A stretch of 64,000 nucleotides of DNA from positions 372,001 to 436,000 of the forward strand of contig NZ_JASISQ010000002.1 of assembly GCF_030063205.1 (NCBI RefSeq), written 5' to 3'. The position numbers were made by a program, and so were the translations under genes. This DNA is from Arthrobacter antibioticus. GTDB lineage: Bacteria; Actinomycetota; Actinomycetes; Actinomycetales; Micrococcaceae. The notes under the pieces were generated by a model that made no database searches, had not been told where the DNA came from, and saw nothing but the letters and a program-made list of their open reading frames with translations. Of this stretch, positions 1 to 64,000 are shown in pieces. Position 1 is the first letter of the stretch, and every line of letters begins with the position of its first letter.

Positions 1-2
1 TC

Positions 3-620
3 GACTTCCTCTTAGACATTGTTAACACCACCTTGTCGGTGCCGCTGACGCGCGCTGATGTGGTTGGCTCCTTCGCAGGACTACGGCCTCTTGTTCAGGG
101 CGCGTCCGGTGCCGGTGGACGTGGTACCGCGGATGTTTCCCGGCGTCACCTGATCAGGGATGTCCCGGGTTCACCCATCACAGTGGTGGGAGGGAAAATG
201 ACAACGTACCGGCGCATGGCAGAAGACGCGGTCGACGCCGTGGTGTCACGGCTCGGGCTCAAACTGCCCTGCCGCACAAAATCCCTCCCGCTGGTGGGTG
301 CCGCATCCGCGAAAGAGTTGCAGGATATTGACGCTCCGGCACGGCTGGTTGCTAAGTACGGGACCGAGGCTCCCGAGGTGCAAAAGCTGGGGAGGGTAAA
401 TCCGCTACTTGCGGAGCCGTTGTTTTCGGGGACGGACATCACCGGAGCTGAGCTGATGTTCGGCATTTTGGCAGAAGGGGCAGACACAGTGGAGGATCTC
501 CTGGAGCGGCGTACACGGTTAGCCTTTATACCCACCGATGAGGCAAGGGCTTGCGCTGCGGCAAAGCAGATACTGGCTTTGGCTCTATCGCTGTCCACCG
601 TCGAGGAGAGTGCCACATGA
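3..620 (+). CDS. glpD: Glycerol-3-phosphate dehydrogenase, C-terminal part (truncated by window edge)
   Basis: The reading frame is open from the first bases of the window, so the N-terminal FAD-binding part lies upstream and about 205 residues are visible. The segment has the GlpD signatures: a DVVGSFAGLRPL block and, further on, an SPITVVGGKMTTYRRMAEDA stretch that closes the FAD site. The rest is the C-terminal helical cap domain. The enzyme oxidises sn-glycerol 3-phosphate to dihydroxyacetone phosphate at the membrane and passes electrons to quinone, here presumably menaquinone. Its stop codon overlaps the start of the next gene (ATGA), which implies translational coupling with the lipid kinase. 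Confidence 0.9.
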   Translation, partial: DFLLDIVNTTLSVPLTRADVVGSFAGLRPLVQGASGAGGRGTADVSRRHLIRDVPGSPITVVGGKMTTYRRMAEDAVDAVVSRLGLKLPCRTKSLPLVGAASAKELQDIDAPARLVAKYGTEAPEVQKLGRVNPLLAEPLFSGTDITGAELMFGILAEGADTVEDLLERRTRLAFIPTDEARACAAAKQILALALSLSTVEESAT

Positions 621-1537
621 ACCCCGGCGCTGGCGGCCTGGACAGTGGAAGGGCACTGCTGCTTGTGAACCCGACGTCGGGCCGGGGGCGTGGCTTGCGG
701 TTGATGGCCAGCACCGCCGAGGCCCTGCGAGTTGCCGGGTTCCGTGTTGAAGTTTCTGTTACTGACGGGCTGGAGGATGCCACGGCCCAGGCAGAAGCAG
801 GAGCCGCGGGGTCCTTGGTGGCTATTCTGGGTGGGGATGGTTTTCTCGGCGCGGCTGCCGCAGGTGCACGGAAATCGGGGGCTATCATCCTGCCGCTGGC
901 CGGGGGGCGCGGAAATGACACCGTACGCCGTCTGGGACTGGGGCTTGACCCAGTCAAGACGGTCAGAGACATCAAAAACCTGAGCGTGCGCGAACTTGAT
1001 TTGGGGCTTGTTAATGATCGTCCCTATTTGGGTGTTGCCAATGTTGGCTTTGATGGCTTGGCCAATGAATATGGCAACAATGCGCGGCTGAACCTTGGGC
1101 CGTTCGTGTACCTTTACGGTGGAATCAAGGCGTTTCTTGATTGGAAGGATGTTACTTTCACTCTCTCAGTGGATGGCAAACAAAGCACCTTCCCAGGCTG
1201 GTTCGTTGCCGTGGGAAACATTGGCCAGTACGGGGGAGGGCTGCGAATCTGCCCGCAGGCCATGGTTGACGACGGTCTGCTGGATGTTGTCTCGTTGGGC
1301 AAGGCAACGATTCTGGCGGTGGCGGCCACTTTTCTGCGTTCCTACCGGGGCAGCCATCTCCGACAAGAGAACGTAAGCTTCACCCGAGGGAAAGTGGTGT
1401 TGATCAGCGCCAGTAAACCGCTAAATATCTATGCCGATGGGGAAAAGCTGGCCGCGCTGCCAGCTCTGCTGGAAGTGGTGCCTCGGGCAGTGAAAGTACT
1501 GGTTCCGGCCAGCTCGGGCGTCTTACTCAACGGCTGA
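617..1537 (+). CDS. Diacylglycerol/sphingosine kinase-family lipid kinase
   Basis: 306 residues. An N-terminal NPTSGRGRG phosphate-binding segment (about residues 18-26) is followed by a GGDG motif at residues 72-75 and a GGRGNDTVRRLG segment, the layout of the DAGK catalytic domain (DgkB/YegS/LCB5 family). The canonical GGDGT is GGDGF here. The C-terminal half is the beta-rich domain of the family and includes NIGQYGGGLRICP. The ATG at 617 is chosen because GAGGAGAG lies just upstream and the ATG overlaps the glpD stop. It probably phosphorylates diacylglycerol or a related lipid. Pairing with glpD suggests a role in glycerophospholipid turnover, but the substrate is not determined by sequence. 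Confidence 0.85.
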   Translation: MNPGAGGLDSGRALLLVNPTSGRGRGLRLMASTAEALRVAGFRVEVSVTDGLEDATAQAEAGAAGSLVAILGGDGFLGAAAAGARKSGAIILPLAGGRGNDTVRRLGLGLDPVKTVRDIKNLSVRELDLGLVNDRPYLGVANVGFDGLANEYGNNARLNLGPFVYLYGGIKAFLDWKDVTFTLSVDGKQSTFPGWFVAVGNIGQYGGGLRICPQAMVDDGLLDVVSLGKATILAVAATFLRSYRGSHLRQENVSFTRGKVVLISASKPLNIYADGEKLAALPALLEVVPRAVKVLVPASSGVLLNG

Positions 1538-1568
1538 TACGAATTCTCGGGGAAGGCGGCGGTGCGGG

Positions 1569-2111
1569 CTATGAGATCTCTGCTGATTTGGCCCGATGCC
1601 TACGTACCGCTGCACGGTTGGCGCATCTCACCGAACAGTATTGTTGGCGGCCGTTGCGAGTAGTATCAACCACTACCGCCCTACAACCATCGCCAAGTGA
1701 CGTTCCGGCAGCGCAACGCCCAAGCCGGTGCATGCCGCGGGTGGTGAGATGTAAAGCGGTGCCAACGCTGATAACCGCGCGCAAAACATGTGAGAGATTC
1801 TGATTTTGATCGCGGTAGTGCAAATGCCAGTCTTCTCCGTTGTGCTCGGTAAGCCTTGGGTAGGCCGATGCTGTGGCCATGTGGGCATTGAGCAGGGCAG
1901 CGCGTTCATGAGGGTCGCGCGCATCAACAACAGTTAGCCAATCGTCGATGATCGCCCGAACCAGCCCGTAGTCATTCGCCGCTGCCGTAAAGTCGATTGT
2001 CATGCCGATATCCCGGGCGCGGGCCACAATGCCAGCCCTGTCGTCGGGAAACGCGTTGGCGAGCGAAGCGGCAAGAAGAACCGCATATTCTCCGTAAGGG
2101 TTGAGTTGCAT
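1569..2111 (-). CDS. CGNR zinc-finger (ABATE-type) putative transcriptional regulator
   Basis: 180 residues. The N-terminal part resembles the stress-induced ABATE domain. The C-terminus is a CGNR zinc finger: C133 and C143, then VDTTRNGRQQYCS, C163 and an ANRAAVRRHR tail. Family members usually have the first two cysteines much closer together; here a short insertion (about GTSLG) widens the spacing to nine residues. A regulator role is known for the family, but the target is unknown. It is transcribed away from the lipid kinase's end and is divergent from the small gene at 2138. Confidence 0.75.
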   Translation of the reverse strand: MQLNPYGEYAVLLAASLANAFPDDRAGIVARARDIGMTIDFTAAANDYGLVRAIIDDWLTVVDARDPHERAALLNAHMATASAYPRLTEHNGEDWHLHYRDQNQNLSHVLRAVISVGTALHLTTRGMHRLGRCAAGTSLGDGCRAVVVDTTRNGRQQYCSVRCANRAAVRRHRAKSAEIS

Positions 2112-2137
2112 AAGGCCATTACATCATAGTGTTTTAC

Positions 2138-2353
2138 ATGACGCTTTCTATTTCTTCAGAGACCAAAAAGACTAGCAAGTCCAATGAGCTCCATGAGCAC
2201 ACATGGCAACTAGAATCAGCCCACACAACTTCACAGGGCATCATTGTCTACATGAAATGCTCCAGCCCCTGCAATGTTCGACGGGTTGACCTCCACAATC
2301 CCGATAACGGGGATGAGGCGACAATCAGCAAAAATATCGGTGAGCTATGCTGA
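2138..2353 (+). CDS. Small hypothetical protein (71 aa)
   Basis: Unrecognised 71-residue hydrophilic protein with a CSSPCNVRR cysteine segment in the middle. The start ATG at 2138 lies seven bases after CATAGT (2125-2130), close to the leaderless promoter geometry seen elsewhere in this window, and no Shine-Dalgarno is visible. The DNA is clearly more AT-rich than its surroundings and codon use is unlike neighbouring genes, so it may be acquired or decaying. It is divergent from the CGNR gene. A real gene is plausible but not certain. Confidence 0.4.
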   Translation: MTLSISSETKKTSKSNELHEHTWQLESAHTTSQGIIVYMKCSSPCNVRRVDLHNPDNGDEATISKNIGELC

Positions 2354-2468
2354 CGCCGGGAGTTCGAAGCCTCAGCGTGACAAACGCGATGACTGATGTA
2401 AGCCATCCATGTGAAGTCCTCGCTGACTTATACGCACCCTCCGCTACCAGCCCCCGTGCGTTGCCCCA

Positions 2469-2720
2469 TTGATGACGGGCCATTCTTATCAGGTGGTAGA
2501 GCAAGAGGTGCCCCTAGAAGGTGGAAACGCGACCGACGGTGTTGTTTGGATTGGCTCGACCAGCCGCAAGCAGTGGACTGCGAACACCCCGGCTCCGACC
2601 TGGTCTGTGGAGCTTGCCTGTGGAACTTGGTTGTTGGGTGGGCAGCGGTGGCCTTCGCTAATAGCTTCCAGCCGCTATGGCTCCGCCGTCCGCGACGTCT
2701 CCATCCGTCAGGTCTAGAGT
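2469..2720 (+). pseudogene. Remnant of an aminoglycoside-phosphotransferase-like gene
   Basis: The 374 bases between 2354 and 2727 contain no intact gene. The frame from 2469 encodes QEVPLEGGNATDGVVWIGST followed by a KQWTANTPAP segment. This matches the N-terminal pattern of small actinobacterial phosphotransferases (PLEGGN, then VVRxGDTVRKP, then a P-A pair). The expected arginines are replaced (VVWIG) and similarity disappears after about 45 residues. A shifted frame may continue briefly (ACLWNLVVGWAAV). The kinase core with its catalytic HGD motif is absent. It is best read as a decayed fragment; a short novel gene cannot be excluded. Confidence 0.4.
2715..2720 (+). promoter_or_regulatory. 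-10 element of a leaderless-type promoter (MFS gene)
   Basis: TAGAGT ends seven bases before the GTG at 2728. There is no purine-rich ribosome-binding site in between, which supports GTG 2728 as first codon of the MFS gene over the upstream in-frame ATG at 2677. Confidence 0.55.
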
Positions 2721-2727
2721 AGAGCCA

Positions 2728-3924
2728 GTGAGCAAACCATCGAAACCAGGAGACTTCAGTCTGTGGTCCATTGCCCTTCCGGCATTTGGGCCATCACTGC
2801 TTTTTGGTATTGGCGAAGGGGCTATTCTGCCCATCATCCCGCTCAGTGCGCGCACCATGGGCTCGTCCCTGGCGGGGGCGGCTCTCATTGTGGCGTTGAT
2901 TGGGATTGGTTCCCTGGTCAGTAATATTCCGGCCTCGATGATCACAGCTAAGTTTGGTGAACGGCTCGGCATGGTTGGCGCTGCCATCCTGAGCCTGTGC
3001 GCGCTCCTGCTCTGCGTTTTCGCCACCGAACTCTGGGCCTTTGCCGCAGGGATTCTCCTGATTGGCGCTGCCTCGGCAGTGTTCAACCTAGCGCGCCAAA
3101 GTTACCTCACCGAAGCTGTTCCGCCACTCTTGCGGGCCCGGGCCATGTCGACGCTTGGTGGGGTGGGCAGGATTGGTTTGTTCGCCGGACCGTTCATTGG
3201 TGCCTTGGTGATTCACCTGGTGGGGCTCAGTGGCGCCTACTGGGTGGCCGCTGTGGCCGTGGCTGGTGCAGGAGCCCTGGCTCTGTGGCTACCTGATCTT
3301 GTCAGCGACCAAGGTGAGCGCAGTGACGGGCCAGCCCCCACCCTGCGTTTCTTGGTTTCGGCGCATAAAGAAATCTTCCTCAGTGTTGGGCTTGGGATCC
3401 TCTTCGTCAGTGCAGTGCGCTCTTCCCGGCAGGTTGTAGTGCCGTTGTGGGCAGACAACCTTGGCCTGAGCCCTGCTGCCACCTCCCTGATCTATGGTAT
3501 GTCCGGTGCCATAGACATGCTTGTCTTTTATCCAGCCGGCAAGGTCATGGATAAAAAGGGGCGCATAGCGGTAGCCGTGCCGTCCATGGTGTTGATGGGC
3601 GTCTCGCTGCTGCTGATGCCGCTAACCTCAGGAGCGCTCACTCTGCTGCTGGTAGCCATGCTGATCGGGTTTGGAAACGGCATTGGATCGGGCCTGGTCA
3701 TGACCTTGGGAGCTGACTACGCACCACGGAACGGGCGGGCCCAGTTTCTGGGCGTATGGCGGTTCATCTCTGACATTGGTGGCTCAAGCGGACCAGCGAT
3801 CCTTGCGGGCCTAACGGCTGTGGTGAGTTTATCTTTTGGCATTGCGGCCACCGGATTGTTGGGGCTGGTAGCGGCTGCCGTACTGGGGTATTCGGTACCC
3901 CGGCACAAACCCATCCAGCGCTAG
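2728..3924 (+). CDS. MFS transporter
   Basis: 398 residues and about twelve hydrophobic segments. After the first helix comes the MFS-type loop with an FGERLG turn (TAKFGERLG), and mid-protein there is AGKVMDKKGR, the repeat of the same cytoplasmic loop between helices 8 and 9. This is the drug/proton-antiporter style of the family. The substrate is unknown. GTG 2728 is preferred because the upstream extension overlaps the decayed region and a TAGAGT -10 sits just before it. It converges with the PAP2 gene and has no operon partner. Confidence 0.8.
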   Translation: MSKPSKPGDFSLWSIALPAFGPSLLFGIGEGAILPIIPLSARTMGSSLAGAALIVALIGIGSLVSNIPASMITAKFGERLGMVGAAILSLCALLLCVFATELWAFAAGILLIGAASAVFNLARQSYLTEAVPPLLRARAMSTLGGVGRIGLFAGPFIGALVIHLVGLSGAYWVAAVAVAGAGALALWLPDLVSDQGERSDGPAPTLRFLVSAHKEIFLSVGLGILFVSAVRSSRQVVVPLWADNLGLSPAATSLIYGMSGAIDMLVFYPAGKVMDKKGRIAVAVPSMVLMGVSLLLMPLTSGALTLLLVAMLIGFGNGIGSGLVMTLGADYAPRNGRAQFLGVWRFISDIGGSSGPAILAGLTAVVSLSFGIAATGLLGLVAAAVLGYSVPRHKPIQR

Positions 3925-3958
3925 TTCGGGAATCCAGACAGTTAGGCGAGCAGCCGAA

Positions 3959-4861
3959 CTAACGCCGTGAACGGCGTCGAACAGCCAATGTCAGCAGTAA
4001 TATGCCAGCACAAGTGAGGCCATAACCAACAACAACCATTTGGCCAAGTCCAATCAAGAAATAGCTGGTGGTACTAACCGCATCGGGCACTGAAACCGAA
4101 CGTAAGATCAGGGCCGTTGCCACGCCCGCCAGCAGGGCCAACAGCCCGGCCAAAACAGTCCACCACCGCGCCGAGGCCCAGTGCCTATCCGAGCCCAACC
4201 AGACATTCCACTTCGGGCCTGTACGCATAACAACCAGCGCCGCCAGGGCAGTCCAGAACGCCACAATGAAGAAAGCCGCCAAGACATCTGATGGTCGGTG
4301 CCATTGATTGATGAGCGTGGAAATTCCCACCACAAGGGCGTAACTGCCGCCCACAAAGCCTGCGGCAGGGCGCCAGCGTGGGGAAACCACCAGGAACACG
4401 GCGGCTGCGGCGCTGGCGGCCAGGGTAGTGTGCCCGGACGGCAACGAATTCAGGGCCAGAGTGTTCACGCCGAGATTGGGTCGGTCCGGTAGCCCAGCCT
4501 TGATCACCTGGGTGGAGAGATTAGCAGCGGCCATGGCGACAATAGCGAAACCAGCCGCTTTCCACCTGCGTCGGGCAAGGGTGACGAATAAGACCACAAG
4601 CGCGGCGATGACCAGGGACGTCACGGGAAGTGAGTCAAGGACTTGGGCAGTCTGTATACCAATGCGTTGGCGGGCCGCCTCGGCCTCAACCAGGGCTGAC
4701 TCGTCAATGAACTGTCCGGAGGTGGTGGTGATGAAAAACCTGTAACTAAGAGCCATCCCAACCAAGCTAATGAACGCCGCCGAGAAGAATGGCCAGGCGG
4801 CAATGCGTGAGGCGGCACGGCTGTGCGGGCCTGAACGGTGAGGGGCGGCATGGTTCTTCAT
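3959..4861 (-). CDS. PAP2-family membrane phosphatase
   Basis: 300 residues with several transmembrane segments. The three PAP2 motifs are present in altered form. Motif 1 is KAGLPDRP (one residue shorter than KX6RP). Motif 2 is PSGHTTLAAS. Motif 3 is STLINQWHRPSD, with the spacing of SRX5HX3D but threonine in place of arginine. The nucleophilic and acid histidines are retained. Family members dephosphorylate phosphatidate, undecaprenyl diphosphate or similar lipids at the membrane. A 59-bp gap separates its start from the divergent menC. Confidence 0.75.
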   Translation of the reverse strand: MKNHAAPHRSGPHSRAASRIAAWPFFSAAFISLVGMALSYRFFITTTSGQFIDESALVEAEAARQRIGIQTAQVLDSLPVTSLVIAALVVLFVTLARRRWKAAGFAIVAMAAANLSTQVIKAGLPDRPNLGVNTLALNSLPSGHTTLAASAAAAVFLVVSPRWRPAAGFVGGSYALVVGISTLINQWHRPSDVLAAFFIVAFWTALAALVVMRTGPKWNVWLGSDRHWASARWWTVLAGLLALLAGVATALILRSVSVPDAVSTTSYFLIGLGQMVVVGYGLTCAGILLLTLAVRRRSRR

Positions 4862-4908
4862 CCCGCCTAGCTTCCCACAGATTCATGGGAGCTTGCTGTG
4901 GTTGGGGC

Positions 4909-4914
4909 TACAGT
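4909..4914 (+). promoter_or_regulatory. -10 element of leaderless menC promoter
   Basis: TACAGT, then six bases (GAAGAG), then ATG 4921. The exact spacing recurs at many starts in this window. Confidence 0.65.
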
Positions 4915-4920
4915 GAAGAG

Positions 4921-5910
4921 ATGCTTCCACTCCCACCGCTTGAGCAGGTTCTTGCCGACGCCCATGTAGTCTCCCTGCCCATGAAGGTGAAGTTTCGAGG
5001 TGTGCAGACCCGCGAAGTGATGGTCTTTAAAGGTCCCGCGGGATGGGCGGAATTTGGGCCTTTCCTTGAGTACGACGACGCAGAGTCCGCCCGGTGGCTA
5101 GCCGCAGCTTTGGAAGCTGGCTGGCTGGGGTACCCCGAGCCAGCGCGCAGCTGGATTCCGCTGAACGCTACCGTTCCAGCAGTTACTCCTGAGAGAATTC
5201 CGGCGGTACTTTCGGCATTTGATGGTCTGCACACTGTGAAGATCAAGGTGGCCGAGGCTGGAGAGTCGCTGGCGCAGGATGCTGCCAGAGTGGGGGCAGT
5301 ACGGAATTTGCTGCCAGAGGCCCGGATCAGAGTGGATGCCAATGGCGGATGGTCGGTGCCGCAGGCAGTGGCAGCGTTGCGCATGCTTTCAGTGTTTGGG
5401 CTTGAATACGCCGAACAGCCCGTTGCCACGATTCCGGAAATGGCTGCTGTACGTGCGGCGCTTGGTGGCTCGGTTTTGATTGCAGCGGATGAAAGCGTGC
5501 GCAAAGTTACTGACCCCCTGGCTGTTGCCCGCGCCGGAGCCGCAGATCTACTCGTGATTAAAGCAGCCCCCCTGGGAGGCGTCCGACGGGCGTTGGCAAT
5601 CGTTGCCGAAGCCGGTTTGCCCGCTGTGGTGAGCTCGGCGCTGGATTCTTCTGTGGGCATCCGAACCGGATTAGCACTTGCGGCCGCGTTGCCACAGTTA
5701 CCCTACGCCTGCGGGCTGGGCACAGTATCTTTGATGGAAGCAGATGTGGCAGTGCCAAGCCTGGTAGCGGTTGACGGCGGAATTGAGCTGCGCGAGGTTG
5801 TTGCTGATCCGCAGCTGCTTACCCGGTTTGCCGCATCGGCGCAGCGGCGTGCCTGGTGGCATGAACGTTTGAGCCGCTGCCATGCCCTGCTGGGTCCTGA
5901 ACTGTTCTAA
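4921..5910 (+). CDS. menC: o-Succinylbenzoate synthase
   Basis: 329 residues, enolase superfamily. Catalytic positions are visible: KIK at 107-109 (second lysine is the base), metal ligands D139 in VDANGG, E165 in YAEQP and D190 in AADES, and K214 in VIKAAPLGG. It dehydrates SHCHC to o-succinylbenzoate in menaquinone synthesis. ATG 4921 is chosen over the longer frame because it begins the conserved region and sits six bases after a TACAGT promoter element. The 44-residue upstream extension would run through the divergent PAP2 gene. menD follows in the same direction after 63 bases with its own promoter. Confidence 0.92.
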   Translation: MLPLPPLEQVLADAHVVSLPMKVKFRGVQTREVMVFKGPAGWAEFGPFLEYDDAESARWLAAALEAGWLGYPEPARSWIPLNATVPAVTPERIPAVLSAFDGLHTVKIKVAEAGESLAQDAARVGAVRNLLPEARIRVDANGGWSVPQAVAALRMLSVFGLEYAEQPVATIPEMAAVRAALGGSVLIAADESVRKVTDPLAVARAGAADLLVIKAAPLGGVRRALAIVAEAGLPAVVSSALDSSVGIRTGLALAAALPQLPYACGLGTVSLMEADVAVPSLVAVDGGIELREVVADPQLLTRFAASAQRRAWWHERLSRCHALLGPELF

Positions 5911-5961
5911 CGCCCGGGGCATCGCCTAGCGCGCGTATGGGCATCCGGCGCTCTGTGTGAC

Positions 5962-5967
5962 TAGAGT
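5962..5967 (+). promoter_or_regulatory. -10 element of leaderless menD promoter
   Basis: TAGAGT, six bases (AGTGGC), then GTG 5974. No Shine-Dalgarno. Confidence 0.65.
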
Positions 5968-5973
5968 AGTGGC

Positions 5974-7734
5974 GTGACTTTACTTAGCTCCATGGATGCT
6001 GCCCGCCACGTTGTAGACGCCTTGGTCCGTGCGGAAGTTGCTCACGTGGTGGTGGCGCCAGGATCCCGCAGTGCCCCTCTTGCCTATGCCCTTGCTGAAG
6101 CGCAGGCAGATGACCGGCTCAAAACATATGTACGAATTGACGAACGAGTTGCCGGGTTTACGGCCCTAGGTCTGGCACTGGGGGCGAAGGCTCCCGTGGC
6201 GGTTGTGACAACGTCGGGAACGGCTGTAGGCAACCTACTGCCTGCGGTCATGGAGGCTAACCACAGCGGAACACCCATCGTTGTGCTCTGCGCGGACCGA
6301 CCCGAAGAATTGCGGGGCACCGGAGCCAACCAAACAACACAGCAGCTGGACATCTTTGGCGATCACGTTCGTTTTGCCACGGATGTTCCAGCCGGTCTGG
6401 ATCCCTCCAGCGCCATCTCAACAGCCCTAAGTGCTGCCCGCGGACGGTTAGAAGGTATTCCCTCCGGTCCCGTTCAAGTGAACCTCGCCTTTCGGGACCC
6501 GCTGACACCGGCACTGGACGGTTCGGAATGGGAACGGCTGCTGCCTGTGGTGAAGGCGGGAGATGGCCTGGGTCCTGAGCCCAGAAAGGCCATAAGCAGC
6601 CCGGTGGCAAGCAGTCCAGTGGTAAGCCTGCCAGTAACGAGCTTGCCCGTAACGAGCTTGCCGGCAACGAGCCACAGAACAGTGGTGGTGGCCGGGCACG
6701 GGGCAGGTGCGGAAGCGGAATACTTTGCCCGAATGTTGTCTCTACCGCTGCTCGCGGAACCGTCTTCCAATGCTCGGTTTGGACCCAACGCGGTTGGCCC
6801 ATACCGGCTGCTCATTGAGGCCTTTGGCCCTGATAGCACTCATCCGATTGAGCGGGTGGTACTTTTTGGTCGGCCAACACTATCGCGGCAAATCAATGCG
6901 TTGCTGGCCCGCACCGACCTGGAACGGGCACTATTTATTCCCAAGCCTGTTCCCTGGTTCGAGGCTGGGCGGCGCACGGAACTGATGTTGACTCAATGGG
7001 ATCAACTCGTTGGCTTCGCCGGGCAGGGCCCGGACGGCTGGCTCCAAGTGTGGCAGGAAGCGGCCGCTCTTGGCGAGAAGCAATTAGATGCGCTCTTCAA
7101 TGATGCACCCCCCAATGCCAAGGAACTTACGGGCCCGGCGGTGGCGCGCGCAGTGTGGGCCAAGGCCCAGCAAGAGCCCAGTAGCAACCTCATGCTGGGT
7201 TCCTCAAACCCTGTCCGCGACGTTGACCTGGCGGGTAAACCCACCAGGGTAAACAACGTCACTGTGTTCGCCAACCGGGGTCTGGCAGGTATTGACGGCA
7301 CCCTCGCCACAGCAACCGGGGTAGCCCTGGCTACGGGCCGGCCAACACGGGTGTTGCTAGGGGATCTGACCTTTTTGCATGACGTAGGAGCTATGAATAC
7401 AGGTCCCACCGAAGAAATTCCGCACCTGCAAGCCATAGTCCTCAATGATGGTGGCGGAGGCATTTTCTCAGTCTTGGAGCACGGAACACTAGCGCACGCA
7501 CCCAACTACGCGGCCGCCGTCGAACGCTTCTTTGGCACCCCGCACACAGTAGAACTGGGTGTTTTGGCGCAAGCTTACGGATGGGCTCATACGTTGGTGC
7601 GCACTCCCGCGGAGCTGGGGCAGGCTCTGGCCGCACCTGTGCAGGGGCGCAGCCTCATTGAGGTATCGGCCAGCCGGGCAGGATTGCAAGAGTTCCACGC
7701 ACGTATCGCCGCAGCCTTGGCTGATTCACAGTAA
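5974..7734 (+). CDS. menD: SEPHCHC synthase (MenD)
   Basis: 586 residues, thiamine-diphosphate enzyme with the three usual domains. The N-terminal PYR domain has DERVAGFTALGLA containing the cofactor-activating glutamate. The central domain follows a low-complexity linker. The C-terminal PP domain has GDLTFLHDVGAMN followed by IVLNDGGGGIFS. It joins isochorismate and 2-oxoglutarate. Odd feature: residues 208-232 are five copies of a five-residue unit S-[SL]-P-[VA]-x encoded by 15-bp tandem repeats, placed in the interdomain linker where length change should be tolerated. A second, unrelated 15-bp repeat begins in the last codons and runs through the stop. Confidence 0.93.
   Translation: MTLLSSMDAARHVVDALVRAEVAHVVVAPGSRSAPLAYALAEAQADDRLKTYVRIDERVAGFTALGLALGAKAPVAVVTTSGTAVGNLLPAVMEANHSGTPIVVLCADRPEELRGTGANQTTQQLDIFGDHVRFATDVPAGLDPSSAISTALSAARGRLEGIPSGPVQVNLAFRDPLTPALDGSEWERLLPVVKAGDGLGPEPRKAISSPVASSPVVSLPVTSLPVTSLPATSHRTVVVAGHGAGAEAEYFARMLSLPLLAEPSSNARFGPNAVGPYRLLIEAFGPDSTHPIERVVLFGRPTLSRQINALLARTDLERALFIPKPVPWFEAGRRTELMLTQWDQLVGFAGQGPDGWLQVWQEAAALGEKQLDALFNDAPPNAKELTGPAVARAVWAKAQQEPSSNLMLGSSNPVRDVDLAGKPTRVNNVTVFANRGLAGIDGTLATATGVALATGRPTRVLLGDLTFLHDVGAMNTGPTEEIPHLQAIVLNDGGGGIFSVLEHGTLAHAPNYAAAVERFFGTPHTVELGVLAQAYGWAHTLVRTPAELGQALAAPVQGRSLIEVSASRAGLQEFHARIAAALADSQ
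6595..6669 (+). repeat. Five 15-bp in-frame tandem units inside menD
   Basis: Units begin at 6595, 6610, 6625, 6640 and 6655; each encodes S-[SL]-P-[VA]-x. The last two or three are nearly identical at the DNA level (AGCTTGCCCGTAACG type), which suggests recent expansion. Copy change keeps the menD frame. Confidence 0.85.
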
Positions 7735-7784
7735 CAAAATTCACAGAAACAAAATTCACAGTAGCAAAATTCACAGCAGCAAAG
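7725..7784 (+). repeat. Four 15-bp tandem units spanning the menD stop codon
   Basis: Units TTCACAG-[TAC]-A-[AG]-CAAA-[AG] start at 7725, 7740, 7755 and 7770. The first contains the menD stop codon TAA (7732-7734). It lies between the gene and the terminator hairpin at 7794. Confidence 0.85.
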
Positions 7785-7793
7785 GGCCCAAAA

Positions 7794-7833
7794 AAAGCTG
7801 GCCCGCAGCAGTGCACTGCTGCGGGCCAGCTTT
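7794..7833. terminator. Bidirectional terminator between menD and the amino-acid ABC operon
   Basis: A 40-base perfect palindrome with two 20-base arms (centre at 7813/7814), GC-rich core, flanked by an A-run on the left and TTT on the right. It can terminate both convergent transcripts. Confidence 0.8.
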
Positions 7834-7841
7834 ATCTGCGG

Positions 7842-8645
7842 TTAGAGGACGCGGCTAAGGAATTCCTTGGTGCGTTCGTGCTGCGGATTGGCGATGATAT
7901 CCCGAGGGTTACCGGTTTCAACCACCACGCCAGCATCCATGAACGTGAGGGTGTCTCCAACCTCGCGGGCAAAACCAATCTCGTGAGTAACCACAATCAT
8001 TGTCATGCCTGACTTGGCCAGATTCTTCATGACTTCAAGGACATCACCGACCAGCTCGGGGTCCAGTGCTGATGTGGGCTCATCAAAGAGCATCAGTTCC
8101 GGTTCCATAGCCAGTGCCCGGGCAATGGCAACACGTTGCTGCTGGCCGCCAGAGAGCTGGGAGGGGTAGAAGTTGGCACGGTCAGACAAACCCACCATTT
8201 CCAACAGTTCCTGTGCCTTCAACTTCGCAGTCGCCTTTGACTGACGTTTGACCTGAGTAGGGGCCTCGATCACGTTTTGCAGCGCAGTTTTGTGCGGGAA
8301 CAAATTGAAGCGCTGAAAAACCATACCGATTTCCGTGCGCTGAGTTGCGATCTGTTTAGTGTTTAGATCGTGCAGCTTCCCATTGACCTCGCGGTAACCG
8401 ATCAGCTCGTTATGGACGTAGATCCGCCCGGCGCTGATTGTTTCCAGCAGGTTGATGCACCGTAGAAGCGTAGATTTCCCTGAACCAGAGGGCCCAATGA
8501 TCACTGAAACTTCTCCGGGCTTGACTGTCATGTCGATGCCCTGAAGCACATGATGATCGCCGAAGAATTTATGCACACCCTGAATTTCCACCAGCGGCTT
8601 TACGCCGGCAGGGCTCACCTTATCCGTTGAGGTGGTCTTGGTCAT
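7842..8645 (-). CDS. Polar amino-acid ABC transporter, ATP-binding protein
   Basis: 267 residues. Walker [10 protein letters not shown] at 51-59, Q-loop near 111, signature LSGGQQQR at 164-171, Walker [13 protein letters not shown] at about 185-195, switch histidine in VVTHEIGF. The closeness to GlnQ/HisP-type ATPases (LLRCINLLE after Walker [13 protein letters not shown]) identifies it as the energy-coupling subunit of a polar amino-acid importer. Its ATG overlaps the permease stop (ATGA), so it is the last gene of a three-gene operon. Confidence 0.9.
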
Positions 8646-9616
8646 TGCTTGCCACCTTCCGTGGTTCCGCCAATAGTTTTCTCTGGAGTTGCGTGGGCTG
8701 AGGCTGCGGCGGCAGTTGCCTTCACCGGTGCTTTCATCACATTGTCAATCCCCTTGCCGAAATGCCGTTCAACGTAGAACTGGCCCACCATGAGAACCGA
8801 TGTGATCAACAGGTACCAGAATGCGGCAACCATGAGCAATGGGATAGGCAGGAACGTTCGGCTCGCGAGCGCATTGGTAACAAATGTCAGGTCCAAAGTG
8901 AATGGGACTGCCAGCACCAGCGAGGTCGTCTTAAGCATGCCGATTGTTTCATTGCCCGTGGGGGGAATGATGACTCGCATGGCCTGAGGCAAGATGATCC
9001 GCCACATGACCTTGGACCGGCGCATACCCAATGCTTCGGCCGCCTCCATCTGCCCGTTGTCAACAGATTTAAGCCCCGCCCGGAAAATTTCAGCCAGGTA
9101 AGCGGACTCGTTCAAACCCAAACCAACGATCGCACCAACGGTGGCGGTGATAACCGTTGAGGTGTCCCAGGAGAACAACTCAGGCCCGAACGGTACCCCA
9201 AGAATGATCTTGGGATAAAGCACCCCCACTGAACCCCAAAACAACAGCTGGGTATATACGGGGGTGCCACGAAAGAACCAAACCCATACCCAGGCCACAT
9301 ACCTGAACAAAGGATTCTCAGATTGCCGCATGAAGGCCAGCAAAATGGCCAGCACAATGGCGATCGCCATGGAGCTGACAGTTAAAACGAGTGTCCAGCC
9401 CACGCCTTGGATAACAAGGACATCAAAGAGATACGTCCTAAAAGTTTCCCAATAGAACTTTTCGTTGGTGGTCATTGACTGGATGACCATAACGAGCACC
9501 AGCAAAATAAATGCTGCGCCTACCCAGCGCCACGGGTGCCGAACCGGAACTGCATCAATGCGTTCCAGGTCGGCTCCCGGGCCCGGTGTCGACCCACGGG
9601 AGAGTAGTCGGCTCAA
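8642..9616 (-). CDS. Polar amino-acid ABC transporter, permease
   Basis: 324 residues. HisM/GlnP-type permease with the EAA loop [20 protein letters not shown] at about residues 189-208, preceded by [18 protein letters not shown], which is diagnostic of the HEQR family. There are five or so hydrophobic segments. The N-terminal 30 residues are cytoplasmic, and a charged Ala-rich tail follows the last helix. The TTG at 9616 is accepted because it lies three bases after the binding-protein stop; no clear Shine-Dalgarno is visible. One permease gene suggests a homodimeric channel. Confidence 0.88.
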
Positions 9617-9619
9617 CTG

Positions 9620-10555
9620 CTAGCCCGCCGTCGGATTTAGGACTGCTTTCTTCAAAGCGCCATCCTGGTTGTTCCACGTGGTTAGGATCTTGGTGTAATT
9701 GCCATCATCAATCAACTTGTTCATGACCTTTTCAATCACTCCGGCAAAGACCAGATCGTCCTTGGCAACGGCAATGCCCTGCTCAGCTGAATCGTAAGCC
9801 TCGCCCAATGTTTCCAACTGGCCATTAGTTTTTGCCAGTGCGTTATTGATGATGGGAGTATCGGCGCTCATGGCGTCAATGGCGCCACCGACCAGGCGGG
9901 TGGTGACATCGGTCTGATTTTTCAGCGATACGATCTCAATGGCAGGCTTGCCATCGGCAACACATTTGGCGGAGCGATCCTTCACATCAGGATCTTCTTC
10001 AACAGTTCCTGTCTGAACACCCACCTTCTTCCCGCAGAGGTCATCCATGCTGATGCCCTTGGGGTTGCCCTTTTCAACGGCCCACAGCACTCCGGCGTTG
10101 AAGTAGCTGACAAAGTTCACCGCTTTTGAACGCTCAGGGTTAATGGTGAAAGAAGAGATACCCAGATCGTAGGCGCTACCAATTTTGGGAATGATGGAGG
10201 AAAAATCTGCGGTCTGTACCTCTGCCTTCATGCCAAGCGTTGCAGCGATGGCCTTGGCGATGTCCACGTCGTAGCCGATAGGGGTCTGGCCGTCCTTATC
10301 CAAGAACTCCGCGGGCTCATAGGAAGTATCCGCGCCAACGTTGAGGGTGGTTTTGCCCTTCATTGAGGCGGGCAGCATGGCGATCAAGGCCTCGTCCTTG
10401 GCTACCGTGGTGGGGTCAAAGGTGGCGCCCTGCGAAGGGCCTCCGCTGCTTTCCGTGCCGCCGTCCTGAGATGCGGTGGTACAGCCTGTCAGCGCCAATG
10501 CTGCGACGGCCGCAACTGCGGCCAGGCGAACAGTCAGCTTTGTAGAGATTTGCAT
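9620..10555 (-). CDS. Amino-acid ABC transporter substrate-binding lipoprotein
   Basis: 311 residues. A lipoprotein signal (positive N-terminus, hydrophobic Ala/Val/Leu stretch, ALTGC lipobox with Cys at residue 25) is followed by a Gly/Ser-rich linker and a periplasmic-binding-protein type 2 fold (LNVGADTSYEPAEFLDKDG, VGVQTGTVEE). ATG 10555 is chosen because AAGGGA sits at the right distance upstream; the frame extends 14 codons further without support. Anchored outside the membrane, it would deliver an amino acid to the adjoining permease. The ligand is not predictable. Confidence 0.9.
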   Translation of the reverse strand: MQISTKLTVRLAAVAAVAALALTGCTTASQDGGTESSGGPSQGATFDPTTVAKDEALIAMLPASMKGKTTLNVGADTSYEPAEFLDKDGQTPIGYDVDIAKAIAATLGMKAEVQTADFSSIIPKIGSAYDLGISSFTINPERSKAVNFVSYFNAGVLWAVEKGNPKGISMDDLCGKKVGVQTGTVEEDPDVKDRSAKCVADGKPAIEIVSLKNQTDVTTRLVGGAIDAMSADTPIINNALAKTNGQLETLGEAYDSAEQGIAVAKDDLVFAGVIEKVMNKLIDDGNYTKILTTWNNQDGALKKAVLNPTAG

Positions 10556-10734
10556 TTTTGTCCCTTTTTGTCTTGAAGTATTGCGTACATGGATCACTGC
10601 GTAGGTTGAATATAGTGTAACGCTGAGTGATTTGCATCACGGTGAACAATATTTCACCATTGAACAACTTATTGGCGCAGCTTGCAAGGCACGGTTGGTT
10701 GGCACGGTGCAAACTCCGCAGACACGGAATCGGC

Positions 10735-12117
10735 CTAAGGGTGGTTTGGCAGACCCAGGGCCTGCAGCATGGGCCTCAATTTTGCCCATGTCTCTGCCAG
10801 TTCGGCAGCCGGGTCGGACGCCTGAACAATGCCCGCGCCGGCGTAGAGCCGCACGTTGTGGGCATCCTCCAGTACTGCCCCGCGCAGGGCGATTCCCCAC
10901 TCGCCATTACCGGCACCGTCAAGCCATCCCACGGGACCGGCATAGGGTCCACGGTCCATCTTTTCCAGCTCTAGGATGAGCTCTCCAGCATCCTCACGAG
11001 GCGTCCCGCATACCGCTGCTGTGGGGTGGAGGGCCGCTACTAGCGCCAACGAACTGGGCAGATGACCATTTGAGCTAGCGAGTTCGGCGGTGACATCTGA
11101 GGCCAGATGCCACACATTGGGGAGCTCCAGGATGAACGGTTCTGGTGGGAAAGAAAGGTCAGTTGCGAAAGGCGCCAACTGTCTGGTGAGGGATCGAACA
11201 GCGAAGTCATGTTCCTGGCGCTGCTTGGCAGAGCCGCCTAAGACAGCATCCGCAAAACCGGAGGAACCGGCGGGTTCATCCTCACGATCCAGGGTTCCAG
11301 CCAATACTCGGGCCTGGGCCATTGAGCCCTCCACCTTGATCAAAATTTCGGGTGTGGCGCCTACTAGACCGCGGACACCATAGGTCCAACATTCATCGTA
11401 AAGCTCCACCAATCGTTGCAGAATTGAAACTCTCTGCAGGGGTTCAGGGAACGTTGCAACAACATCTCGGGCCAAAACGACCTTTTCAAGCCCACCGCCG
11501 GCAATCGCCTGCACACCGGCGCTTACTGATTGCATCCATTGTTCCTCGGTGAGCGCTCCGGAACGCACGGTGCCCGCGGAGACTTCAGACGGCATGGAAC
11601 ACTCCTCGGAAGCGGCGCTTGAAAGGGGGCTGGAAATGCTCGGTGAGAGGGCCCCCGCAGCTGTTTCGCGGAAAAGATCCAAAGCCGACTCCGCGGTGGG
11701 AACCGTGCCATCAATGCTTAGCTGGGTGAGCCACGCGGCCCCATCGGCGAAACCAACCACGAGGGCCGGAACAATCAGCACCGAGTTAAAAGTGCTCTTT
11801 TTGGAGAAGGCAAAGGAGCCGAAAGCCATGGGACCGGTGCCCGGCATGCGCACAGAATCTTCAATCCGGGCCTCGCCTAGCAACTCCCGCCACCATGACT
11901 CTGCGTCAGCAAACCGTTCGGGGCCACGAGCGCTAAACGTAGTGATCTCGCCAAAGCCCAGCAGTCCTTGGCCGCGGCGAAGCCAGCACATGGGGTCGTC
12001 GGTGGAGGCGGCGCCTAAAAGGTGCGCGGGACCACTCACACCTAGCTCAGCCAGCGTGGCTGGATCCAGGGCCAGAGTCAGAGTGCGCAGCGAAGTAGTG
12101 CCCAAGGAAGCAGTCAT
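10735..12117 (-). CDS. menF: Isochorismate synthase
   Basis: 460 residues. The C-terminal two thirds is the chorismate-utilising domain: LEKVVLARDV, GATPEILIKVEG, AGTLDREDEP, HPTAAVCGTPREDA, and DRGPYAGPVGW followed by VRLYAGAGIVQASDP. The position in a men cluster favours menaquinone over siderophore synthesis (no entB or entE-like gene here). GGAGA lies a few bases before the ATG and TAATCT nine bases before it. It is divergent from menG across about 110 bases that may hold both promoters. It converts chorismate to isochorismate, the substrate of MenD. Confidence 0.9.
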   Translation of the reverse strand: MTASLGTTSLRTLTLALDPATLAELGVSGPAHLLGAASTDDPMCWLRRGQGLLGFGEITTFSARGPERFADAESWWRELLGEARIEDSVRMPGTGPMAFGSFAFSKKSTFNSVLIVPALVVGFADGAAWLTQLSIDGTVPTAESALDLFRETAAGALSPSISSPLSSAASEECSMPSEVSAGTVRSGALTEEQWMQSVSAGVQAIAGGGLEKVVLARDVVATFPEPLQRVSILQRLVELYDECWTYGVRGLVGATPEILIKVEGSMAQARVLAGTLDREDEPAGSSGFADAVLGGSAKQRQEHDFAVRSLTRQLAPFATDLSFPPEPFILELPNVWHLASDVTAELASSNGHLPSSLALVAALHPTAAVCGTPREDAGELILELEKMDRGPYAGPVGWLDGAGNGEWGIALRGAVLEDAHNVRLYAGAGIVQASDPAAELAETWAKLRPMLQALGLPNHP

Positions 12118-12231
12118 GATGTCTCCAGATTACTCGCCTCGGTGCCGAACGCTGGAGAAGCTGCCGTGTGATGGCCCACAGCCAAAGGCCGCTGATGCAC
12201 AAATCCAGCCAAAGTTTGAGAGACTATGAGG

Positions 12232-12972
12232 GTGAACCGTGCATCTTTGGAGAAGCGTCCGGAAGAAATGGCCGCCATGTTTGACGACGTGGCGCCTAAA
12301 TACGACATCGTCAATGATATTTTGTCCATGGGACAGACCCGGCGGTGGCGTCGCATTGTGGTGGATGCTGTGGGCGCGCTACCCGGTCAGCGGGTGTTAG
12401 ACCTAGCTGCTGGCACGGGAACTTCAAGTGAGCCTTTTGCTGACGCCGGGGTAGCCGTAGTGGCCTGCGACTTTTCGGTAGGCATGCTCAAAGTTGGTAA
12501 GCGTCGCCGCCCAGATATTGACTTTATTGCCGGGGATGCCACCAATCTGCCCTTCGCCGATGACTCTTTTGACGCCTCAACTATCTCGTTTGGGCTGCGC
12601 AACGTTGTGGATCCCAAGAAGGCGCTTCGGGAAATGTTGCGCGTGACAAAACCCGGAGGCAAAGTGGTTGTGGCAGAGTTCTCCCACCCCACACTTTCTC
12701 TGTTCCGCACTGTTTATACCGAGTATTTGATGCGAGCCCTGCCATCTATCGCCAAAAAGGCTGCCTCTAATCCGGACGCCTATGTTTACCTGGCCGAGTC
12801 CATCCGGACCTGGCCCAATCAAGACAAGCTCTCGGCTTGGCTCAGTGAGGTCGGTTGGGAATCGGTTGCCTACCGGAATCTCAGTGGCGGTATTGTGGCC
12901 GTGCATCGCGCCGTGAAGCCTCTGCAGAGCTCCGTGCCTGCATTCACCCCTGCCACCAACCCTGCCAACTAA
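12232..12972 (+). CDS. menG: Demethylmenaquinone methyltransferase
   Basis: 246 residues, UbiE/MenG family. The N-terminal block [18 protein letters not shown], the SAM-binding LDLAAGTGT, and the C-terminal [15 protein letters not shown] and GGIVAVHRA blocks are present. It makes the last methylation of menaquinone. GTG 12232 is preferred over ATG 12226 because it gives MNRASLEK, which aligns with the usual family N-terminus, and because a -10-like GAGACT (12220-12225) lies six bases upstream. The alternative would add only two residues. A short gap leads to the MenJ-like reductase. Confidence 0.9.
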
Positions 12973-12989
12973 AGGAACCCCCACCCATC

Positions 12990-14309
12990 GTGAAGGTACT
13001 TGTTGTAGGCGCCGGGCCTGCCGGATCCACCGCGGCCTACCACCTGGCTACCGCCGGGATCGAAGTCACAGTGCTGGAAAAGACACGTTTCCCGCGTGAA
13101 AAGGTTTGCGGTGATGGACTTACCCCCCGGGCCGTTCGTGAAATGCAACTTATGGGCCTGCCGCACGACCCCGCCGAAGGCTGGCGCCGCAATAAGGGTC
13201 TGCGCTTGATTGCCGGGGGTCGCAGTATTGAAGTTCCGTGGCCCGAGCTCAGCAATTTCCCCAACTACGGCCTCATCCGCACCCGCCTTGGTTTTGACGA
13301 GTCACTCGCCGCCCATGCTCGTGCCGCAGGTGCCGTGATCCATGAGGGGCACTCGGTCATGACAGCTTTAAAAGACGACGCCGGAACTGTTGTGGGTGCC
13401 AGGGCGTCAGTTTTGGATGAGACTGGGCGGAAGACGGGCCAGACGCGGGACTTCTTTGCCGACGTGGTGCTGGCCGCGGACGGCAACTCCACCCGCACAG
13501 CTGTCTCCCTAGGGCATGAAAAACGTGATGACAGGCCCATGGGCGTGGCCTACCGCACCTACTTCACCTCTCCTCGTCACGACGATGACTGGATGGAGGG
13601 GTGGCTGGAGCTGAAATCACCAGAGGGAAAAACACTCCCCGGCTACGGTTGGGTCTTTGGGGTGGGCGACGGCACTTCCAACGTGGGCTTAGGTATTTTG
13701 AACTCCTCCAAAGAATTTGGAAAATTGGATTACCGTCAAGTGCTGCGCGACTGGACCGCTGGTATGCCCCCCGAATGGGGGTTCACTGCTGAAAACCAAG
13801 TGGGTCCCATCCGTGGAGCGGCGCTACCCATGGGTTTCAACAGGACACCGCATTACTCTGACGGTCTCATGCTGCTGGGAGATTCCGGCGGCATGGTCAG
13901 CCCGTTCAACGGTGAAGGTATCTCCTACGCCATGGAATCGGCCCGATTCGCGGCCGAATTCATTGTCCGGGCAGCTGGAACAAACTCGGCGCTGGCCGCT
14001 AATTATGCGCTCTCGGGCTATAGCGGCTTTGTTCGTGAGCAGTGGGGAAGCCACTTCACCTTGGGCCGGATGTTCGCATCCCTCATTGGCAAACCCGGCA
14101 TCATGAAGTTGGCGTTGCGCACAGGAATGCCCTTGCCGGTGCTGATGCGCTTTGTGGTGCGCCTGATGGCCAACCTCACCGACAAGGACGAACATGGTTT
14201 TGAGGATAGAGTGATTCATTTACTGGAGAAAATGGTTCCCGCTACCGGAAACCAGGACATGTCCGCCACCGCCAAGCAACAATCCCTTCCAATAGTTAGT
14301 GTTAAGTAG
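12990..14309 (+). CDS. menJ: Geranylgeranyl reductase-family FAD enzyme, probable menaquinone side-chain reductase
   Basis: 439 residues. N-terminal dinucleotide fold VLVVGAGPAGSTAAYHLA, the family signature REKVCGDGLTPRAV near residue 40, and the FAD-closing motif LLGDSGGMVSPFNGEGI followed by YAMESARFAAE. Actinobacterial MenJ saturates one isoprene unit of the menaquinone tail; the gene lies between menG and a polyprenyl synthase, so that role is the best inference. GTG 12990 is chosen with AAAGGA about 13 bases upstream, since the longer frame overlaps menG. Another prenyl reductase function (for example carotenoid or lipid) is possible. Confidence 0.82.
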   Translation: MKVLVVGAGPAGSTAAYHLATAGIEVTVLEKTRFPREKVCGDGLTPRAVREMQLMGLPHDPAEGWRRNKGLRLIAGGRSIEVPWPELSNFPNYGLIRTRLGFDESLAAHARAAGAVIHEGHSVMTALKDDAGTVVGARASVLDETGRKTGQTRDFFADVVLAADGNSTRTAVSLGHEKRDDRPMGVAYRTYFTSPRHDDDWMEGWLELKSPEGKTLPGYGWVFGVGDGTSNVGLGILNSSKEFGKLDYRQVLRDWTAGMPPEWGFTAENQVGPIRGAALPMGFNRTPHYSDGLMLLGDSGGMVSPFNGEGISYAMESARFAAEFIVRAAGTNSALAANYALSGYSGFVREQWGSHFTLGRMFASLIGKPGIMKLALRTGMPLPVLMRFVVRLMANLTDKDEHGFEDRVIHLLEKMVPATGNQDMSATAKQQSLPIVSVK

Positions 14310-15412
14310 TGACTACTTCCGCGAACCACAGCTGGGCCCCTGCCGGTCAAGGGCGCCCTGAATCGCACGATCCAAATCCCAGCACCATGGCTATCGCCAC
14401 GGAGATGCAACTGCCGTCAGGTTTTTCAGCCGTAGCGGGCGATCCAGAACTGGGTCCCTCCATTTCCATGAGCCTGGCCAGAGTGGAGAAGAGGCTGCGG
14501 GAAGCGATTGCGCATTCTGACCCGCTTGCTGACGCCACCAGCCGCCACCTAGTTGAGGCGGGCGGCAAACGGATTCGTCCGTTGCTGGTGCTCCTGGCTG
14601 CCCATCTTGGCGACCCCAACCGCGCACAGGTGGTGCAGGCCGCCGTCGTAGTTGAACTGACTCACCTTGCCACTTTGTACCACGATGATGTCATGGATTC
14701 CGCGCCCTTTAGGCGCGGAGCCCCCACGGCTCACGAGATATGGGGCAATACAGTGGCAATCCTAACCGGGGATCTGCTCTTTGCCCGCGCTTCAATCCTG
14801 GTCTCGGAACTTGGTGGAAAAGCACTGGGCATCCAGGCCCGCACTTTTGAACGGCTCTGCCTGGGTCAACTCCATGAAACTGTGGGACCGAGTGAAGACG
14901 AAGATCCCATTGAGCACTATCTCTCCGTCATTGCCGATAAGACCGGCTCACTTGTGGCGGCCTCGGGACAGCTTGGCGCTATCTTTGCGGGGGTTGATGA
15001 GGGCATCGAGGAGATTCTGCTTGAGTACGGTGAAAAGGTGGGTGTGGCTTTCCAGCTCGCCGACGACGTTATTGATGTCACAGGGCTAAAGCAGGTTTCA
15101 GGGAAGTCCCCCGGGACGGATCTGCGCGAAGGCGTACCAACGCTACCCGTCCTGTTACTGCGTAAAACTGCGGCCGCCGGTGACGTAGCTGCTGTGTCCG
15201 TGCTGGAGCTAGTGGACGGAGATCTGAGCCGTGATGAGGCTTTGGCCGCTGCCGTGACGGCTCTGCGCGAGCACCCTGTGACAGCGCAATCGTGGGCGGT
15301 GGCTCGTGAGTGGTCCGCGGCTGCTATTGCCGCACTTGCGCCACTACCAGAAAGCAGCGTCAAAACAGCACTAGCAACATTTGCCGAAGCCGTGGTGGAT
15401 CGCGACGTTTAG
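14309..15412 (+). CDS. Polyprenyl diphosphate synthase
   Basis: 367 residues, trans-isoprenyl diphosphate synthase. First aspartate-rich motif DDVMD at about residues 125-129 preceded by LATLYH; second motif DDVID around 250 preceded by FQLA; GGKRIRP near residue 89. It elongates prenyl diphosphate and by context makes the menaquinone tail. The GTG at 14309 overlaps the last base of the previous stop (TAGTG), implying coupling; an internal ATG at 14387 would remove 26 weakly conserved residues and is the main alternative. Confidence 0.88.
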   Translation: MTTSANHSWAPAGQGRPESHDPNPSTMAIATEMQLPSGFSAVAGDPELGPSISMSLARVEKRLREAIAHSDPLADATSRHLVEAGGKRIRPLLVLLAAHLGDPNRAQVVQAAVVVELTHLATLYHDDVMDSAPFRRGAPTAHEIWGNTVAILTGDLLFARASILVSELGGKALGIQARTFERLCLGQLHETVGPSEDEDPIEHYLSVIADKTGSLVAASGQLGAIFAGVDEGIEEILLEYGEKVGVAFQLADDVIDVTGLKQVSGKSPGTDLREGVPTLPVLLLRKTAAAGDVAAVSVLELVDGDLSRDEALAAAVTALREHPVTAQSWAVAREWSAAAIAALAPLPESSVKTALATFAEAVVDRDV

Positions 15413-15418
15413 TTGCGC

Positions 15419-16030
15419 TTAAATTCTTGGCTTGTTAGTTTCTGAACCAAAGCCAGGAAGGTTGAAGGGACTAGCCCCTGCAACACTATTGTTCCAGTTG
15501 GTGGGGGCATTCTGGCGTCGTGCCGCGGCTTCCGCGGCATTAGCTAGGCCCGCGTCTTCAACACTGAGCATCATGGAGCTGTGCTGGAGGTTGAAGAAAC
15601 GGATAGCAATTCTGCGTCCATTCACATTCCATACACAAGCAGGCACCATGGGATCGTGCCAGGGGTTGGCCGGCTCACCGTAAAGGGCAGTGAACTGGCG
15701 GCGGAAATCCTCATAACCTTGGCGGGTTGAGGGGTTATCCGTGTCCATGGATGAGTAAAGGTGCATACTTATCCCCACGAAGCGGCCATTGTGAGAGGTC
15801 CACGAGGACATGATTTCACGCGGCTGCCCCAGACCCAGTGAGTAGTGTTGAGTCTCCGTGGCCGTGGCGGCGTCTTCCCAGCTGGCGCCAGAAGTGAAAC
15901 CAAGGTCCAGGAACAGAGTTTTTCGATCAAACTCTGAGCGTGGCCATCTACCGTCGACCATCTGTTCGACCAGGCCCACAATGTCAGCTGGGTCCGGAAC
16001 TAAGGAGGATAAAGGCTGCTGTGCGTCCAT
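15419..16030 (-). CDS. Hypothetical soluble protein (203 aa)
   Basis: Not recognised. It is a soluble, mildly acidic protein with many Trp and His residues and no signal or membrane segment. Segments such as RWPRSEFDRKTLFLDLGF and TRQGYEDFRRQFTALYGEP recall small actinobacterial proteins that sit beside SMI1/KNR4-type genes, but I cannot name a family. ATG 16030 is supported by a TAGCGT element six bases upstream. It lies head to tail after the SMI1/KNR4-like gene, separated by 62 bases. Together the pair resembles orphan immunity-like proteins, though no toxin gene is visible nearby. Confidence 0.7.
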   Translation of the reverse strand: MDAQQPLSSLVPDPADIVGLVEQMVDGRWPRSEFDRKTLFLDLGFTSGASWEDAATATETQHYSLGLGQPREIMSSWTSHNGRFVGISMHLYSSMDTDNPSTRQGYEDFRRQFTALYGEPANPWHDPMVPACVWNVNGRRIAIRFFNLQHSSMMLSVEDAGLANAAEAAARRQNAPTNWNNSVAGASPFNLPGFGSETNKPRI

Positions 16031-16036
16031 AACGCA

Positions 16037-16042
16037 ACGCTA
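16037..16042 (-). promoter_or_regulatory. -10 element of a leaderless-type promoter
   Basis: Minus-strand TAGCGT, six bases (TGCGTT), then ATG at 16030. Confidence 0.6.
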
Positions 16043-16092
16043 CCGCCACCGGATGAATATTCCCATAGCTGGAACCTTATAGTTACACAGGA

Positions 16093-16512
16093 TCAGTCTT
16101 CGTCCCCGAATACCCAATCGAGCATGTCGAACACAAACTCGCTGAAGGTACCTTCTTCGTTAATCCATTCGCCTGTGGCGTTGTTCCGTCGCCACACGAT
16201 CGGGTCGGGGACCTCGCCTTGATCGGCAAGCATGCCCCAGGTGTAAGCCTCATCCTCGTCTTCCAGAAACAGAAGGTAACCGTCCTCTATTTCAAGTTCT
16301 TCAGGGTCCCAGAAGTAGTAGTAGGCCTCCATGAGCTCTTCGCAATTACCCAAAGCATGCAAAAATTCGCGCAGGGCTAGCGGCACCGTGATCTGTAATT
16401 CGCCAAACACGGCGTCGAGGTCTTCCCACGTGATGCCATCGGCATCCTGCCACGTGCCCTCCAGATACAAGGGCACCAGAGCGCGGAACTTCTCTACGAA
16501 CATGTCAGACAT
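16093..16512 (-). CDS. SMI1/KNR4-like small acidic protein
   Basis: 139 residues, strongly acidic. The pattern ITVPLALREFLHALGNCEEL followed by acidic and aromatic blocks (YYYFWDPEELEIEDGYLLF) and VWRRNNATGEWINEE fits the SUKH/SMI1-KNR4 fold, whose bacterial members are often immunity proteins of contact-dependent or polymorphic toxins. GGAG eight bases before the ATG supports the start. No toxin or secretion gene is adjacent, so it is either an orphan immunity protein or a housekeeping member of the fold. Confidence 0.65.
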   Translation of the reverse strand: MSDMFVEKFRALVPLYLEGTWQDADGITWEDLDAVFGELQITVPLALREFLHALGNCEELMEAYYYFWDPEELEIEDGYLLFLEDEDEAYTWGMLADQGEVPDPIVWRRNNATGEWINEEGTFSEFVFDMLDWVFGDED

Positions 16513-16562
16513 TCAAATCTCCGAAAATTGGCGTGCGGTGCAGTGATGCGCTTTCTACAATT

Positions 16563-17219
16563 CTAGCCGCGAGTGGGACGTCTCGCAGCCCAGCTCCGGG
16601 CAGCGAGCGGAGCATGCCAGCCGTAGCGCAGACTGAGCAGACGCAGCATGAACACCACCACGGCGGCCACGGTTCCTGTGGCCAGGTTCAGCCAGTCTAA
16701 ATGCCACAACGCTGTGGTCAGGGCTGCCCCCGCAAATGCTGGGATGGCGTAAAGATCCTTTGGGTCAAAGATTTTAGGTACGTCGTTGGCTGTGATGTCG
16801 CGGAGGATCCCGCCACCCACCGCGGTGGTGACACCCAACAAAATGGAGGCCACAGGGTTCATTCCGCTTTCAAGCGCCTTCAGCGAACCGGTGACGCAAA
16901 ACAAAGCCAGCCCGCCGGCGTCGAACATGTAAAGCAGCCTTCCGCTGCGCTGGACATTTTGCACAGTGAAATAAACCAAGGTGGCAGCAAGGACGGGTGG
17001 GACCAAATAAATCTGGTTCACAAAGGCGGCGGGCGGGCCCTGGTTCAGGACGATGTCCCTGACCACGCCACCGCCCAAACCCACCATGGAGCCCAGCAGA
17101 ACCGAACCCACCAGATCAAATCCCTTGCGGGCCGCCAGCAGACTGCCAGAGACGGCAAAGAAAAAGACGCCCAAAAGATCGAGCACTAACGGAAGGTCAA
17201 AGGTCATGGGCATATTCAT
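16563..17219 (-). CDS. TRIC-type (UPF0126/YicG-like) membrane channel protein
   Basis: 218 residues, about seven hydrophobic segments arranged as two repeats with GGG turns (GSMVGLGGGVVRDIVL and GVTTAVGGGILRDITAN), the hallmark of the UPF0126 family now called trimeric intracellular cation channels. The bacterial role is a potassium-permeable channel by family knowledge. The start could be ATG 17219, 17213 or 17207; the first is listed because all three differ by a few residues only. It is divergent from the ABC exporter at 17324. Confidence 0.8.
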   Translation of the reverse strand: MNMPMTFDLPLVLDLLGVFFFAVSGSLLAARKGFDLVGSVLLGSMVGLGGGVVRDIVLNQGPPAAFVNQIYLVPPVLAATLVYFTVQNVQRSGRLLYMFDAGGLALFCVTGSLKALESGMNPVASILLGVTTAVGGGILRDITANDVPKIFDPKDLYAIPAFAGAALTTALWHLDWLNLATGTVAAVVVFMLRLLSLRYGWHAPLAARSWAARRPTRG

Positions 17220-17311
17220 CAGTAGGTGCGGAAAGGTGGCAGCAGCGCCAAGCTTACGGCGTGTTCGCAAATCCGGCCAAAGGAGCGCTCATCAGCTGGG
17301 CGGTTTATGAC

Positions 17312-17317
17312 TAGTGT
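17312..17317 (+). promoter_or_regulatory. -10 element of leaderless ABC exporter promoter
   Basis: TAGTGT, six bases (GAAGAC), then ATG 17324. Confidence 0.65.
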
Positions 17318-17323
17318 GAAGAC

Positions 17324-18268
17324 ATGGATGCAGCACCGCCACTAATTCATGTGCAGGACTTCCACATGCAATTTGGCCAAAAGAAAGTCATTGAGGGGCT
17401 GTCCTTTGACGTTGCGCGGGGGGAGACTTTTGGTTTTCTTGGCAGCAACGGCAGTGGAAAGACGACGACGATAAGGGCTTTGCTAGGTATCTACCGGCCC
17501 ACATCGGGAACCCTTGAGATCAACGGCAAAGTGTTCAGCGACGATTACGGGGCCCGGCTTGGCTACCTTCCGGAGGAGCGCGGGCTGTACAAAAAAGAGT
17601 CCGTGCTGGATGTGATGAGTTATTTTGGTCGGCTTAAGGGCCTCTCAAAACAGCAGGCACAAAACTTTTCCCGGCAGTACTTGGACAGGGTGGATCTTGG
17701 GGACAAAGCTGATGTGCGCGTGGACAAACTCTCCGGTGGCGAGCAGCAGAAAATCCAACTGGGTGTGACCATCATGAACGAACCTGAGTTGTTGATACTC
17801 GATGAACCCACCAAAGGCTTTGACCCGGTGAACCGGCGGCTGCTGATGGACATCATTGAGGAACGCAAGGAAGCCGGTGCCACTGTCATGATGGTCACTC
17901 ACCAAATGGAAGAAGTTGAACGGTTGTGCGATCGTATAATTCTCCTAAAGGACGGCAAAGCTGAGGCCTACGGCACCATCGATGAGGTACAAAACGACTT
18001 TGGTGGACGAACCATCAAACTCAAATATTCCGGTTCAATCCCAGAGTCCCCGCACTATGAAATCACTCTTCACGAGAGAAATTATGCGGAATTGTCATTA
18101 CCCGATGAGGTGGATGAGGCGCTGGTGTGCAAAGAACTGGTTCTTGCAGGGGTGGTTGTGCGTGGTTTTGTTGCCGCAAAGCGCAGTTTGGAAGACATCT
18201 TCATCCAGGTGTATGGGGAAGCCGCAGCCCAGGCTTCCCCCGGTACGCTCAAGGACTTGGTGAACTGA
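17324..18268 (+). CDS. ABC-2 type exporter, ATP-binding protein
   Basis: 314 residues. Walker A GSNGSGKTT near residues 42-50, signature LSGGEQQK, Walker B LLILDEPTKGFDP, and a switch histidine in VMMVTHQMEE. The C-terminal 90 residues are the accessory domain found in NatA/CcmA-like exporters (DRIILLKDGKAEAYGTIDE). The permease follows one base after its stop, so the two form an operon. NatAB-type systems export sodium or cationic toxins in Bacillus; the substrate here is not determined. Confidence 0.88.
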   Translation: MDAAPPLIHVQDFHMQFGQKKVIEGLSFDVARGETFGFLGSNGSGKTTTIRALLGIYRPTSGTLEINGKVFSDDYGARLGYLPEERGLYKKESVLDVMSYFGRLKGLSKQQAQNFSRQYLDRVDLGDKADVRVDKLSGGEQQKIQLGVTIMNEPELLILDEPTKGFDPVNRRLLMDIIEERKEAGATVMMVTHQMEEVERLCDRIILLKDGKAEAYGTIDEVQNDFGGRTIKLKYSGSIPESPHYEITLHERNYAELSLPDEVDEALVCKELVLAGVVVRGFVAAKRSLEDIFIQVYGEAAAQASPGTLKDLVN

Positions 18269-18269
18269 A

Positions 18270-19490
18270 ATGGCCCGGCACAACTTGCGTACAGTGGTGG
18301 AATTTGAGTTCTTTAGAACCGTGAAAAAGCGCCGCTTCTGGATAGCAACCTTGGCCATCCCCGTGTTGTTGGGGATCGTTTTTGCCTTGGTTTTCGCTAG
18401 CAGTTCCTCCACGCAATCCCGCACCGAGGCGCAAAAGAACGAGACCCTTAATTTCAGCTACTCCGACGCTTCTGCTTTGATCGACCCGGCGTTGGCGACA
18501 GACATGGGTGGTTCCTTGGAAAAACAGCCAAGCACCGCCGTCGACCGTGTCAAAGAAGGGAAACTCAACGCCTACTTCAGCTTTCCGGCGAACTTGTCCC
18601 AGGACCCGCTGCTGGTCTTTGGTGCAGATCAAGGAATCTTCAAAAACGGTACGTATGAGGCTGTGGCCAAGCAACTTCTCATACTCTCAGCCCAAAAACA
18701 TGTGGGTTCACCAGAGCTGACACAGGCACTCCAGGGGAAATTCAGTACCGAATCACAAACGTTTAAGGATGGCGAAATCTCCGGCGGGCTGGAGACAGTT
18801 GTGCCGCCAATGCTGTTTTTGGTGCTGTTTTACGTGGTGATCATCCTGCTCGCAAACCAGATGCTGGCCTCCACACTGGAGGAGAAGGAAAATCGTGTCA
18901 CCGAAATGATCCTGACAACGCTCAACCCCACAACACTTGTGGTTGGCAAAATGATTTCGCTGTTCCTACTGGGCGCCCTTCAAGCGTTGGTGTTTACCGC
19001 GCCTGTGGTGCTTGGTTACGTGTTCTTCCGCGAACAGCTTGCTATGCCTGAATTTGATCTCTCGAATTTGCAACCGCAGTTCGTGCCCATGCTGGTTGGA
19101 GCGCTATTGTTCGTGGGCGGCTTCATTTTGTTCACAGGCGTGCTGGTGGGCATTGGCGCCGTCATGCCAACGGCCAAAGACGCTGGTACCGTCTTTACGC
19201 CCGTGATGATCCTCATGTTCATCCCGTTTTACATTGTGACAATGATTGTCAGCGATCCCGGCTCAGTCATTGTCCAAATCTTCACATTCTTCCCCTTTAC
19301 GGCTCCTATCACGGCCATGTTGCGCAACGCCTTCGGCTCTCTGGATGGCGTTTCAACTGTCATAGTCATTGCAGAACTGTTTATTTTTGGTGCTCTGGCT
19401 TTGCGCATTGCTGTGCACCTTTTCCGCTACGGATCCATTGAATATTCCCGGAAACTCTCGTTGCGCACGGCGTTCGCGAAGAAACGCTGA
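18270..19490 (+). CDS. ABC-2 type exporter, permease (NatB-like)
   Basis: 406 residues. One N-terminal helix (IATLAIPVLLGIVFALVF), a large extracytoplasmic domain of about 150 residues, then five or six helices containing the family segment QMLASTLEEKENRVTEMILT that marks ABC-2 permeases of the NatB/ABC2_membrane_3 type. It pairs with the preceding ATPase and almost abuts it. A tail-to-tail arrangement with ndh leaves only five bases between the genes and no visible terminator there. Confidence 0.85.
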   Translation: MARHNLRTVVEFEFFRTVKKRRFWIATLAIPVLLGIVFALVFASSSSTQSRTEAQKNETLNFSYSDASALIDPALATDMGGSLEKQPSTAVDRVKEGKLNAYFSFPANLSQDPLLVFGADQGIFKNGTYEAVAKQLLILSAQKHVGSPELTQALQGKFSTESQTFKDGEISGGLETVVPPMLFLVLFYVVIILLANQMLASTLEEKENRVTEMILTTLNPTTLVVGKMISLFLLGALQALVFTAPVVLGYVFFREQLAMPEFDLSNLQPQFVPMLVGALLFVGGFILFTGVLVGIGAVMPTAKDAGTVFTPVMILMFIPFYIVTMIVSDPGSVIVQIFTFFPFTAPITAMLRNAFGSLDGVSTVIVIAELFIFGALALRIAVHLFRYGSIEYSRKLSLRTAFAKKR

Positions 19491-19495
19491 GAGTC

Positions 19496-20848
19496 CTAGT
19501 CCTGCCTTGTAAACGTTTCTAAAAAGGCCCTCCGCGGGTGCTCAACCTCCGGCAGTGCTGTCAGGTCACGTTTAGCGAATGCGCCAGCGAACCAAGCCGC
19601 AAACACGTGCCATTTTCGGTTAAATGTGGGCACTGCAAGCCCGTGGTAAAGCCTGTCGACGAGCCAGGCTGGCCTGTTTTTTAGTTCAATACCCAGCACG
19701 ACGGCGGCGCCACGCCCCACCCCGTAACTCGCCAAGGTGCCCAAAGATTTATGCCTAAACTCGATCAACGGTTCTCCGTCAAGATCAGCAACAATATTTT
19801 GCGCCAACACTTTTGCCTGGCGCATGGCGTTTTGAGCGTTCGGAGCATAGAAGGCAGGCTGTTTGGCCGCATTGAGGTCAGGGACTTGCGCATTGTCACC
19901 GGCCGCCCAGATGCCTGGCACCGGGATGCCGTCTTTGTCGATGACCTGTAACTTGGAATTGGCGCTGACATGCCCCTTCGGTCCTCGTGGCACATCAGTG
20001 TTATCCAACACGGGGTTGGGTTTGACTCCGGCTGTCCAAACAATGGTGTTTGCCTCAAAGGTACTTCCATCACTGAGCACCACCTGTCCATCAGTACATG
20101 ACTTCATGGTGGTCTTCAGCCGAACACCGACACCACGTTCACGTAATTGGGCCAGGGTGAACTTTGAGAGTGTGGGCCCTACTTCCGGAGCTACTCGGTC
20201 CAAGGCCTCGACTAGGACGAAGCGCAGCTCGCTACGGTCAAGCGTGGGGTGTTCGTCCACAGCAAGTTTGGCCAGATCACTGAGCTCGCAGAGGGCTTCC
20301 ACACCGGTGTACCCGCCGCCAACGAACACGAACGTCAATGCCTTGGCTCGCTGGGCCGGGTCAGTTGCTGCGTCCGCCGCGGCAATATTGCCCAGTACCT
20401 TGTTGCGGACATGGACTGCCTCAGCCAATGTTTTGAAACCGATTCCCTGCTCCTTTAGCCCCGGCGTGGGGAAGGTTCTGCTGACGGCACCCATGGCTAA
20501 CACCACGTGGTCAAAATCCATTGTGGAGGTGGCTCCTGTGATTGATTCCACGTGCGCGGTGCGTTCGCTGACATCCATTGAAATCAGCCTCCCGCGGAAC
20601 AGGTTCATACCTTTCAAAGCGCGGGACAAATCTACTGCAACACTGCGGGCGTCAAGCTCACCACCTGCTACTTCCGGCAGGAGAGGCTGGTAGGTCATGT
20701 ATGGATTAGGTTCCACCACAGTGATCCGCGCCGCGGAGCGGGGGAGGGATCGGCGCAGACCCCACGCAGTGTAGAGGCCCACATAGCCTCCGCCAAGAAT
20801 CAAAATATGTGGGATCTTATGCGGTTGTTTTTCGTCTATGGCACCCAT
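19496..20848 (-). CDS. ndh: Type II NADH dehydrogenase
   Basis: 450 residues, two-dinucleotide-binding-domain flavoprotein. FAD fold ILILGGGYVGLYTAWGL near residue 15, YQPLLPEVAGGELD (quinone/FAD region), NADH fold FVFVGGGYTGVEALCEL, and GIWAAGDNAQVPD closing the flavin site. The C-terminal amphipathic tail (PAWLVDRLYHGLAVP) is the membrane-docking region. It oxidises NADH and reduces menaquinone without pumping protons. The ATG has AGGAGGG (20856-20862) at good spacing. It matches functionally with the menaquinone genes just upstream in the window. Confidence 0.9.
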   Translation of the reverse strand: MGAIDEKQPHKIPHILILGGGYVGLYTAWGLRRSLPRSAARITVVEPNPYMTYQPLLPEVAGGELDARSVAVDLSRALKGMNLFRGRLISMDVSERTAHVESITGATSTMDFDHVVLAMGAVSRTFPTPGLKEQGIGFKTLAEAVHVRNKVLGNIAAADAATDPAQRAKALTFVFVGGGYTGVEALCELSDLAKLAVDEHPTLDRSELRFVLVEALDRVAPEVGPTLSKFTLAQLRERGVGVRLKTTMKSCTDGQVVLSDGSTFEANTIVWTAGVKPNPVLDNTDVPRGPKGHVSANSKLQVIDKDGIPVPGIWAAGDNAQVPDLNAAKQPAFYAPNAQNAMRQAKVLAQNIVADLDGEPLIEFRHKSLGTLASYGVGRGAAVVLGIELKNRPAWLVDRLYHGLAVPTFNRKWHVFAAWFAGAFAKRDLTALPEVEHPRRAFLETFTRQD

Positions 20849-21211
20849 TACATGGCCCTCCTATACGTTGTGCCCCAACAGTAAGCGCCAAGCAGTAATC
20901 GTCAAGCAGGACGCGGAAACAAGGACACCGCTTGCAATGAGATTACAGCGGCAACAGCCGCCATGGCCAGTGTCATGTTTCTTGTGATCGTGGCAGGTGG
21001 GCTCCTTTTGGGCTCCAGATTCTGTCCGGTCAGTTGCTATTCTTCTTGGGGCCTTCCACCGGAGTAAAGCGCAATCGGTTCAGCTATCGTGATCAGCAAT
21101 TCTCTAAAAATTCAGGCCGACTTCTGGCGCAAAGTAATCATGGCTTTGAGTATCTTGTGCCGTACATTGGCAGCAACGAGTCAACCGAGTCATCGAAAAA
21201 GGATGCTGACC
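20849..21211. other. 363-bp intergenic region, ndh / siroheme chelatase
   Basis: Divergent intergenic region. It holds the ndh ribosome-binding site (20856-20862, minus strand) and the AAAAAGGA site of the chelatase gene (21196-21203). No convincing small gene, riboswitch or operator is apparent to me. A short C-rich to G-rich inverted stretch near 20950-20970 is weak. Confidence 0.5.
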
Positions 21212-21898
21212 ATGCCGCTACAGACGCTCATGATTGCCTGTGCCCACGGCACCAACAATGCACAGGGCCAGGCACGCATCAATCAGGTGCGGGACGAGAT
21301 TGCTGCTTTGCGTCCCGAACTTTGCGTCATGGAAGCCTACGTCGACGTCCAGAAACCTGCCCTTCCAGATGTGTTGTCAGGCCTAGCACCTGGGATCCGG
21401 GCCGTGGTGGTTCCATTGTTACTGACAGTGGGATTCCACATTCAAGTAGATATTGCCGAGGCTGTTGCTGCCCGCGCCAACACGGTTGCCGCTGCACCAC
21501 TTGGACCGGATCCAAGATTGGCAAAGCTGCTCGATGAGCGTCTGGGGACACTGCCGGAAGATTGGGGCATAGTGCTGGCGGCGGCGGGGTCCTCACGCCC
21601 AGAGGCGGCTGAAAAAATTGAGGTGCTTGCCGCCGATTTAGCTGTGCGGCGCCCCCAACGGATTCTTCCCGGGTACGGGGCTGGGGCGGAGCCTTCTGTT
21701 CATGATGCCGTGGCACAGCTGCGATCTGAGGGGGTTGGCGGGGTTGCTGTAGCCTCCTACTTATTGGCGCCGGGACATTTTCATGATCAGCTTGCCAGCG
21801 CCGGCGCTGACCTCGTGGCGCCGCCGCTATTGCCCTCTAGCCTGGTGGCAGAACTTGCTCTGGAACATTTTGACGCGGCTGTGTCCCGGGCGGACTAG
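21212..21898 (+). CDS. Sirohydrochlorin chelatase-like protein (CbiX/SirB family)
   Basis: 228 residues. The metal-binding histidines are visible in ACAHGTNN near the N-terminus, in LLTVGFHIQVDI and in LLAPGHFHDQL. The last two belong to the two half-repeats of a full-length chelatase. It inserts iron into sirohydrochlorin to make siroheme for the sulfite reductase encoded 1.2 kb downstream. ATG 21212 is chosen because AAAAAGGA lies eight bases upstream; the longer frame starts in non-conserved sequence. Cobalt insertion is an alternative, but no cobalamin genes are present. Confidence 0.85.
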   Translation: MPLQTLMIACAHGTNNAQGQARINQVRDEIAALRPELCVMEAYVDVQKPALPDVLSGLAPGIRAVVVPLLLTVGFHIQVDIAEAVAARANTVAAAPLGPDPRLAKLLDERLGTLPEDWGIVLAAAGSSRPEAAEKIEVLAADLAVRRPQRILPGYGAGAEPSVHDAVAQLRSEGVGGVAVASYLLAPGHFHDQLASAGADLVAPPLLPSSLVAELALEHFDAAVSRAD

Positions 21899-21915
21899 CC
21901 CCGAGCACCTCTTCC

Positions 21916-21982
21916 GCGCGTGGTTCGCTGCGAATACTGCGCCACAAACATTGTGGCGCAGTATTCGCAGCAAACCACGCGC
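21916..21982. repeat. 67-nt near-perfect hairpin (32-bp arms, 3-nt loop)
   Basis: Left arm 21916-21947, loop ACA 21948-21950, right arm 21951-21982; 31 of 32 positions pair. It begins 17 bases after the chelatase stop and lacks a clear T-run, so it is not a typical terminator. Its right half recurs, diverged, at 22928-22969 on the other side of the DUF559-like gene. Confidence 0.9.
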
Positions 21983-22088
21983 AGAATCGATGTGCGTTTA
22001 CTCCTCCACAGCACGGGCTCCTCAGCAGGTCATCCACATTCTCAACTTTGGGCTCCTGCGCTTAGAGCTGTGGGCGCATGCTGGGTTG

Positions 22089-22910
22089 ATGAATCAAAAG
22101 AAGTCAGTTGAAACGGTATTGACATTACTGGGGAAGACCGCCCCGAGGAAAGCACTTTTGGACCGTGGTGTGACTGCGTGGGCGCTCCAGCAGGCCGTCG
22201 CCTCCGGCTCGGTAAGCCGCAGTGGGCGAGGGGTCTATTCCTTGCCAGGTGCGGACGCTTTCGATATGCACTTGGCTCAGAGTTTAGCCACCCTTGACTG
22301 TCTTAGCCGGGCTGAGCGCATGAAATTGTGGGTTCTGCACAGTCCGTCCCAACCACACGTGGCGACATCTCATGGGAGGGCAGTGGCGGGTTGTGTTGTG
22401 CACCGGGTTCGCGGCAGGGCTACATTTTGGGACTGCCTTCGTCATTGTCTTCAGTGCAGCTCCGATATGGAGGCGCTCTGCATTTTAGAGTCCGCGGTGG
22501 TGCTCAAGAAGTGCACCATGGCCCAGTATCGGCGGGTCTTCACCAAGAGAAAAGATGCACGTGCGCGCCGGATTGTGGACATGATTGATATGCAATCAAT
22601 GTCCATTGCTGAAACGTGTGGACGTTACCAGCTCAGGAATGCTGGGTACACGGTCCAGGTTCAGGCCTACATCAAAAATGCTGGACATCTGGACCTGCTT
22701 GTCGATGGGGTGCTCGGCATCGAAGTGGACGGACAGAAGTACCACAACACGCCAGAAGGATGGGTTGAGGACCTTCGGCGGGACACCATGTACGTGCTCA
22801 ATGGCGTCTGGCGGCTTCGAATTCCGGCAGCCATTGTGCTTTATCGCCCCGAGATTATGCTCCAGTGGGTGGAACAAGCCTTGGCAACCATCGCTTCAGC
22901 GCGTCGTTAA
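22089..22910 (+). CDS. DUF559-like endonuclease-domain protein with N-terminal winged-helix segment
   Basis: 273 residues. N-terminus: KTAPRKALLDRGVTAWALQQ followed by GVYSLPGAD resembles the winged-helix (AbiEi antitoxin-type) domain. C-terminus: LDLLVDGVLGIEVDGQKYH has the D...E-x-D pattern of DUF559 / Vsr-like PD-(D/E)XK folds, followed by RRDTMYVLNGVWRLRI. Such proteins are common in actinobacteria, often in several copies, and their function is not established. ATG 22089 is the best start; the frame extends upstream through the hairpin. A diverged 42-bp direct repeat flanks the gene, and it splits the sulfur-assimilation genes, so insertion is likely. Confidence 0.7.
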   Translation: MNQKKSVETVLTLLGKTAPRKALLDRGVTAWALQQAVASGSVSRSGRGVYSLPGADAFDMHLAQSLATLDCLSRAERMKLWVLHSPSQPHVATSHGRAVAGCVVHRVRGRATFWDCLRHCLQCSSDMEALCILESAVVLKKCTMAQYRRVFTKRKDARARRIVDMIDMQSMSIAETCGRYQLRNAGYTVQVQAYIKNAGHLDLLVDGVLGIEVDGQKYHNTPEGWVEDLRRDTMYVLNGVWRLRIPAAIVLYRPEIMLQWVEQALATIASARR

Positions 22911-22927
22911 CCTCGGATCTTGTGCAG

Positions 22928-22969
22928 CAAACATTGTGGCGCAACGTTGGCGAACAACGGCGCGCAGAA
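22928..22969 (+). repeat. 42-bp direct repeat, right copy
   Basis: Partner of 21945-21986. The first 16 bases (CAAACATTGTGGCGCA) and last 8 (GCGCAGAA) are identical and total length is equal; the 18 central bases have diverged. The two copies bracket the DUF559-like gene. Confidence 0.75.
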
Positions 22970-23067
22970 GTGGCGCATACATGAGCACCAGAATGGTCGG
23001 TGTGACGAATTGTTGCCCGAGGTGAAGCCGCGTTGCATTCGTGATTGTTGCCGGGCATGAGGCAATC

Positions 23068-23073
23068 TACGCT
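23068..23073 (+). promoter_or_regulatory. -10 element of leaderless sulfite-reductase promoter
   Basis: TACGCT, six bases (CGTTCC), then ATG 23080. This would be the main promoter of the sir-cysH-cysD-cysN operon. Confidence 0.65.
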
Positions 23074-23079
23074 CGTTCC

Positions 23080-24816
23080 ATGACACAGACAGCTCTAGCC
23101 GGAGCGAGCGCCGCGGCCGATGCTCCCGCCACCCGCAGACGTCCCGCCACTAAGCCCCACGGCCAGTGGAAGGTGGACGGCAAGGCTCCCATGAACCCGG
23201 TTGAGGTATGGAAGCAGGACGATGACGGTTTGTCCGTGCGTCACCGCATCGAGACTATTTATTCCAAACAAGGTTTTGATTCCATCACTGATGACGACCT
23301 GCACGGACGCTTCCGCTGGTGGGGACTGTACACGCAGCGTAAACAGGGGATCGACGGCGGCAAGACAGCCTCACTTGAACCGCACGAGCTCGAGGACAAG
23401 TTCCTGATGCTGCGCGTCAGGATCGACGGCGGGCGCCTCACCACCGAACAACTACGCGTTATTGGCCAACTTTCCCGCGATTTTGCGCGGGGCACTGCAG
23501 ATTTGACCAACCGGCAGAACATCCAGCTGCACTGGGTTGAGGTGGAAAATGTGCCTGAAATCTGGCGCCGTCTGGAAGCGGTTGGGCTTTCAACCACTGA
23601 AGCCTGCGGCGATGTTCCCCGCGTAATCCTGGGCTCGCCAGTTGCTGGGATAGCCAAGGAGGAACTCCTTGATCCGACGGATTTCATCCAGGAAATCAAC
23701 CGACGCTTCATCGGCAACCCAGAATTCTCCAACCTGCCCCGCAAGTACAAAACCTCCATCACCGGCCACCCCAACCAAGACACTGTGCACGAGATCAACG
23801 ATGTCTCTTTTGTGGGTGTTTTGCACCCTGAGCTGGGTCCCGGCTACGACCTCTGGGTAGGCGGCGGACTTTCAACAGCACCCCGGCTAGCCCAGCGGGC
23901 TGGCGTATTTGTGCCGCCGGAAGATGGGCCCGCAGTTTGGGAAGCCGTTACCAGCGTCTTCCGCGACTATGGCTACCGCCGGATGCGCAACAAGGCCCGC
24001 ATGAAGTTCTTGATCGCAGACTGGGGCGTAGAAAAGTTCCGTCAAATCCTTGAAGAAGAATACTTGGGCCGCAAACTTCCGGACGGCATTGTTCCGCCGC
24101 AAGCCAAGGATTTAGGCGACCATGTGGGCGTCCATGAACAAAAGGATGGCAAGTTCTTCATCGGCTCCAGCCCCTTGGTGGGTCGGCTCTCCGGGGACAC
24201 CCTGGTTGCCCTGGCGGACTTGTTGGAAGCGCAGGGTTCGTACAGGTTGCGCACTACCCCGCATCAAAAAATTCTGGCTTTGGACATAGACACAGCGAAT
24301 GTGGAAACCGTCATTGCCGAACTGGGCGCTCTCGGATTGTCAGCCAGGCCCTCAATTTTCCGCCGCAACACCATGGCCTGCACAGGCATTGAGTTTTGCA
24401 AGCTGGCGATCGTGAATACCAAGGACACCGCCATCCACGTCATTGAAGAGCTGGAAGAGCGCATGAAGGATTTGGTTGACGCTGGCGTGCTGGGAGCGCC
24501 CATCACCTTGAATATCAACGGGTGCCCCAACTCCTGTGCTCGGATTCAGACAGCAGATATTGGGCTCAAGGGCATTGTTGTTCCCACGGACGACGGCGGC
24601 ACAACAGGTGGTTTTCAGGTTCACCTTGGTGGTGGGCTGGCCTCACGAGACCGGGAAGAGGCTGGGCTGGGGCGCACCGTCCGTGGGCTCAAGGTGGCTG
24701 TCGATGAGCTGTCCGATTACGTGGAGCGGGTCATTCGCAGCTATGCGTCCCACCGTCTGGCTGATGAAACTTTTGCCGAGTTTGCCCACAGAGTAGATGG
24801 GGAGCTGCTGACGTGA
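23080..24816 (+). CDS. sir: Ferredoxin-dependent sulfite reductase (nitrite/sulfite reductase family)
   Basis: 578 residues. Two ferredoxin-like half domains precede the siroheme/[4Fe-4S] ligands C434, C440 (CTGIEFC), C482 and C486 (GCPNSC). The siroheme-binding arginines lie in DFARGTADLTNRQNIQ. The gene heads an overlapping operon with cysH, cysD and cysN, so the substrate is sulfite (six-electron reduction to sulfide) and not nitrite. ATG 23080 is fixed by the TACGCT promoter element; the frame extends 13 codons upstream without support. Electron supply is probably ferredoxin reduced by the FprA-type reductase at 34704. Confidence 0.92.
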   Translation: MTQTALAGASAAADAPATRRRPATKPHGQWKVDGKAPMNPVEVWKQDDDGLSVRHRIETIYSKQGFDSITDDDLHGRFRWWGLYTQRKQGIDGGKTASLEPHELEDKFLMLRVRIDGGRLTTEQLRVIGQLSRDFARGTADLTNRQNIQLHWVEVENVPEIWRRLEAVGLSTTEACGDVPRVILGSPVAGIAKEELLDPTDFIQEINRRFIGNPEFSNLPRKYKTSITGHPNQDTVHEINDVSFVGVLHPELGPGYDLWVGGGLSTAPRLAQRAGVFVPPEDGPAVWEAVTSVFRDYGYRRMRNKARMKFLIADWGVEKFRQILEEEYLGRKLPDGIVPPQAKDLGDHVGVHEQKDGKFFIGSSPLVGRLSGDTLVALADLLEAQGSYRLRTTPHQKILALDIDTANVETVIAELGALGLSARPSIFRRNTMACTGIEFCKLAIVNTKDTAIHVIEELEERMKDLVDAGVLGAPITLNINGCPNSCARIQTADIGLKGIVVPTDDGGTTGGFQVHLGGGLASRDREEAGLGRTVRGLKVAVDELSDYVERVIRSYASHRLADETFAEFAHRVDGELLT

Positions 24817-25562
24817 GTTTTTCAAGCACAAGCGTGTCAGAAACGCCCGCTAAAGCCAGGGGGCTTCGCTCCGAGACTGAGCTACGGGCGCTCGCCACCG
24901 CCGGTGCCGCGGAACTAAGCGCGGATGCGTCGGCACAGGCCGTCATTGGCTGGGTGGTGGCGAATTTCGCCACGGGTGCGGCCGCCGTCGCCTGTTCCAT
25001 GGCCGACGCCGTCCTGCCGGCCTTGGTGGCCGAGCAACTCCCCGGTGTTGATGTGCTGTTTCTGGACACCGGATACCACTTCCCGGAAACCTACGCGACG
25101 CGTAATGAGGTGGCGGAGAACTTGCGTGTGAACGTGGTTGATGTGCTGCCGCTAAACACCGTGGCAGAGCAGGACTCGCTACTGGGCAAAGACCTCTTCG
25201 CCCGTGATCCTGCCCAATGCTGTGCACTGCGTAAGGTGGAGCCGTTGTCCCGGTCCTTGCAAGGTTACGAGCTCTGGTTCACTGGCGTGCGACGCGACGA
25301 GGCACCCACCCGAACCAACACACCCTTGGTGGAATGGGATGAAAAGAACGGCCTGATCAAGGTGAATCCCGTTGCCACCTGGACGTATGAGGAATTGATT
25401 CGTTACTCCGAGGAGCACCTTTTGCCGGTGAACCCATTGTTGGGCCAGGGTTACCCATCCATCGGCTGCGCGCCCTGCACCAACAAAGTGGCCCCCGGCG
25501 CCGATCCAAGAAGTGGACGCTGGGCCGGAACCTCCAAAACAGAATGCGGACTACACGTATGA
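24813..25562 (+). CDS. cysH: Adenylyl-sulfate (APS) reductase, CysH family
   Basis: 249 residues. The [4Fe-4S] cysteine set CC (136-137) and CxxC (219, 222) is present, plus the catalytic ECGLH near the C-terminus. This set marks enzymes that reduce APS directly, in line with absence of a CysC kinase in the operon. Thioredoxin or a similar thiol is the reductant. The GTG start overlaps the sir stop (GTGA). A low-complexity N-terminal 25 residues precede the nucleotide-binding domain. Confidence 0.92.
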   Translation: MSFSSTSVSETPAKARGLRSETELRALATAGAAELSADASAQAVIGWVVANFATGAAAVACSMADAVLPALVAEQLPGVDVLFLDTGYHFPETYATRNEVAENLRVNVVDVLPLNTVAEQDSLLGKDLFARDPAQCCALRKVEPLSRSLQGYELWFTGVRRDEAPTRTNTPLVEWDEKNGLIKVNPVATWTYEELIRYSEEHLLPVNPLLGQGYPSIGCAPCTNKVAPGADPRSGRWAGTSKTECGLHV

Positions 25563-26497
25563 GTACTCAAATAATTGACAATGACCTGAGCGCACTAAAC
25601 GAGTCTGCGCTGAATTCCCTTGATCTGCTGGAATCTGAAGCCATCCACATCATCCGCGAAGTTGTGGCCGAATTTGAGCGCCCGGCGCTGCTGTTCTCCG
25701 GAGGTAAAGACTCCGTGGTGATGCTGCACCTGGCTACAAAGGCTTTTTGGCCGGGCAAAGTGCCCTTCCCTGTGTTGCATGTGGATACCGGGCACAACTT
25801 TCCCGAGGTAATCGAGTTCCGTGACCGTACGGTGAAACGTCTGGGCTTACGCCTGGAAGTGGGCTCCGTACAGGAATTCATTGACAGCGGCGAACTGAGT
25901 GAGCGCGCTGACGGAACGCGTAACCCGCTGCAGACGGTTCCGTTGCTGGATGCCATAGCCAAGAACAAATTTGACGCCGTCTTTGGTGGGGGCCGACGTG
26001 ACGAGGATAAGGCACGTGCCAAGGAGCGCATCCTGTCCTTGCGTGACGAGTTTGGCCAGTGGGACCCGCGCAATCAGAGGCCAGAACTATGGAACCTGTA
26101 TAACGGCCGCTACACCGTGGGCCAGCATGTACGCGCGTTCCCGATCAGCAACTGGACCGAATTGGATATTTGGCGTTATATTGCGCGGGAAAATATAGAA
26201 CTGCCAGGGCTGTACTACGCCCATGCGCGTGAAGTGTTTGAACGCGACGGCATGTGGCGTGCCGTGGGTGAAGTCTCCCAACCCCGCCCCGATGAGGAAG
26301 TAGTTCTCAAACAAGTGCGCTACCGCACGGTGGGGGACATGTCCTGCACTGGGGCTGTGGCATCCAAGGCAGCCACAGTTCACGACGTGGTGCGCGAAGT
26401 TGCCGCCTCAACCCTGACCGAACGTGGCGCCACCCGGGCCGATGACCGCATCTCCGAGGCAGCCATGGAAGACCGCAAGAAAGATGGCTACTTCTAA
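25559..26497 (+). CDS. cysD: Sulfate adenylyltransferase subunit 2
   Basis: 312 residues, PP-loop ATP pyrophosphatase family. LLFSGGKDSVVMLHLA at about residues 44-59, GGGRRDEDKARAKER and the C-terminal YRTVGDMSCTG are typical of CysD. With CysN it activates sulfate to APS. ATG 25559 overlaps the cysH stop (ATGA); the frame's earlier codons lie inside cysH. The stop overlaps the cysN start. Confidence 0.94.
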   Translation: MSTQIIDNDLSALNESALNSLDLLESEAIHIIREVVAEFERPALLFSGGKDSVVMLHLATKAFWPGKVPFPVLHVDTGHNFPEVIEFRDRTVKRLGLRLEVGSVQEFIDSGELSERADGTRNPLQTVPLLDAIAKNKFDAVFGGGRRDEDKARAKERILSLRDEFGQWDPRNQRPELWNLYNGRYTVGQHVRAFPISNWTELDIWRYIARENIELPGLYYAHAREVFERDGMWRAVGEVSQPRPDEEVVLKQVRYRTVGDMSCTGAVASKAATVHDVVREVAASTLTERGATRADDRISEAAMEDRKKDGYF

Positions 26498-27870
26498 TGA
26501 GCGCAACTATCAACGAGACACCACTGGCCCAAGCCACTCTGTTTCGCTTCGCCACGGCGGGCTCCGTCGATGACGGCAAGTCCACGTTGGTGGGCCGCCT
26601 GCTCCACGATTCCAAGGCCATCCTGGCAGACACCCTTGACGCCGTCACCCGCACCTCTGCGGCCCGCGGTTTCGGTGGGGAAAATGGCAGCACCCAGAAG
26701 ATCGACTTGGCTCTGCTCACCGATGGCCTGCGTGCCGAGCGCGAACAGGGCATCACCATCGATGTGGCTTACCGCTACTTCGCCACGGACCGCCGTAGCT
26801 TCATTCTTGCCGATTGCCCCGGACACATCCAGTACACCAAGAACACGGTGACGGGCGCTTCGACGGCGGATGCCGTCGTCGTACTGATCGATGCGCGCAA
26901 AGGCGTGCTTGAGCAGACCCGGCGCCACCTTTCGGTGCTGCGCCTGCTGCGGGTGCCCAATGTGGTGGTGGCCGTGAACAAAATCGATCTGGTGGGTTTC
27001 AGTGAGAACATATTCCGGGACATTGAAAACAATGTTCAGGAAGTTGCGGCCAACATTGGGCTCACTGACGTTGTGGTGGTCCCTGTGTCCGCGCTGGAGG
27101 GTGACAATGTTGTCCAGCGCTCCGCTCACACCCCTTGGTACACCGGTCACAGCCTGCTTGATCTGTTGGAGACGCTGGCCACGACCGATGAACTGGAGCG
27201 TGGGCTTGAGCCGTTCCGGTTCCCGGTTCAGCTAGTGATCCGTCCCCAGGGGGCACTGGCGCCTGAGCTTGCTGACGCGGACGACGCCGGAGCCTCCTTT
27301 CGCGACTATCGCGCCTATGCCGGGCAGATAGCTTCCGGAGAGGTATCCGTGGGCGATGAAATTACGGTGTTGCCCTCGGGACGCATCGCTTCGGTGGTGG
27401 GCATCGACTTTGCCGGGCGTGCGCTGGATACGGCTGTGGCGCCGCAGTCAGTGTCGTTGCGTCTGAGCGAGGAGATCGACATTGCCCGTGGAGACGTCAT
27501 CGCAGCAACCGGCACCTTTGGGGAAGTCAGCCAAGATGTTTACGCCGAACTGTGCTGGCTGTCCGCTAAACCGCTGCGCGAGGGGGCCAAAGTGCTGATC
27601 AAACATGGCAGCAAAACTGTGCAGGGGTTGGTTCGTGCGGTGACGGGCAAGCTGGATTTGGAGTCTTTTGCGTATGCAGGAGCTTCCGGTCTGGAACTAA
27701 ACGACATTGGCACCGCCCAAATTCGTTTGGCTTCACCGCTGCCTGTGGAATCATACGCCCGCCACCGCCGGACCGGAGCGTTCCTAGTGATCGATCCGCA
27801 GGATGGGAACACCCTGGCGGCCGGACTAGTCAGAGACCACCCGGGTGATCGCGACCGTTACAGTATCTAG
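26497..27870 (+). CDS. cysN: Sulfate adenylyltransferase subunit 1 (GTPase)
   Basis: 457 residues, EF-Tu-like GTPase. G1 GSVDDGKST at 22-30, G2/REQGITIDVAYRYF, G3 DCPGH near 107, G4 NKIDLVG near 160, then two beta-barrel domains. GTP hydrolysis drives APS formation by CysD. It is not fused to a CysC APS kinase, matching the APS-type CysH. TAATG overlap with cysD. A strong hairpin terminator follows 14 bases after the stop and closes the operon. Confidence 0.94.
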   Translation: MSATINETPLAQATLFRFATAGSVDDGKSTLVGRLLHDSKAILADTLDAVTRTSAARGFGGENGSTQKIDLALLTDGLRAEREQGITIDVAYRYFATDRRSFILADCPGHIQYTKNTVTGASTADAVVVLIDARKGVLEQTRRHLSVLRLLRVPNVVVAVNKIDLVGFSENIFRDIENNVQEVAANIGLTDVVVVPVSALEGDNVVQRSAHTPWYTGHSLLDLLETLATTDELERGLEPFRFPVQLVIRPQGALAPELADADDAGASFRDYRAYAGQIASGEVSVGDEITVLPSGRIASVVGIDFAGRALDTAVAPQSVSLRLSEEIDIARGDVIAATGTFGEVSQDVYAELCWLSAKPLREGAKVLIKHGSKTVQGLVRAVTGKLDLESFAYAGASGLELNDIGTAQIRLASPLPVESYARHRRTGAFLVIDPQDGNTLAAGLVRDHPGDRDRYSI

Positions 27871-27884
27871 CGCCACGTGTGTGA

Positions 27885-27952
27885 AAAAAGCCGCCGGTTG
27901 CGGGTAAAGCCCCCCATTGACGGGGTTCTTTACCCGCAACCGGCGGCTTTTT
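27885..27952 (+). terminator. Strong intrinsic terminator after cysN
   Basis: Two perfectly complementary 25-base arms (27885-27909 and 27928-27952) around an 18-base loop that can itself pair (CCCC with GGGG). Five T residues end the right arm; A-run on the left makes it bidirectional in principle. Confidence 0.85.
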
Positions 27953-28091
27953 GGGCTCTGCGATCCGTTGACGTGGAAGTGTTGATGGCTCTGGACAAAG
28001 TCTTCATGTTCTTCGGGAACGTGTTCAATGCAGATTTGGCACCGAATCCACTTACCTGCGCGCCGTGTGTCAGAGTACTTAGAACCGAGAG

Positions 28092-28097
28092 TAAAGT
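28092..28097 (+). promoter_or_regulatory. -10 element of leaderless urea-transporter promoter
   Basis: TAAAGT, six bases (CTCGAT), then GTG 28104. Confidence 0.6.
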
Positions 28098-28103
28098 CTC
28101 GAT

Positions 28104-29099
28104 GTGGAACATAATCAACAAGCCGCCCGACCATCGAGGGGACCCCTGCCCCGGGGAGCGGCCGGTACGCTTCTGCGTGGTTTCTCGCAGATCTTCTTTC
28201 AGGCTCAAATACTCCCGGGCCTGCTCATTCTTGCTGCCTTCGCCGTGGCCAGCTGGCAGATGGCGCTGCTGGCAATACTGGGCGCCGCAGCTTCCACCGC
28301 GAGCGGGGCATTGATGCGGGCACCGGCCGCAGTGGTGCGTGCTGGGGACCATGGTTTTTGTGGAGCGCTAGTGGGCGCGGCAGCTTTCGCAGCCATCGGT
28401 GGCGGTGTGCCTGGAGCCATTGCTGCGGTTCTGGGAGGCGCTGCGTGCGCGCCCGTCACATGGGTGGTTCAAAGAGTATTCCGCACAGCCCTACTCGAGC
28501 CCCTCAAACTGCCCTCCATTACCGCACCGTTCTGCATTGTTGCCGGCATCTTGTTCTTTGCCACGGCTGAGCGCCGCGTGGCTCCGGCCTACATTGCGTT
28601 GGATGGATCCCCCCTTGCACTTTTTCTGCGCTCCATTTTGGCCAATGTCTCCCAAGTGATGCTCATTGACTCCGTCATTGCTGGCGGGTTGATCCTGGCA
28701 GCCTTATTTTTCTCCCAGTGGAAAGTTGGGGTGGCAGCAATCTTAGGCAGCGTGCTGACAAGTGTGATGGCCGCGGTCATTGGCGCGGAGCCCCTGTTAT
28801 TGGGACATGGCATGCTGGGATACTCCAGTGTGCTGGTGGCTATTGCGATGGCTGCGTTATTCGTGGCTGGTTCTTGGCAACCATGGGCATTGGCAGCGAT
28901 TGGAGCGCTGCTTGCCGGTGCGCTTTCGATGCTCTTTCAGGGTGTGCCCGCCCTCTACACCTGGCCGTTTGTGGTGGTCACCTGGCTGCTGCTGATTGTG
29001 GTTCACCTTGTGCCGGTCCTGAAACGGGCGCCGGGGCACGTAAGCGCCGGTACAGATCTGGTTGGTCCTGGGAGCAGGAGCCTGCCAACGGCTTTGTGA
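28104..29099 (+). CDS. Urea transporter (UT family)
   Basis: 331 residues, about ten hydrophobic segments in two homologous halves. LRGFSQIFFQAQILPGLLIL, DHGFCGALVGAAAF and LPSITAPFCIVAGIL are the signature regions of bacterial UT channels. It should conduct urea across the membrane. No urease gene is in the window. GTG 28104 is supported by the TAAAGT element. It stands between the cys operon and the RelA/SpoT-domain gene with no obvious link to sulfur. Confidence 0.8.
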   Translation: MEHNQQAARPSRGPLPRGAAGTLLRGFSQIFFQAQILPGLLILAAFAVASWQMALLAILGAAASTASGALMRAPAAVVRAGDHGFCGALVGAAAFAAIGGGVPGAIAAVLGGAACAPVTWVVQRVFRTALLEPLKLPSITAPFCIVAGILFFATAERRVAPAYIALDGSPLALFLRSILANVSQVMLIDSVIAGGLILAALFFSQWKVGVAAILGSVLTSVMAAVIGAEPLLLGHGMLGYSSVLVAIAMAALFVAGSWQPWALAAIGALLAGALSMLFQGVPALYTWPFVVVTWLLLIVVHLVPVLKRAPGHVSAGTDLVGPGSRSLPTAL

Positions 29100-29181
29100 G
29101 CCAACACTATGCCGATACGCAGAGGGGTTCGCTTTAGTATGGCTCCTTGGACGCTGGCAAGAGTTGGGCTGGACAACCCCT

Positions 29182-30273
29182 GTGAAGGTGGGAGAATTTG
29201 AAAACAAGGGCCGGGTGGCTGGCCCTGCCGGGAATGGCAAGGGGGACACCATCAACAGTTCGATCGCAACGGGCGCGGGGGCAGCCGTGGAAGACCAACG
29301 TTTCCAGGCAGCAGCCCTGAGACAAGCGGCCCAGGCAATCCGCAACACGATCGTGGGCCGGCTCCATGATGACGGTCTTAATCACCATGACGTGCAGTTC
29401 AGGGTCAAGAAGGCCGAATCCGTAGCCGAAAAATTGGCTCGCCGTGATGAGCACGGCAATCTGAAATATCCCGGCGGCCTGGAATGCTTGGATGACTTGA
29501 TCGGGGTCCGGGTTATCTTGTTCGTGGAATCTGACATAGAGGCGGTGGCGATTGCGTTGAGCAGCCAGTTCACTTGTTTGGATGATGAAGATAAAACTGC
29601 CATGATGCGAAAAAACGGTGGCATTGGCTACGCCGGGCGCCACCTGACGCTGCAGATCCCGGCGGATGGTGCACCCAGCGGATGCCAGGAGTTCCCCAGT
29701 TACCGATTTGAGGTGCAGATCCGCACTGTCCTCCAGCATGCCTGGGCTGAATTTGAGCACGATATTCGTTTCAAGGGCTCAAGCGGGGACAACGCCGAGA
29801 TTAGCCGCGCTTTCACCATGGCTTCCACTCTCATTGAACTTGCAGACCAGCAGTTCGTGAACATCAGCGACACCTTAAAGCGGCTGCAGGCCGAAGGCGC
29901 TATTGCCAGCGTTCCTGAAACGCAGTTGCTCGACGCCGGGTCCCTCCAAAATGTGCTGACCCGCGCCTTTCCTAAATACCGCAGTAGCAAGGAAAACCAG
30001 TACGACTGGATGGTCCGGATCCTTGCGGCCAACGGAATCGATACTGTCAGTGCCGCAGAAGAGTGGTTCCAGTCCATCGACCCGCAGCGCGTGGCCCAGC
30101 TCATGGCGTATAGGTTCTCCCCGGGGCAGGTACGCATTGCCGATGATCTCTTGCTGGAATCGTTTGGGGAGTCTTATGTTGACGCCACCAAGGAGGTTGG
30201 CAGCGACACCAACCGTGAAACCAAACTGCGCTCGCGGTTGCGCAGGCTCCGGACAGACACGGATCACGGTTAG
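29182..30273 (+). CDS. RelA/SpoT-domain protein, putative (p)ppGpp synthetase
   Basis: About 363 residues. Synthetase-domain motifs in order: FRVKKAESVAEKL, CLDDLIGVRVILF, YAGRHLTL, and FEVQIRTVLQHAWAEFEHDI. No HD hydrolase domain, ACT or TGS domain is present, so it is a small-alarmone-synthetase type, with an extra C-terminal region of about 150 residues of unknown role. The start is uncertain: GTG 29182, 29188 or 29287; a TAGTAT element at 29135-29140 suggests a short leader. It should make pppGpp or ppGpp from GTP/GDP and ATP. Confidence 0.78.
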   Translation: MKVGEFENKGRVAGPAGNGKGDTINSSIATGAGAAVEDQRFQAAALRQAAQAIRNTIVGRLHDDGLNHHDVQFRVKKAESVAEKLARRDEHGNLKYPGGLECLDDLIGVRVILFVESDIEAVAIALSSQFTCLDDEDKTAMMRKNGGIGYAGRHLTLQIPADGAPSGCQEFPSYRFEVQIRTVLQHAWAEFEHDIRFKGSSGDNAEISRAFTMASTLIELADQQFVNISDTLKRLQAEGAIASVPETQLLDAGSLQNVLTRAFPKYRSSKENQYDWMVRILAANGIDTVSAAEEWFQSIDPQRVAQLMAYRFSPGQVRIADDLLLESFGESYVDATKEVGSDTNRETKLRSRLRRLRTDTDHG

Positions 30274-30393
30274 CCGAGACCGCACTTTCCGGTGTGAAGT
30301 GAGCCGGGTTCGCAACATCAACTCTTTGTGACGTTGCATGAACCTGCGTGACCTTGGGAGTCCCCTTCATTGAAGCGGGGCAGCCATATTCCC

Positions 30394-30399
30394 TACCGT
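30394..30399 (+). promoter_or_regulatory. -10 element of leaderless ssuA-like promoter
   Basis: TACCGT, six bases (TTAGGC), then ATG 30406. The thioredoxin gene at 60831 has the same hexamer at the same distance. Confidence 0.6.
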
Positions 30400-30405
30400 T
30401 TAGGC

Positions 30406-31593
30406 ATGAATACAAGGGGAAGCCAATCCGGCGGGCACCAGCCAGAAGCGTCATCGGCCCGTCCTGGACTGCCACTGCGGCGCATCGTGGCCGGAGAGCA
30501 GCCTCAACACAAGTGGCGCACCATGGAGATTTTTATCGTGGCAGCCCTTGTGGCCCTGATCGGAGCCGGGGCCGCCGTGGCAGGAGTGAACTCGAAAGAG
30601 GTAGCTGCCGAAACCGTGGCCACAAGAACCGCACCAGCGGCTCTGCTCAAGCTGGGTTATTTTGGCAACCTCACTCACGCACCGGCCCTGGTTGGCGTTG
30701 AAAAAGGATTTTTTGCCAAGGATTTAGGTGCAGCCGCACTGCAAACACAGGTCTTCACCAATGGTCCTTCAGCCGTCGAGGCGCTCAACGCCGGTGCCAT
30801 TGATGCCGCCTACCTTGGCCCCAACCCTGCACTGAATTCATTTGTGCAAAGCGGTGGCGAGTCCATCCGCATCATTGCTGGGGTTGCTTCCGGGGGAGCG
30901 CAGTTCGTTGTCCGCCCGGATATCACCGATGTTTCCCAACTCCGTGGCAAGACCATCGCCACCCCGCAATTGGGTGGCACCCAGGATGTGGCACTGCGTA
31001 AGTGGCTGGGCGACCGCGGACTATCCACCAACACTTCTGGTGGGGGAGATGTCAGCATTAATCCCACAACTAACGCCCAGACGCTGCGGTTGTTCCAAGA
31101 GGGGAAGATCGACGGCGCCTGGGTGGCCGAACCCTGGGCCTCCCGACTGGTGGAACAAGCCGGCGCCAAAGTACTTGTTAACGAAGCTGATCTCTGGGAG
31201 AACGGAGAGTTCAGCACCACGGTGTTAGCTGTCAACAAGAGATTTTTGGCGCAGCATCCGCAAACGGTGGAGGCGTTGCTGGCAGGACATGTTGAGTCGG
31301 TCAGCTGGCTGCGTGGGCACCCAGAGCAAGCTGGCACGGTCATCAACGAGGCGCTGACCGTGGCCATTGGTCAACCGTTGGAGGAGAAGGTCATTGCTCG
31401 GTCGCTGTCCGAGCTGGTTTTTACCTATGATCCGCTGGCCGGCACTTTCCCCACCCTGCTAGAGCATGGAGTCAGTGCAGGGGTTTCCAAACCGGCGGAC
31501 CTCAACGGGCTCTTTGAACTGACATTGCTTAATAAGGTACTCAAGGCTGCCGGGGAACAACCCGTAACGGCAGCGGGATTAGGTGCGGAATGA
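30406..31593 (+). CDS. Sulfonate/sulfate-ester-type ABC transporter substrate-binding protein
   Basis: 395 residues. A 39-residue polar N-terminus precedes one hydrophobic segment (FIVAALVALIGAGAAVAG) without a lipobox cysteine, so the protein is probably membrane-anchored by a helix and not a lipoprotein. The NMT1/SsuA-like domain follows: LGYFGNLTHAPALVGVEKGF, GAIDAAYLGPNPALN, AWVAEPWASRLVE. By context between cysN and cysG it imports a sulfur source (sulfonate, sulfate ester or possibly sulfate). ATG 30406 agrees with the TACCGT element; ATG 30523 just before the helix is an alternative. Confidence 0.82.
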   Translation: MNTRGSQSGGHQPEASSARPGLPLRRIVAGEQPQHKWRTMEIFIVAALVALIGAGAAVAGVNSKEVAAETVATRTAPAALLKLGYFGNLTHAPALVGVEKGFFAKDLGAAALQTQVFTNGPSAVEALNAGAIDAAYLGPNPALNSFVQSGGESIRIIAGVASGGAQFVVRPDITDVSQLRGKTIATPQLGGTQDVALRKWLGDRGLSTNTSGGGDVSINPTTNAQTLRLFQEGKIDGAWVAEPWASRLVEQAGAKVLVNEADLWENGEFSTTVLAVNKRFLAQHPQTVEALLAGHVESVSWLRGHPEQAGTVINEALTVAIGQPLEEKVIARSLSELVFTYDPLAGTFPTLLEHGVSAGVSKPADLNGLFELTLLNKVLKAAGEQPVTAAGLGAE

Positions 31594-32387
31594 CTGAACT
31601 GCTGATTGCTGACCGCCCCGCCGGAACTAACAGCGCAAGCGGGGCCGACGGCGTGGGCCGGGCACCCGCCGTCGTCCTGGAAAACTTGGGTAAACGCTTC
31701 GGGACAGGGCCGTTGGTGCTGGAGGATGTGAGCGCTACGGTGCACCAAGGTGAATTTGTGGCACTGCTTGGGGCCTCAGGCTGCGGGAAGTCCTCGCTGC
31801 TGAACATCATTTCAGGTCTTGACACACCCTCCTCCGGTGCACTTGAAGTTCCGGAGGCGGGTGCAGCATTCATGTTTCAAGACCCGTCCCTGTTTCCATG
31901 GCTCAGCGCACGTGGCAACGTGGAACTTGCCCTGAAACTCCGCGGTGTACATAAAGCCGAGCGGAAGGCGCGTGCGGCCGAGTTACTTGAGTTGGTGAAT
32001 CTGGGCCATTCGGTAAACAAACGTCCCCATGAACTTTCCGGCGGGATGCGCCAACGCGTGGCGCTGGCCAGGGCGCTGGCGCAGGACAAGCCATTGCTGT
32101 TGATGGATGAGCCATTTGGCGCACTTGACGCCATCACCCGGGACCTGCTGCACAACGAACTTGAACGGATCTGGAAAGAAACCGGCAGGACCATTATTTT
32201 TGTGACTCACAACGTGGCCGAAGCCGTGCGGTTGGGCCAGCGTGTGCTGCTACTTTCTTCCAGACCCGGACGAGTTGTGGCGCAGTGGGAAGTCACCGAA
32301 GAACATCAAACCAATGTCAGCGCGGCAGGGGAGCTCACCGGGGACATCACCGCTCGACTGCGCGAGGAGATCCGCCGACATGCCTGA
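31590..32387 (+). CDS. Sulfonate-type ABC transporter ATP-binding protein
   Basis: 265 residues. Walker A GASGCGKSS, Q-loop MFQDPSLFPW, signature LSGGMRQR, Walker B LLLMDEPFGALDA, switch FVTHNVAEAVRL. This is the SsuB/TauB/NrtD class. ATG 31590 overlaps the binding-protein stop (ATGA) and the gene overlaps the permease by eight bases, so the three are one operon. The N-terminal 25 residues are Gly/Ala-rich and poorly conserved. Confidence 0.88.
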   Translation: MTELLIADRPAGTNSASGADGVGRAPAVVLENLGKRFGTGPLVLEDVSATVHQGEFVALLGASGCGKSSLLNIISGLDTPSSGALEVPEAGAAFMFQDPSLFPWLSARGNVELALKLRGVHKAERKARAAELLELVNLGHSVNKRPHELSGGMRQRVALARALAQDKPLLLMDEPFGALDAITRDLLHNELERIWKETGRTIIFVTHNVAEAVRLGQRVLLLSSRPGRVVAQWEVTEEHQTNVSAAGELTGDITARLREEIRRHA

Positions 32388-33276
32388 AACAGTAACCTCC
32401 CCCCTGAATGAGTTCAGTAGCGCCCATGAGCTGCGTTCCCTGGAAGCGGGATTGGATTCCCTGCAGTCTGAGGCTGTTGAACGCCGGGGGATCGATATGT
32501 CCAGGGTGTTGTTGCCCTTGGCCGCGCTCCTTGTCCTGGTGGTGGCTTGGCAGTTTTATGTTTCGTTGGGGCTGCGGCGCCGCGACCTGGTGCCGGGTCC
32601 ACTGGATGTGCTGGCATCATTGGGGACACTGTGGCAAGAAGGCGCCTCACAAGGCGCTATTTGGACGTCGTTGCAGCGCGGAATCATCGGCTTCACCATT
32701 AGCATTGTGGTGGCCACTCCCATTGGTCTGTTGCTGTCCCAGGTCCGGATCCTGCGCCGCGCATTCGGACCGCTGATCTCCGGTCTGCAAGTCTTGCCGT
32801 CCGTGGCATGGGTACCGGCAGCCATCGTTTGGTTCGGGCTCACCGACGCCACCGTTTATTTCGTCATGTTCATGGGGGCCATCCCCTCAATTATCAATGG
32901 TTTGATTTCCGGTGTGGATCAAATCCCGCCGCAATATCGACGCATGGGACAGATCCTGGGTGCTTCGCGTTGGGAGATGGCCGTGAATGTGGTGCTTCCG
33001 GCCGCACTACCTGGCTACGTTGGCGGACTGAAACAGGGCTGGGCGTTCTCGTGGCGTTCCCTCATGGCCGCAGAGATTATCGCCATGGGCGGCAGCCTCG
33101 GCTTTGGTTTGGGTTCGCTGCTGGAGCAGGGCCGCCAGCTCTCCGACATGGGCATTGTCATGTCAGCGATTCTGATCATTCTTTTTGTGGGCATTGCCGT
33201 TGAATTACTGGTCTTTGCCCCGGTGGAAAAACGGCTGTTGCATGGCCGTGGTTTGCTGGCTGGAAGTACCCGATAA
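32380..33276 (+). CDS. Sulfonate-type ABC transporter permease
   Basis: 298 residues, SsuC/TauC class with about six hydrophobic segments after a polar 45-residue N-terminus. The EAA-like loop YRRMGQILGASRWEMAVNVV lies near residue 190 and GWAFSWRSLMAAEIIA follows. ATG 32380 overlaps the end of the ATPase gene. No SsuD or TauD oxygenase follows, which leaves the real substrate open. Confidence 0.86.
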   Translation: MPETVTSPLNEFSSAHELRSLEAGLDSLQSEAVERRGIDMSRVLLPLAALLVLVVAWQFYVSLGLRRRDLVPGPLDVLASLGTLWQEGASQGAIWTSLQRGIIGFTISIVVATPIGLLLSQVRILRRAFGPLISGLQVLPSVAWVPAAIVWFGLTDATVYFVMFMGAIPSIINGLISGVDQIPPQYRRMGQILGASRWEMAVNVVLPAALPGYVGGLKQGWAFSWRSLMAAEIIAMGGSLGFGLGSLLEQGRQLSDMGIVMSAILIILFVGIAVELLVFAPVEKRLLHGRGLLAGSTR

Positions 33277-33377
33277 CGGTTGCACGCACGCACTCACGGT
33301 GCGGCTTGAATATGTCCCCCTGTGACTTCCCATGAACGGGTATAACGCCCACTTTCTCACTCAATACCTCACTTATC

Positions 33378-33383
33378 TAAGGT
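33378..33383 (+). promoter_or_regulatory. -10 element of possible leaderless cysG promoter
   Basis: TAAGGT, six bases (CATTTC), then ATG 33390. The AAGG could instead act as a Shine-Dalgarno, so this case is ambiguous. Confidence 0.45.
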
Positions 33384-33389
33384 CATTTC

Positions 33390-34670
33390 ATGGCAATTGT
33401 GGATCTTTACCCAACCTCCCTGCGGCTGCTTGGCCGTCCCGTCCTTGTAGTGGGCGGGGGCACCGTGGCAGCACGTCGTGCCAAGGCCCTGCTCGACGCC
33501 GGAGCTCACGTGACCTTGGTGGCTCCGGTTCTCAGCGCCCCGGCTCAGGCGTTGGCTGCCGCAGGATTGATTAGCTGGCATGCCCGGAACTACAAAAGCT
33601 CCGACATGGCCAACATTTGGTACGCGGTGGCAGCCAGCCAAAAAAAGGATGTGGATACCCAAGTTGCGCACGATGCCGAACTTAACAAGACCTGGTGCGT
33701 GAACCATTCCGACGCCACCGAGTCGAGCGCATGGACGCCGGCCGTGGCCACGGTGCAGGACATTAAAGTGGCAGTTAACGCCGGGGGAGACCCGCTGCGG
33801 GCAGTTTCCATCCGAAACGCCATCGCCGCGGCCCTGGAAAGCGGGGATCTGCCGTTACGGCGTTATCGGAATACCGCCGCCGCAGCTACCCAAGCCCAGC
33901 ACAAGAGACTAGGTTCGGTGGCTCTTGTGGGTGGCGGTCCCGGTGCCGAAGACCTCATCACGGTACGTGGGCGCAGGCTCCTGGCCGAGGCCGATGTTGT
34001 CGTGGCCGACAGGCTTGGCCCGCGAGGACTGCTTGACACTCTTGGCGATGATGTCAGAATCATCGAGGTAGGAAAAACACCCGGACACCACCCCGTCCCG
34101 CAGTCTGAAATAAATGCCATCCTTGTCCACGAAGCACAGGCGGGGAACCGGGTTGTCCGCCTTAAGGGCGGGGATCCGTACGTGCTGGGCCGTGGTGGCG
34201 AGGAAGCCATCGCCTGCCGGGAAAGCGGCGTTGATGTTGAAGTCGTCCCTGGAGTCACCAGCGCGGTGAGCGTTCCAGCCGCAGCCGGGATTCCTGTCAC
34301 ACACCGTGGCCTGGCCAAGGCCTTCACCATGATCAGTGGCCACGAAGAACTTGAAAACGTCCCGCAGGGTAGCGAGCACACAGTGGTGTTACTGATGGGG
34401 GTGGGTACGCTCAACCGTTCCATACCGATCTTGGCCGCCGCCGGCCGTGGGCAGGACTGCCCAGTAGCTATCATTGAAAACGGTTATGCCAAGGACCAGC
34501 GCGTCACCATCGGCACTTTAGGCACTATTGTCCACCTCGCCCAAAGGGGTAAAGTCCGCAACCCGGCAGTGGTGGTGGTAGGTGATGTGGTTCGGGTCAG
34601 CCCGTTGGCACCGGCGCAGCTCGCCACGGCACACTACGGTACGCGGGAAACTATCAGAACCTTCTCTTAG
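33390..34670 (+). CDS. cysG: Siroheme synthase (precorrin-2 dehydrogenase / uroporphyrinogen-III methyltransferase fusion)
   Basis: 426 residues. N-terminal 150: NAD fold VLVVGGGTVAARRAKALLDA and the VNHSDATE segment with the dehydrogenase aspartate. C-terminal 250: SAM-dependent methyltransferase with VALVGGGPGAEDLITVRG, RLKGGDPYVLGRGGEE, VVPGVTSAVSVPAAAGIPVT and MGVGTL. It makes sirohydrochlorin; iron insertion is probably shared with the separate chelatase at 21212. It supplies siroheme to the sulfite reductase. It is followed by the ferredoxin reductase gene 33 bases downstream. Confidence 0.92.
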   Translation: MAIVDLYPTSLRLLGRPVLVVGGGTVAARRAKALLDAGAHVTLVAPVLSAPAQALAAAGLISWHARNYKSSDMANIWYAVAASQKKDVDTQVAHDAELNKTWCVNHSDATESSAWTPAVATVQDIKVAVNAGGDPLRAVSIRNAIAAALESGDLPLRRYRNTAAAATQAQHKRLGSVALVGGGPGAEDLITVRGRRLLAEADVVVADRLGPRGLLDTLGDDVRIIEVGKTPGHHPVPQSEINAILVHEAQAGNRVVRLKGGDPYVLGRGGEEAIACRESGVDVEVVPGVTSAVSVPAAAGIPVTHRGLAKAFTMISGHEELENVPQGSEHTVVLLMGVGTLNRSIPILAAAGRGQDCPVAIIENGYAKDQRVTIGTLGTIVHLAQRGKVRNPAVVVVGDVVRVSPLAPAQLATAHYGTRETIRTFS

Positions 34671-34703
34671 ACTTATCCATAGACCCCTTTGAAGCACACA
34701 GAA

Positions 34704-36173
34704 ATGAGCACAGCCGTGTCAGTAAATACCTCAGTGACCAGCGCAGCGCCCGGAACCCCCGAGCGTCCGCTGCGCATTGCCGTTATTGGTTCAGGCCCGG
34801 CCGGGGTCTACGCGGCGGATATGTTGACTAAAAGCGCTGATGTGCGCGACGGATTGGTCCTCAGTATTGACCTTTTTGACCGCTATCCCGCCCCCTATGG
34901 CCTCATTCGTTACGGTGTTGCCCCGGACCATCCGCGGATCAAGGGCATCGTGAAAGCCCTCTACAAGGTCCTTGACCGCGGCGATATCCGCTTCTTTGGC
35001 AACGTGGATTACGGCACAGATCTTGCACTGGAAGACCTCCAAAAGCACTATGATGCCGTCATTTTTGCCACAGGTGCCATCAAGGACACCGATCTGAACA
35101 TCCCCGGCATTGAACTAGAGGGTTCTTTTGGCGGCGCCGATTTTGTCTCTTGGTACGACGGGCATCCCGATGTTGCTCGCGAATGGCCACTGCACGCCAA
35201 AGAAATCGCCGTCATCGGCAACGGCAACGTGGCCCTTGATGTGGCACGCGTTTTGTCCAAACATGCCGACGACCTGCTGGTGACGGAAATTCCGGCGAAC
35301 GTCTACGCCGGACTAAAAGAATCTCCTGTCACTGACGTGCACATTTTTGGTCGCCGCGGCCCGGCCCAGGTGAAGTTCACACCCATGGAGCTGCGCGAGC
35401 TCAGCCATTCTCGCGACGTTGACATTGTCCTCTACGAGGAGGATTTTGACTTCGACGAGGCCTCCGACATCGCTGTCAAGACCAACAATCAGGTCAAAAC
35501 CATGGTCAACACGCTCACCAACTGGCTTGTTGAGCAGGAGGACGACGCCGCCGATCCCACCACGGGTGCGTCCCGCCGTCTGCACTTGCACTTTTTGCAT
35601 AATCCTGTGGAGGTGACCGGTGAGGATGGCAAGGTCACAGGTATTAAGTTCGAGCGCACTGAGCTCGATGGCACAGGCAACGCCCGCGGCACAGGGAAGT
35701 TCATCGACTACCCGGTTCAGGCCGTTTACCGCTCCGTGGGCTATTTTGGTTCCGCCCTGCCGGACGTTGAGTTTGACCACCGTCGCGGGGTTGTCCAAAA
35801 CGACGCCGGACGCGTGCTCAGTGCTGACGGCACCCATGTGCCGGGTATCTATGCCACGGGCTGGATCAAGCGTGGACCGGTTGGCCTGATTGGCAGCACC
35901 AAGGGCGACGCACTGGAAACCATTACGCACCTGCTCTCCGACCGCGAGTCCCTGCCTGTGGCGGCAGAGGCAGCCCCGGAGGCAGTGGTTGAACTGTTGG
36001 ACTCCCGCGGTGTGGAGTTCACTACGTGGGAGGGGTGGCTGGAACTTGACGCCCATGAGTGCGCACTTGGCGTGGCGGCTTCGGAAGGCGGGCCGGTCCA
36101 GCGCGAACGGGTGAAAGTGGTTTCCCGCGAGGAGATGGTGGATGTTTCCCGTGGAGCATCGATCCTCGGATAA
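34704..36173 (+). CDS. FprA-type ferredoxin-NADP+ reductase (copy 1, sulfur locus)
   Basis: 489 residues, adrenodoxin-reductase-like flavoprotein. FAD fold IAVIGSGPAGVYAADMLT, FDRYPAPYGLIRYGVAPDHP, NADP fold IAVIGNGNVALDVARVL, and GWIKRGPVGLIGSTKGDA. It transfers electrons from NADPH to ferredoxin and so probably powers the sulfite reductase. The start may be ATG 34704 or the upstream TTG 34689; neither has a convincing Shine-Dalgarno. A close paralog lies at 45250-46665. It ends convergent with pucR. Confidence 0.9.
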   Translation: MSTAVSVNTSVTSAAPGTPERPLRIAVIGSGPAGVYAADMLTKSADVRDGLVLSIDLFDRYPAPYGLIRYGVAPDHPRIKGIVKALYKVLDRGDIRFFGNVDYGTDLALEDLQKHYDAVIFATGAIKDTDLNIPGIELEGSFGGADFVSWYDGHPDVAREWPLHAKEIAVIGNGNVALDVARVLSKHADDLLVTEIPANVYAGLKESPVTDVHIFGRRGPAQVKFTPMELRELSHSRDVDIVLYEEDFDFDEASDIAVKTNNQVKTMVNTLTNWLVEQEDDAADPTTGASRRLHLHFLHNPVEVTGEDGKVTGIKFERTELDGTGNARGTGKFIDYPVQAVYRSVGYFGSALPDVEFDHRRGVVQNDAGRVLSADGTHVPGIYATGWIKRGPVGLIGSTKGDALETITHLLSDRESLPVAAEAAPEAVVELLDSRGVEFTTWEGWLELDAHECALGVAASEGGPVQRERVKVVSREEMVDVSRGASILG

Positions 36174-36205
36174 ACCGACATGGTTGCCCCCGCACGTTGG
36201 ATGAT

Positions 36206-37654
36206 TTATGCGGGCGGGGATAACCTGCGCACTGCCAGAGCCAACCATAACTGCACACGGTCGGCGGTCAAAGCAGGATCGTAGCCGGTGAGCTCGGCGA
36301 TCTGAGTGAGTCGGTAACGCACAGTGTTCCTGTGCAGTGCCAGAGTCTGGGCAACAGCCGCCACAGAACCATTGAGCCGTAAATATGTTTCCAAGGTCTC
36401 AACAAGTTCCGCCCCGTGGGTTGCATCGAAGGCAGTGAGAGGTCCCAGCGCCTCAGCAGCCATGTCCGCCATGGGGACGTCTTCGCTAGCGAGCAGCAAA
36501 GACGTCAGACTCAAACGCTCAGGAACATTGACTTCCAAACCGCGTGTGGCGGCCTCGCGTGCTTCGAAATAGCTCCACCGCAAGCCGTTGGCTTGGGAAT
36601 AGGCGCCGCCAATTCCTACCGCGGCAGAGACACCTATATGGTGCATTTGGTGGCTCAAGGCCCTGCCCAACACGGCAGGATCGCCAGCCGCGGTTGGAAT
36701 GACAAATAAAAGTTCGTCTTTGCCCTCGGAGCTGACAATGGCAGCAACTGCGGTTTCCAGACCTGCCGGGAGCGAAATGGTTGAGAGGGTCTCGAACTTG
36801 TTTTCTTCGGCACTGACCAGCAGCACAAAGTTTTTAGCTGCGGGGGAAATCCCCAAATTTTCCAGCCGGGCGGCAGAGTCGGCAGCCTCCAGTGTGCCCC
36901 GAATAATGTAACCGAGGACCTGCCCGGCAATTTGCCGTGCACTTTGCCGCCGTTGGATTTGGTTGTTCAGTTCAATGCTGATGAGCCCACGGGCGTAGTC
37001 AACAATTCCATCGTCATGAAAAGGATTGCGCAGCCAGAGGGTGCTGGAATCACGCTTTCCTGTAGACAGCGCAACTGCATGCCAGGCGCAGTCCTCTGGA
37101 ACAGCACCACTGGAAGTTGTGGCCACTTCGCCACCGTGCTGGGTGATGACAAGATCAGCAGCCACCATCAATGACAGTTTTTTCAGTAGTGCAGGCAGCC
37201 CTCCACCAGTCAGAAGTGCCCGCGCCAACACTTGGTGTTCGCGCAGCAAACGCTCCAACTTTGTGTAATGATCCGAGGAACGGGCATCTGCCACCAACTT
37301 GCCGATCGCAATGAATGGGGTGCTGTAAGGGACCTCCACCACCGGAACCGCCCAGCGATTTGCTTCGGCCAACAGGGCAGGAGGAACGGAACCGTGTTCA
37401 AAACCAACGCCAAAACCAATGCCGACGGCGCCGGCGCGTTTGATCTGTCTGACAAAAGAACGCTGGGCGTCCGCGGTGCTTTGCCGGGCGCCGGTGGTGA
37501 GAACTAGCTCGCCGCCACTGAGGAACGCCTGCGGATTTTCAAGTTCCGTGACAGCCACCCAATCGATGGCAGCACTAAGGGGTGTTCTGGTTGAGCCGAG
37601 ATTTTGCAGACGCAAACCGGAGGTACCTATGAGGTCTGCCAAGGAGAGTGCCAT
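36206..37654 (-). CDS. PucR-family transcriptional regulator of the GABA locus
   Basis: 482 residues. N-terminal PucR sensor domain (LADLIGTSGLRL, then AVTELENPQAFLSGGELVLT), a GGDEF-like middle, and a C-terminal HTH_30 domain (LETYLRLNGSVAAVAQTLAL followed by HRNTVRYRL). It is divergent from the aminobutyraldehyde dehydrogenase and transaminase genes, which it probably controls in response to GABA or a related metabolite. ATG 37654 lies six bases after TATAGT on its strand, so the mRNA is likely leaderless; seven codons of upstream frame are ignored. A perfect palindrome at 37678-37688 is a candidate operator. Confidence 0.87.
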   Translation of the reverse strand: MALSLADLIGTSGLRLQNLGSTRTPLSAAIDWVAVTELENPQAFLSGGELVLTTGARQSTADAQRSFVRQIKRAGAVGIGFGVGFEHGSVPPALLAEANRWAVPVVEVPYSTPFIAIGKLVADARSSDHYTKLERLLREHQVLARALLTGGGLPALLKKLSLMVAADLVITQHGGEVATTSSGAVPEDCAWHAVALSTGKRDSSTLWLRNPFHDDGIVDYARGLISIELNNQIQRRQSARQIAGQVLGYIIRGTLEAADSAARLENLGISPAAKNFVLLVSAEENKFETLSTISLPAGLETAVAAIVSSEGKDELLFVIPTAAGDPAVLGRALSHQMHHIGVSAAVGIGGAYSQANGLRWSYFEAREAATRGLEVNVPERLSLTSLLLASEDVPMADMAAEALGPLTAFDATHGAELVETLETYLRLNGSVAAVAQTLALHRNTVRYRLTQIAELTGYDPALTADRVQLWLALAVRRLSPPA

Positions 37655-37660
37655 GCAACA

Positions 37661-37666
37661 ACTATA
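37661..37666 (-). promoter_or_regulatory. -10 element of leaderless pucR promoter
   Basis: Minus-strand TATAGT, six bases (TGTTGC), then ATG 37654. Confidence 0.7.
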
Positions 37667-37677
37667 CAAACGCACTA

Positions 37678-37688
37678 CTCATTATGAG
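37678..37688. promoter_or_regulatory. Candidate PucR operator (palindrome)
   Basis: CTCATTATGAG is a perfect 11-base palindrome. It lies 11 bases upstream of the pucR -10 hexamer and about 110 bases upstream of the divergent gene's start, where a shared or autoregulatory site would be expected. Looser outer arms (GCACTAC at 37673 and GTGGTGC at 37694) flank it. Confidence 0.4.
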
Positions 37689-37796
37689 AACCGTGGTGCA
37701 GTTGACTATTCGCTTCCACCCCGTTCCGGGCTTAGGCTGTCGCATATGCGGTGCAACGTCCGCATCACCCCTATCGAGCTAAAGAGGTTGAACACT

Positions 37797-39227
37797 GTGG
37801 TCCGAACCTTGCAGAACTTCATTAACGGAGAATTCGTCCCCGTCACCGGGTCCGAGTCTTTGGATATTGTCAATCCAAGCAACGGCGAAATAGTGGCCAA
37901 CGCGCCGATCTCCAGCCAAGACGATGTGGATGCGGCCATGGAGGCCGCGGCAACTGCCTTCAAAACCTGGAAACATGCAACTCCCGGGCAGCGTCAAACC
38001 GTGCTGCTCAAGCTTGCAGATGCTGTTGAGGCACGCAGCGAAGAACTTGTTGATGCGCAGCACCGCAACACAGGCCAGATCAAAGAGATGATCGCCCAGG
38101 AAGAGGTAGCAGCAGGTGCTGACCAGCTTCGTTTCTTTGCCGGTGCAGCACGTCTGCTTGAGGGCCGCTCGGCCGGAGAGTACATGGAGAATTTCACTTC
38201 ATATGTGCGCCGCGAACCTGTTGGCGTCATTGCCCAGGTTACTCCTTGGAACTACCCATTTTTGATGTTGATCTGGAAGATTGGCCCGGCATTGGCGGCC
38301 GGTAACACCGTGGTGGTCAAGCCAAGCGACACCACCCCGGAAAGCACGCTTGCCTTTGCCGAGATTGCCAAAGATATTGTTCCCAAAGGCGTGCTGAACT
38401 TTATTTTGGGCAACGGCGCAACGGGCGCGGCCATGGTTGAACACAAGACTCCTGCCATGGTTTCAATCACCGGCTCAGTCCGGGCCGGCATTGCTGTTGC
38501 CACCGGAGCGGCCAAGGGCCTCAAACGCGCACATTTGGAACTGGGCGGCAAGGCCCCCGCCATCGTTTTTGCCGATGCCAACTTGGGGAAAACTGCTCAG
38601 GAGATTGCCGAGTACTCCTTCTTCAACGCCGGCCAGGACTGTACAGCCATCACTCGTGTGTTGGTTGAGGAGGGCGCACATGATGAGTTCGTCAGTGCGC
38701 TGGCCACGGCGGCCAAGGGTCTGGAAACCGGAAATAAAGACGAATCCAAGAATTACTTTGGTCCGCTAAACAACGTCAACCATTTCAACTCGGTGGTTAA
38801 GGTTGTGCAAAACATTCCTGCCCACGCAACAGTTGTTGCCGGCGGAAAACAGGTGGGCGAGAAGGGGTTCTTCTTCGAAGCAACAGTTGTTGACGGTGTG
38901 AAGCAGACTGATGACATTGTCCAGCAGGAGACCTTTGGCCCTGTTATCACCGTGCAAAGCTTCAAGACCGAGGAAGAGGCTGTGGAGTTGGCCAACGACG
39001 TCGAATATGCTTTGGCTTCCAGCGTCTGGACCTCAAACCACGGGGTTGCCATGCGCGTCTCCCGCGACCTGGACTTTGGTGCCGTGTGGATTAATACCCA
39101 CATCATGCTCACGGCCGAGATGCCCCATGGTGGGTTCAAGCAGTCTGGCTACGGCAAGGACCTGTCCATGTACGGCGTTGAGGATTACACGCGAATCAAG
39201 CACGTCATGAGCAATCTAGACGTTTAA
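37797..39227 (+). CDS. Gamma-aminobutyraldehyde (or related) dehydrogenase
   Basis: 476 residues, NAD(P)-dependent aldehyde dehydrogenase. Active-site E248 (HLELGGKAP) and C282 (NAGQDCTA), cofactor region TPWNYPFLMLIWKIGPALAAGN. The short N-terminus and the GQDCTA box fit the PatD/YdcW group, which oxidises 4-aminobutyraldehyde to GABA; succinate-semialdehyde dehydrogenases usually have GQVC. The following gene is a GABA transaminase, so a putrescine-to-GABA-to-succinate semialdehyde route is likely. GTG 37797 has AAAGAGG (37781-37787) at proper spacing; the longer frame has none. Confidence 0.85.
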   Translation: MVRTLQNFINGEFVPVTGSESLDIVNPSNGEIVANAPISSQDDVDAAMEAAATAFKTWKHATPGQRQTVLLKLADAVEARSEELVDAQHRNTGQIKEMIAQEEVAAGADQLRFFAGAARLLEGRSAGEYMENFTSYVRREPVGVIAQVTPWNYPFLMLIWKIGPALAAGNTVVVKPSDTTPESTLAFAEIAKDIVPKGVLNFILGNGATGAAMVEHKTPAMVSITGSVRAGIAVATGAAKGLKRAHLELGGKAPAIVFADANLGKTAQEIAEYSFFNAGQDCTAITRVLVEEGAHDEFVSALATAAKGLETGNKDESKNYFGPLNNVNHFNSVVKVVQNIPAHATVVAGGKQVGEKGFFFEATVVDGVKQTDDIVQQETFGPVITVQSFKTEEEAVELANDVEYALASSVWTSNHGVAMRVSRDLDFGAVWINTHIMLTAEMPHGGFKQSGYGKDLSMYGVEDYTRIKHVMSNLDV

Positions 39228-39310
39228 TTCAGCACCTGGTTGGCGCGGGTTCACTCCCGGACCTGCGCCAACATCACTATGAGAATTTCACCACGTTGAA
39301 AGGAATGTCC

Positions 39311-40672
39311 ATGTCAGATATTCAGTACCGCCTTGCCCAAAAGCGCCAGATTTTGGGGACATTCCCCGGCCCAAAGTCGACTGCCTTAGATGTCCGGCGC
39401 AAGGCTGTTGTGGCAGGCGGGGTCGCCTCCACAGTGCCGGTTTACGTGGCAGACGCTGACGGCGGCATCCTCACCGATGTTGACGGCAACTCTTTCATCG
39501 ATTTGGGTTCAGGCATTGCGGTCACCTCGGTGGGTGCATCGGATGCCAACGTTGTGGAAGCAGTCCGTGAACAGGTGGGCCATTTCACGCATACCTGCTT
39601 CATGGTGACCCCGTACGAAAGCTACGTTGCGGTTGCGGAAGAGCTCAACGCGCTGACCCCGGGTACGCACCAGAAGCGTACAGTGCTGTTCAACTCTGGC
39701 GCAGAAGCAGTTGAGAACGCAGTGAAGGTGGCGCGTCTGGCCACCGGCCGTGACGCCATTGTGGCTTTCGATCATGCCTACCATGGCCGCACCAACCTGA
39801 CCATGGCACTGACGGCCAAGGCCATGCCATACAAAACGAACTTCGGTCCCTTTGCACCTGAGATCTACCGTGTGCCGATGAGCTACCCGTACCGCGAAGA
39901 AGCTGAAATCAAGGGCGAGGAAGCAGCACGCCGCGCCATCACCATGATTGAGAAGCAGATTGGTTCAGACTCCGTCGCGGCCATCCTGATCGAACCCATC
40001 CAGGGTGAGGGCGGCTTCATTGTCCCGGCAGATGGCTTCTTGCCCACGCTTGCCGCTTGGGCTAAGGAAAACGGGGTCGTCTTCATTGCAGATGAGGTCC
40101 AGTCAGGCTTCTGCCGCACAGGTGAATGGTTCGCCACACAGCACGAAGGCGTAGTCCCTGACATCATCACCATGGCCAAGGGAATTGGCGGAGGCCTGCC
40201 ACTTTCAGCTATCACTGGCCGTGCCGAGCTGATGGATGCCGTGCACCCGGGCGGGCTCGGTGGGACCTACGGCGGCAACCCGGTGGCCTGCGCCGGTGCT
40301 TTGGCCGCTATCCGCACCATGAAGGAGCACGACCTCAATGCCCGGGCGCAGAGAATTGAACGGATCGTCACCGACCGTTTCAACGCTTTGGTTCAGGAAA
40401 TGGGCGCGGCGGGCATCATCGGAGAAATCCGTGGCCGTGGCGCCATGATGGCTATTGAACTTGTTAAGCCCGGGACCGCAAATACCACCAAGGAAGTCAA
40501 CGCGGAAGCGGCCAAGGCCATCGCCGGCGCTTGCTTGAAGGCCGGTGTCATTATCTTGACCTGCGGCACCTACGGCAACGTCATCCGCCTGCTTCCCCCT
40601 CTGGTCATCAGCGAGGAGCTGCTCAACGACGGCCTGGACGTGCTCTGCGACGCAATCCGCGCAACCAACTAA
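39311..40672 (+). CDS. gabT: 4-Aminobutyrate transaminase
   Basis: 453 residues, class III PLP aminotransferase. NSGAEAVENAVKVAR, FDHAYHGRTNL, IEPIQGEGGFIVP, FIADEVQSGFCRTG and the PLP lysine K290 in ITMAKGIGGGLP are all present. It transfers the amino group of GABA to 2-oxoglutarate, giving succinate semialdehyde. ATG 39311 is preferred (AAAGGA six bases upstream) over ATG 39305 and TTG 39296. An intrinsic terminator follows at 40740. No succinate-semialdehyde dehydrogenase gene is seen downstream, so the preceding dehydrogenase might serve both steps. Confidence 0.92.
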   Translation: MSDIQYRLAQKRQILGTFPGPKSTALDVRRKAVVAGGVASTVPVYVADADGGILTDVDGNSFIDLGSGIAVTSVGASDANVVEAVREQVGHFTHTCFMVTPYESYVAVAEELNALTPGTHQKRTVLFNSGAEAVENAVKVARLATGRDAIVAFDHAYHGRTNLTMALTAKAMPYKTNFGPFAPEIYRVPMSYPYREEAEIKGEEAARRAITMIEKQIGSDSVAAILIEPIQGEGGFIVPADGFLPTLAAWAKENGVVFIADEVQSGFCRTGEWFATQHEGVVPDIITMAKGIGGGLPLSAITGRAELMDAVHPGGLGGTYGGNPVACAGALAAIRTMKEHDLNARAQRIERIVTDRFNALVQEMGAAGIIGEIRGRGAMMAIELVKPGTANTTKEVNAEAAKAIAGACLKAGVIILTCGTYGNVIRLLPPLVISEELLNDGLDVLCDAIRATN

Positions 40673-40739
40673 CGCCCCAGGGGCACCATCCTCAGTTTCT
40701 CTGACTAAAGCTGTGAATCCTGCAGTGAAGGGAACGACG

Positions 40740-40787
40740 GCGGCACTCTAGTCCGGCATCCAGCCAGACTAGAGTGCCGCTTTCTTT
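40740..40787 (+). terminator. Intrinsic terminator after gabT
   Basis: 14-base perfect stem (40740-40753 with 40767-40780), 13-base loop, then TTTCTTT. Closes the GABA operon. Confidence 0.8.
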
Positions 40788-40880
40788 GCTGGGACCTGTG
40801 ACTATGCCGGCAGCTTGCAGATGAGAATTTGTCTCCGGGTTAGGCTTGGAGAAGTTTCATTCACGCACCGAGGGGGTTGC

Positions 40881-41930
40881 ATGGGGCAGATGAATTTCGA
40901 TCCAAGATACCCGGCTGAGTTTCAGCCGGGTGGCGACTCGCTGCCGTGGGTGGCCACTGCTGAGTTAGGCTCACCCCAGTCTGACCCGCCCCAGCTTGAA
41001 GAGCGGGTATCGGTGGCCACCGATACCCGTGGCCAAAACGGGGCACAGGTTGCCGCCGACCCGGCCGATTGTGCGGCTAGCGAGGAAGCCCCGCCGGTCG
41101 AGCTTGTGAACGAGCCGGTGCCCTGGACTGCACGGACTTGGCTGGTAGGTCTTGGCGCGGGTGTTGTAACTATCCTGTTCGGCATATTTTGTTTACTGCC
41201 AAAGGCGCCGCACGTGGACGGCTCGTTCGACGCCAACTACATGAGCGTTGCGTTGTTCTTTCCCCTGCCGAATAAATGGCTGGCTTTGGGGCCTTTTATT
41301 CTCATTGCAGGGATGGGCATGCTTGTCACAATGCTCATTGCGGGAGCTCCCCGACACCCCAAGGCAGTTCGTTGGTTGAGAAGCGCTGCCGCAATGCTGG
41401 CAATTGGAGCTCTGAGCGCTGCAACAATCGCGCTCTACGCAACAACCTGGCATCCGGAAATTTTGTTTGCTATGTATGGCGATCCAGCACAGTCACCCGA
41501 GATATATCCTTGGCTGCAGCTGACCTACCTTTCGACAATGCCCTTGGCTCTGTTCGGGTTGTGCGCGGGTGCGGCTCTGGTGATCCTGCGGCCTACTGAC
41601 AGCGGAAAGAATGCGTCCTCAGCAGTTCACGCTTTTGCTACGGGCATAGTTTTGCTTGTAGGCACTGCTGTGGCGTTTAACGCGCCAGAGATTTTCTTCT
41701 CCTCCATGGGCCCTAAAACCTTCACTTTCGAGGATGCCAACATGCAGCTGACCCCGTGGCCTGTCACCCTGATCCAGGTAGCCCCGTACCTGTTGCTGGT
41801 GGGGTTGGCCGCGATGCTACTCGCCTTGTTTCTGCAGTTCAGAAAAGTCGGTGAGCATCGGGTAGCTAGGGAGGCTGCAGTCGAGCCGGAGCCATTGAGC
41901 TCTGGCGCAGACCCTGGGAGCGGAATATGA
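40881..41930 (+). CDS. Unrecognised multi-pass membrane protein with N-terminal FQPGG motif (copy A)
   Basis: 349 residues. The N-terminus MGQMNFDPRYPAEFQPGGDS is followed by a polar 75-residue cytoplasmic stretch and about six hydrophobic segments with polar loops containing GDPAQSPEIYPW and the conserved-looking TPWPVTLIQVAPYLLLVG. No family is recognised. GAGGGGG just before ATG 40881 sets the start; a TAGGCT element at 40841-40846 may be its promoter. It overlaps copy B by ATGA. The two share the N-terminal F-D-x-R-Y-P-x-x-F-Q-P-G-G-[DE]-S pattern and the overall helix plan, so they are tandem paralogs. Confidence 0.75.
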   Translation: MGQMNFDPRYPAEFQPGGDSLPWVATAELGSPQSDPPQLEERVSVATDTRGQNGAQVAADPADCAASEEAPPVELVNEPVPWTARTWLVGLGAGVVTILFGIFCLLPKAPHVDGSFDANYMSVALFFPLPNKWLALGPFILIAGMGMLVTMLIAGAPRHPKAVRWLRSAAAMLAIGALSAATIALYATTWHPEILFAMYGDPAQSPEIYPWLQLTYLSTMPLALFGLCAGAALVILRPTDSGKNASSAVHAFATGIVLLVGTAVAFNAPEIFFSSMGPKTFTFEDANMQLTPWPVTLIQVAPYLLLVGLAAMLLALFLQFRKVGEHRVAREAAVEPEPLSSGADPGSGI

Positions 41931-43144
41931 GTTCAGATTTTGATCAGCGGTACCCGTCCATGTTTCAACCCGGCGGAGAGTCAAACACAAGCGAACCTGA
42001 TCCGGCTGTGCCGACTGCTCCAACTGCTCCAACTGCTCCAACTGTGCCGAATGTGCCGACTGTGCCGACTGTGCCGACTGTGCCGACTGTGCCGACAGCC
42101 CCGGCTGCTCCACCGCAGCATGCGCGAGAGCACGTTCCCGTGTTGGTTCAGGATGAGCGGCAAACACAGTGGAGTGCTAAAACCTGGATCTGGGGATTGA
42201 GCGGGGTACTGATAACTTTTGCTGGCGCGGTTTTTTGTTTGCTTGCAGGATTCCTGATTCCTTCTGCACGAAGTGCGGATCCGACGAATTTTCACGGCAT
42301 CATGGTGATTCCGTGGGGGAGCGCCATTCTCGGCGGGGCTCCTGCCTTGTTTACGGCGAGCGTGGGGATGCTGGCAGCCCTAATTTTCTTGGCTTCGCGG
42401 CACTATACGGACCAAAGTAGGTGGTTCCGGGGCGGGTTGGCCCTCATCGGGCTGGTGTCTCTTGGCTTTGGAACGCTTGGCCTATTTGGAGCGACTTTGA
42501 TGCCTGAACTATTTTATAATCCGGTTAGATCTCAAGAGAATGCCAATCAGATCCCTTGGCCGTACTTTTTTCAGTTGAGCAATGGACCCTTGCTGATTCT
42601 TGGCCTGATCATCATTGCCATTCTGATCATGGGGTGGCCAGCTGCTAGCAGGAAACCTGGTGCCTTCTCCGGCAAGGCTGGAGTCCTTACCGGTATAGCT
42701 TTTATCGGGTTGGGAGTTTGGACGTGGTTTGCACCGCAGCTCTTTCCGCTGGAGTTGGGCTCGGAGACTCGTTCTATTGACGGGTTTGATTACAACACCA
42801 CCCCGTGGCCGCAAATCCTCACCGGTGTGGGCGACCATCTGAGCATGGTGGGCTTTGGTGCCTTGTTCTGGGGGTTGCTGCTTCTGCTGACCCACCGAAC
42901 GCCTCTAGCCAGTCCGCCAGTTGCCAAAGAGGCTGAGGGAACAACTCAGGAAAATCCAGAAGTAACACGCAGGCGGTATCCCCAAGCGCAGCAACTGAGG
43001 TGGAGCGTGCCGAATATTCTGGCACGATCGGCCCGTAAAACCTTTTCCCACAGGCGTCTGCGCTGTACAGTCAGTGCTACGAACGCCTCAGAGCGCGCAG
43101 CGATGTGCTGCGCCATAGAGGCCTGTCGAAGGGTCTTTTCATGA
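41927..43144 (+). CDS. Unrecognised multi-pass membrane protein with FQPGG motif and V-P-T repeats (copy B)
   Basis: 405 residues. FDQRYPSMFQPGGES at the N-terminus matches copy A. Next comes a [VA]-P-[TN] repeat of ten units, then about six hydrophobic segments including TPWPQILTGVGDHLSMVGFG, parallel to copy A. The last 45 residues or so are basic, Cys-containing and unlike anything in copy A, which ends soon after its last helix; they may be a frameshifted extension. The stop overlaps the universal stress protein start (ATGA). Function unknown; a membrane complex of A and B is an inference from coupling. Confidence 0.72.
   Translation: MSSDFDQRYPSMFQPGGESNTSEPDPAVPTAPTAPTAPTVPNVPTVPTVPTVPTVPTAPAAPPQHAREHVPVLVQDERQTQWSAKTWIWGLSGVLITFAGAVFCLLAGFLIPSARSADPTNFHGIMVIPWGSAILGGAPALFTASVGMLAALIFLASRHYTDQSRWFRGGLALIGLVSLGFGTLGLFGATLMPELFYNPVRSQENANQIPWPYFFQLSNGPLLILGLIIIAILIMGWPAASRKPGAFSGKAGVLTGIAFIGLGVWTWFAPQLFPLELGSETRSIDGFDYNTTPWPQILTGVGDHLSMVGFGALFWGLLLLLTHRTPLASPPVAKEAEGTTQENPEVTRRRYPQAQQLRWSVPNILARSARKTFSHRRLRCTVSATNASERAAMCCAIEACRRVFS
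42008..42097 (+). repeat. Ten 9-bp in-frame tandem units ([VA]-P-[TN])
   Basis: Order of units: GTGCCGACT, three GCTCCAACT, GTGCCGAAT, four identical GTGCCGACT, GTGCCGACA. Gain or loss of units keeps frame and would change linker length in copy B. Confidence 0.9.
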
Positions 43145-43962
43145 AATATGTAGTGGGGTACCGGCCCGATGAGCGTGGCACTGACGCCATCGCCCTTGCC
43201 GGGGTCATCGCAACAACCCAGGGTGCTGAGTTGCATTTGGTCAACGTGGTCCATGGCAAAAAGACGGCAGATGCAGACCTGGAAAAACATGCGCTGTCCA
43301 TGGTGCCGGACGGCGTCACGGCAACCTTTTCCACACGGGTTGCCGACTCTTTTGTGCATGGTCTCATTGATGCGGCGAAAGAAGACAAGGCGGTGCTGAT
43401 AGTTGTCGGGGCGGCAAGCAATGGTCTTTTCAAGCGCTTCACGGTGGGTTCGGTGGCAAACGGGTTATTGCATGCCTCTCCGGTCCCGGTGGCCCTCGCC
43501 CCGCGAGGCTACAACCGCAGGGACCCGCTGACACGGCTAACAGTTATGACAGGCATGCGTGAGGGCTGGCAGGCGGTGCTCGAGGTCGGAACAACTGCGG
43601 CGCAGCGGCGGCACGTGCCGCTGCGGCTGGTTTCCGTAGTTGAAATTGATCAAACCAAACAGTCCGATTTTGATCTTGACAACGCCCTGAGCCCGGCCAA
43701 ACAACACGTAAATACTGTCCTGAAAGCGGCCGCGGCTAAACTCCCGGCAAATACTGTCACAGTGACATTGGCCCATGGCCGCAACATTGAAGAAGCCGTA
43801 GATGGGATTGGTTGGAAGTCCGGGGAACTTGTTATTGTGGGCTCCAGCCGTCTGGCTGAGAACAGAAAAATCTTCCTTGGCTCTACCGCTAACAAGATAT
43901 TACGCTCGCTACCCGTGCCCATGGTTGTGGTGCCACGAGACTTCCAATCGCAGGGAATCTAA
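43141..43962 (+). CDS. Universal stress protein, two UspA domains
   Basis: 273 residues with two tandem Usp domains. Domain 1 ends with VVGAASNGLFKRFTVGSVAN; domain 2 with VIVGSSRLAENRKIFLGSTA. Both fit the G-x2-G-x9-G-[ST] ATP-binding pattern, domain 2 more clearly (GSSRLAENRKIFLGSTA). Such proteins bind ATP and modulate stress tolerance. ATG 43141 overlaps the copy B stop and has GAAGGG upstream, so it is translated with the membrane pair. Confidence 0.85.
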   Translation: MKYVVGYRPDERGTDAIALAGVIATTQGAELHLVNVVHGKKTADADLEKHALSMVPDGVTATFSTRVADSFVHGLIDAAKEDKAVLIVVGAASNGLFKRFTVGSVANGLLHASPVPVALAPRGYNRRDPLTRLTVMTGMREGWQAVLEVGTTAAQRRHVPLRLVSVVEIDQTKQSDFDLDNALSPAKQHVNTVLKAAAAKLPANTVTVTLAHGRNIEEAVDGIGWKSGELVIVGSSRLAENRKIFLGSTANKILRSLPVPMVVVPRDFQSQGI

Positions 43963-43991
43963 GGCGCGGATACAAACCTGCTTCCCCTGCC

Positions 43992-44024
43992 AGCTAGGCT
44001 GCGGCATACTTCCGCAGCCTAGCT
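43992..44024. terminator. Hairpin overlapping the rarD stop codon
   Basis: 13-base perfect arms (43992-44004 and 44012-44024) around a 7-base loop, between the convergent universal stress and rarD genes. The hairpin contains the rarD stop. No T-run follows on either strand, so terminator function is uncertain. Confidence 0.45.
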
Positions 44025-44980
44025 GTCCGGCTATATGACAGAAGCATGTCTGTGATGAGGATGGCCAGGGCCGCCCAAACTATGCCGAAACCAATCCACC
44101 GGGCGTTGCTCATATGTTCACCCAACAAGGTGATGGCAATGACGAACTGTATCAACGGGGTCATGAACTGAAGCAGCCCTATCCCTGTCATTGACAACCG
44201 GCTGGCGGAAGCCCCGAAGAACACCAGCGGAACGGTAGTGGCAATTCCGGTTGAGGCAAGTAACCAAAAGTGGCCAGCGCCCAGACCCGTCAGAGTTGCC
44301 TGACCCATGAGTGTCACAACAATCATGGCGGCGATAGCCAGTGGACTCAGAACAGCTGTTTCAATGCTCAGGCTGGTTATTGCGTCAACTTTGCCTCCGA
44401 CCCTGTTTTTGACAAATCCATAGCTCCCAAAGCTAAAAGCCAATACCAGCGCAATCCATGGCAGCTTGCCGTAGCTAAAGGTCAACACCACAACGGCGGC
44501 AAACCCAACACCCATGGCCACCCACTGCAAGGGCCGGAGTTTTTCCTTCAGAACCACAACGCCTATCAAGACTGAAACGAGCGGGTTGATGAAGTAGCCA
44601 AGAGAGGCTTCGATGGTGTGGCCCGTGGTGACGGCAAAAACGTACGTCAGCCAGTTGACAGCTATCAACAGTCCGGCAATCGTCAAAGTACCCATGGTGC
44701 GTCTGCTCTTGATGGCTACGCCAATCTTTGCCCATCCGCGGCTAACTGTGATGATCAGGGCACAAAAGACCACCGACCAGACAACGCGGTTGGCGACGAT
44801 TTCAATGCTGTTGGCGGGGATGAGCAAGATGAAATAAACGGGCATCATGCCCCACAGACCGTAGGCAGAAAAGCCGTACAGCGTCCCAGTGGCACTTTTT
44901 GATCTGGCCGGTTTACCCGTCTTCAAACGCTTACGGGGATGGGGTGTTGTTTGGGGTTCGCTAAGGGTCACAACCCTCAT
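43994..44980 (-). CDS. rarD: RarD-type EamA permease
   Basis: 328 residues, ten hydrophobic segments in two EamA halves. ASLGYFINPLVSVLIGVVVL is the RarD diagnostic motif, preceded by LYGFSAYGLWGMMPVYFILL. Family members are putative metabolite or drug exporters (chloramphenicol-sensitivity protein RarD in E. coli). ATG 44980 is taken as start; 57 further codons upstream are Cys-rich and not conserved-looking. It is divergent from the second ferredoxin reductase with about 270 bases between starts. Confidence 0.85.
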   Translation of the reverse strand: MRVVTLSEPQTTPHPRKRLKTGKPARSKSATGTLYGFSAYGLWGMMPVYFILLIPANSIEIVANRVVWSVVFCALIITVSRGWAKIGVAIKSRRTMGTLTIAGLLIAVNWLTYVFAVTTGHTIEASLGYFINPLVSVLIGVVVLKEKLRPLQWVAMGVGFAAVVVLTFSYGKLPWIALVLAFSFGSYGFVKNRVGGKVDAITSLSIETAVLSPLAIAAMIVVTLMGQATLTGLGAGHFWLLASTGIATTVPLVFFGASASRLSMTGIGLLQFMTPLIQFVIAITLLGEHMSNARWIGFGIVWAALAILITDMLLSYSRTARLRKYAAA

Positions 44981-45249
44981 AACAACACTGATGCAGAATA
45001 TAATCCATATCCACTTGGCAACGATTGGACGGTTTGTTATCCCCAAGACTTTGCAAATACAACGTTTGCCTGCATCGCAAGCGGTGCAGGGTCTCGGTGA
45101 GTGTTTGATCACTTTCAATCTCTGACACTTACAGAGCTCGCGTATTCGCAATTAGACTACTTAAGTGGCGCTTAATTAGCGCTTCCATGTGTAACAGTTG
45201 ATGCAGTCGTGTTTCTTGTTGCGATTCACAGTTCGGAAGGACTCCTTTC

Positions 45250-46665
45250 TTGGCTAACTTGAGCGCCACCCGCCCATTCCGCGTCGCCATCATTGGCTCT
45301 GGCCCGGCCGGCGTCTATGCGGCAGATATATTGACGAAGTCTCAGGAAGTTTCTGGCGGCGACGTTCAAGTCAGCATCGATATTTTTGAGTCCCAGCCGG
45401 CCCCCTACGGCCTGATCCGCTACGGTGTGGCCCCAGACCACCCTCGGATCAAGGGCATCATGAATGCCCTCCACAAGGTTTTGGACCGTGGCGATATTCG
45501 CTTCTTCGGCAATGTCAGCTACGGTCGCGACCTCACGCTTTCAGACCTTCGCTCCTTTTACGACGCCGTTATCTTTGCCACGGGTGCCACCAAAGACACG
45601 GTGCTTGAGGTCCCAGGCGTAGATCTTGACGGTTCTTATGGCGGTGCCGACTTTGTCTCTTGGTATGACGGACATCCCGATGTTGGACGTGACTGGCCCT
45701 TGACCGCAAAAGAAATCGCCGTCATAGGCAATGGCAATGTGGCACTTGATGTGGCTCGTGTGCTCTCCAAACATGCCGACGACATGCTTGTTACCGAAAT
45801 CCCTGACAACGTGTACGCGGGGTTAAAAGCTTCCCCCGTCACTGATGTGCACATTTTTGGCCGTCGTGGTCCGGCCCAAGTTAAATTCACACCATTGGAG
45901 TTGCGCGAACTCTCCCATTCACGCGATGTGGACATTGTTCTTTACGACGAAGACTTTGACTTTGATGAAGCCTCAGATGCAGCCATTAAAACCAACAATC
46001 AAGTCAAGATCATGGTTAACACGCTGACCAATTGGCTAGCTGAAGAACACGATGAAACCCGGGTCCCGGCGTCACGTCGCCTGCACCTGCATTTTCTGCA
46101 CACACCCGTAGAAATCGTTGGCACCAACGGTCACGTCTCAGGCATCCGGTTCGAACGCAACGAACTCGATGGCACTGGAAACGTCAGGGGTACCGGGGAG
46201 TTCATTGACTATCCCGTGCAAGCCGTTTACCGCGCTGTGGGCTATTTTGGTTCTGAGCTTCCGGACATCGATTTTGATACTCGCCGCGGAGTTATCCCGA
46301 ACCGCGGTGGACGCGTGGTGGGCGCTGACGGCACTGAAGTACCCGGGCTTTACGCGACGGGCTGGATCAAGCGTGGTCCGGTTGGACTGATTGGCAGCAC
46401 CAAAGGGGATGCGCTGGAGACCATTGGCTGCCTGTTGGAAGATAGACTAAACCTTCCGGTTGCGCAGCATCCAGGCGAAGCTGAAATTGTGGATTTACTG
46501 GAGTCACGTGGAATCGAATTCACCACCTGGGAGGGCTGGAACAAACTCGATGCGCATGAGAAGCACCTGGGCACCAGCTACGTCCCGGCGGCCGGGGTTG
46601 AAGTCACACGCGAACGGGTTAAAGTTGTGGATCGCGAGCAGATGGTGAACATTTCCAAGAAGTAG
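45250..46665 (+). CDS. FprA-type ferredoxin-NADP+ reductase (copy 2)
   Basis: 471 residues, same family and domain order as the gene at 34704: VAIIGSGPAGVYAADIL, PAPYGLIRYGVAPDHPRIKG, IAVIGNGNVALDVARVL, GWIKRGPVGLIGSTKGDA. Most positions in these blocks are identical between the two copies. It differs by a shorter N-terminus and a short acidic loop (EEHDETRVPASRR). TTG 45250 is used because GGAAGGA lies eight bases upstream. It stands alone, so its ferredoxin partner is not indicated by context. It may serve general or oxidative-stress redox supply. Confidence 0.9.
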   Translation: MANLSATRPFRVAIIGSGPAGVYAADILTKSQEVSGGDVQVSIDIFESQPAPYGLIRYGVAPDHPRIKGIMNALHKVLDRGDIRFFGNVSYGRDLTLSDLRSFYDAVIFATGATKDTVLEVPGVDLDGSYGGADFVSWYDGHPDVGRDWPLTAKEIAVIGNGNVALDVARVLSKHADDMLVTEIPDNVYAGLKASPVTDVHIFGRRGPAQVKFTPLELRELSHSRDVDIVLYDEDFDFDEASDAAIKTNNQVKIMVNTLTNWLAEEHDETRVPASRRLHLHFLHTPVEIVGTNGHVSGIRFERNELDGTGNVRGTGEFIDYPVQAVYRAVGYFGSELPDIDFDTRRGVIPNRGGRVVGADGTEVPGLYATGWIKRGPVGLIGSTKGDALETIGCLLEDRLNLPVAQHPGEAEIVDLLESRGIEFTTWEGWNKLDAHEKHLGTSYVPAAGVEVTRERVKVVDREQMVNISKK

Positions 46666-46784
46666 ACCAAAAGTATGAACCGCGAGTCTCATGTTGTATG
46701 AAGAAATACGTAGAATACACTCGGTTTGGTAAGGATTCGCTCTTGTTAGCGGGTTCCAAAGCACCTGAGGATTAAGCGGTTTTT

Positions 46785-48293
46785 ATGAATTTGTTCCGAA
46801 CTAAATCTATCGAACTCTCCCTGGCTGATGCCGAGGAACCAGGCCACAAACTCAAGCGAACCTTGACAACGTGGGACCTGATGATCATGGGAATCGCTGT
46901 GGCTGTTGGAGCCGGCATTTTCTCAGTCGGGGCGCAGGCTGCAGCCCACCATTCGGGCCCAGCTGTCACTGTTTCCTTCGTTTTGGCGGCAGTCACCTGT
47001 GCTCTGGCGATCATGTGTTACGCAGAATTCGCTACCGCGATCCCCGTCGCCGGCAGTGCCTACGTTTTTACCTACGCCACAGTAGGTGAACTTCTGGCAT
47101 GGATCATAGGCTGGAACTTGATCTTGGAACTGCTCATGGCCGCGTCCGTAATTGCCAAATACTGGGGTATTTATCTGAGCAATTTCTTCGAAGCGGTGAA
47201 CCTGAATATCCCTTCCAACTTTGCCGTGGGACCACTTACGGTTTTTTGGGGGCCACTGGTTGTGGTGGCTGTCTTTACCTTCGTTTTGGTCATGGGCACT
47301 AAGCTGGCCGCGCGTATCAATAACGTCTTCACGTTGATCAAAATCGGCATAGTTCTCTTCGTGATTGTGGTTGGTTTCTTTTACGTCAAAGTAGAGAACT
47401 ACCAACCCTTTATGCCACCGTCTGAGCCGGCGGCTGCGACAGACACATCGTGGCAGCTGCAACCGTTCCTTTCGCTTCTGACAGGGGCTGAACCGGCCAT
47501 GTATGGCTTCGCCGGAATTATTTCCGGGGCAGCCTTAGTGTTCTTTGCCTTCATCGGGTTTGACGTTGTAGCAACGAGCGCTGAAGAGGTTAAAAACCCG
47601 GCAAAAACACTTCCGCGTGGTATCTTCGCCGGTCTGGCCGTTGTGACAGTCTTGTACATCCTTGTCACTCTCGCGGTGACAGGCATGGTCTCCTATAAAG
47701 ATCTGGCCGCCGTAGCCGAACCGTCTTTGTCCACAGCGTTTTCTTTGGTAGGTGCTGAATGGGCAGTAGTCATCATTTCGTTGGGCTCACTGATTGGTCT
47801 CACAACTGTCATCATGGTGCTCCTTATGGGCCTGGCTCGCGTCATGATGGCTATGAGCCGCGACGGGCTGTTGCCACGTGGACTGAGTAAGACCTCGGAT
47901 AAACATGCAACTCCTGCCCGTACACAGATCCTCAGCGGCGTCTTTGTGGCGATTCTGGCCGGGTTCACTCCTGTTGAACTGCTCAGTGAAATGATCAATA
48001 TCGGAACTCTTAGCGCTTTTGTGATGGTCAGCATCGGTATATTGGTTCTTCGGCGCAAGCGCCCCGACCTTAAACCCGCTTTCCGTGTCCCTTTTGGACC
48101 TGTCATCCCCATTCTGTCCACCCTGCTGTGCATTTACCTGATGCTGAACCTAGCCACACTCACCTGGGTGTTTTTCGCGATCTGGCTGGGCGTGGGTCTG
48201 GTGTTTTACTTCAGCTACGGCCATTGGAATTCGCGTCTTGGCCGTGAGCAAGCCAAAGAAAAAATACAGACTGACTTGGACAAAGTGGACTAG
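46785..48293 (+). CDS. APC-family amino-acid permease
   Basis: 502 residues, about twelve hydrophobic segments. The family blocks are LTTWDLMIMGIAVAVGAGIF after a KRTL element, VAGSAYVFTYATVGELLAW, GFDVVATSAEEVKNPAKTLP, and SRDGLLPRGLS. The pattern fits cationic amino-acid transporters of the YfnA/CAT type. The substrate is not certain. ATG 46785 has GAGGA upstream at a slightly long spacing. Possible link with the GABA locus is only by proximity (about 6 kb). Confidence 0.85.
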   Translation: MNLFRTKSIELSLADAEEPGHKLKRTLTTWDLMIMGIAVAVGAGIFSVGAQAAAHHSGPAVTVSFVLAAVTCALAIMCYAEFATAIPVAGSAYVFTYATVGELLAWIIGWNLILELLMAASVIAKYWGIYLSNFFEAVNLNIPSNFAVGPLTVFWGPLVVVAVFTFVLVMGTKLAARINNVFTLIKIGIVLFVIVVGFFYVKVENYQPFMPPSEPAAATDTSWQLQPFLSLLTGAEPAMYGFAGIISGAALVFFAFIGFDVVATSAEEVKNPAKTLPRGIFAGLAVVTVLYILVTLAVTGMVSYKDLAAVAEPSLSTAFSLVGAEWAVVIISLGSLIGLTTVIMVLLMGLARVMMAMSRDGLLPRGLSKTSDKHATPARTQILSGVFVAILAGFTPVELLSEMINIGTLSAFVMVSIGILVLRRKRPDLKPAFRVPFGPVIPILSTLLCIYLMLNLATLTWVFFAIWLGVGLVFYFSYGHWNSRLGREQAKEKIQTDLDKVD

Positions 48294-48306
48294 TCAGGGC
48301 ACCTGC

Positions 48307-49101
48307 ATGAGTGGATTCAAAGAAAAACCTGATCGATCTCCCAAAGTGCTGGCGGACGTGGCACCGGAGTCACTGTTGCTACTAGGGGCCGGCAGTGCAA
48401 TATTGTTGCAGCTGGCCAATCCTGCTGTGGGTTACGGGGTGGCACGACATTCAAATTTTGCGGCCGATCCGCTGAAGCGACTGCATGGCACGTTGAGCTA
48501 CATTTACGCCCTCAGCAACGGCACTCCGGCGCAACGAAAGCACGTACAACAACAGGTTCAGCGAGCCCACCTTCCCGTGAAGTCTGCGGCCGGTGCGGGG
48601 AACCCCGCTTATAACAGTGCTGATCCGGCCCTGCAATTATGGGTTGCCGCCACACTTTACAAGTCAGCGGCGCAAACGTACGATTCCATATTTCCCGCAC
48701 TGGATGCTCGTGATGGCGAATCTGTGTATCTTAGTTACTCGGTGCTGGGGACGGCGTTGGGAATGCCTGCGCAGCTGTGGCCTGGCTCAACCGCCGACTT
48801 TGCCGAGTACTGGGCACAGCAGCTTGGGCAACTCAGCGTTGATGAAACAGTCCGGGAAGTTGCAAGGGAACTACTCGCCGCCAAACATGCACCGTTGTGG
48901 ATCAAGGTAATCATGCCGGTGGCTCGTTTTCTGACCATCGGATTTCTGCCTCCTGCCGTGCGCCAAATGTATGGCTTCAACTGGTCGCCACGGAAGGACA
49001 AATATTTGCGGCTCTCACTAAGGGCGGCAGCGCTTCTGGCGCGAATTACCCCGCGATGGATCCGGCACTCCCCGATGCGCTACTACCTCAAACGCATCTG
49101 A
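48307..49101 (+). CDS. MpaB-like oxygenase-domain protein (DUF2236)
   Basis: 264 residues. ESLLLLGAGSAILLQLANPA, then ARHSNFAADPLKRLHGTLSY and LWVAATLYKSAAQTYDSIF are typical of the heme-binding DUF2236 family that includes MpaB and latex-clearing protein. Family knowledge suggests a b-type heme oxygenase; the substrate is unknown. The start ATG 48307 is 14 bases after the permease stop and the frame upstream lies inside that gene. It may be co-transcribed with the permease. Confidence 0.78.
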   Translation: MSGFKEKPDRSPKVLADVAPESLLLLGAGSAILLQLANPAVGYGVARHSNFAADPLKRLHGTLSYIYALSNGTPAQRKHVQQQVQRAHLPVKSAAGAGNPAYNSADPALQLWVAATLYKSAAQTYDSIFPALDARDGESVYLSYSVLGTALGMPAQLWPGSTADFAEYWAQQLGQLSVDETVREVARELLAAKHAPLWIKVIMPVARFLTIGFLPPAVRQMYGFNWSPRKDKYLRLSLRAAALLARITPRWIRHSPMRYYLKRI

Positions 49102-49171
49102 GCGGCCAGGAGAGAGTGCCTAGTCCCTATGCTCTGCGCCATCGCAGCACCTGGCCCGTGGTGCAAAGCGG

Positions 49172-49807
49172 TCACGGCGCAGCGAAACGAATGATCCAAT
49201 CTATAAGTGGACGCAATTGATCCCAGAGCGCGCTTATGTGTTCCTTCGCCGCCACACTTTCTAACCATTCCGGAGTACCCAAGGCAACGGAAGCGCTGAG
49301 CGTTTTGTGTTTCAGTAGCTCCTGTCGAGGATGATCTTTGGGGAATCCGCGCGGCACGGTCGCCAGCGTTTGTCCCTCGATTTGCAGGCCGGCAGCAACG
49401 AGATCTGCAGTGAGCTTCGCCAGTAACTTTCCGCTCACCGAGGCTTCCACGGCACTACGGTACCGGGACAACTGTGCCGGTGCGAAGGAGTGGTAACCAC
49501 CTCCCACCTCGAGCCCGCCAGCACCGAGCTGCAAATAAAATCCCACCCCTTCGTAGTGAGAAATGAACAGTCCCTGTGTTGTTTTATAGGGCTCCGCGTT
49601 GGCTGAAAACCGCATGTCCTTGTATGGGCGGAAGATTTTTCCTGAACCGAATCGTGGCTCAAGCTCACGGAGGAGTGCTGCTAAGGGGGCCACAACAACC
49701 TCGTCATAAGTGGCTTTATGACTGGCCCACCACTGGCGGTTGTTATTCTGCTGAAGATCGCCATAGAAGTCCAACGCCGCCTCGGGAATGCCAGTGAAAG
49801 TATCCAT
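49172..49807 (-). CDS. DUF2461 / TIGR02453 family protein
   Basis: 211 residues. ALDFYGDLQQNNNRQWWASH at the N-terminus, then FRPYKDMRFSANAEPYKTT and the GVGFYLQLGAGGLEVGGGY block are diagnostic of DUF2461. Function is not known. ATG 49807 lies six bases after TAGGCT on the minus strand, which indicates a leaderless transcript. It converges with the MpaB-like gene. Confidence 0.83.
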   Translation of the reverse strand: MDTFTGIPEAALDFYGDLQQNNNRQWWASHKATYDEVVVAPLAALLRELEPRFGSGKIFRPYKDMRFSANAEPYKTTQGLFISHYEGVGFYLQLGAGGLEVGGGYHSFAPAQLSRYRSAVEASVSGKLLAKLTADLVAAGLQIEGQTLATVPRGFPKDHPRQELLKHKTLSASVALGTPEWLESVAAKEHISALWDQLRPLIDWIIRFAAP

Positions 49808-49813
49808 AAATCA

Positions 49814-49819
49814 AGCCTA
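49814..49819 (-). promoter_or_regulatory. -10 element of leaderless DUF2461 promoter
   Basis: Minus-strand TAGGCT, six bases (TGATTT), then ATG 49807. Confidence 0.65.
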
Positions 49820-49923
49820 AAGTGGCGGGCTAACGGTCACTAGGGCGCTACGAACTTCTGTGGACACATGCCTGATTTCATTGGCTGTGGAGGAATCACG
49901 CGGCAACCTTAGGACGGCCTAAC

Positions 49924-49936
49924 TGGACTGAGTCCA
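49924..49936. promoter_or_regulatory. Candidate Fur-type operator
   Basis: TGGACTGAGTCCA is a perfect 13-base palindrome 10 bases upstream of the fur gene's -10-like GATAGT (49947-49952), covering the expected spacer and -35 zone. Autoregulation by the peroxide/iron sensor is a plausible reading. Confidence 0.4.
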
Positions 49937-49958
49937 AAAAGGGGGCGATAGTTGACAC

Positions 49959-50423
49959 ATGGTCACCAAAGCGCAGTCGGAAGAGATGTTGCGAGCAGTT
50001 TCACTGCGCGTGACACGCCCCCGACTTGCGGTTTTGGAAGCTGTTAGCTCCAACCCGCACGCCGACGCCGACACCATCATTGGTGAGGTTAGGAGCGTGT
50101 TGGGCAGCGTTTCCAAGCAGGCCGTCTACGACGTCTTGGCAGTCCTTGTCGAGTCAAACTTGGTGCACCGCATTGAACCAGCAGGATCGCCGGCGCGATT
50201 CGAAACGCGGGTGGGGGACAATCACCACCACGTCGTGTGCCGAACCTGTGGGGACATTGCCGACGTCGACTGCGCTGTCGGCCACGCACCTTGTTTGCAC
50301 GCCTCTAACAACCACGGTTTCAGCATTGATGAAGCCGAGGTCATCTACTGGGGCACTTGCCCGGACTGCGCAAGCAAAAGACTTTTGAATGAACAAGATC
50401 TCACTACCGCAAGGAGCGAATAG
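49959..50423 (+). CDS. Fur-family regulator (catalase-linked, FurA-like)
   Basis: 154 residues. Winged helix with [35 protein letters not shown] recognition helix, a histidine cluster [12 protein letters not shown] and a second CPDC pair, giving CxxC metal sites. Linked to katA six bases downstream, it resembles actinobacterial FurA/CatR sensors that repress catalase until peroxide. GATAGT lies six bases before ATG 49959, again the leaderless geometry with one mismatch in the hexamer. A palindrome at 49924 may be its operator. Confidence 0.87.
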
Positions 50424-50428
50424 TAAAC

Positions 50429-51928
50429 ATGACTATCGAAAACACCGCGCCGCTGACCACTGCCGCAGGCGCACCAGTTGCCAACAACCAGGACAGCCTC
50501 ACCGCCGGACCCCGTGGTCCCCTGCTGTTGCAGGATGTCTGGTTCCTTGAAAAGCTGGCGCACTTCAGCCGCGAGGTCATCCCCGAGCGTCGCATGCACG
50601 CTAAGGGCTCAGGTGCCTTCGGAACCTTCACGGTCACCAATGACATCTCCAAGTACACCAAGGCGAACATCTTCTCCGAGGTCGGCAAGCAGACTGAAAT
50701 GTTTGCTCGTTTCTCCACCGTTGCCGGTGAGCGCGGTGCAGCCGACGCCGAGCGCGACATCCGCGGCTTCTCGCTGAAGTTCTACACCGATGAGGGAAAC
50801 TGGGACCTGGTGGGCAACAACACCCCCGTGTTCTTCTTCCGCGACCCACTGAAGTTCCCCGACCTGAACCGCGCCGTCAAGCGCGATCCACGCACCAACA
50901 TGCGCAGCGCCGAGAACAACTGGGACTTCTGGACCAACCTGCCCGAATCCCTGCACCAGGTCACGATCGTCATGTCCGAGCGCGGCATCCCCGCCAGCTA
51001 CCGCCACATGCACGGCTTCGGCTCACACACCTTCTCCCTGATCAACGCCGAAGGCGAGCGTTTCTGGGTCAAGTTCCACCACCGCACCCAGCAGGGCATC
51101 AAGAACCTGACCGACGCAGAGTCGGCTGCACTGGTTGGTTCGGACCGCGAGTCACACCAGCGCGACCTCTTCGACTCGATCGAGAACGGTGACTTCCCCA
51201 AGTGGAAGCTCATGGTTCAGATCATGCCTGAAGCGGACGCCGAGACGTACAAGTACCATCCGTTTGACCTCACCAAGGTCTGGAGCAAGGAAGACTACCC
51301 GCTGATCGAGGTTGGCGAGTGGGAGCTGAACCGCAACGCTGAGAACTACCATGCAGACGTTGAGCAGGCTGCTTTCGCACCGGCCAACGTGGTTCCGGGT
51401 ATCAGCTTCTCGCCGGACCGCATGCTTCAGGGCCGCCTGTTCTCCTACGGTGACGCCCAGCGCTACCGCCTCGGTGTCAACCACCACCAGATCCCGGTGA
51501 ACGCACCGAAGAACCCCACTGCCAACACGTACCACCGTGACGGTCAGGGCCGCGTTGATGGCAACCAGGGCCGCACCCCCGGCATTGAGCCGAACTCCTA
51601 CGGCCGCTGGCCCGAGCAGCCTGCGTACGCCGATCCGGCCCAGGCTATTGGCGCGGTTGCCGACCGTTTCAACTTCCGCGAAGACGATGCCAACTACTTC
51701 GAGCAGCCCGGCATCCTGTTCCGCGAGAAGATGGACGACGCCCAGCGCCAGGTGCTCTTTGAGAACACCGCACGCGCCATCGACGGAGCCTCCGAGGCCA
51801 CCGTTGAGCGTCACATCTACAACTGCACCCAGGCAGACCCGGCCTACGGCGCGGGAGTACGTGCGGCCATCGAAGCGCTGCAGGCAGAGAAAATCTCTGC
51901 CGTGGATGTAAACTCAGACGCCGTTTAG
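50429..51928 (+). CDS. katA: Monofunctional heme catalase
   Basis: 499 residues, small-subunit (clade 3) catalase. Catalytic H57 in [13 protein letters not shown] and N130 in [12 protein letters not shown]; proximal heme tyrosine near residue 340 in [14 protein letters not shown]. It decomposes hydrogen peroxide. AAGGAG precedes the ATG. The gene's codon use is strikingly biased toward C/G-ending codons compared with neighbours, as expected of very high expression. It is followed by a strong terminator at 51939. Confidence 0.95.
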
Positions 51929-51938
51929 CAATTCCCTG

Positions 51939-51983
51939 AACTGCCCGGAACAGACCCTTGTGGTCGGTTCCGGGCAGTTTTTT
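51939..51983 (+). terminator. Intrinsic terminator after katA
   Basis: 13-base perfect stem (51939-51951 with 51967-51979), 15-base loop, T-run to 51983. Confidence 0.85.
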
Positions 51984-52019
51984 GTGGGCGCCAGGGTTAC
52001 CTAAGCAGTGCCGCAGGGA

Positions 52020-52406
52020 CTATCCCAGCAGGTGTTCGCGGCCAAACATGGCGGCTGCGGCGCGCGCGGAGGGGGTTCCGGCGTCGAGGTCGGCACCTGC
52101 TGCCACGAGTAACGCAGACACGGCATCCTCGCCTTTGAACAAAGATCCTGCCAGGGGAGACTGGTCCCGGCTGTTGCGGATATCCACATTGGCGCCGCGT
52201 TTGAGCAGCGCGGCTACAGTCTCCGAGGCTCCCTTGTAGGCGGCCAGCATCAGCAAGGTGTTGCCTTCGGGATCCTGGACGTCGATCGCCAGCCCGTGAT
52301 CGAGAAATTCGGCCAGTTCAGTGGTTTTTCCGTCACGGGCCAGATCCATGGCAAGGGCAATGATCCGGGCAGTTTGGTCTTCGTTGAGTGAGGGGTTGTT
52401 GGTCAT
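52020..52406 (-). CDS. Ankyrin-repeat protein next to catalase
   Basis: 128 residues with about three ankyrin repeats: DVQDPEGNTLLMLAAYKG, VDIRNSRDQSPLAGSLFKG, and a partial third ending in AAMFGREHLL. No signal peptide. In some proteobacteria a catalase-linked ankyrin protein (AnkB) supports catalase activity; gene order here (convergent to katA) allows a similar role, but it is only inference. The ATG overlaps the upstream gene's stop (ATGA). TATTGT plus six bases also precedes it, so a separate promoter is possible. Confidence 0.82.
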   Translation of the reverse strand: MTNNPSLNEDQTARIIALAMDLARDGKTTELAEFLDHGLAIDVQDPEGNTLLMLAAYKGASETVAALLKRGANVDIRNSRDQSPLAGSLFKGEDAVSALLVAAGADLDAGTPSARAAAAMFGREHLLG

Positions 52407-53347
52407 CTCTTTACAATATGCGAAGTGTGCCTGGTTTTCCCCTGTAAGGGTTCTGTGACCGGTGAATCCAGCCCGCCACCAGTGACAAAACCGGCTACCT
52501 GAGCTAAGCCGTCACCGTGACGACGGCCAAAGATGTGGAATGTGAGAGGTGCCTGTGAACTCCACTGATCGTTAACCCAGACGGTGACACCTGCGTATGC
52601 TGGACGGGCTTGGGAAACCAGGGACTCGAGTGTGTTTGCCAGCTCCAGCAGTGCCATCGGGTCCATGGGGTCCAGGGTGGCAAGGGCAGTCCGGGGCTGC
52701 GCGGTCCAATGCCCTCCCTGGAACGGTGTACCGGGGAGGGCGCGGACCGGCTCAATACAAAATGGACGATCCGCCCACCCGGCATGTTCCCCTGTAGGTC
52801 CAAGGTCCGTTGGAAGTTCTTGGCCCGAGGATTCGGCAGAAGGCGCTGAGGCACTATCCGAGTCAGGACCGGGGCCTTGGGAGGAACTAGTGCCTTCTTG
52901 CCAGCTGCGCAGCGCCTCATCCAGTGTGCGGGTTTCTCCTACTCTCAAGCGTTGGTGCGCTGGCAGGCGAAGGGCGGAAGCCGCCGTCGTGCCTTCAGGC
53001 AGAGAGAAGAACAGGTGCAGGGTTGGTGTGGAAGTTTCGGCGAGCGGTTCGCCCACGGCGTCACCAACGGGCTGCCAGTTCAGTGCAATATAGAGCTGTG
53101 CGGCTGTTGCGCCGGCAATCTCGCATAGGGCGCGGCGCAGATGAGCATAGCAGCGCAGGAGATCGGCTGCGGATTCCGTGCCGAACTCGATGGAAGGGTC
53201 ATTGAGCCGAAGCACATAATGGCCCTGCGTCAAGGGAAAACCGGGGCGTCGGGCGCTCCAGAACGTAGAGGAGTGCAGGTGCGTGCGAATCGGTGCCAAG
53301 GCAATCCCTCCCAGTGGATAGGCGCACCATCGATGCCCTGCCAGCAT
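52403..53347 (-). CDS. Unrecognised protein, possible HIT-superfamily relative
   Basis: 314 residues. The first 130 residues (GHYVLRLNDPSIEF, LRCYAHLRRALCEIAG, then ALNWQPVGDAVGEPL and PTLHLFFSLP) recall the layout of HIT-fold nucleotidyltransferases, but the HxHxH active site is not intact. A Ser/Pro-rich linker (about 155-185) leads to a second domain ending VTVWVNDQWSSQAPLTFHIF and RRHGDG, which looks like a second half of the same type. No catalytic assignment can be made. It is translationally coupled to the ankyrin gene. The divergent neighbour is the htpX-like gene. Confidence 0.65.
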   Translation of the reverse strand: MLAGHRWCAYPLGGIALAPIRTHLHSSTFWSARRPGFPLTQGHYVLRLNDPSIEFGTESAADLLRCYAHLRRALCEIAGATAAQLYIALNWQPVGDAVGEPLAETSTPTLHLFFSLPEGTTAASALRLPAHQRLRVGETRTLDEALRSWQEGTSSSQGPGPDSDSASAPSAESSGQELPTDLGPTGEHAGWADRPFCIEPVRALPGTPFQGGHWTAQPRTALATLDPMDPMALLELANTLESLVSQARPAYAGVTVWVNDQWSSQAPLTFHIFGRRHGDGLAQVAGFVTGGGLDSPVTEPLQGKTRHTSHIVKR

Positions 53348-53415
53348 AACTCAAGTGGTTAGCCAGCTTGGCCAGCTTGTACAGTTTAGAAACTACTAGT
53401 GAAAGTGACGTGGGC

Positions 53416-54282
53416 GTGCACAGGCATTTCAACGGATTGAAGACAGCAGCTCTCTTTGGCGTGCTGTGGGCGGTTCTGCTTGGTATTGGCGCCATCATTG
53501 CTGCAGGAACCCGCAGTACCGTGCCGCTGTGGATTTTTGCGTTAATTGGCGTTGGCACCACCGCCTACGGCTACTGGAATAGTGAGAAAATCGCTATCCG
53601 TTCTATGCAGGCCTACCCAGTGAATGAGGCACAAGCTCCTGGGATCTACCGGATAGTTCGCGAACTATCGGCTAAAGCCAACCAGCCCATGCCGGCCATT
53701 TATCTTTCCCCAACGCAGGCACCCAATGCTTTTGCCACTGGACGAAATCCTAAAAATGCTGCAGTTTGTTGTACTGAAGGCATCCTCAACCTTCTTGACG
53801 AGCGCGAGCTGCGAGGGGTGCTGGGGCACGAATTGACGCATGTTTATAACCGCGATATCTTGACGTCCTCAGTCGCGGCGGCAGTTGCTGGTGTAATTAC
53901 ATCAGTGGCCCAGATGATGCTTTTCTTTGGCGGGAATCGCCGCAATGCCAACCCGATTGCCATGATCGCCATGGCATTACTGGCGCCGCTGGCGGCATCC
54001 ATGATTCAACTAGCGATCAGCCGCACCCGCGAGTACGACGCCGATGAAGATGGTGCCACTTTGACTGATGATCCGCTGGCGCTGGCCTCCGCCCTGCGCA
54101 AACTGGAGCTAGGCGTGCAGCGGGCACCGCTGCCCGAAGAACAAAAATTAGTTAATACCAGCCACCTCATGATCGCCAACCCTTTCAAGAATGGCGGGGC
54201 TAAGAAACTCTTTTCCACCCACCCTCCCATGGCTGAACGGATAGCGCGTCTGGAGAAGATGGCCGGGCGAGAACTGCATTAA
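53416..54282 (+). CDS. htpX: M48-family zinc metalloprotease (HtpX-like)
   Basis: 288 residues. Zinc motif HELTH (H138, E139, H142) in GVLGHELTHVYNRD, third ligand region SRTREYDADEDG, hydrophobic segments near the N-terminus (LFGVLWAVLLGIGAIIAAG) and mid-protein. It is a membrane protease involved in quality control. GTG 53416 gives MHRHFNGLKTAALFG, which matches usual HtpX starts; GTG 53410 is two codons earlier. No Shine-Dalgarno is seen; a TACTAGT element lies at 53394-53400. Confidence 0.88.
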   Translation: MHRHFNGLKTAALFGVLWAVLLGIGAIIAAGTRSTVPLWIFALIGVGTTAYGYWNSEKIAIRSMQAYPVNEAQAPGIYRIVRELSAKANQPMPAIYLSPTQAPNAFATGRNPKNAAVCCTEGILNLLDERELRGVLGHELTHVYNRDILTSSVAAAVAGVITSVAQMMLFFGGNRRNANPIAMIAMALLAPLAASMIQLAISRTREYDADEDGATLTDDPLALASALRKLELGVQRAPLPEEQKLVNTSHLMIANPFKNGGAKKLFSTHPPMAERIARLEKMAGRELH

Positions 54283-54397
54283 ATCCTGCTCCGCGGCTCA
54301 CGCATCCGCACTACTTGGCCACTGCTTTAGATTGACTACGGCGCCTCTGGTTGCCGGGGCTCGCACGCAGGTCAGCACAGTAGGACAGAATAGAGGC

Positions 54398-55114
54398 ATG
54401 CGACTGATTTTGATTAGGCACGGCCAAACACCCAACAACGTCCGTAGTCTTTTAGACACCGCGGTCCCGGGGCCCGGATTAACGCTTTTGGGTGAGGCTC
54501 AGGCAGCGGCTGTCCCTGCGGCCGTGGCACATCAAAGCATTGACGCTTTGTATATATCCAATTTAACCCGCACAGCCCTGACAGCAGCCCCGCTTGCCGC
54601 GGAACGTCGCCTTGCTCCTTTAGTTAGGGACGGGTTGCGTGAAATCAGTGCTGGCAGCCTTGAACTCAAAGGCGATATAGCCTCCATCGAGGAATACCTG
54701 CGTGCCGTGAAATCCTGGCTCAGCGGCGACTTATCAGCACGGATGCCCGGGGCCGACAGCGGGTTTGAAGTATTGGAGAGGTTTGACGCAGTGGTGGAGG
54801 AGGCCGCCACCCATGAAACCGTAGCGATGGTCAGTCATGGGGCCATGATTCGTTTTTGGGCTGGTTACCGCGGCATAAACATCGACTGGTCTGATAAGAA
54901 ATTCCACGATCTCTCCAACACTGGAATTGTCACCCTCGATGGGGAGCCCACTGGTAGCAACACACCGGGTGGCTGGAAAATCCAGTCCTGGCAAGGTGCA
55001 CCGGCCGGGGGGTTGAGCGGATTGGATGCTGACGGACCAACGGCCGAGCTCACTACCGACGCGCTCACCGAGGTAGGCAAACGATTCAGCACTCATGGAG
55101 TTGAAGAACATTAA
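54398..55114 (+). CDS. Histidine phosphatase (phosphoglycerate-mutase-like)
   Basis: 238 residues. N-terminal LILIRHGQT with H8, and SHG with H147, the catalytic pair of the histidine phosphatase superfamily; SNLTRTALTAAPLA is the usual substrate-phosphate region. The substrate is not predictable. ATG 54398 is chosen as the start of the fold; a near-consensus CAGAAT lies six bases before it. The last 20 bases overlap the sensor kinase gene, suggesting an operon. Confidence 0.85.
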   Translation: MRLILIRHGQTPNNVRSLLDTAVPGPGLTLLGEAQAAAVPAAVAHQSIDALYISNLTRTALTAAPLAAERRLAPLVRDGLREISAGSLELKGDIASIEEYLRAVKSWLSGDLSARMPGADSGFEVLERFDAVVEEAATHETVAMVSHGAMIRFWAGYRGINIDWSDKKFHDLSNTGIVTLDGEPTGSNTPGGWKIQSWQGAPAGGLSGLDADGPTAELTTDALTEVGKRFSTHGVEEH

Positions 55115-56465
55115 GGACAAGAAGCATGGGGGAGCAGGGGCTTCCTCAGATGGCACGGGTTCCGCGACTGGCGCTATGACTAGTACCGCGGCGTCAGGGG
55201 CTTTCCACACACCAACACCGTTCACCACAGTCAATTTATGGCGGTTGAAAGGGATTAGTTGGGTGTGGCTGGGCACAGCTGCCGTGTGTATTGCGCTCCT
55301 GGCTGTTGGCGCACCGCTGAATATGAGCCTGTACGGCATGGCCCTGCCTTTTGCCTTGGGCATGTCGATCCTGCATTCAGCATCACTGGGTCTAACAGCT
55401 GCCCGTCCTGTAGCCGGAGTGCTTGTTTCGCTGATACCCATGAGCGTCCTGCCGCTGGTCTCTGATCCAGTAGGGGCAGCTCCCATGCCTTTTAGTGTGA
55501 TCGCCATGATTACCCAAGTCCTGGTGATTTGTGTGGCCGGGCTCCGGACACACTGGATGGTTCCGGCCGCTGGGTGGCTGGCGAGCGTGGTGGTTGGTGT
55601 TGGGTCAAACTACCTGACGATGCCGGGTGTGCAGTCTGATGGAGCCCAGAACAATGTGGTCATTTTCGCGGCTGTCTCTGGCGGGCTCATGGTCGCGGCC
55701 GTTGTGGCCCAACAATGGCAACATCTACGGGCGGAACTCGCTGCGGAAAGAAATGTCAGTGCCGAGGAGCAGTCACGACGCAGGCTGGCCGAGGAACGCA
55801 CACGCATTGCTCGCGAACTTCATGACGTGGTGGCGCACGGTATGTCAGTTGTTGTGGTGCAAGCAACCACGGCCAGCTACCGGCACGCCGGGCTCAACGA
55901 TGAACTGAAACAGGAATTCGATGACATTGCGGCCAACTCCCGCCGGGCCATGACTGAGATGCGCAGCATGCTTGGTTCCCTTCGCAACTCTGAAGCCGGC
56001 CGGCAACTGGGCCCACAGCCCACACTGGCCGATCTTCCCCAGCTCTTTGCCTCGGCCAGGTCAGCAGGTGTGAACATCCCCGAACCAGACCTGTCAGAGC
56101 TGGAAAGCCATGACATTGGCGAGGTCATTGCGCTCACCGCCTACAGGATTGTCCAGGAAGCACTCAGCAATGTCATTAGGCATGCACCAGGGGCGACTGC
56201 GCGCGTGCTCTTCACCGTGAATGAAAGCAAGATGAGCGAGAGCAGCCTGTCCGTTTCAGTGGTCAACTCAAGCTCGGACATCGGGGCAGTGATAGCGCAG
56301 CTGGACAAAGGCGCACATGTGGGCCAGGGCTTGATTGGGATGCGTGAGCGCGCCGATATTGTGGGCGGCTCAGTTCATTGCGTGCCAACCACCAATGGCG
56401 GGTTTGCCGTCACAGCCATTCTGCCCATGAACACCACCGACGGCAAGGGAAGTGCCCGGTCATGA
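55095..56465 (+). CDS. Sensor histidine kinase (NarL-type, HisKA_3)
   Basis: 456 residues. Ser/Gly/Thr-rich N-terminus, then five to six hydrophobic segments (about residues 55-210), a phospho-acceptor H243 in RIARELHDVVAHGMSVV, and an HATPase domain with ALSNVIRHAPG and GLIGMRERADIVGG. This is the DesK/LiaS-like class common in actinobacteria. The signal is unknown. It overlaps the preceding phosphatase gene and the response regulator (ATGA). Confidence 0.9.
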   Translation: MELKNIKDKKHGGAGASSDGTGSATGAMTSTAASGAFHTPTPFTTVNLWRLKGISWVWLGTAAVCIALLAVGAPLNMSLYGMALPFALGMSILHSASLGLTAARPVAGVLVSLIPMSVLPLVSDPVGAAPMPFSVIAMITQVLVICVAGLRTHWMVPAAGWLASVVVGVGSNYLTMPGVQSDGAQNNVVIFAAVSGGLMVAAVVAQQWQHLRAELAAERNVSAEEQSRRRLAEERTRIARELHDVVAHGMSVVVVQATTASYRHAGLNDELKQEFDDIAANSRRAMTEMRSMLGSLRNSEAGRQLGPQPTLADLPQLFASARSAGVNIPEPDLSELESHDIGEVIALTAYRIVQEALSNVIRHAPGATARVLFTVNESKMSESSLSVSVVNSSSDIGAVIAQLDKGAHVGQGLIGMRERADIVGGSVHCVPTTNGGFAVTAILPMNTTDGKGSARS

Positions 56466-57136
56466 ACATCAGAGTACTAGTTGTTGACGACCAAGCCATG
56501 GTCCGTGAAGGATTTGCCGCTTTGCTCGGCGCCCAAGACGATATAGACGTGGTGGGACAGGCGGAAAACGGTGCTGTTGCGGTAGAAATGACTGCCATCC
56601 ACCGTCCGGATGTTGTGTTGATGGATGTGCGCATGCCTGTCATGGATGGTCTGGAGGCGACTCGGCAGATCCTCGCAGGTGAAATAAACACACAGGAGGC
56701 CACCACACATGTGCTGATGCTGACAACCTTTGACGTGGATGACTACATTTACGATGCGCTGCGCCTGGGGGCCAGCGGGTTCCTCTTGAAGGACGCGCTC
56801 GCCGGTGAGCTTGTGGCGGCTGTGCGTGTTGTTGCTTCCGGAGAGGCGCTTCTGGCACCATCGGTGACGAAACGGCTGATAGAGCAGTTCGCCGTTTCAA
56901 GAGCCCGGCCGGTCCTTTCCCGGGACAGGCTCGCTGGGCTTACCGACCGTGAGCTTGAAGTGATGACATTGATTGGTCGGGGATTTTCCAACCAAGAGAT
57001 AGCTGACCAACTTTTCATTGCACAACAAACAGTAAAAACGCATGTCAGTAAAATCCTGGCCAAACTGGATCTGCGCGACAGAGTTCAGGCTGTGGTGTTG
57101 GCTTACGACACGGGATTGGTTGAGCCTGGCAGTTAA
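56462..57136 (+). CDS. NarL/FixJ-type response regulator
   Basis: 224 residues. Receiver domain with phospho-acceptor D55 in VVLMDVRMPVMDG and K-containing LKDALAGE; C-terminal LuxR-type helix-turn-helix with LTDRELEVMTLIGRGFSNQE and VKTHVSKILAKLDLRDR. It is cognate to the kinase upstream by overlap. The promoter it controls cannot be seen. The terminator-like hairpin at 57191 follows. Confidence 0.9.
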   Translation: MNIRVLVVDDQAMVREGFAALLGAQDDIDVVGQAENGAVAVEMTAIHRPDVVLMDVRMPVMDGLEATRQILAGEINTQEATTHVLMLTTFDVDDYIYDALRLGASGFLLKDALAGELVAAVRVVASGEALLAPSVTKRLIEQFAVSRARPVLSRDRLAGLTDRELEVMTLIGRGFSNQEIADQLFIAQQTVKTHVSKILAKLDLRDRVQAVVLAYDTGLVEPGS

Positions 57137-57190
57137 ATGATGGCACTTCACGCGAGGGCACGCGCAAGGGGTGCAAGCGATTAAAAACGT

Positions 57191-57239
57191 TTAGCCGCTG
57201 AAAGTTACTCTCAAAAAAGAGGTAAAATTCAGCGGCTAA
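57191..57239. terminator. Terminator-like hairpin between convergent genes
   Basis: 12-base perfect arms (57191-57202 and 57228-57239) with an inner pairing CTCT/AGAG; a run of six T occurs shortly downstream at about 57246-57251. Confidence 0.65.
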
Positions 57240-57290
57240 GCGCTACTTTTTTACGTGGGCGGTGATTGCCCGCCGATATAAACTGGTGGA

Positions 57291-57779
57291 CTAGCGCATG
57301 TTGACGAACTGTAGGTCGGCATCTTCGAACTTACGTAGCATGGACATGACTTCCTGAAGGTCATCGCGGCTCTTGGAGCTCACTCGCAGTTCATCGCCTT
57401 GGATGGTGGACTTGACACCCTTGGGGCCCTCGTCACGAATCAGTTTGTTGATTTTCTTCGCCACGTCCTGGGCGATGCCTTCCTTGATCTCGGCCTCCAG
57501 ACGGTACTCCTTGCCCGATGCGAATGGCTCACCCGCTTCCAGAGACTTCAATGAGATTCCGCGCTTGATCAATTTGGATTCAAAAACATCCATAACAGCC
57601 AGGACGCGCTCCTCAGAGTTGGCTTTCAGGAGAACTTTTTCACCACTGAAGTCGATCTCTGCACCGATGTTCTTGAAGTCATAGCGCTGCGCCACTTCCT
57701 TCTGAGTCTGGTGCAGGGCGTTGGCGACCTCTTGTTTGTCCACTTTACTGACGACGTCGAACGTTGACTCACTAGCCAT
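57291..57779 (-). CDS. yajQ: YajQ-family nucleotide-binding protein
   Basis: 162 residues, the normal length for the family. ESTFDVVSKVDKQEVANAL, RYDFKNIGAEIDFSGEKV and QGDELRVSSKSRDDLQEVM are diagnostic. Family members bind nucleotides or cyclic di-GMP in some species. ATG 57779 has GGAGGA close upstream; the frame beyond it is not conserved. Confidence 0.92.
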   Translation of the reverse strand: MASESTFDVVSKVDKQEVANALHQTQKEVAQRYDFKNIGAEIDFSGEKVLLKANSEERVLAVMDVFESKLIKRGISLKSLEAGEPFASGKEYRLEAEIKEGIAQDVAKKINKLIRDEGPKGVKSTIQGDELRVSSKSRDDLQEVMSMLRKFEDADLQFVNMR

Positions 57780-58030
57780 GATTCCTCCATATGCTGCATA
57801 TTTGACCGGTTGATTTGCCACCAAGCTTAGCGCCCGAGTGCACCAAAGCGAGCAAAGGCCATAAACCGTGCAAGGTACGGATCGGTTGGGAAGCCGGCCA
57901 AAGTCAGGTGGGGAGTCCGTGGCGGGCTCGTTCACAGTTAACTCCGAGGGATCCCGGGGCAATCTCACAGTTGCCATTGGCACAGTAGTTACAGTAGTTG
58001 TTGTTCAGACAACCCGCACTAGGAGCACCG

Positions 58031-58354
58031 ATGACCACCGCTAGGCCTACCGCGCCGACACCAGCCACCGAGGCCAACACGCGCTCAAGGAATAGCAAAA
58101 AAACTGTGGGAACAGCCATTGCTGCCGTCACCTTGGTGGCTGCGACTGTTTTGGGTGGTCCGGGTTTGATCGGTGGAACTGCCGCCGGCCTGGATCCGGC
58201 AAGCATCATCGGATCGCCCACAAATTCGGTGTCCTCCCGGCTCGCCGGGGTTCACGAAGACATGGCCCGTGCCGTGCAGTTGAAACAAGTCACCCCTGAA
58301 CAAGCGTCTTTTCTGGAAAACCAGTTGGTCAAGCGGATTCAAAACCAAGCATAG
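58031..58354 (+). CDS. Small hypothetical secreted or membrane-anchored protein (107 aa)
   Basis: Unrecognised. A polar, Thr/Ala-rich N-terminus of 28 residues (ending NSKKTVG) leads to one hydrophobic segment (TAIAAVTLVAATVLGG), then about 60 residues containing SRLAGVHEDMARAVQLKQVT, a helical stretch. AGGAG lies six bases before ATG 58031. It is divergent from yajQ across about 250 bases with no evident operon partner. Confidence 0.6.
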   Translation: MTTARPTAPTPATEANTRSRNSKKTVGTAIAAVTLVAATVLGGPGLIGGTAAGLDPASIIGSPTNSVSSRLAGVHEDMARAVQLKQVTPEQASFLENQLVKRIQNQA

Positions 58355-58560
58355 AAAGTGACAGCACCCAAGGTTCGTTTTTGATTTCGCGACCAGCACC
58401 ACTTCGTAGTGCCACACACGCGAATTCCAGTAGGTTTGTAGGTCATCACGACGCTCATATGCCCTCGATTCGATTCTTGGGGAAATTCCTTGTATTGTTT
58501 TACTGCTTCCACTTGTTGGGGGCGAAAGCTGAATCTGATGTTTTAGGTTTGGCTGGCCAT

Positions 58561-58645
58561 GGCAGATTACCCGAGTGGCCAAAGGGGGCTGACTGTAAAT
58601 CAGCTGGCAACGCCTTCACTGGTTCGAATCCAGTATCTGCCACCA
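58561..58645 (+). tRNA. tRNA-Tyr (GTA)
   Basis: Class II tRNA. Acceptor GGCAGAT (58561-58567) pairs with ATCTGCC (58635-58641), A discriminator at 58642, encoded CCA at 58643-58645. Anticodon GTA at 58595-58597 in a GCTGA/TCAGC stem. T-loop GTTCGAATC. A weak promoter (TTGTTG 58513, 17-base spacer, TGATGT 58536) may drive it. Confidence 0.95.
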
Positions 58646-58655
58646 AGAATGAGAC

Positions 58656-58697
58656 GTCCGGAACCTTTCGAGAGATCGTTGGGTTCCGGACTTTTTT
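58656..58697 (+). terminator. Intrinsic terminator after tRNA-Tyr
   Basis: Ten-base perfect arms (58656-58665 and 58682-58691), 16-base loop, six T residues to 58697. Confidence 0.82.
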
Positions 58698-58773
58698 GTG
58701 TAACGCAAGGACCTGCGAAGCTATCCATGGGTGCCTGGTTTTCTGTCCGCCGGGAAATTCGGCCAAGTCGAAC

Positions 58774-58779
58774 TACAGT
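58774..58779 (+). promoter_or_regulatory. -10 element of leaderless-type promoter
   Basis: TACAGT, six bases (TAAGGC), then ATG 58786. Confidence 0.6.
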
Positions 58780-58785
58780 TAAGGC

Positions 58786-59544
58786 ATGGAATACGTCGTG
58801 CCCCTGGTCATCTTGCTTGTCATAGTTCTCGTTGTTGTTGTGGGATCCCGACTGTTGGGGCGACGAAGCCGGAGCCTGCCGGCTGCTACAGAAGAGGTGC
58901 GCCCAGATGAGGTGCGCCCAGAAGAGGTGCGCACGGCAGCTCGTGCCCCGGCCCCGGCGCGGAAGCACCCTGACCGGAGCTCGGCTGCCAAGGAACCGGG
59001 ACGTAAGGGTGCACGGTTTGGGCGGGAAATTACTCGAGAAAATGCTGCAGAGGCGGGCGCACTGCTCAGCCCTGAAGCCCACCAGCGCGTCTACTCGCTG
59101 ATTGCCCAGCACCAGGTGCTCAACGCGGTACAGGCTTACCGCAAAGCCACGCGCCTAGGCTTGGGTGAGTCCGCCGCGGCAGTCGCGGCGTTGGCACAAT
59201 TTCCCCAGCCATCTCCCGAACCCGTAATGCCTGTTGTCCCGGAGGGACCGCTGACAGTGGATGACATTGTCAACGCAGCGCCCGAGGCAGGGAAAGTGGA
59301 CCCCAAAGCGGGGGTGAAGCCAGCAAGCGTTCCCGGCGCTTACCGCTACCGGGCCATCGTTGCCAGGGGTGAGGACGTCCGGGAGGTTGCCAGTACGCGC
59401 CTGAATGAGGAGAGCTTCGCGCGGATCCGCGACCTGGCTAGGTCGGGTAATTACGACGCCGCTGCCCGCCTTTTGCGAGACCATGCGGACATTGGCGAGA
59501 CCGAGGCGCAAGAATTTGTAGCCATGATTGGACCCGAAGACTAA
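58786..59544 (+). CDS. Membrane-anchored protein with two L7/L12-like helical repeats
   Basis: 252 residues. N-terminal helix (VPLVILLVIVLVVVVGSRLL), then a charged, Pro/Arg-rich linker with a short EVRP repeat, then two similar helical motifs. The first (about residues 103-137) has LNAVQAYRKATRLGLGESAA, close to the C-terminal domain of ribosomal protein L7/L12. The second (about 217-250) has RSGNYDAAARLLRDHADIGE. Function unknown; a single-pass inner-membrane adaptor is a guess. The start is supported by the promoter geometry. Confidence 0.7.
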   Translation: MEYVVPLVILLVIVLVVVVGSRLLGRRSRSLPAATEEVRPDEVRPEEVRTAARAPAPARKHPDRSSAAKEPGRKGARFGREITRENAAEAGALLSPEAHQRVYSLIAQHQVLNAVQAYRKATRLGLGESAAAVAALAQFPQPSPEPVMPVVPEGPLTVDDIVNAAPEAGKVDPKAGVKPASVPGAYRYRAIVARGEDVREVASTRLNEESFARIRDLARSGNYDAAARLLRDHADIGETEAQEFVAMIGPED

Positions 59545-59658
59545 ACCTCTATCAGTAAACGGGCAATCAGGGTAAAGCAGCAGATGGATGCCAGCGGCTA
59601 GACTGAAGCATCATTGATAGCATGCGGTCAACTGACTGCAATCTCTTCGGGAGAGCCC

Positions 59659-60300
59659 TTGAGCCATTCTGCCTTTTCTAACTTGCCAGCTGTGGGCCGT
59701 GCCATGTTCATAGTAGTCACCGCTTTTACGCTCGTGGTAGCTATGCTGGCTCTTCCAACACGGGCTGAAGCGGCTGCGCCCAGCACCTCGCGTGTCATTA
59801 CTTTCTCTGCAGGTCCGGCGACGGTCGCCAAGGGTAAGACGATTACGCTCATCGCTCAGGTACAGAAGCTCACTGCCAAGACTTGGGTGAATAGTGGCAG
59901 TGTCACAGCGGCCGTTTATTTTGATCCTGATGGCTCAGCTCCGAACAAAGCCATGCAAGCCGTGAAAAGCAGTACCACTGGCTACATCAAAGTTGGCTTC
60001 CCTGCATCTGTCTCAGGTACGTGGACACTGCGTTTACCAACGCAAGGCACGCTCAGGGCATCCGACTCAGGCAAAAGACACGTCAAGGTTGTTTCAGCGT
60101 CCAAGCCCGCACCCAAACCGGGCTCCACAAAACCAGTTAGCAAGTGGAACTGTCCCACATGGGCCCCTATCAAAGGCAATGCTTCCAGTAAGATCTACCA
60201 CCTGAAAGGTCAAAGGTTTTACTTGCGGACCACGCCGGAAATTTGTTTTAGTACCGAAACAGCCGCAAAACAGGCTGGATACCGAAAGTCCAAAGTTTAG
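59659..60300 (+). CDS. Secreted protein with Cys-containing C-terminal domain
   Basis: 213 residues. Signal peptide: a hydrophobic stretch FIVVTAFTLVVAMLALPT followed by AEAAA. The middle is an immunoglobulin-like beta domain (about 45-140). A Pro/Lys linker joins it to a C-terminal domain of about 50 residues with KGNASSKIYHL, PEICFSTE and AGYRKSK, a short module found at the end of other actinobacterial surface proteins. TTG 59659 is preferred for the GGGAGA just upstream and a proper signal length; TTG 59614 is possible. A TAGACT element lies at 59599-59604. Confidence 0.7.
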   Translation: MSHSAFSNLPAVGRAMFIVVTAFTLVVAMLALPTRAEAAAPSTSRVITFSAGPATVAKGKTITLIAQVQKLTAKTWVNSGSVTAAVYFDPDGSAPNKAMQAVKSSTTGYIKVGFPASVSGTWTLRLPTQGTLRASDSGKRHVKVVSASKPAPKPGSTKPVSKWNCPTWAPIKGNASSKIYHLKGQRFYLRTTPEICFSTETAAKQAGYRKSKV

Positions 60301-60315
60301 GCAGTGCAAAATTGT

Positions 60316-60353
60316 AAAAAAGAACGCCCGGTCCAGTTTTGGATCGGACGTTC
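60316..60353 (-). terminator. Terminator for the minus-strand gene at 60372
   Basis: Imperfect 13-base arms (60322-60334 and 60341-60353) with two G-T type mismatches; the A-run at 60316-60321 reads as a T-run on the minus strand. Confidence 0.6.
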
Positions 60354-60371
60354 TGAGACCGTGCTCTAAGA

Positions 60372-60614
60372 TCAGTGGCTCAGCTTTTCACTTTCAAGTA
60401 CAAAGCCATCCTGGTGGTGGATGAGCTGGCGCCCCATGCCTGAGTCGAGTTGGATCCAGAGGCACTGGCGATCGTGGGAGAGCGTCTCCACCCGGCCTGA
60501 CAGGCGCCAGCCACGGCCATTGACCAGCGCCACGGGCTCGTCTTTGGATAGAACCGGCCAGAGATCATGATTCTCAGGGTCAATGAACGAGCGGTGATGG
60601 ATCGGACGTGTCAT
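60372..60614 (-). CDS. Small hypothetical protein (80 aa)
   Basis: Unrecognised soluble protein rich in His, Asp and Trp (TRPIHHRSFIDPENHDLW, then RGWRLSGRVETLSHDRQCLW). AGGAG just upstream of ATG 60614 supports the start. No domain is recognised. A 216-bp gap separates it from the divergent thioredoxin gene. The terminator at 60316 follows it. Confidence 0.65.
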   Translation of the reverse strand: MTRPIHHRSFIDPENHDLWPVLSKDEPVALVNGRGWRLSGRVETLSHDRQCLWIQLDSGMGRQLIHHQDGFVLESEKLSH

Positions 60615-60818
60615 GGTTTCTCCTAGTGTGAAAGTCATCGCTGCTTCCTTTTCTCGTAGTCAACACCGCCAGTATGCGCGCACAAGGTGAATCCGCTGTG
60701 AATTACATGTGTCTATCCATCCAATTTCCCGTGAAACTAGGTAATTTGTGCGTGAAAGTAGATACCGGTGCCCTCACGCGCAGAGCGAAATAGTTGGCCA
60801 TCGCTGATGTCTCTCACG

Positions 60819-60824
60819 TACCGT
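60819..60824 (+). promoter_or_regulatory. -10 element of leaderless thioredoxin promoter
   Basis: TACCGT, six bases (TGCAGC), then ATG 60831; identical hexamer to the ssuA-like gene. Confidence 0.65.
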
Positions 60825-60830
60825 TGCAGC

Positions 60831-61214
60831 ATGGCTACTGTTGAAATAACCACTGAATCCTTTGGCACCACCATCGAATCAAATGACATTGTGATAGTTG
60901 ATTTTTGGGCTTCTTGGTGCCAGCCCTGTCTGCAATTTGCCCCCACCTATGAAGCGGCCTCGCAGAAACACGATGGCATTGTCTTCGGTAAGGTTGACAC
61001 CGAAGCGCAGCAGCAGCTTGCGGCCGAAGCCAATATCACCTCTATCCCGACGTTGATGGCGTTCCGGGAAAAAGTCCTGGTTTTCGCCCAGCCGGGCGCG
61101 CTGAACGGTACTCAACTTGATTCCGTCATCGACGCCGTCAAGACACTGGACATGGCAGAAGTTCACGCCGCGGTTGCTGCCAAGCAAGCCGAGAATCCCG
61201 CAGCGCAAGAATAG
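60831..61214 (+). CDS. Thioredoxin-family protein with CQPC active site
   Basis: 127 residues. Thioredoxin fold with active site WCQPC (C30, C33), the cis-proline SIPTLMAF, and a C-terminal extension of about 20 Ala-rich residues. Canonical thioredoxins have CGPC, so the redox potential may differ. It reduces protein disulfides in the cytoplasm. ATG 60831 is set by the TACCGT element. A strong hairpin follows. Confidence 0.88.
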   Translation: MATVEITTESFGTTIESNDIVIVDFWASWCQPCLQFAPTYEAASQKHDGIVFGKVDTEAQQQLAAEANITSIPTLMAFREKVLVFAQPGALNGTQLDSVIDAVKTLDMAEVHAAVAAKQAENPAAQE

Positions 61215-61264
61215 GGTTCGCACCGGCAGCGCAACTGCATGACGCTGCAATTATTTAGCTCCGC

Positions 61265-61322
61265 AACGACTAGGTGGGGTGTGGCGCTGAACAGCGCCAC
61301 ACCCCACCTAGTCGTTGTTTTT
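61265..61322 (+). terminator. Intrinsic terminator after thioredoxin
   Basis: 25-base perfect arms (61265-61289 and 61292-61316) with a two-base turn, followed by a T-rich stretch (TTGTTTTTG). Confidence 0.85.
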
Positions 61323-61330
61323 GTTAGGTG

Positions 61331-61612
61331 TTACTGGGGACGTTCCAGTTTGACTGGCTCCGCCAATAAGGCGCTCAAGGACTCGTTCAGGTCCTGCACT
61401 GCAATGCCCTTGCTGTGCTTGTCCAGGTCTTCCTCTGACGCCCACACCTCCGTCAAGACAATCTTTTCTTCCGATTCCTCGGTAATTTCGTATTGGATGC
61501 AGCCGTCTTCTTCCACCACTTGTTCAATGGCGATTTCAAGTGCAAGTTTCACACGGAAGAATTCGCCTTCATTGGGAATGAAGGTGGCCTGTAAGTTGAT
61601 GATTTCGCTCAT
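61331..61612 (-). CDS. Antibiotic-biosynthesis-monooxygenase-fold protein (putative quinol monooxygenase)
   Basis: 93 residues, ABM fold: SEIINLQATFIPNEGE at the N-terminus, EDGCIQYEITEESEEKIVL in the middle, VWASEEDLDKHSKG and then a C-terminal strand. Strong match in layout to small YgiN-like proteins that act on quinols; the activity is not assured. ATG 61612 lies six bases after TACGCT on the minus strand, so the transcript is probably leaderless. Confidence 0.8.
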   Translation of the reverse strand: MSEIINLQATFIPNEGEFFRVKLALEIAIEQVVEEDGCIQYEITEESEEKIVLTEVWASEEDLDKHSKGIAVQDLNESLSALLAEPVKLERPQ

Positions 61613-61618
61613 GAAACA

Positions 61619-61624
61619 AGCGTA
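61619..61624 (-). promoter_or_regulatory. -10 element of leaderless quinol-monooxygenase-like promoter
   Basis: Minus-strand TACGCT, six bases (TGTTTC), then ATG 61612. It lies in the 47-bp gap after the glycosylase gene. Confidence 0.6.
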
Positions 61625-61659
61625 GTCTGTGTCGCTGGCTGAACTGATGTCCCAGCAGG

Positions 61660-62613
61660 TTAGTGACGGCGGTGATCTTGGATTGTCATCCGTGGGCCAA
61701 ATGTCGGTTTGTGAAAGCCGCTCAATTGCAGCATGCGAACCACGCGCTGTCGGTGTCCTCGCCAAGGTTCCAGCAGAGCCAGCATGCCGGCATCATCCAC
61801 GGCTTTACCGGCCAGGGCCCAGCCCACATAGGCGGCCAGGTGGTAGTCACCGACGGCTACCTGATCGGCGTCGCCATGAGTGCGCTGGGTGACTTCCGCC
61901 GCAGTCCACACGCCTATACCTGGGATGCTTTGCATCTTCGCAGCAGCGTCCACGGCCGGCAACGATGCGAGCCTTTCCAAACCAGTAGCGGAGCCCGCCA
62001 CCCGCATCACGGTTGCTGAGCGCTGCGGCCCCACCCCAGCTTTGTGCCACTCCCACGACGGAATGGCTGCCCACTGAGGCGGGGTGGGAGCAACCATCAG
62101 ATCTGTTGGGATGTCCGGGTGGATACCCGAGCCTGGAGCTGGGGAGCCAAATTTGCGCACCAGTGCGGCATATCCCCGGCGAGCCTCTCGTGCTGTCACC
62201 TTTTGCTCCAGTATGGCCGGGATCAGGGCGTCAACCATGCGCCCTGTGGAGGGCAGACGCACTGCCGCATGACGCCGTCGTGCTTCCCTAATTTTGTGCG
62301 GAAGGGTGCTTGCAAACGCGTGGGAGTCGAAGTGAGACCAGTCATCGTGTGCCCCCAGCAGCCCTGGCACACCAACCAAGGCATGCTCGGCGCCGGGTCC
62401 CCACGAGCGGATGGTGAGCGTGTTGTTGTGCTGACTAATCCCGAGAGTTGCCGGGCCCGCCGGAGTGTTGGAAGCCAGCCAGGCTGTGCTGTCCGTGAGC
62501 CGGATGGTGGCGTCACCGGGGCCGCGGCCAAGGATGCCCAGAGTTTGGTGCAGTTTGTATGGACCGCCGGCATCCCAGTCCATGGTGGGTCCCGGGGTGG
62601 CTAATTCGGTCAT
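61660..62613 (-). CDS. DNA-3-methyladenine glycosylase-like (HhH-GPD) protein
   Basis: 317 residues. Helix-hairpin-helix SIPGIGVWTAAEVTQ followed by the catalytic aspartate in VAVGDYHLAAYVGW is the AlkA/HhH-GPD signature; LIPAILEQKVTAREARRGY is the first helix pair. It should excise alkylated bases. The N-terminal 100 residues are the less conserved beta domain. ATG 62613 is chosen; the frame upstream runs through the 14-bp repeats. It is likely independent of the downstream ABM-type gene. Confidence 0.85.
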   Translation of the reverse strand: MTELATPGPTMDWDAGGPYKLHQTLGILGRGPGDATIRLTDSTAWLASNTPAGPATLGISQHNNTLTIRSWGPGAEHALVGVPGLLGAHDDWSHFDSHAFASTLPHKIREARRRHAAVRLPSTGRMVDALIPAILEQKVTAREARRGYAALVRKFGSPAPGSGIHPDIPTDLMVAPTPPQWAAIPSWEWHKAGVGPQRSATVMRVAGSATGLERLASLPAVDAAAKMQSIPGIGVWTAAEVTQRTHGDADQVAVGDYHLAAYVGWALAGKAVDDAGMLALLEPWRGHRQRVVRMLQLSGFHKPTFGPRMTIQDHRRH

Positions 62614-62619
62614 GCTTCC

Positions 62620-62661
62620 ATGGTCGCATGTGCATGGTCGCATGTGCACGGTCGCCTGTGG
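62620..62661 (+). repeat. Three 14-bp tandem units upstream of the glycosylase gene
   Basis: Units at 62620, 62634 (both ATGGTCGCATGTGC) and 62648 (ACGGTCGCCTGTGG). They begin six bases outside the ATG at 62613, overlapping any promoter. Confidence 0.85.
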
Positions 62662-62826
62662 CGAGAGTTGAGCGAAGAACATCGTGAGCGTGGGCACTTC
62701 TCCTTATGGAAGTGTGACGGCGCAATGCGTAGGCCGGAGATTCCCAAGGCAGCCGCTTCAGTCCCTTCGCCGGGCCTGTTGCTAAGGGGTATCCAGTTCA
62801 GGTGGAACCTGAAAATGGTCCCGGGT

Positions 62827-63819
62827 TCACAGAGTAGGTATGACTTCTTGGCCGCACTCCGGGGCAGGCTCCGAGCTCTCGAGGCTTTTGTTCGGTTCAG
62901 CAGAGATACTCAGCGCTGTCTGGGCCAGGATTTCCCGGCAGGCCAGAATTGCCGGCCGGCTCCGACTGGCGCGCCGAGCGGCCGTGAACACCGTGCGCCG
63001 AGGGATCCCCGGCAGTTCCAACAACATCAGCGCCGGTTTCCGTCCCGTCCACATCAGATCGGGCATCAGCCCCACAGCGTTGCCGGATTCAATAAGGCGT
63101 ACCTGAGCCTGAAGATCGGCTGTTTCAAAACGCACATCGGGTTCGAATCCGGCCTGCCTGCATGCCTGTTCAGCCCAATGGCGAGAGGCGGCTCCGCGCG
63201 GCTCCATCACCCACGGTAAATCGCGGGTGTCCTCGATGCCCGTGATGGGTTCGCTGCGCAACCGTGAGACTGTTCCTTCAACTGTGGGAGAGGGCACTGC
63301 CAAACGGATGGTGTCGGTTGTTAGCAGGACCCTGTCCAGCTCGGGATGTCGGGGCGCTGCATGGCCCGGATACTGCTCTGCCACCACCATGTCGAAATCG
63401 CGGGCCCACGTTTCATAGAGTGCGGTTTCAGGCTCGCGCTGAGTCATCTCAATGCGCACTTCGGGGTAGCGCTGCGACATGGCCGTGAGCAGTTCCGGCA
63501 ACAGCGCCAACGCCGCGGATTGAAACACGGCCAGTTTCACCGTTCCAGCCACTGTTGTCAGCGAAGCGGCGATCTCTGCTTCGGCGCGCTCCAGCGACTC
63601 CACGATGTCTGCAGTATGGGCCACGAGAATTTCCGCCTGCGCCGTCAACTGCACTCGCCGACCAACTTTTCGGAGCAATTTCACCCCGGTTTCCTTCTCC
63701 AATAAGGCCAGCTGCTGGGACACGGCAGAGGGGCTGTATTGCAGGGCTATAGCCACGTCGGCGAGGGTTCCGCGGATGTGTAGTTCACGCAGTAAACGCA
63801 GCCGTCGCACGTTCAGCAA
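62827..63819 (-). CDS. LysR-family transcriptional regulator
   Basis: 330 residues. N-terminal winged helix: NVRRLRLLRELHIRGTLADV, then SPSAVSQQLALLEKETGVKL. The C-terminal effector domain starts with TVKLAVFQSAALALLPELL. TTG 63819 is taken as start (MLNVRRLRLL), with CTGGGG as a weak ribosome-binding site; 18 codons upstream of it are not typical. An inverted AATATTCAT repeat just upstream is a candidate operator, probably shared with a divergent gene beginning near the window's end. The effector is unknown. Confidence 0.85.
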   Translation of the reverse strand: MLNVRRLRLLRELHIRGTLADVAIALQYSPSAVSQQLALLEKETGVKLLRKVGRRVQLTAQAEILVAHTADIVESLERAEAEIAASLTTVAGTVKLAVFQSAALALLPELLTAMSQRYPEVRIEMTQREPETALYETWARDFDMVVAEQYPGHAAPRHPELDRVLLTTDTIRLAVPSPTVEGTVSRLRSEPITGIEDTRDLPWVMEPRGAASRHWAEQACRQAGFEPDVRFETADLQAQVRLIESGNAVGLMPDLMWTGRKPALMLLELPGIPRRTVFTAARRASRSRPAILACREILAQTALSISAEPNKSLESSEPAPECGQEVIPTL

Positions 63820-63851
63820 GGTGTACCCCAGATCAATAAGAAGAACTGTCC

Positions 63852-63891
63852 AATATTCATCAAATAACACCACTTTTCCTTAATGAATATT
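63852..63891. promoter_or_regulatory. Candidate LysR operator (inverted repeat)
   Basis: AATATTCAT (63852-63860) and its exact complement ATGAATATT (63883-63891), centre-to-centre 31 bases. It lies in the intergenic region between the LysR gene and the following gene on the plus strand. Confidence 0.45.
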
Positions 63892-63962
63892 AGTCCCATA
63901 CTGGAGCTAATAGGAACCCCGCGAAAGGCGTCACAGGCGACGCTTGGTGCGCGGTTGCACGT

Positions 63963-64000
63963 ATGAAGGCACCAGTAGAAATGAGCAATGAAACGCCATG
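63963..64000 (+). CDS. Possible start of a plus-strand gene cut by the window edge
   Basis: ATG 63963 opens a frame to the last base, encoding MKAPVEMSNETP; ATG 63981 is an in-frame alternative. No Shine-Dalgarno or clear promoter is evident. Position divergent from a LysR gene makes it a likely regulatory target, but identity cannot be told from twelve codons. Confidence 0.3.
   Translation, partial: MKAPVEMSNETP

Follow-up and report, generated by a model that had tools for sequence, protein, structure and literature searches.

The window analysed in this study is a 64,000-nucleotide stretch of the Arthrobacter antibioticus genome. Within it, a gene encoding a winged helix joined to a nuclease-like domain is bracketed by two composite palindromes. 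The features of the locus are listed below.

21212..21898, + strand: CbiX-type chelatase gene, host flank (start codon chosen by the author)
21912..21986, no strand: 5' composite palindrome, 75 nt, a near-perfect hairpin ending 102 bp upstream of the ATG
21945..21960, + strand: exact 16-mer common to both elements, 5' copy
22089..22910, + strand: AbiEi-type winged-helix plus Vsr/MTES_1575-type nuclease gene, 273 aa (start codon picked by comparison with relatives)
22895..22969, no strand: 3' composite palindrome, degenerate, with the length and register of the 5' copy (+983)
22928..22943, + strand: exact 16-mer common to both elements, 3' copy
23080..24816, + strand: sulfite/nitrite reductase gene, host flank (start codon chosen, conserved in relatives)

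The window gene, its palindromes and its genomic site

The 5' element is an inverted repeat with 36-nt arms (21912-21947/21951-21986) that are 94% complementary around a 3-nt loop. Folded as single-stranded DNA, the hairpin reached -42.7 kcal/mol (z = -10.75 against 200 dinucleotide shuffles). A direct repeat of 81 nt lies on the two sides of the gene (21906-21986 and 22889-22969), ungapped and with 70% identity. The 3' element has both ends and the exact 16-mer of the 5' element, with a diverged middle, and overlaps the final codons and the stop of the nuclease gene. No significant hairpin was obtained for this copy (folding of 22910-22976, z = -0.73). A preliminary description, made from the sequence alone, had reported a 67-nt hairpin and flanking direct repeats with identical ends and a diverged middle, in a unit splitting a siroheme chelatase gene from a sulfite reductase gene. 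All three claims held, with a slightly longer hairpin, 75-nt elements in register and a CbiX chelatase as the upstream flank. The same description proposed a 16-base core as a search probe. Exact copies of this 16-mer, CAAACATTGTGGCGCA, were found genome-wide only at 21945 and 22928, and three further sites each carried two mismatches. Matches with up to 3 mismatches numbered 3 within the window, which is no excess (12 of 100 shuffles reached 3). As it was exact at the two window copies only, the 16-mer was dropped as a probe and replaced by element-level searches; the core itself is not dispersed, whereas the diverged element is.

The window protein consists of an AbiEi-like winged helix-turn-helix and an MTES_1575/Vsr-type nuclease domain, which upheld the initial call of a winged helix with a nuclease-like domain; its own Pfam scores were under the curated cut-offs. 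In a genus-wide alignment of the family, all 27 members matched Pfam MTES_1575 (Vsr-type nuclease) at E 0.01 or better, while AbiEi_4 was matched by 16 and AbiEi_3_N by 9. Residues H202, D204, E214, D216, G217 and H221 were invariant across the 27 sequences, forming G-H-x-D and E-x-D-G...H patterns. An AlphaFold2 model (pLDDT 87) matched the AbiEi antitoxin 6y8q with a Foldseek E of 1.9e-4. Its matches to NGO0050, I-Bth0305I and Vsr were weak (E 0.07 or more), that to the homing endonuclease I-Bth0305I (3r3p) combining a probability of 0.97-0.99 with an E of only 0.08-0.18. The gene product was assigned to the Vsr/EDxHD nuclease superfamily by its fold and its conserved acidic and histidine residues, on structural matches that are weak, and nuclease activity is inferred. 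No transposase domain was found in the nuclease gene by Pfam search. Seven pairs of related genes were compared for dN/dS (omega); one (L028/L029) had a dS of 0 and gave no ratio, and the other six gave 0.07-0.31. The related pairs are under purifying selection, and the protein therefore appears to be maintained.

The reductase served as a query against 23 genomes of the genus, among them the window's own genome (G000) and another of the same species (G019). The nuclease gene was present in the 1.5 kb upstream of the reductase in these two only, and it was absent from that interval in all 21 genomes of other species. The chelatase lay inside the interval in 16 of the 21. The preliminary description had asked whether an empty site exists in relatives, and these genomes support one. 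Several of them have different palindromes before the reductase, without the gene. Protein matches were found in 22 of the 23 genomes, at one to five per genome, some of them fragmentary. The window's own genome holds a second gene of the family (C15:166021) beside tRNA-Gln, where many relatives keep theirs, and for this reason the window copy is likely to be an extra one. No match to the protein was found on 72,556 plasmid or 50,697 phage records. As a separate observation, strong conservation throughout the genus was seen upstream of the sulfite reductase at 23003-23060 (GTGTGACGAA...TTGCC...GTTGCA), a possible regulatory site.

Paired palindromes at related genes

Since one member of a pair is often degenerate, scans for hairpins alone underestimate bracketing, and a paired-flank alignment was used instead. 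At 36 loci, mostly from Arthrobacter and relatives, the 400 bp on the upstream side were aligned locally with the 400 bp on the downstream side, and the best score exceeded all 138 control windows (control maximum 24) at 22 of the loci. Six of an original 42 loci (L089, L090, L093, L095, L098 and L119) were left out because their sequence was cut off or partial, and the score of L118 may be a weak alignment of GC-rich coding DNA. With mechanically called genes, scores of 25 or more were reached by 12 of 35, compared with 2 of 196 control genes (Mann-Whitney p = 1.3e-7); the ORF-start rule of these calls enters the 5' palindrome at some loci, lowering their scores. Across the order, the protein family was present in 126 of 297 genomes at E 1e-10. 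Forty loci from other genera and families, selected from part of the order-wide matches, included 9 above the maximum of 200 controls, and outside the window's family 6 of 30 loci were above the maximum of 200 controls. Some mid-range scores in the 40-locus set, such as those of L319, L325 and L308, seem to reflect no more than weak similarity between GC-rich coding sequences.

Bracketing by paired composite palindromes is frequent among genes of this family, and the arrangement around the window gene is real and one case of this general layout. Whether repeats flank other such genes had been raised in the preliminary description; paired palindromes do, with different sequences. Among 28 of the 30 loci L006-L035 (L023 and L027 omitted), the 5' copy often lies about 65-155 bp upstream of the start codon. 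The bracketing is not universal, as 14 of the 36 loci and 31 of the 40 failed to exceed the controls, and in G021 both palindrome copies are on one side of the gene.

Ten loci have both flanks in common; at L087 these flanks are an ABC-ATPase gene and, at the opposite end, tRNA-Gln. At this shared home, the 5' and 3' windows of the same locus aligned with a mean score of 34.8 (25 or more in 8 of 10 species), versus 13.0 for the 5' window of one species against the 3' window of another (25 or more in 2 of 90). Uncut same-end windows gave high means between species, 30.2 (5') and 50.6 (3'), because they take in conserved host DNA. When the palindromes were cut out of the windows and compared by themselves, the same-end means between species were 10.7 (5') and 11.3 (3'), with scores of 25 or more in 1 of 28 comparisons at each end (L088/L091 and L084/L087). 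The cut-out was possible for only 8 of the 10 loci, those with matching ends, so the within-locus mean in that subset is a selected one. Since the same-end similarity of the cut-out palindromes was low and the ends matched within species, both ends have for the most part changed together between species. The protein and the palindromes differ strongly between species at this site. A correlation between protein identity and flank similarity (Mantel 0 of 999) was not taken as proof, because it stems in part from loci that sit at the same chromosomal site. Eleven loci of other species (L099, L103-L106, L108, L110-L113 and L115) have in common another chromosomal home for the gene.

Dispersed copies and the structure of the element

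With the window palindrome as query, five matches were obtained in G000, five in G019 and one each in G001 and G017. The family is small, with two flanking copies and four dispersed relatives in G000 (C14:503157, C15:10948, C16:285408 and C20:38269), the last three of which sit between convergent genes by simple ORF calls. The pattern TGCGCCACN{3,10}GTGGCGCA gave 54 forward sites over the 23 genomes, compared with 1 for the reversed control. The palindrome at the gene's home in the window's own genome had 13 matches in G000, 13 in G019, three in G007, two in G016 and one in G018, and none in the 18 others.

Used as queries, the flanking palindromes of three other genomes each found about 15-19 dispersed copies in their own genome, compared with 0-3 matches per genome in the 22 others. 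The gene-adjacent palindrome of G009 matched 35 times in G009 (both strands) and 0-3 times per other genome, three of the cross-genome matches being host-gene ends. The G021 palindrome matched 34 times in G021 and twice in G002, both times beside the gene of G002 itself, and the G014 palindrome matched 36 times in G014 and 0-3 times elsewhere. These matches resolved into 17 rows for G021 and 20 for G009, with two at the gene in both cases, and 29 for G014, some of them partial; by place, G014 has about 21 copies, two at the gene. The palindromes are specific to genome and gene, with related copies dispersed. Cross-species matches fell at 23 places, after exclusion of the 3 host-gene-end matches and a weak match of the G021 element in G002 (C1:3261079). 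Six were within 500 bp of that genome's own family gene (hand count) and 17 were away from any family gene.

For the genomic setting, 52 copies were placed, of which 39 were classifiable, 8 were unclear and 5 were inside predicted ORFs; gene-holding loci and seven secondary G014 rows were omitted. Convergent genes flanked 16 of the 39 classifiable copies in the three genomes. For comparison, gene pairs were convergent in 58 of 346 cases in G000 and in 18 of 65 cases in the copy-bearing stretches. In G014 only 3 of 15 classifiable copies were between convergent genes, and 6 of the 15 were between divergent genes. Several dispersed elements were seen as tandem pairs about 190-280 bp apart (L222, L248, L254, L255, L258 and L261).

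A different palindrome family (GAGGTTGGAGATGATGACACCCC and its complement) was noted on G000 C14 (L120-L139), at six places in 456 kb (100095, 146108, 174837, 176971, 442212 and 461322). The frames examined between one close pair do not resemble the nuclease family, and for the other palindrome families in G000 no link to a gene of the nuclease family was detected. On G019 C1, at the places syntenic with G000 C14:100122 and 146140, two insertions of ~1.44 kb lie inside this second family; they carry frames that we read as IS3-like and are absent from G000.

In the G021 and G009 families, one half-site occurs four times in the element, at fixed positions and in alternating orientation (F-R-F-R). 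With 2 mismatches allowed in 9 positions for G021 and 3 in 12 for G009, all four half-sites were present in 16 of 17 G021 copies and 18 of 20 G009 copies, and chance half-sites in the flanks were 0.53 and 0.06 per 120 bp, respectively. The G014 rows were less regular in their half-site layout. The ends of the element are defined, and the outer flanks look unrelated. No gene remnants were found beside the dispersed copies; the protein family was present in 6 of the 56 fetched stretches, all six of which had been fetched as gene-holding. A second, different palindrome adjoins a G021 element (L217:1171-1325), and G015 contains several matches to it.

The genes on either side of one intergenic G021 copy are conserved in the genus. 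No element match was found at that place in other genomes, and none was seen by eye in the intergenic stretches inspected from nine other genomes; in G015 the two flanking genes fall on separate contigs. Neither a target-site duplication nor a precise empty junction was resolved for this lineage-specific copy. A lineage-specific site was found for the window gene and for at least one dispersed copy. Two strains of the window species, 98.1-99.6% identical in the compared blocks, showed no element insertion among the indels listed over 400 kb (one replaced stretch of ~4 kb/8 kb was excluded). The indels consisted of IS elements, short tandem repeats, length changes in coding sequence and one unrelated hairpin. 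At about 288782 on G000 C14 (L133), a long hairpin of G019 is largely missing and does not look like the window family.

The preliminary description had suggested a dispersed or mobile cassette in which the protein acts on the repeat. On the whole this reading is supported. Dispersal in the host genome held, for the diverged element. Mobility and action of the protein on the repeat are inferred from co-occurrence and lineage-specific sites.

Interpretation and alternative explanations

Dispersed palindromes are common in bacteria. The nearest described arrangement is the REPIN/RAYT system, with its enzyme gene flanked by short palindromes and its cognate, dispersed, intergenic miniature copies, and also with distinct flavours per gene copy, local clusters and vertical inheritance of the gene (PMC3116915, PMC8049555). 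RAYTs belong to the Y1/IS200 transposase family. The enzyme here is an AbiEi winged helix with a Vsr/EDxHD-type nuclease rather than an HUH Y1 transposase, elements of two families are built from four alternating half-sites, and the copies number about 4-19 compared with 69-235 REPINs in E. coli genomes (PMC8049555). The Y1/IS200 transposase (PF01797) was undetected in 21 of the 23 genomes, including G000, G019, G009, G014 and G021, and two genomes have one. Because this defining enzyme was undetected, the window system was not filed as a member of REPIN/RAYT.

Other systems have part of the layout. The TIRYT/TIRtron gene lies between inverted repeats, and some species have a repeat family that matches them, but the enzyme is a tyrosine transposase, and the nuclease family of the window is unmentioned in the relevant sections (PMC3733652). 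AbiEi/Rv2827c antitoxins (type IV toxin-antitoxin) have the N-terminal winged helix and bind inverted repeats (PMC7319586), whereas the C-terminal domain of the window protein is a Vsr-type nuclease. An AbiEii (DUF1814) toxin gene is not adjacent at the window locus, where the neighbours are the chelatase and the reductase. The EDxHD homing endonuclease I-Bth0305I has a similar catalytic fold (3r3p), but the window repeats lie on both sides of the gene, with dispersed intergenic copies, and no intron or host-gene target was identified. Caulobacter VsrA has a DUF559/Vsr-type catalytic domain, but the role proposed for it is in mismatch repair, together with a cytosine methyltransferase, and palindromes are unmentioned in that text (PMC12907096). 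An association of this nuclease with palindromes appeared in no title or abstract opening across the open-licence literature searched, in keeping with the initial remark that no named system has this layout.

The explanation that we favour, with moderate confidence, is that the gene and its two palindromes form one unit of a REPIN/RAYT-like system that has an unrelated nuclease; binding, cutting and mobility are all inferred. The AbiEi-type winged helix would bind the half-sites, perhaps as a dimer of dimers, and the Vsr/EDxHD-type domain would nick or cut the element itself or the cruciform or hairpin that it forms. Copying to other places would then fall to host repair or replication. This would maintain miniature elements in low numbers alongside a nuclease gene, the latter often being inherited at one fixed location. 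Inverted repeats are bound by winged helices of the AbiEi family, two sets of them in the case of Rv2827c (PMC7319586), and I-Bth0305I forms a dimer on a target almost 60 bp long (PMC3943268); both fit with recognition of a four-half-site element. It is the winged-helix/Vsr-type nuclease that tracks the palindromes; its part in their propagation is inferred.

Four alternatives were weighed against this REPIN/RAYT-like reading. The winged helix might regulate its own gene and the genes near the dispersed copies, as an operator and regulon, with the nuclease having a separate task and the repeats being immobile. AbiEi and Rv2827c do autoregulate via promoter inverted repeats (PMC7319586), the frequent 5' position at about 65-155 bp before the start codon would suit an operator, and so would the divergent setting of 6 of 15 classifiable G014 copies. 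However, the stop codon and the space between convergent genes, where 16 of 39 classifiable copies in three genomes lie, are poor positions for an operator, and the defined ends, unrelated flanks and lineage-specific presence look like insertion, which makes this explanation unlikely. Also unlikely is a homing-like or addiction role, in which a selfish nuclease gene cuts alleles or rivals, its own palindromes are the target or a protective mark, and the dispersed copies are relics of past insertions, or decoys. The resemblance of the catalytic domain to I-Bth0305I, the strong differences in protein and palindromes between species at one chromosomal site, and the species-specific site of the window copy are in its favour. 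Against it, the dispersed copies have defined ends, a mostly full four-half-site structure and no gene remnant beside them, and the protein was unmatched on the 72,556 plasmid and 50,697 phage records.

Ordinary bidirectional terminators, or palindromes lying beside the gene by chance in palindrome-rich genomes, would be consistent with the 39 strong hairpins per 456 kb of G000 and with the frequent location of dispersed elements between convergent genes. This possibility was considered very unlikely, as paired flanks occurred at a lower rate in control windows and control genes, the palindrome sequences are specific to genome and gene, and the half-site spacing is fixed in two families. The remaining alternative is that these are true REPINs moved by a RAYT/IS200-type Y1 transposase elsewhere in the genome, with the nuclease as an incidental neighbour. 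Palindromic, intergenic, dispersed elements beside an enzyme gene are a REPIN/RAYT hallmark (PMC3116915), but PF01797 (Y1_Tnp) was undetected in G000, G019, G009, G014 and G021 and the palindromes track the nuclease gene, and this explanation is all but excluded.

A bolder form of the REPIN/RAYT-like reading, which remains possible but which we would not yet back, is that these palindromes are a new class of miniature mobile DNA, in which four-half-site palindromes are moved by a winged-helix plus Vsr-type (PD-(D/E)XK-like) nuclease, with no transposase involved. The class would be widespread in the order to which Arthrobacter belongs, its enzymes and palindromes diversifying in step at a conserved chromosomal home. 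In the literature searched, the only enzymes dedicated to dispersed palindromes were RAYT-type and related tyrosine transposases. If the reading is true, systems of an enzyme with dispersed palindromes would have arisen more than once, the second time with a chemically unrelated enzyme family. It would also suggest a function, open to testing, for the many MTES_1575/AbiEi-like genes that are still uncharacterised, and would provide natural enzyme-palindrome pairs for studying the co-evolution of DNA specificity and repeat populations.
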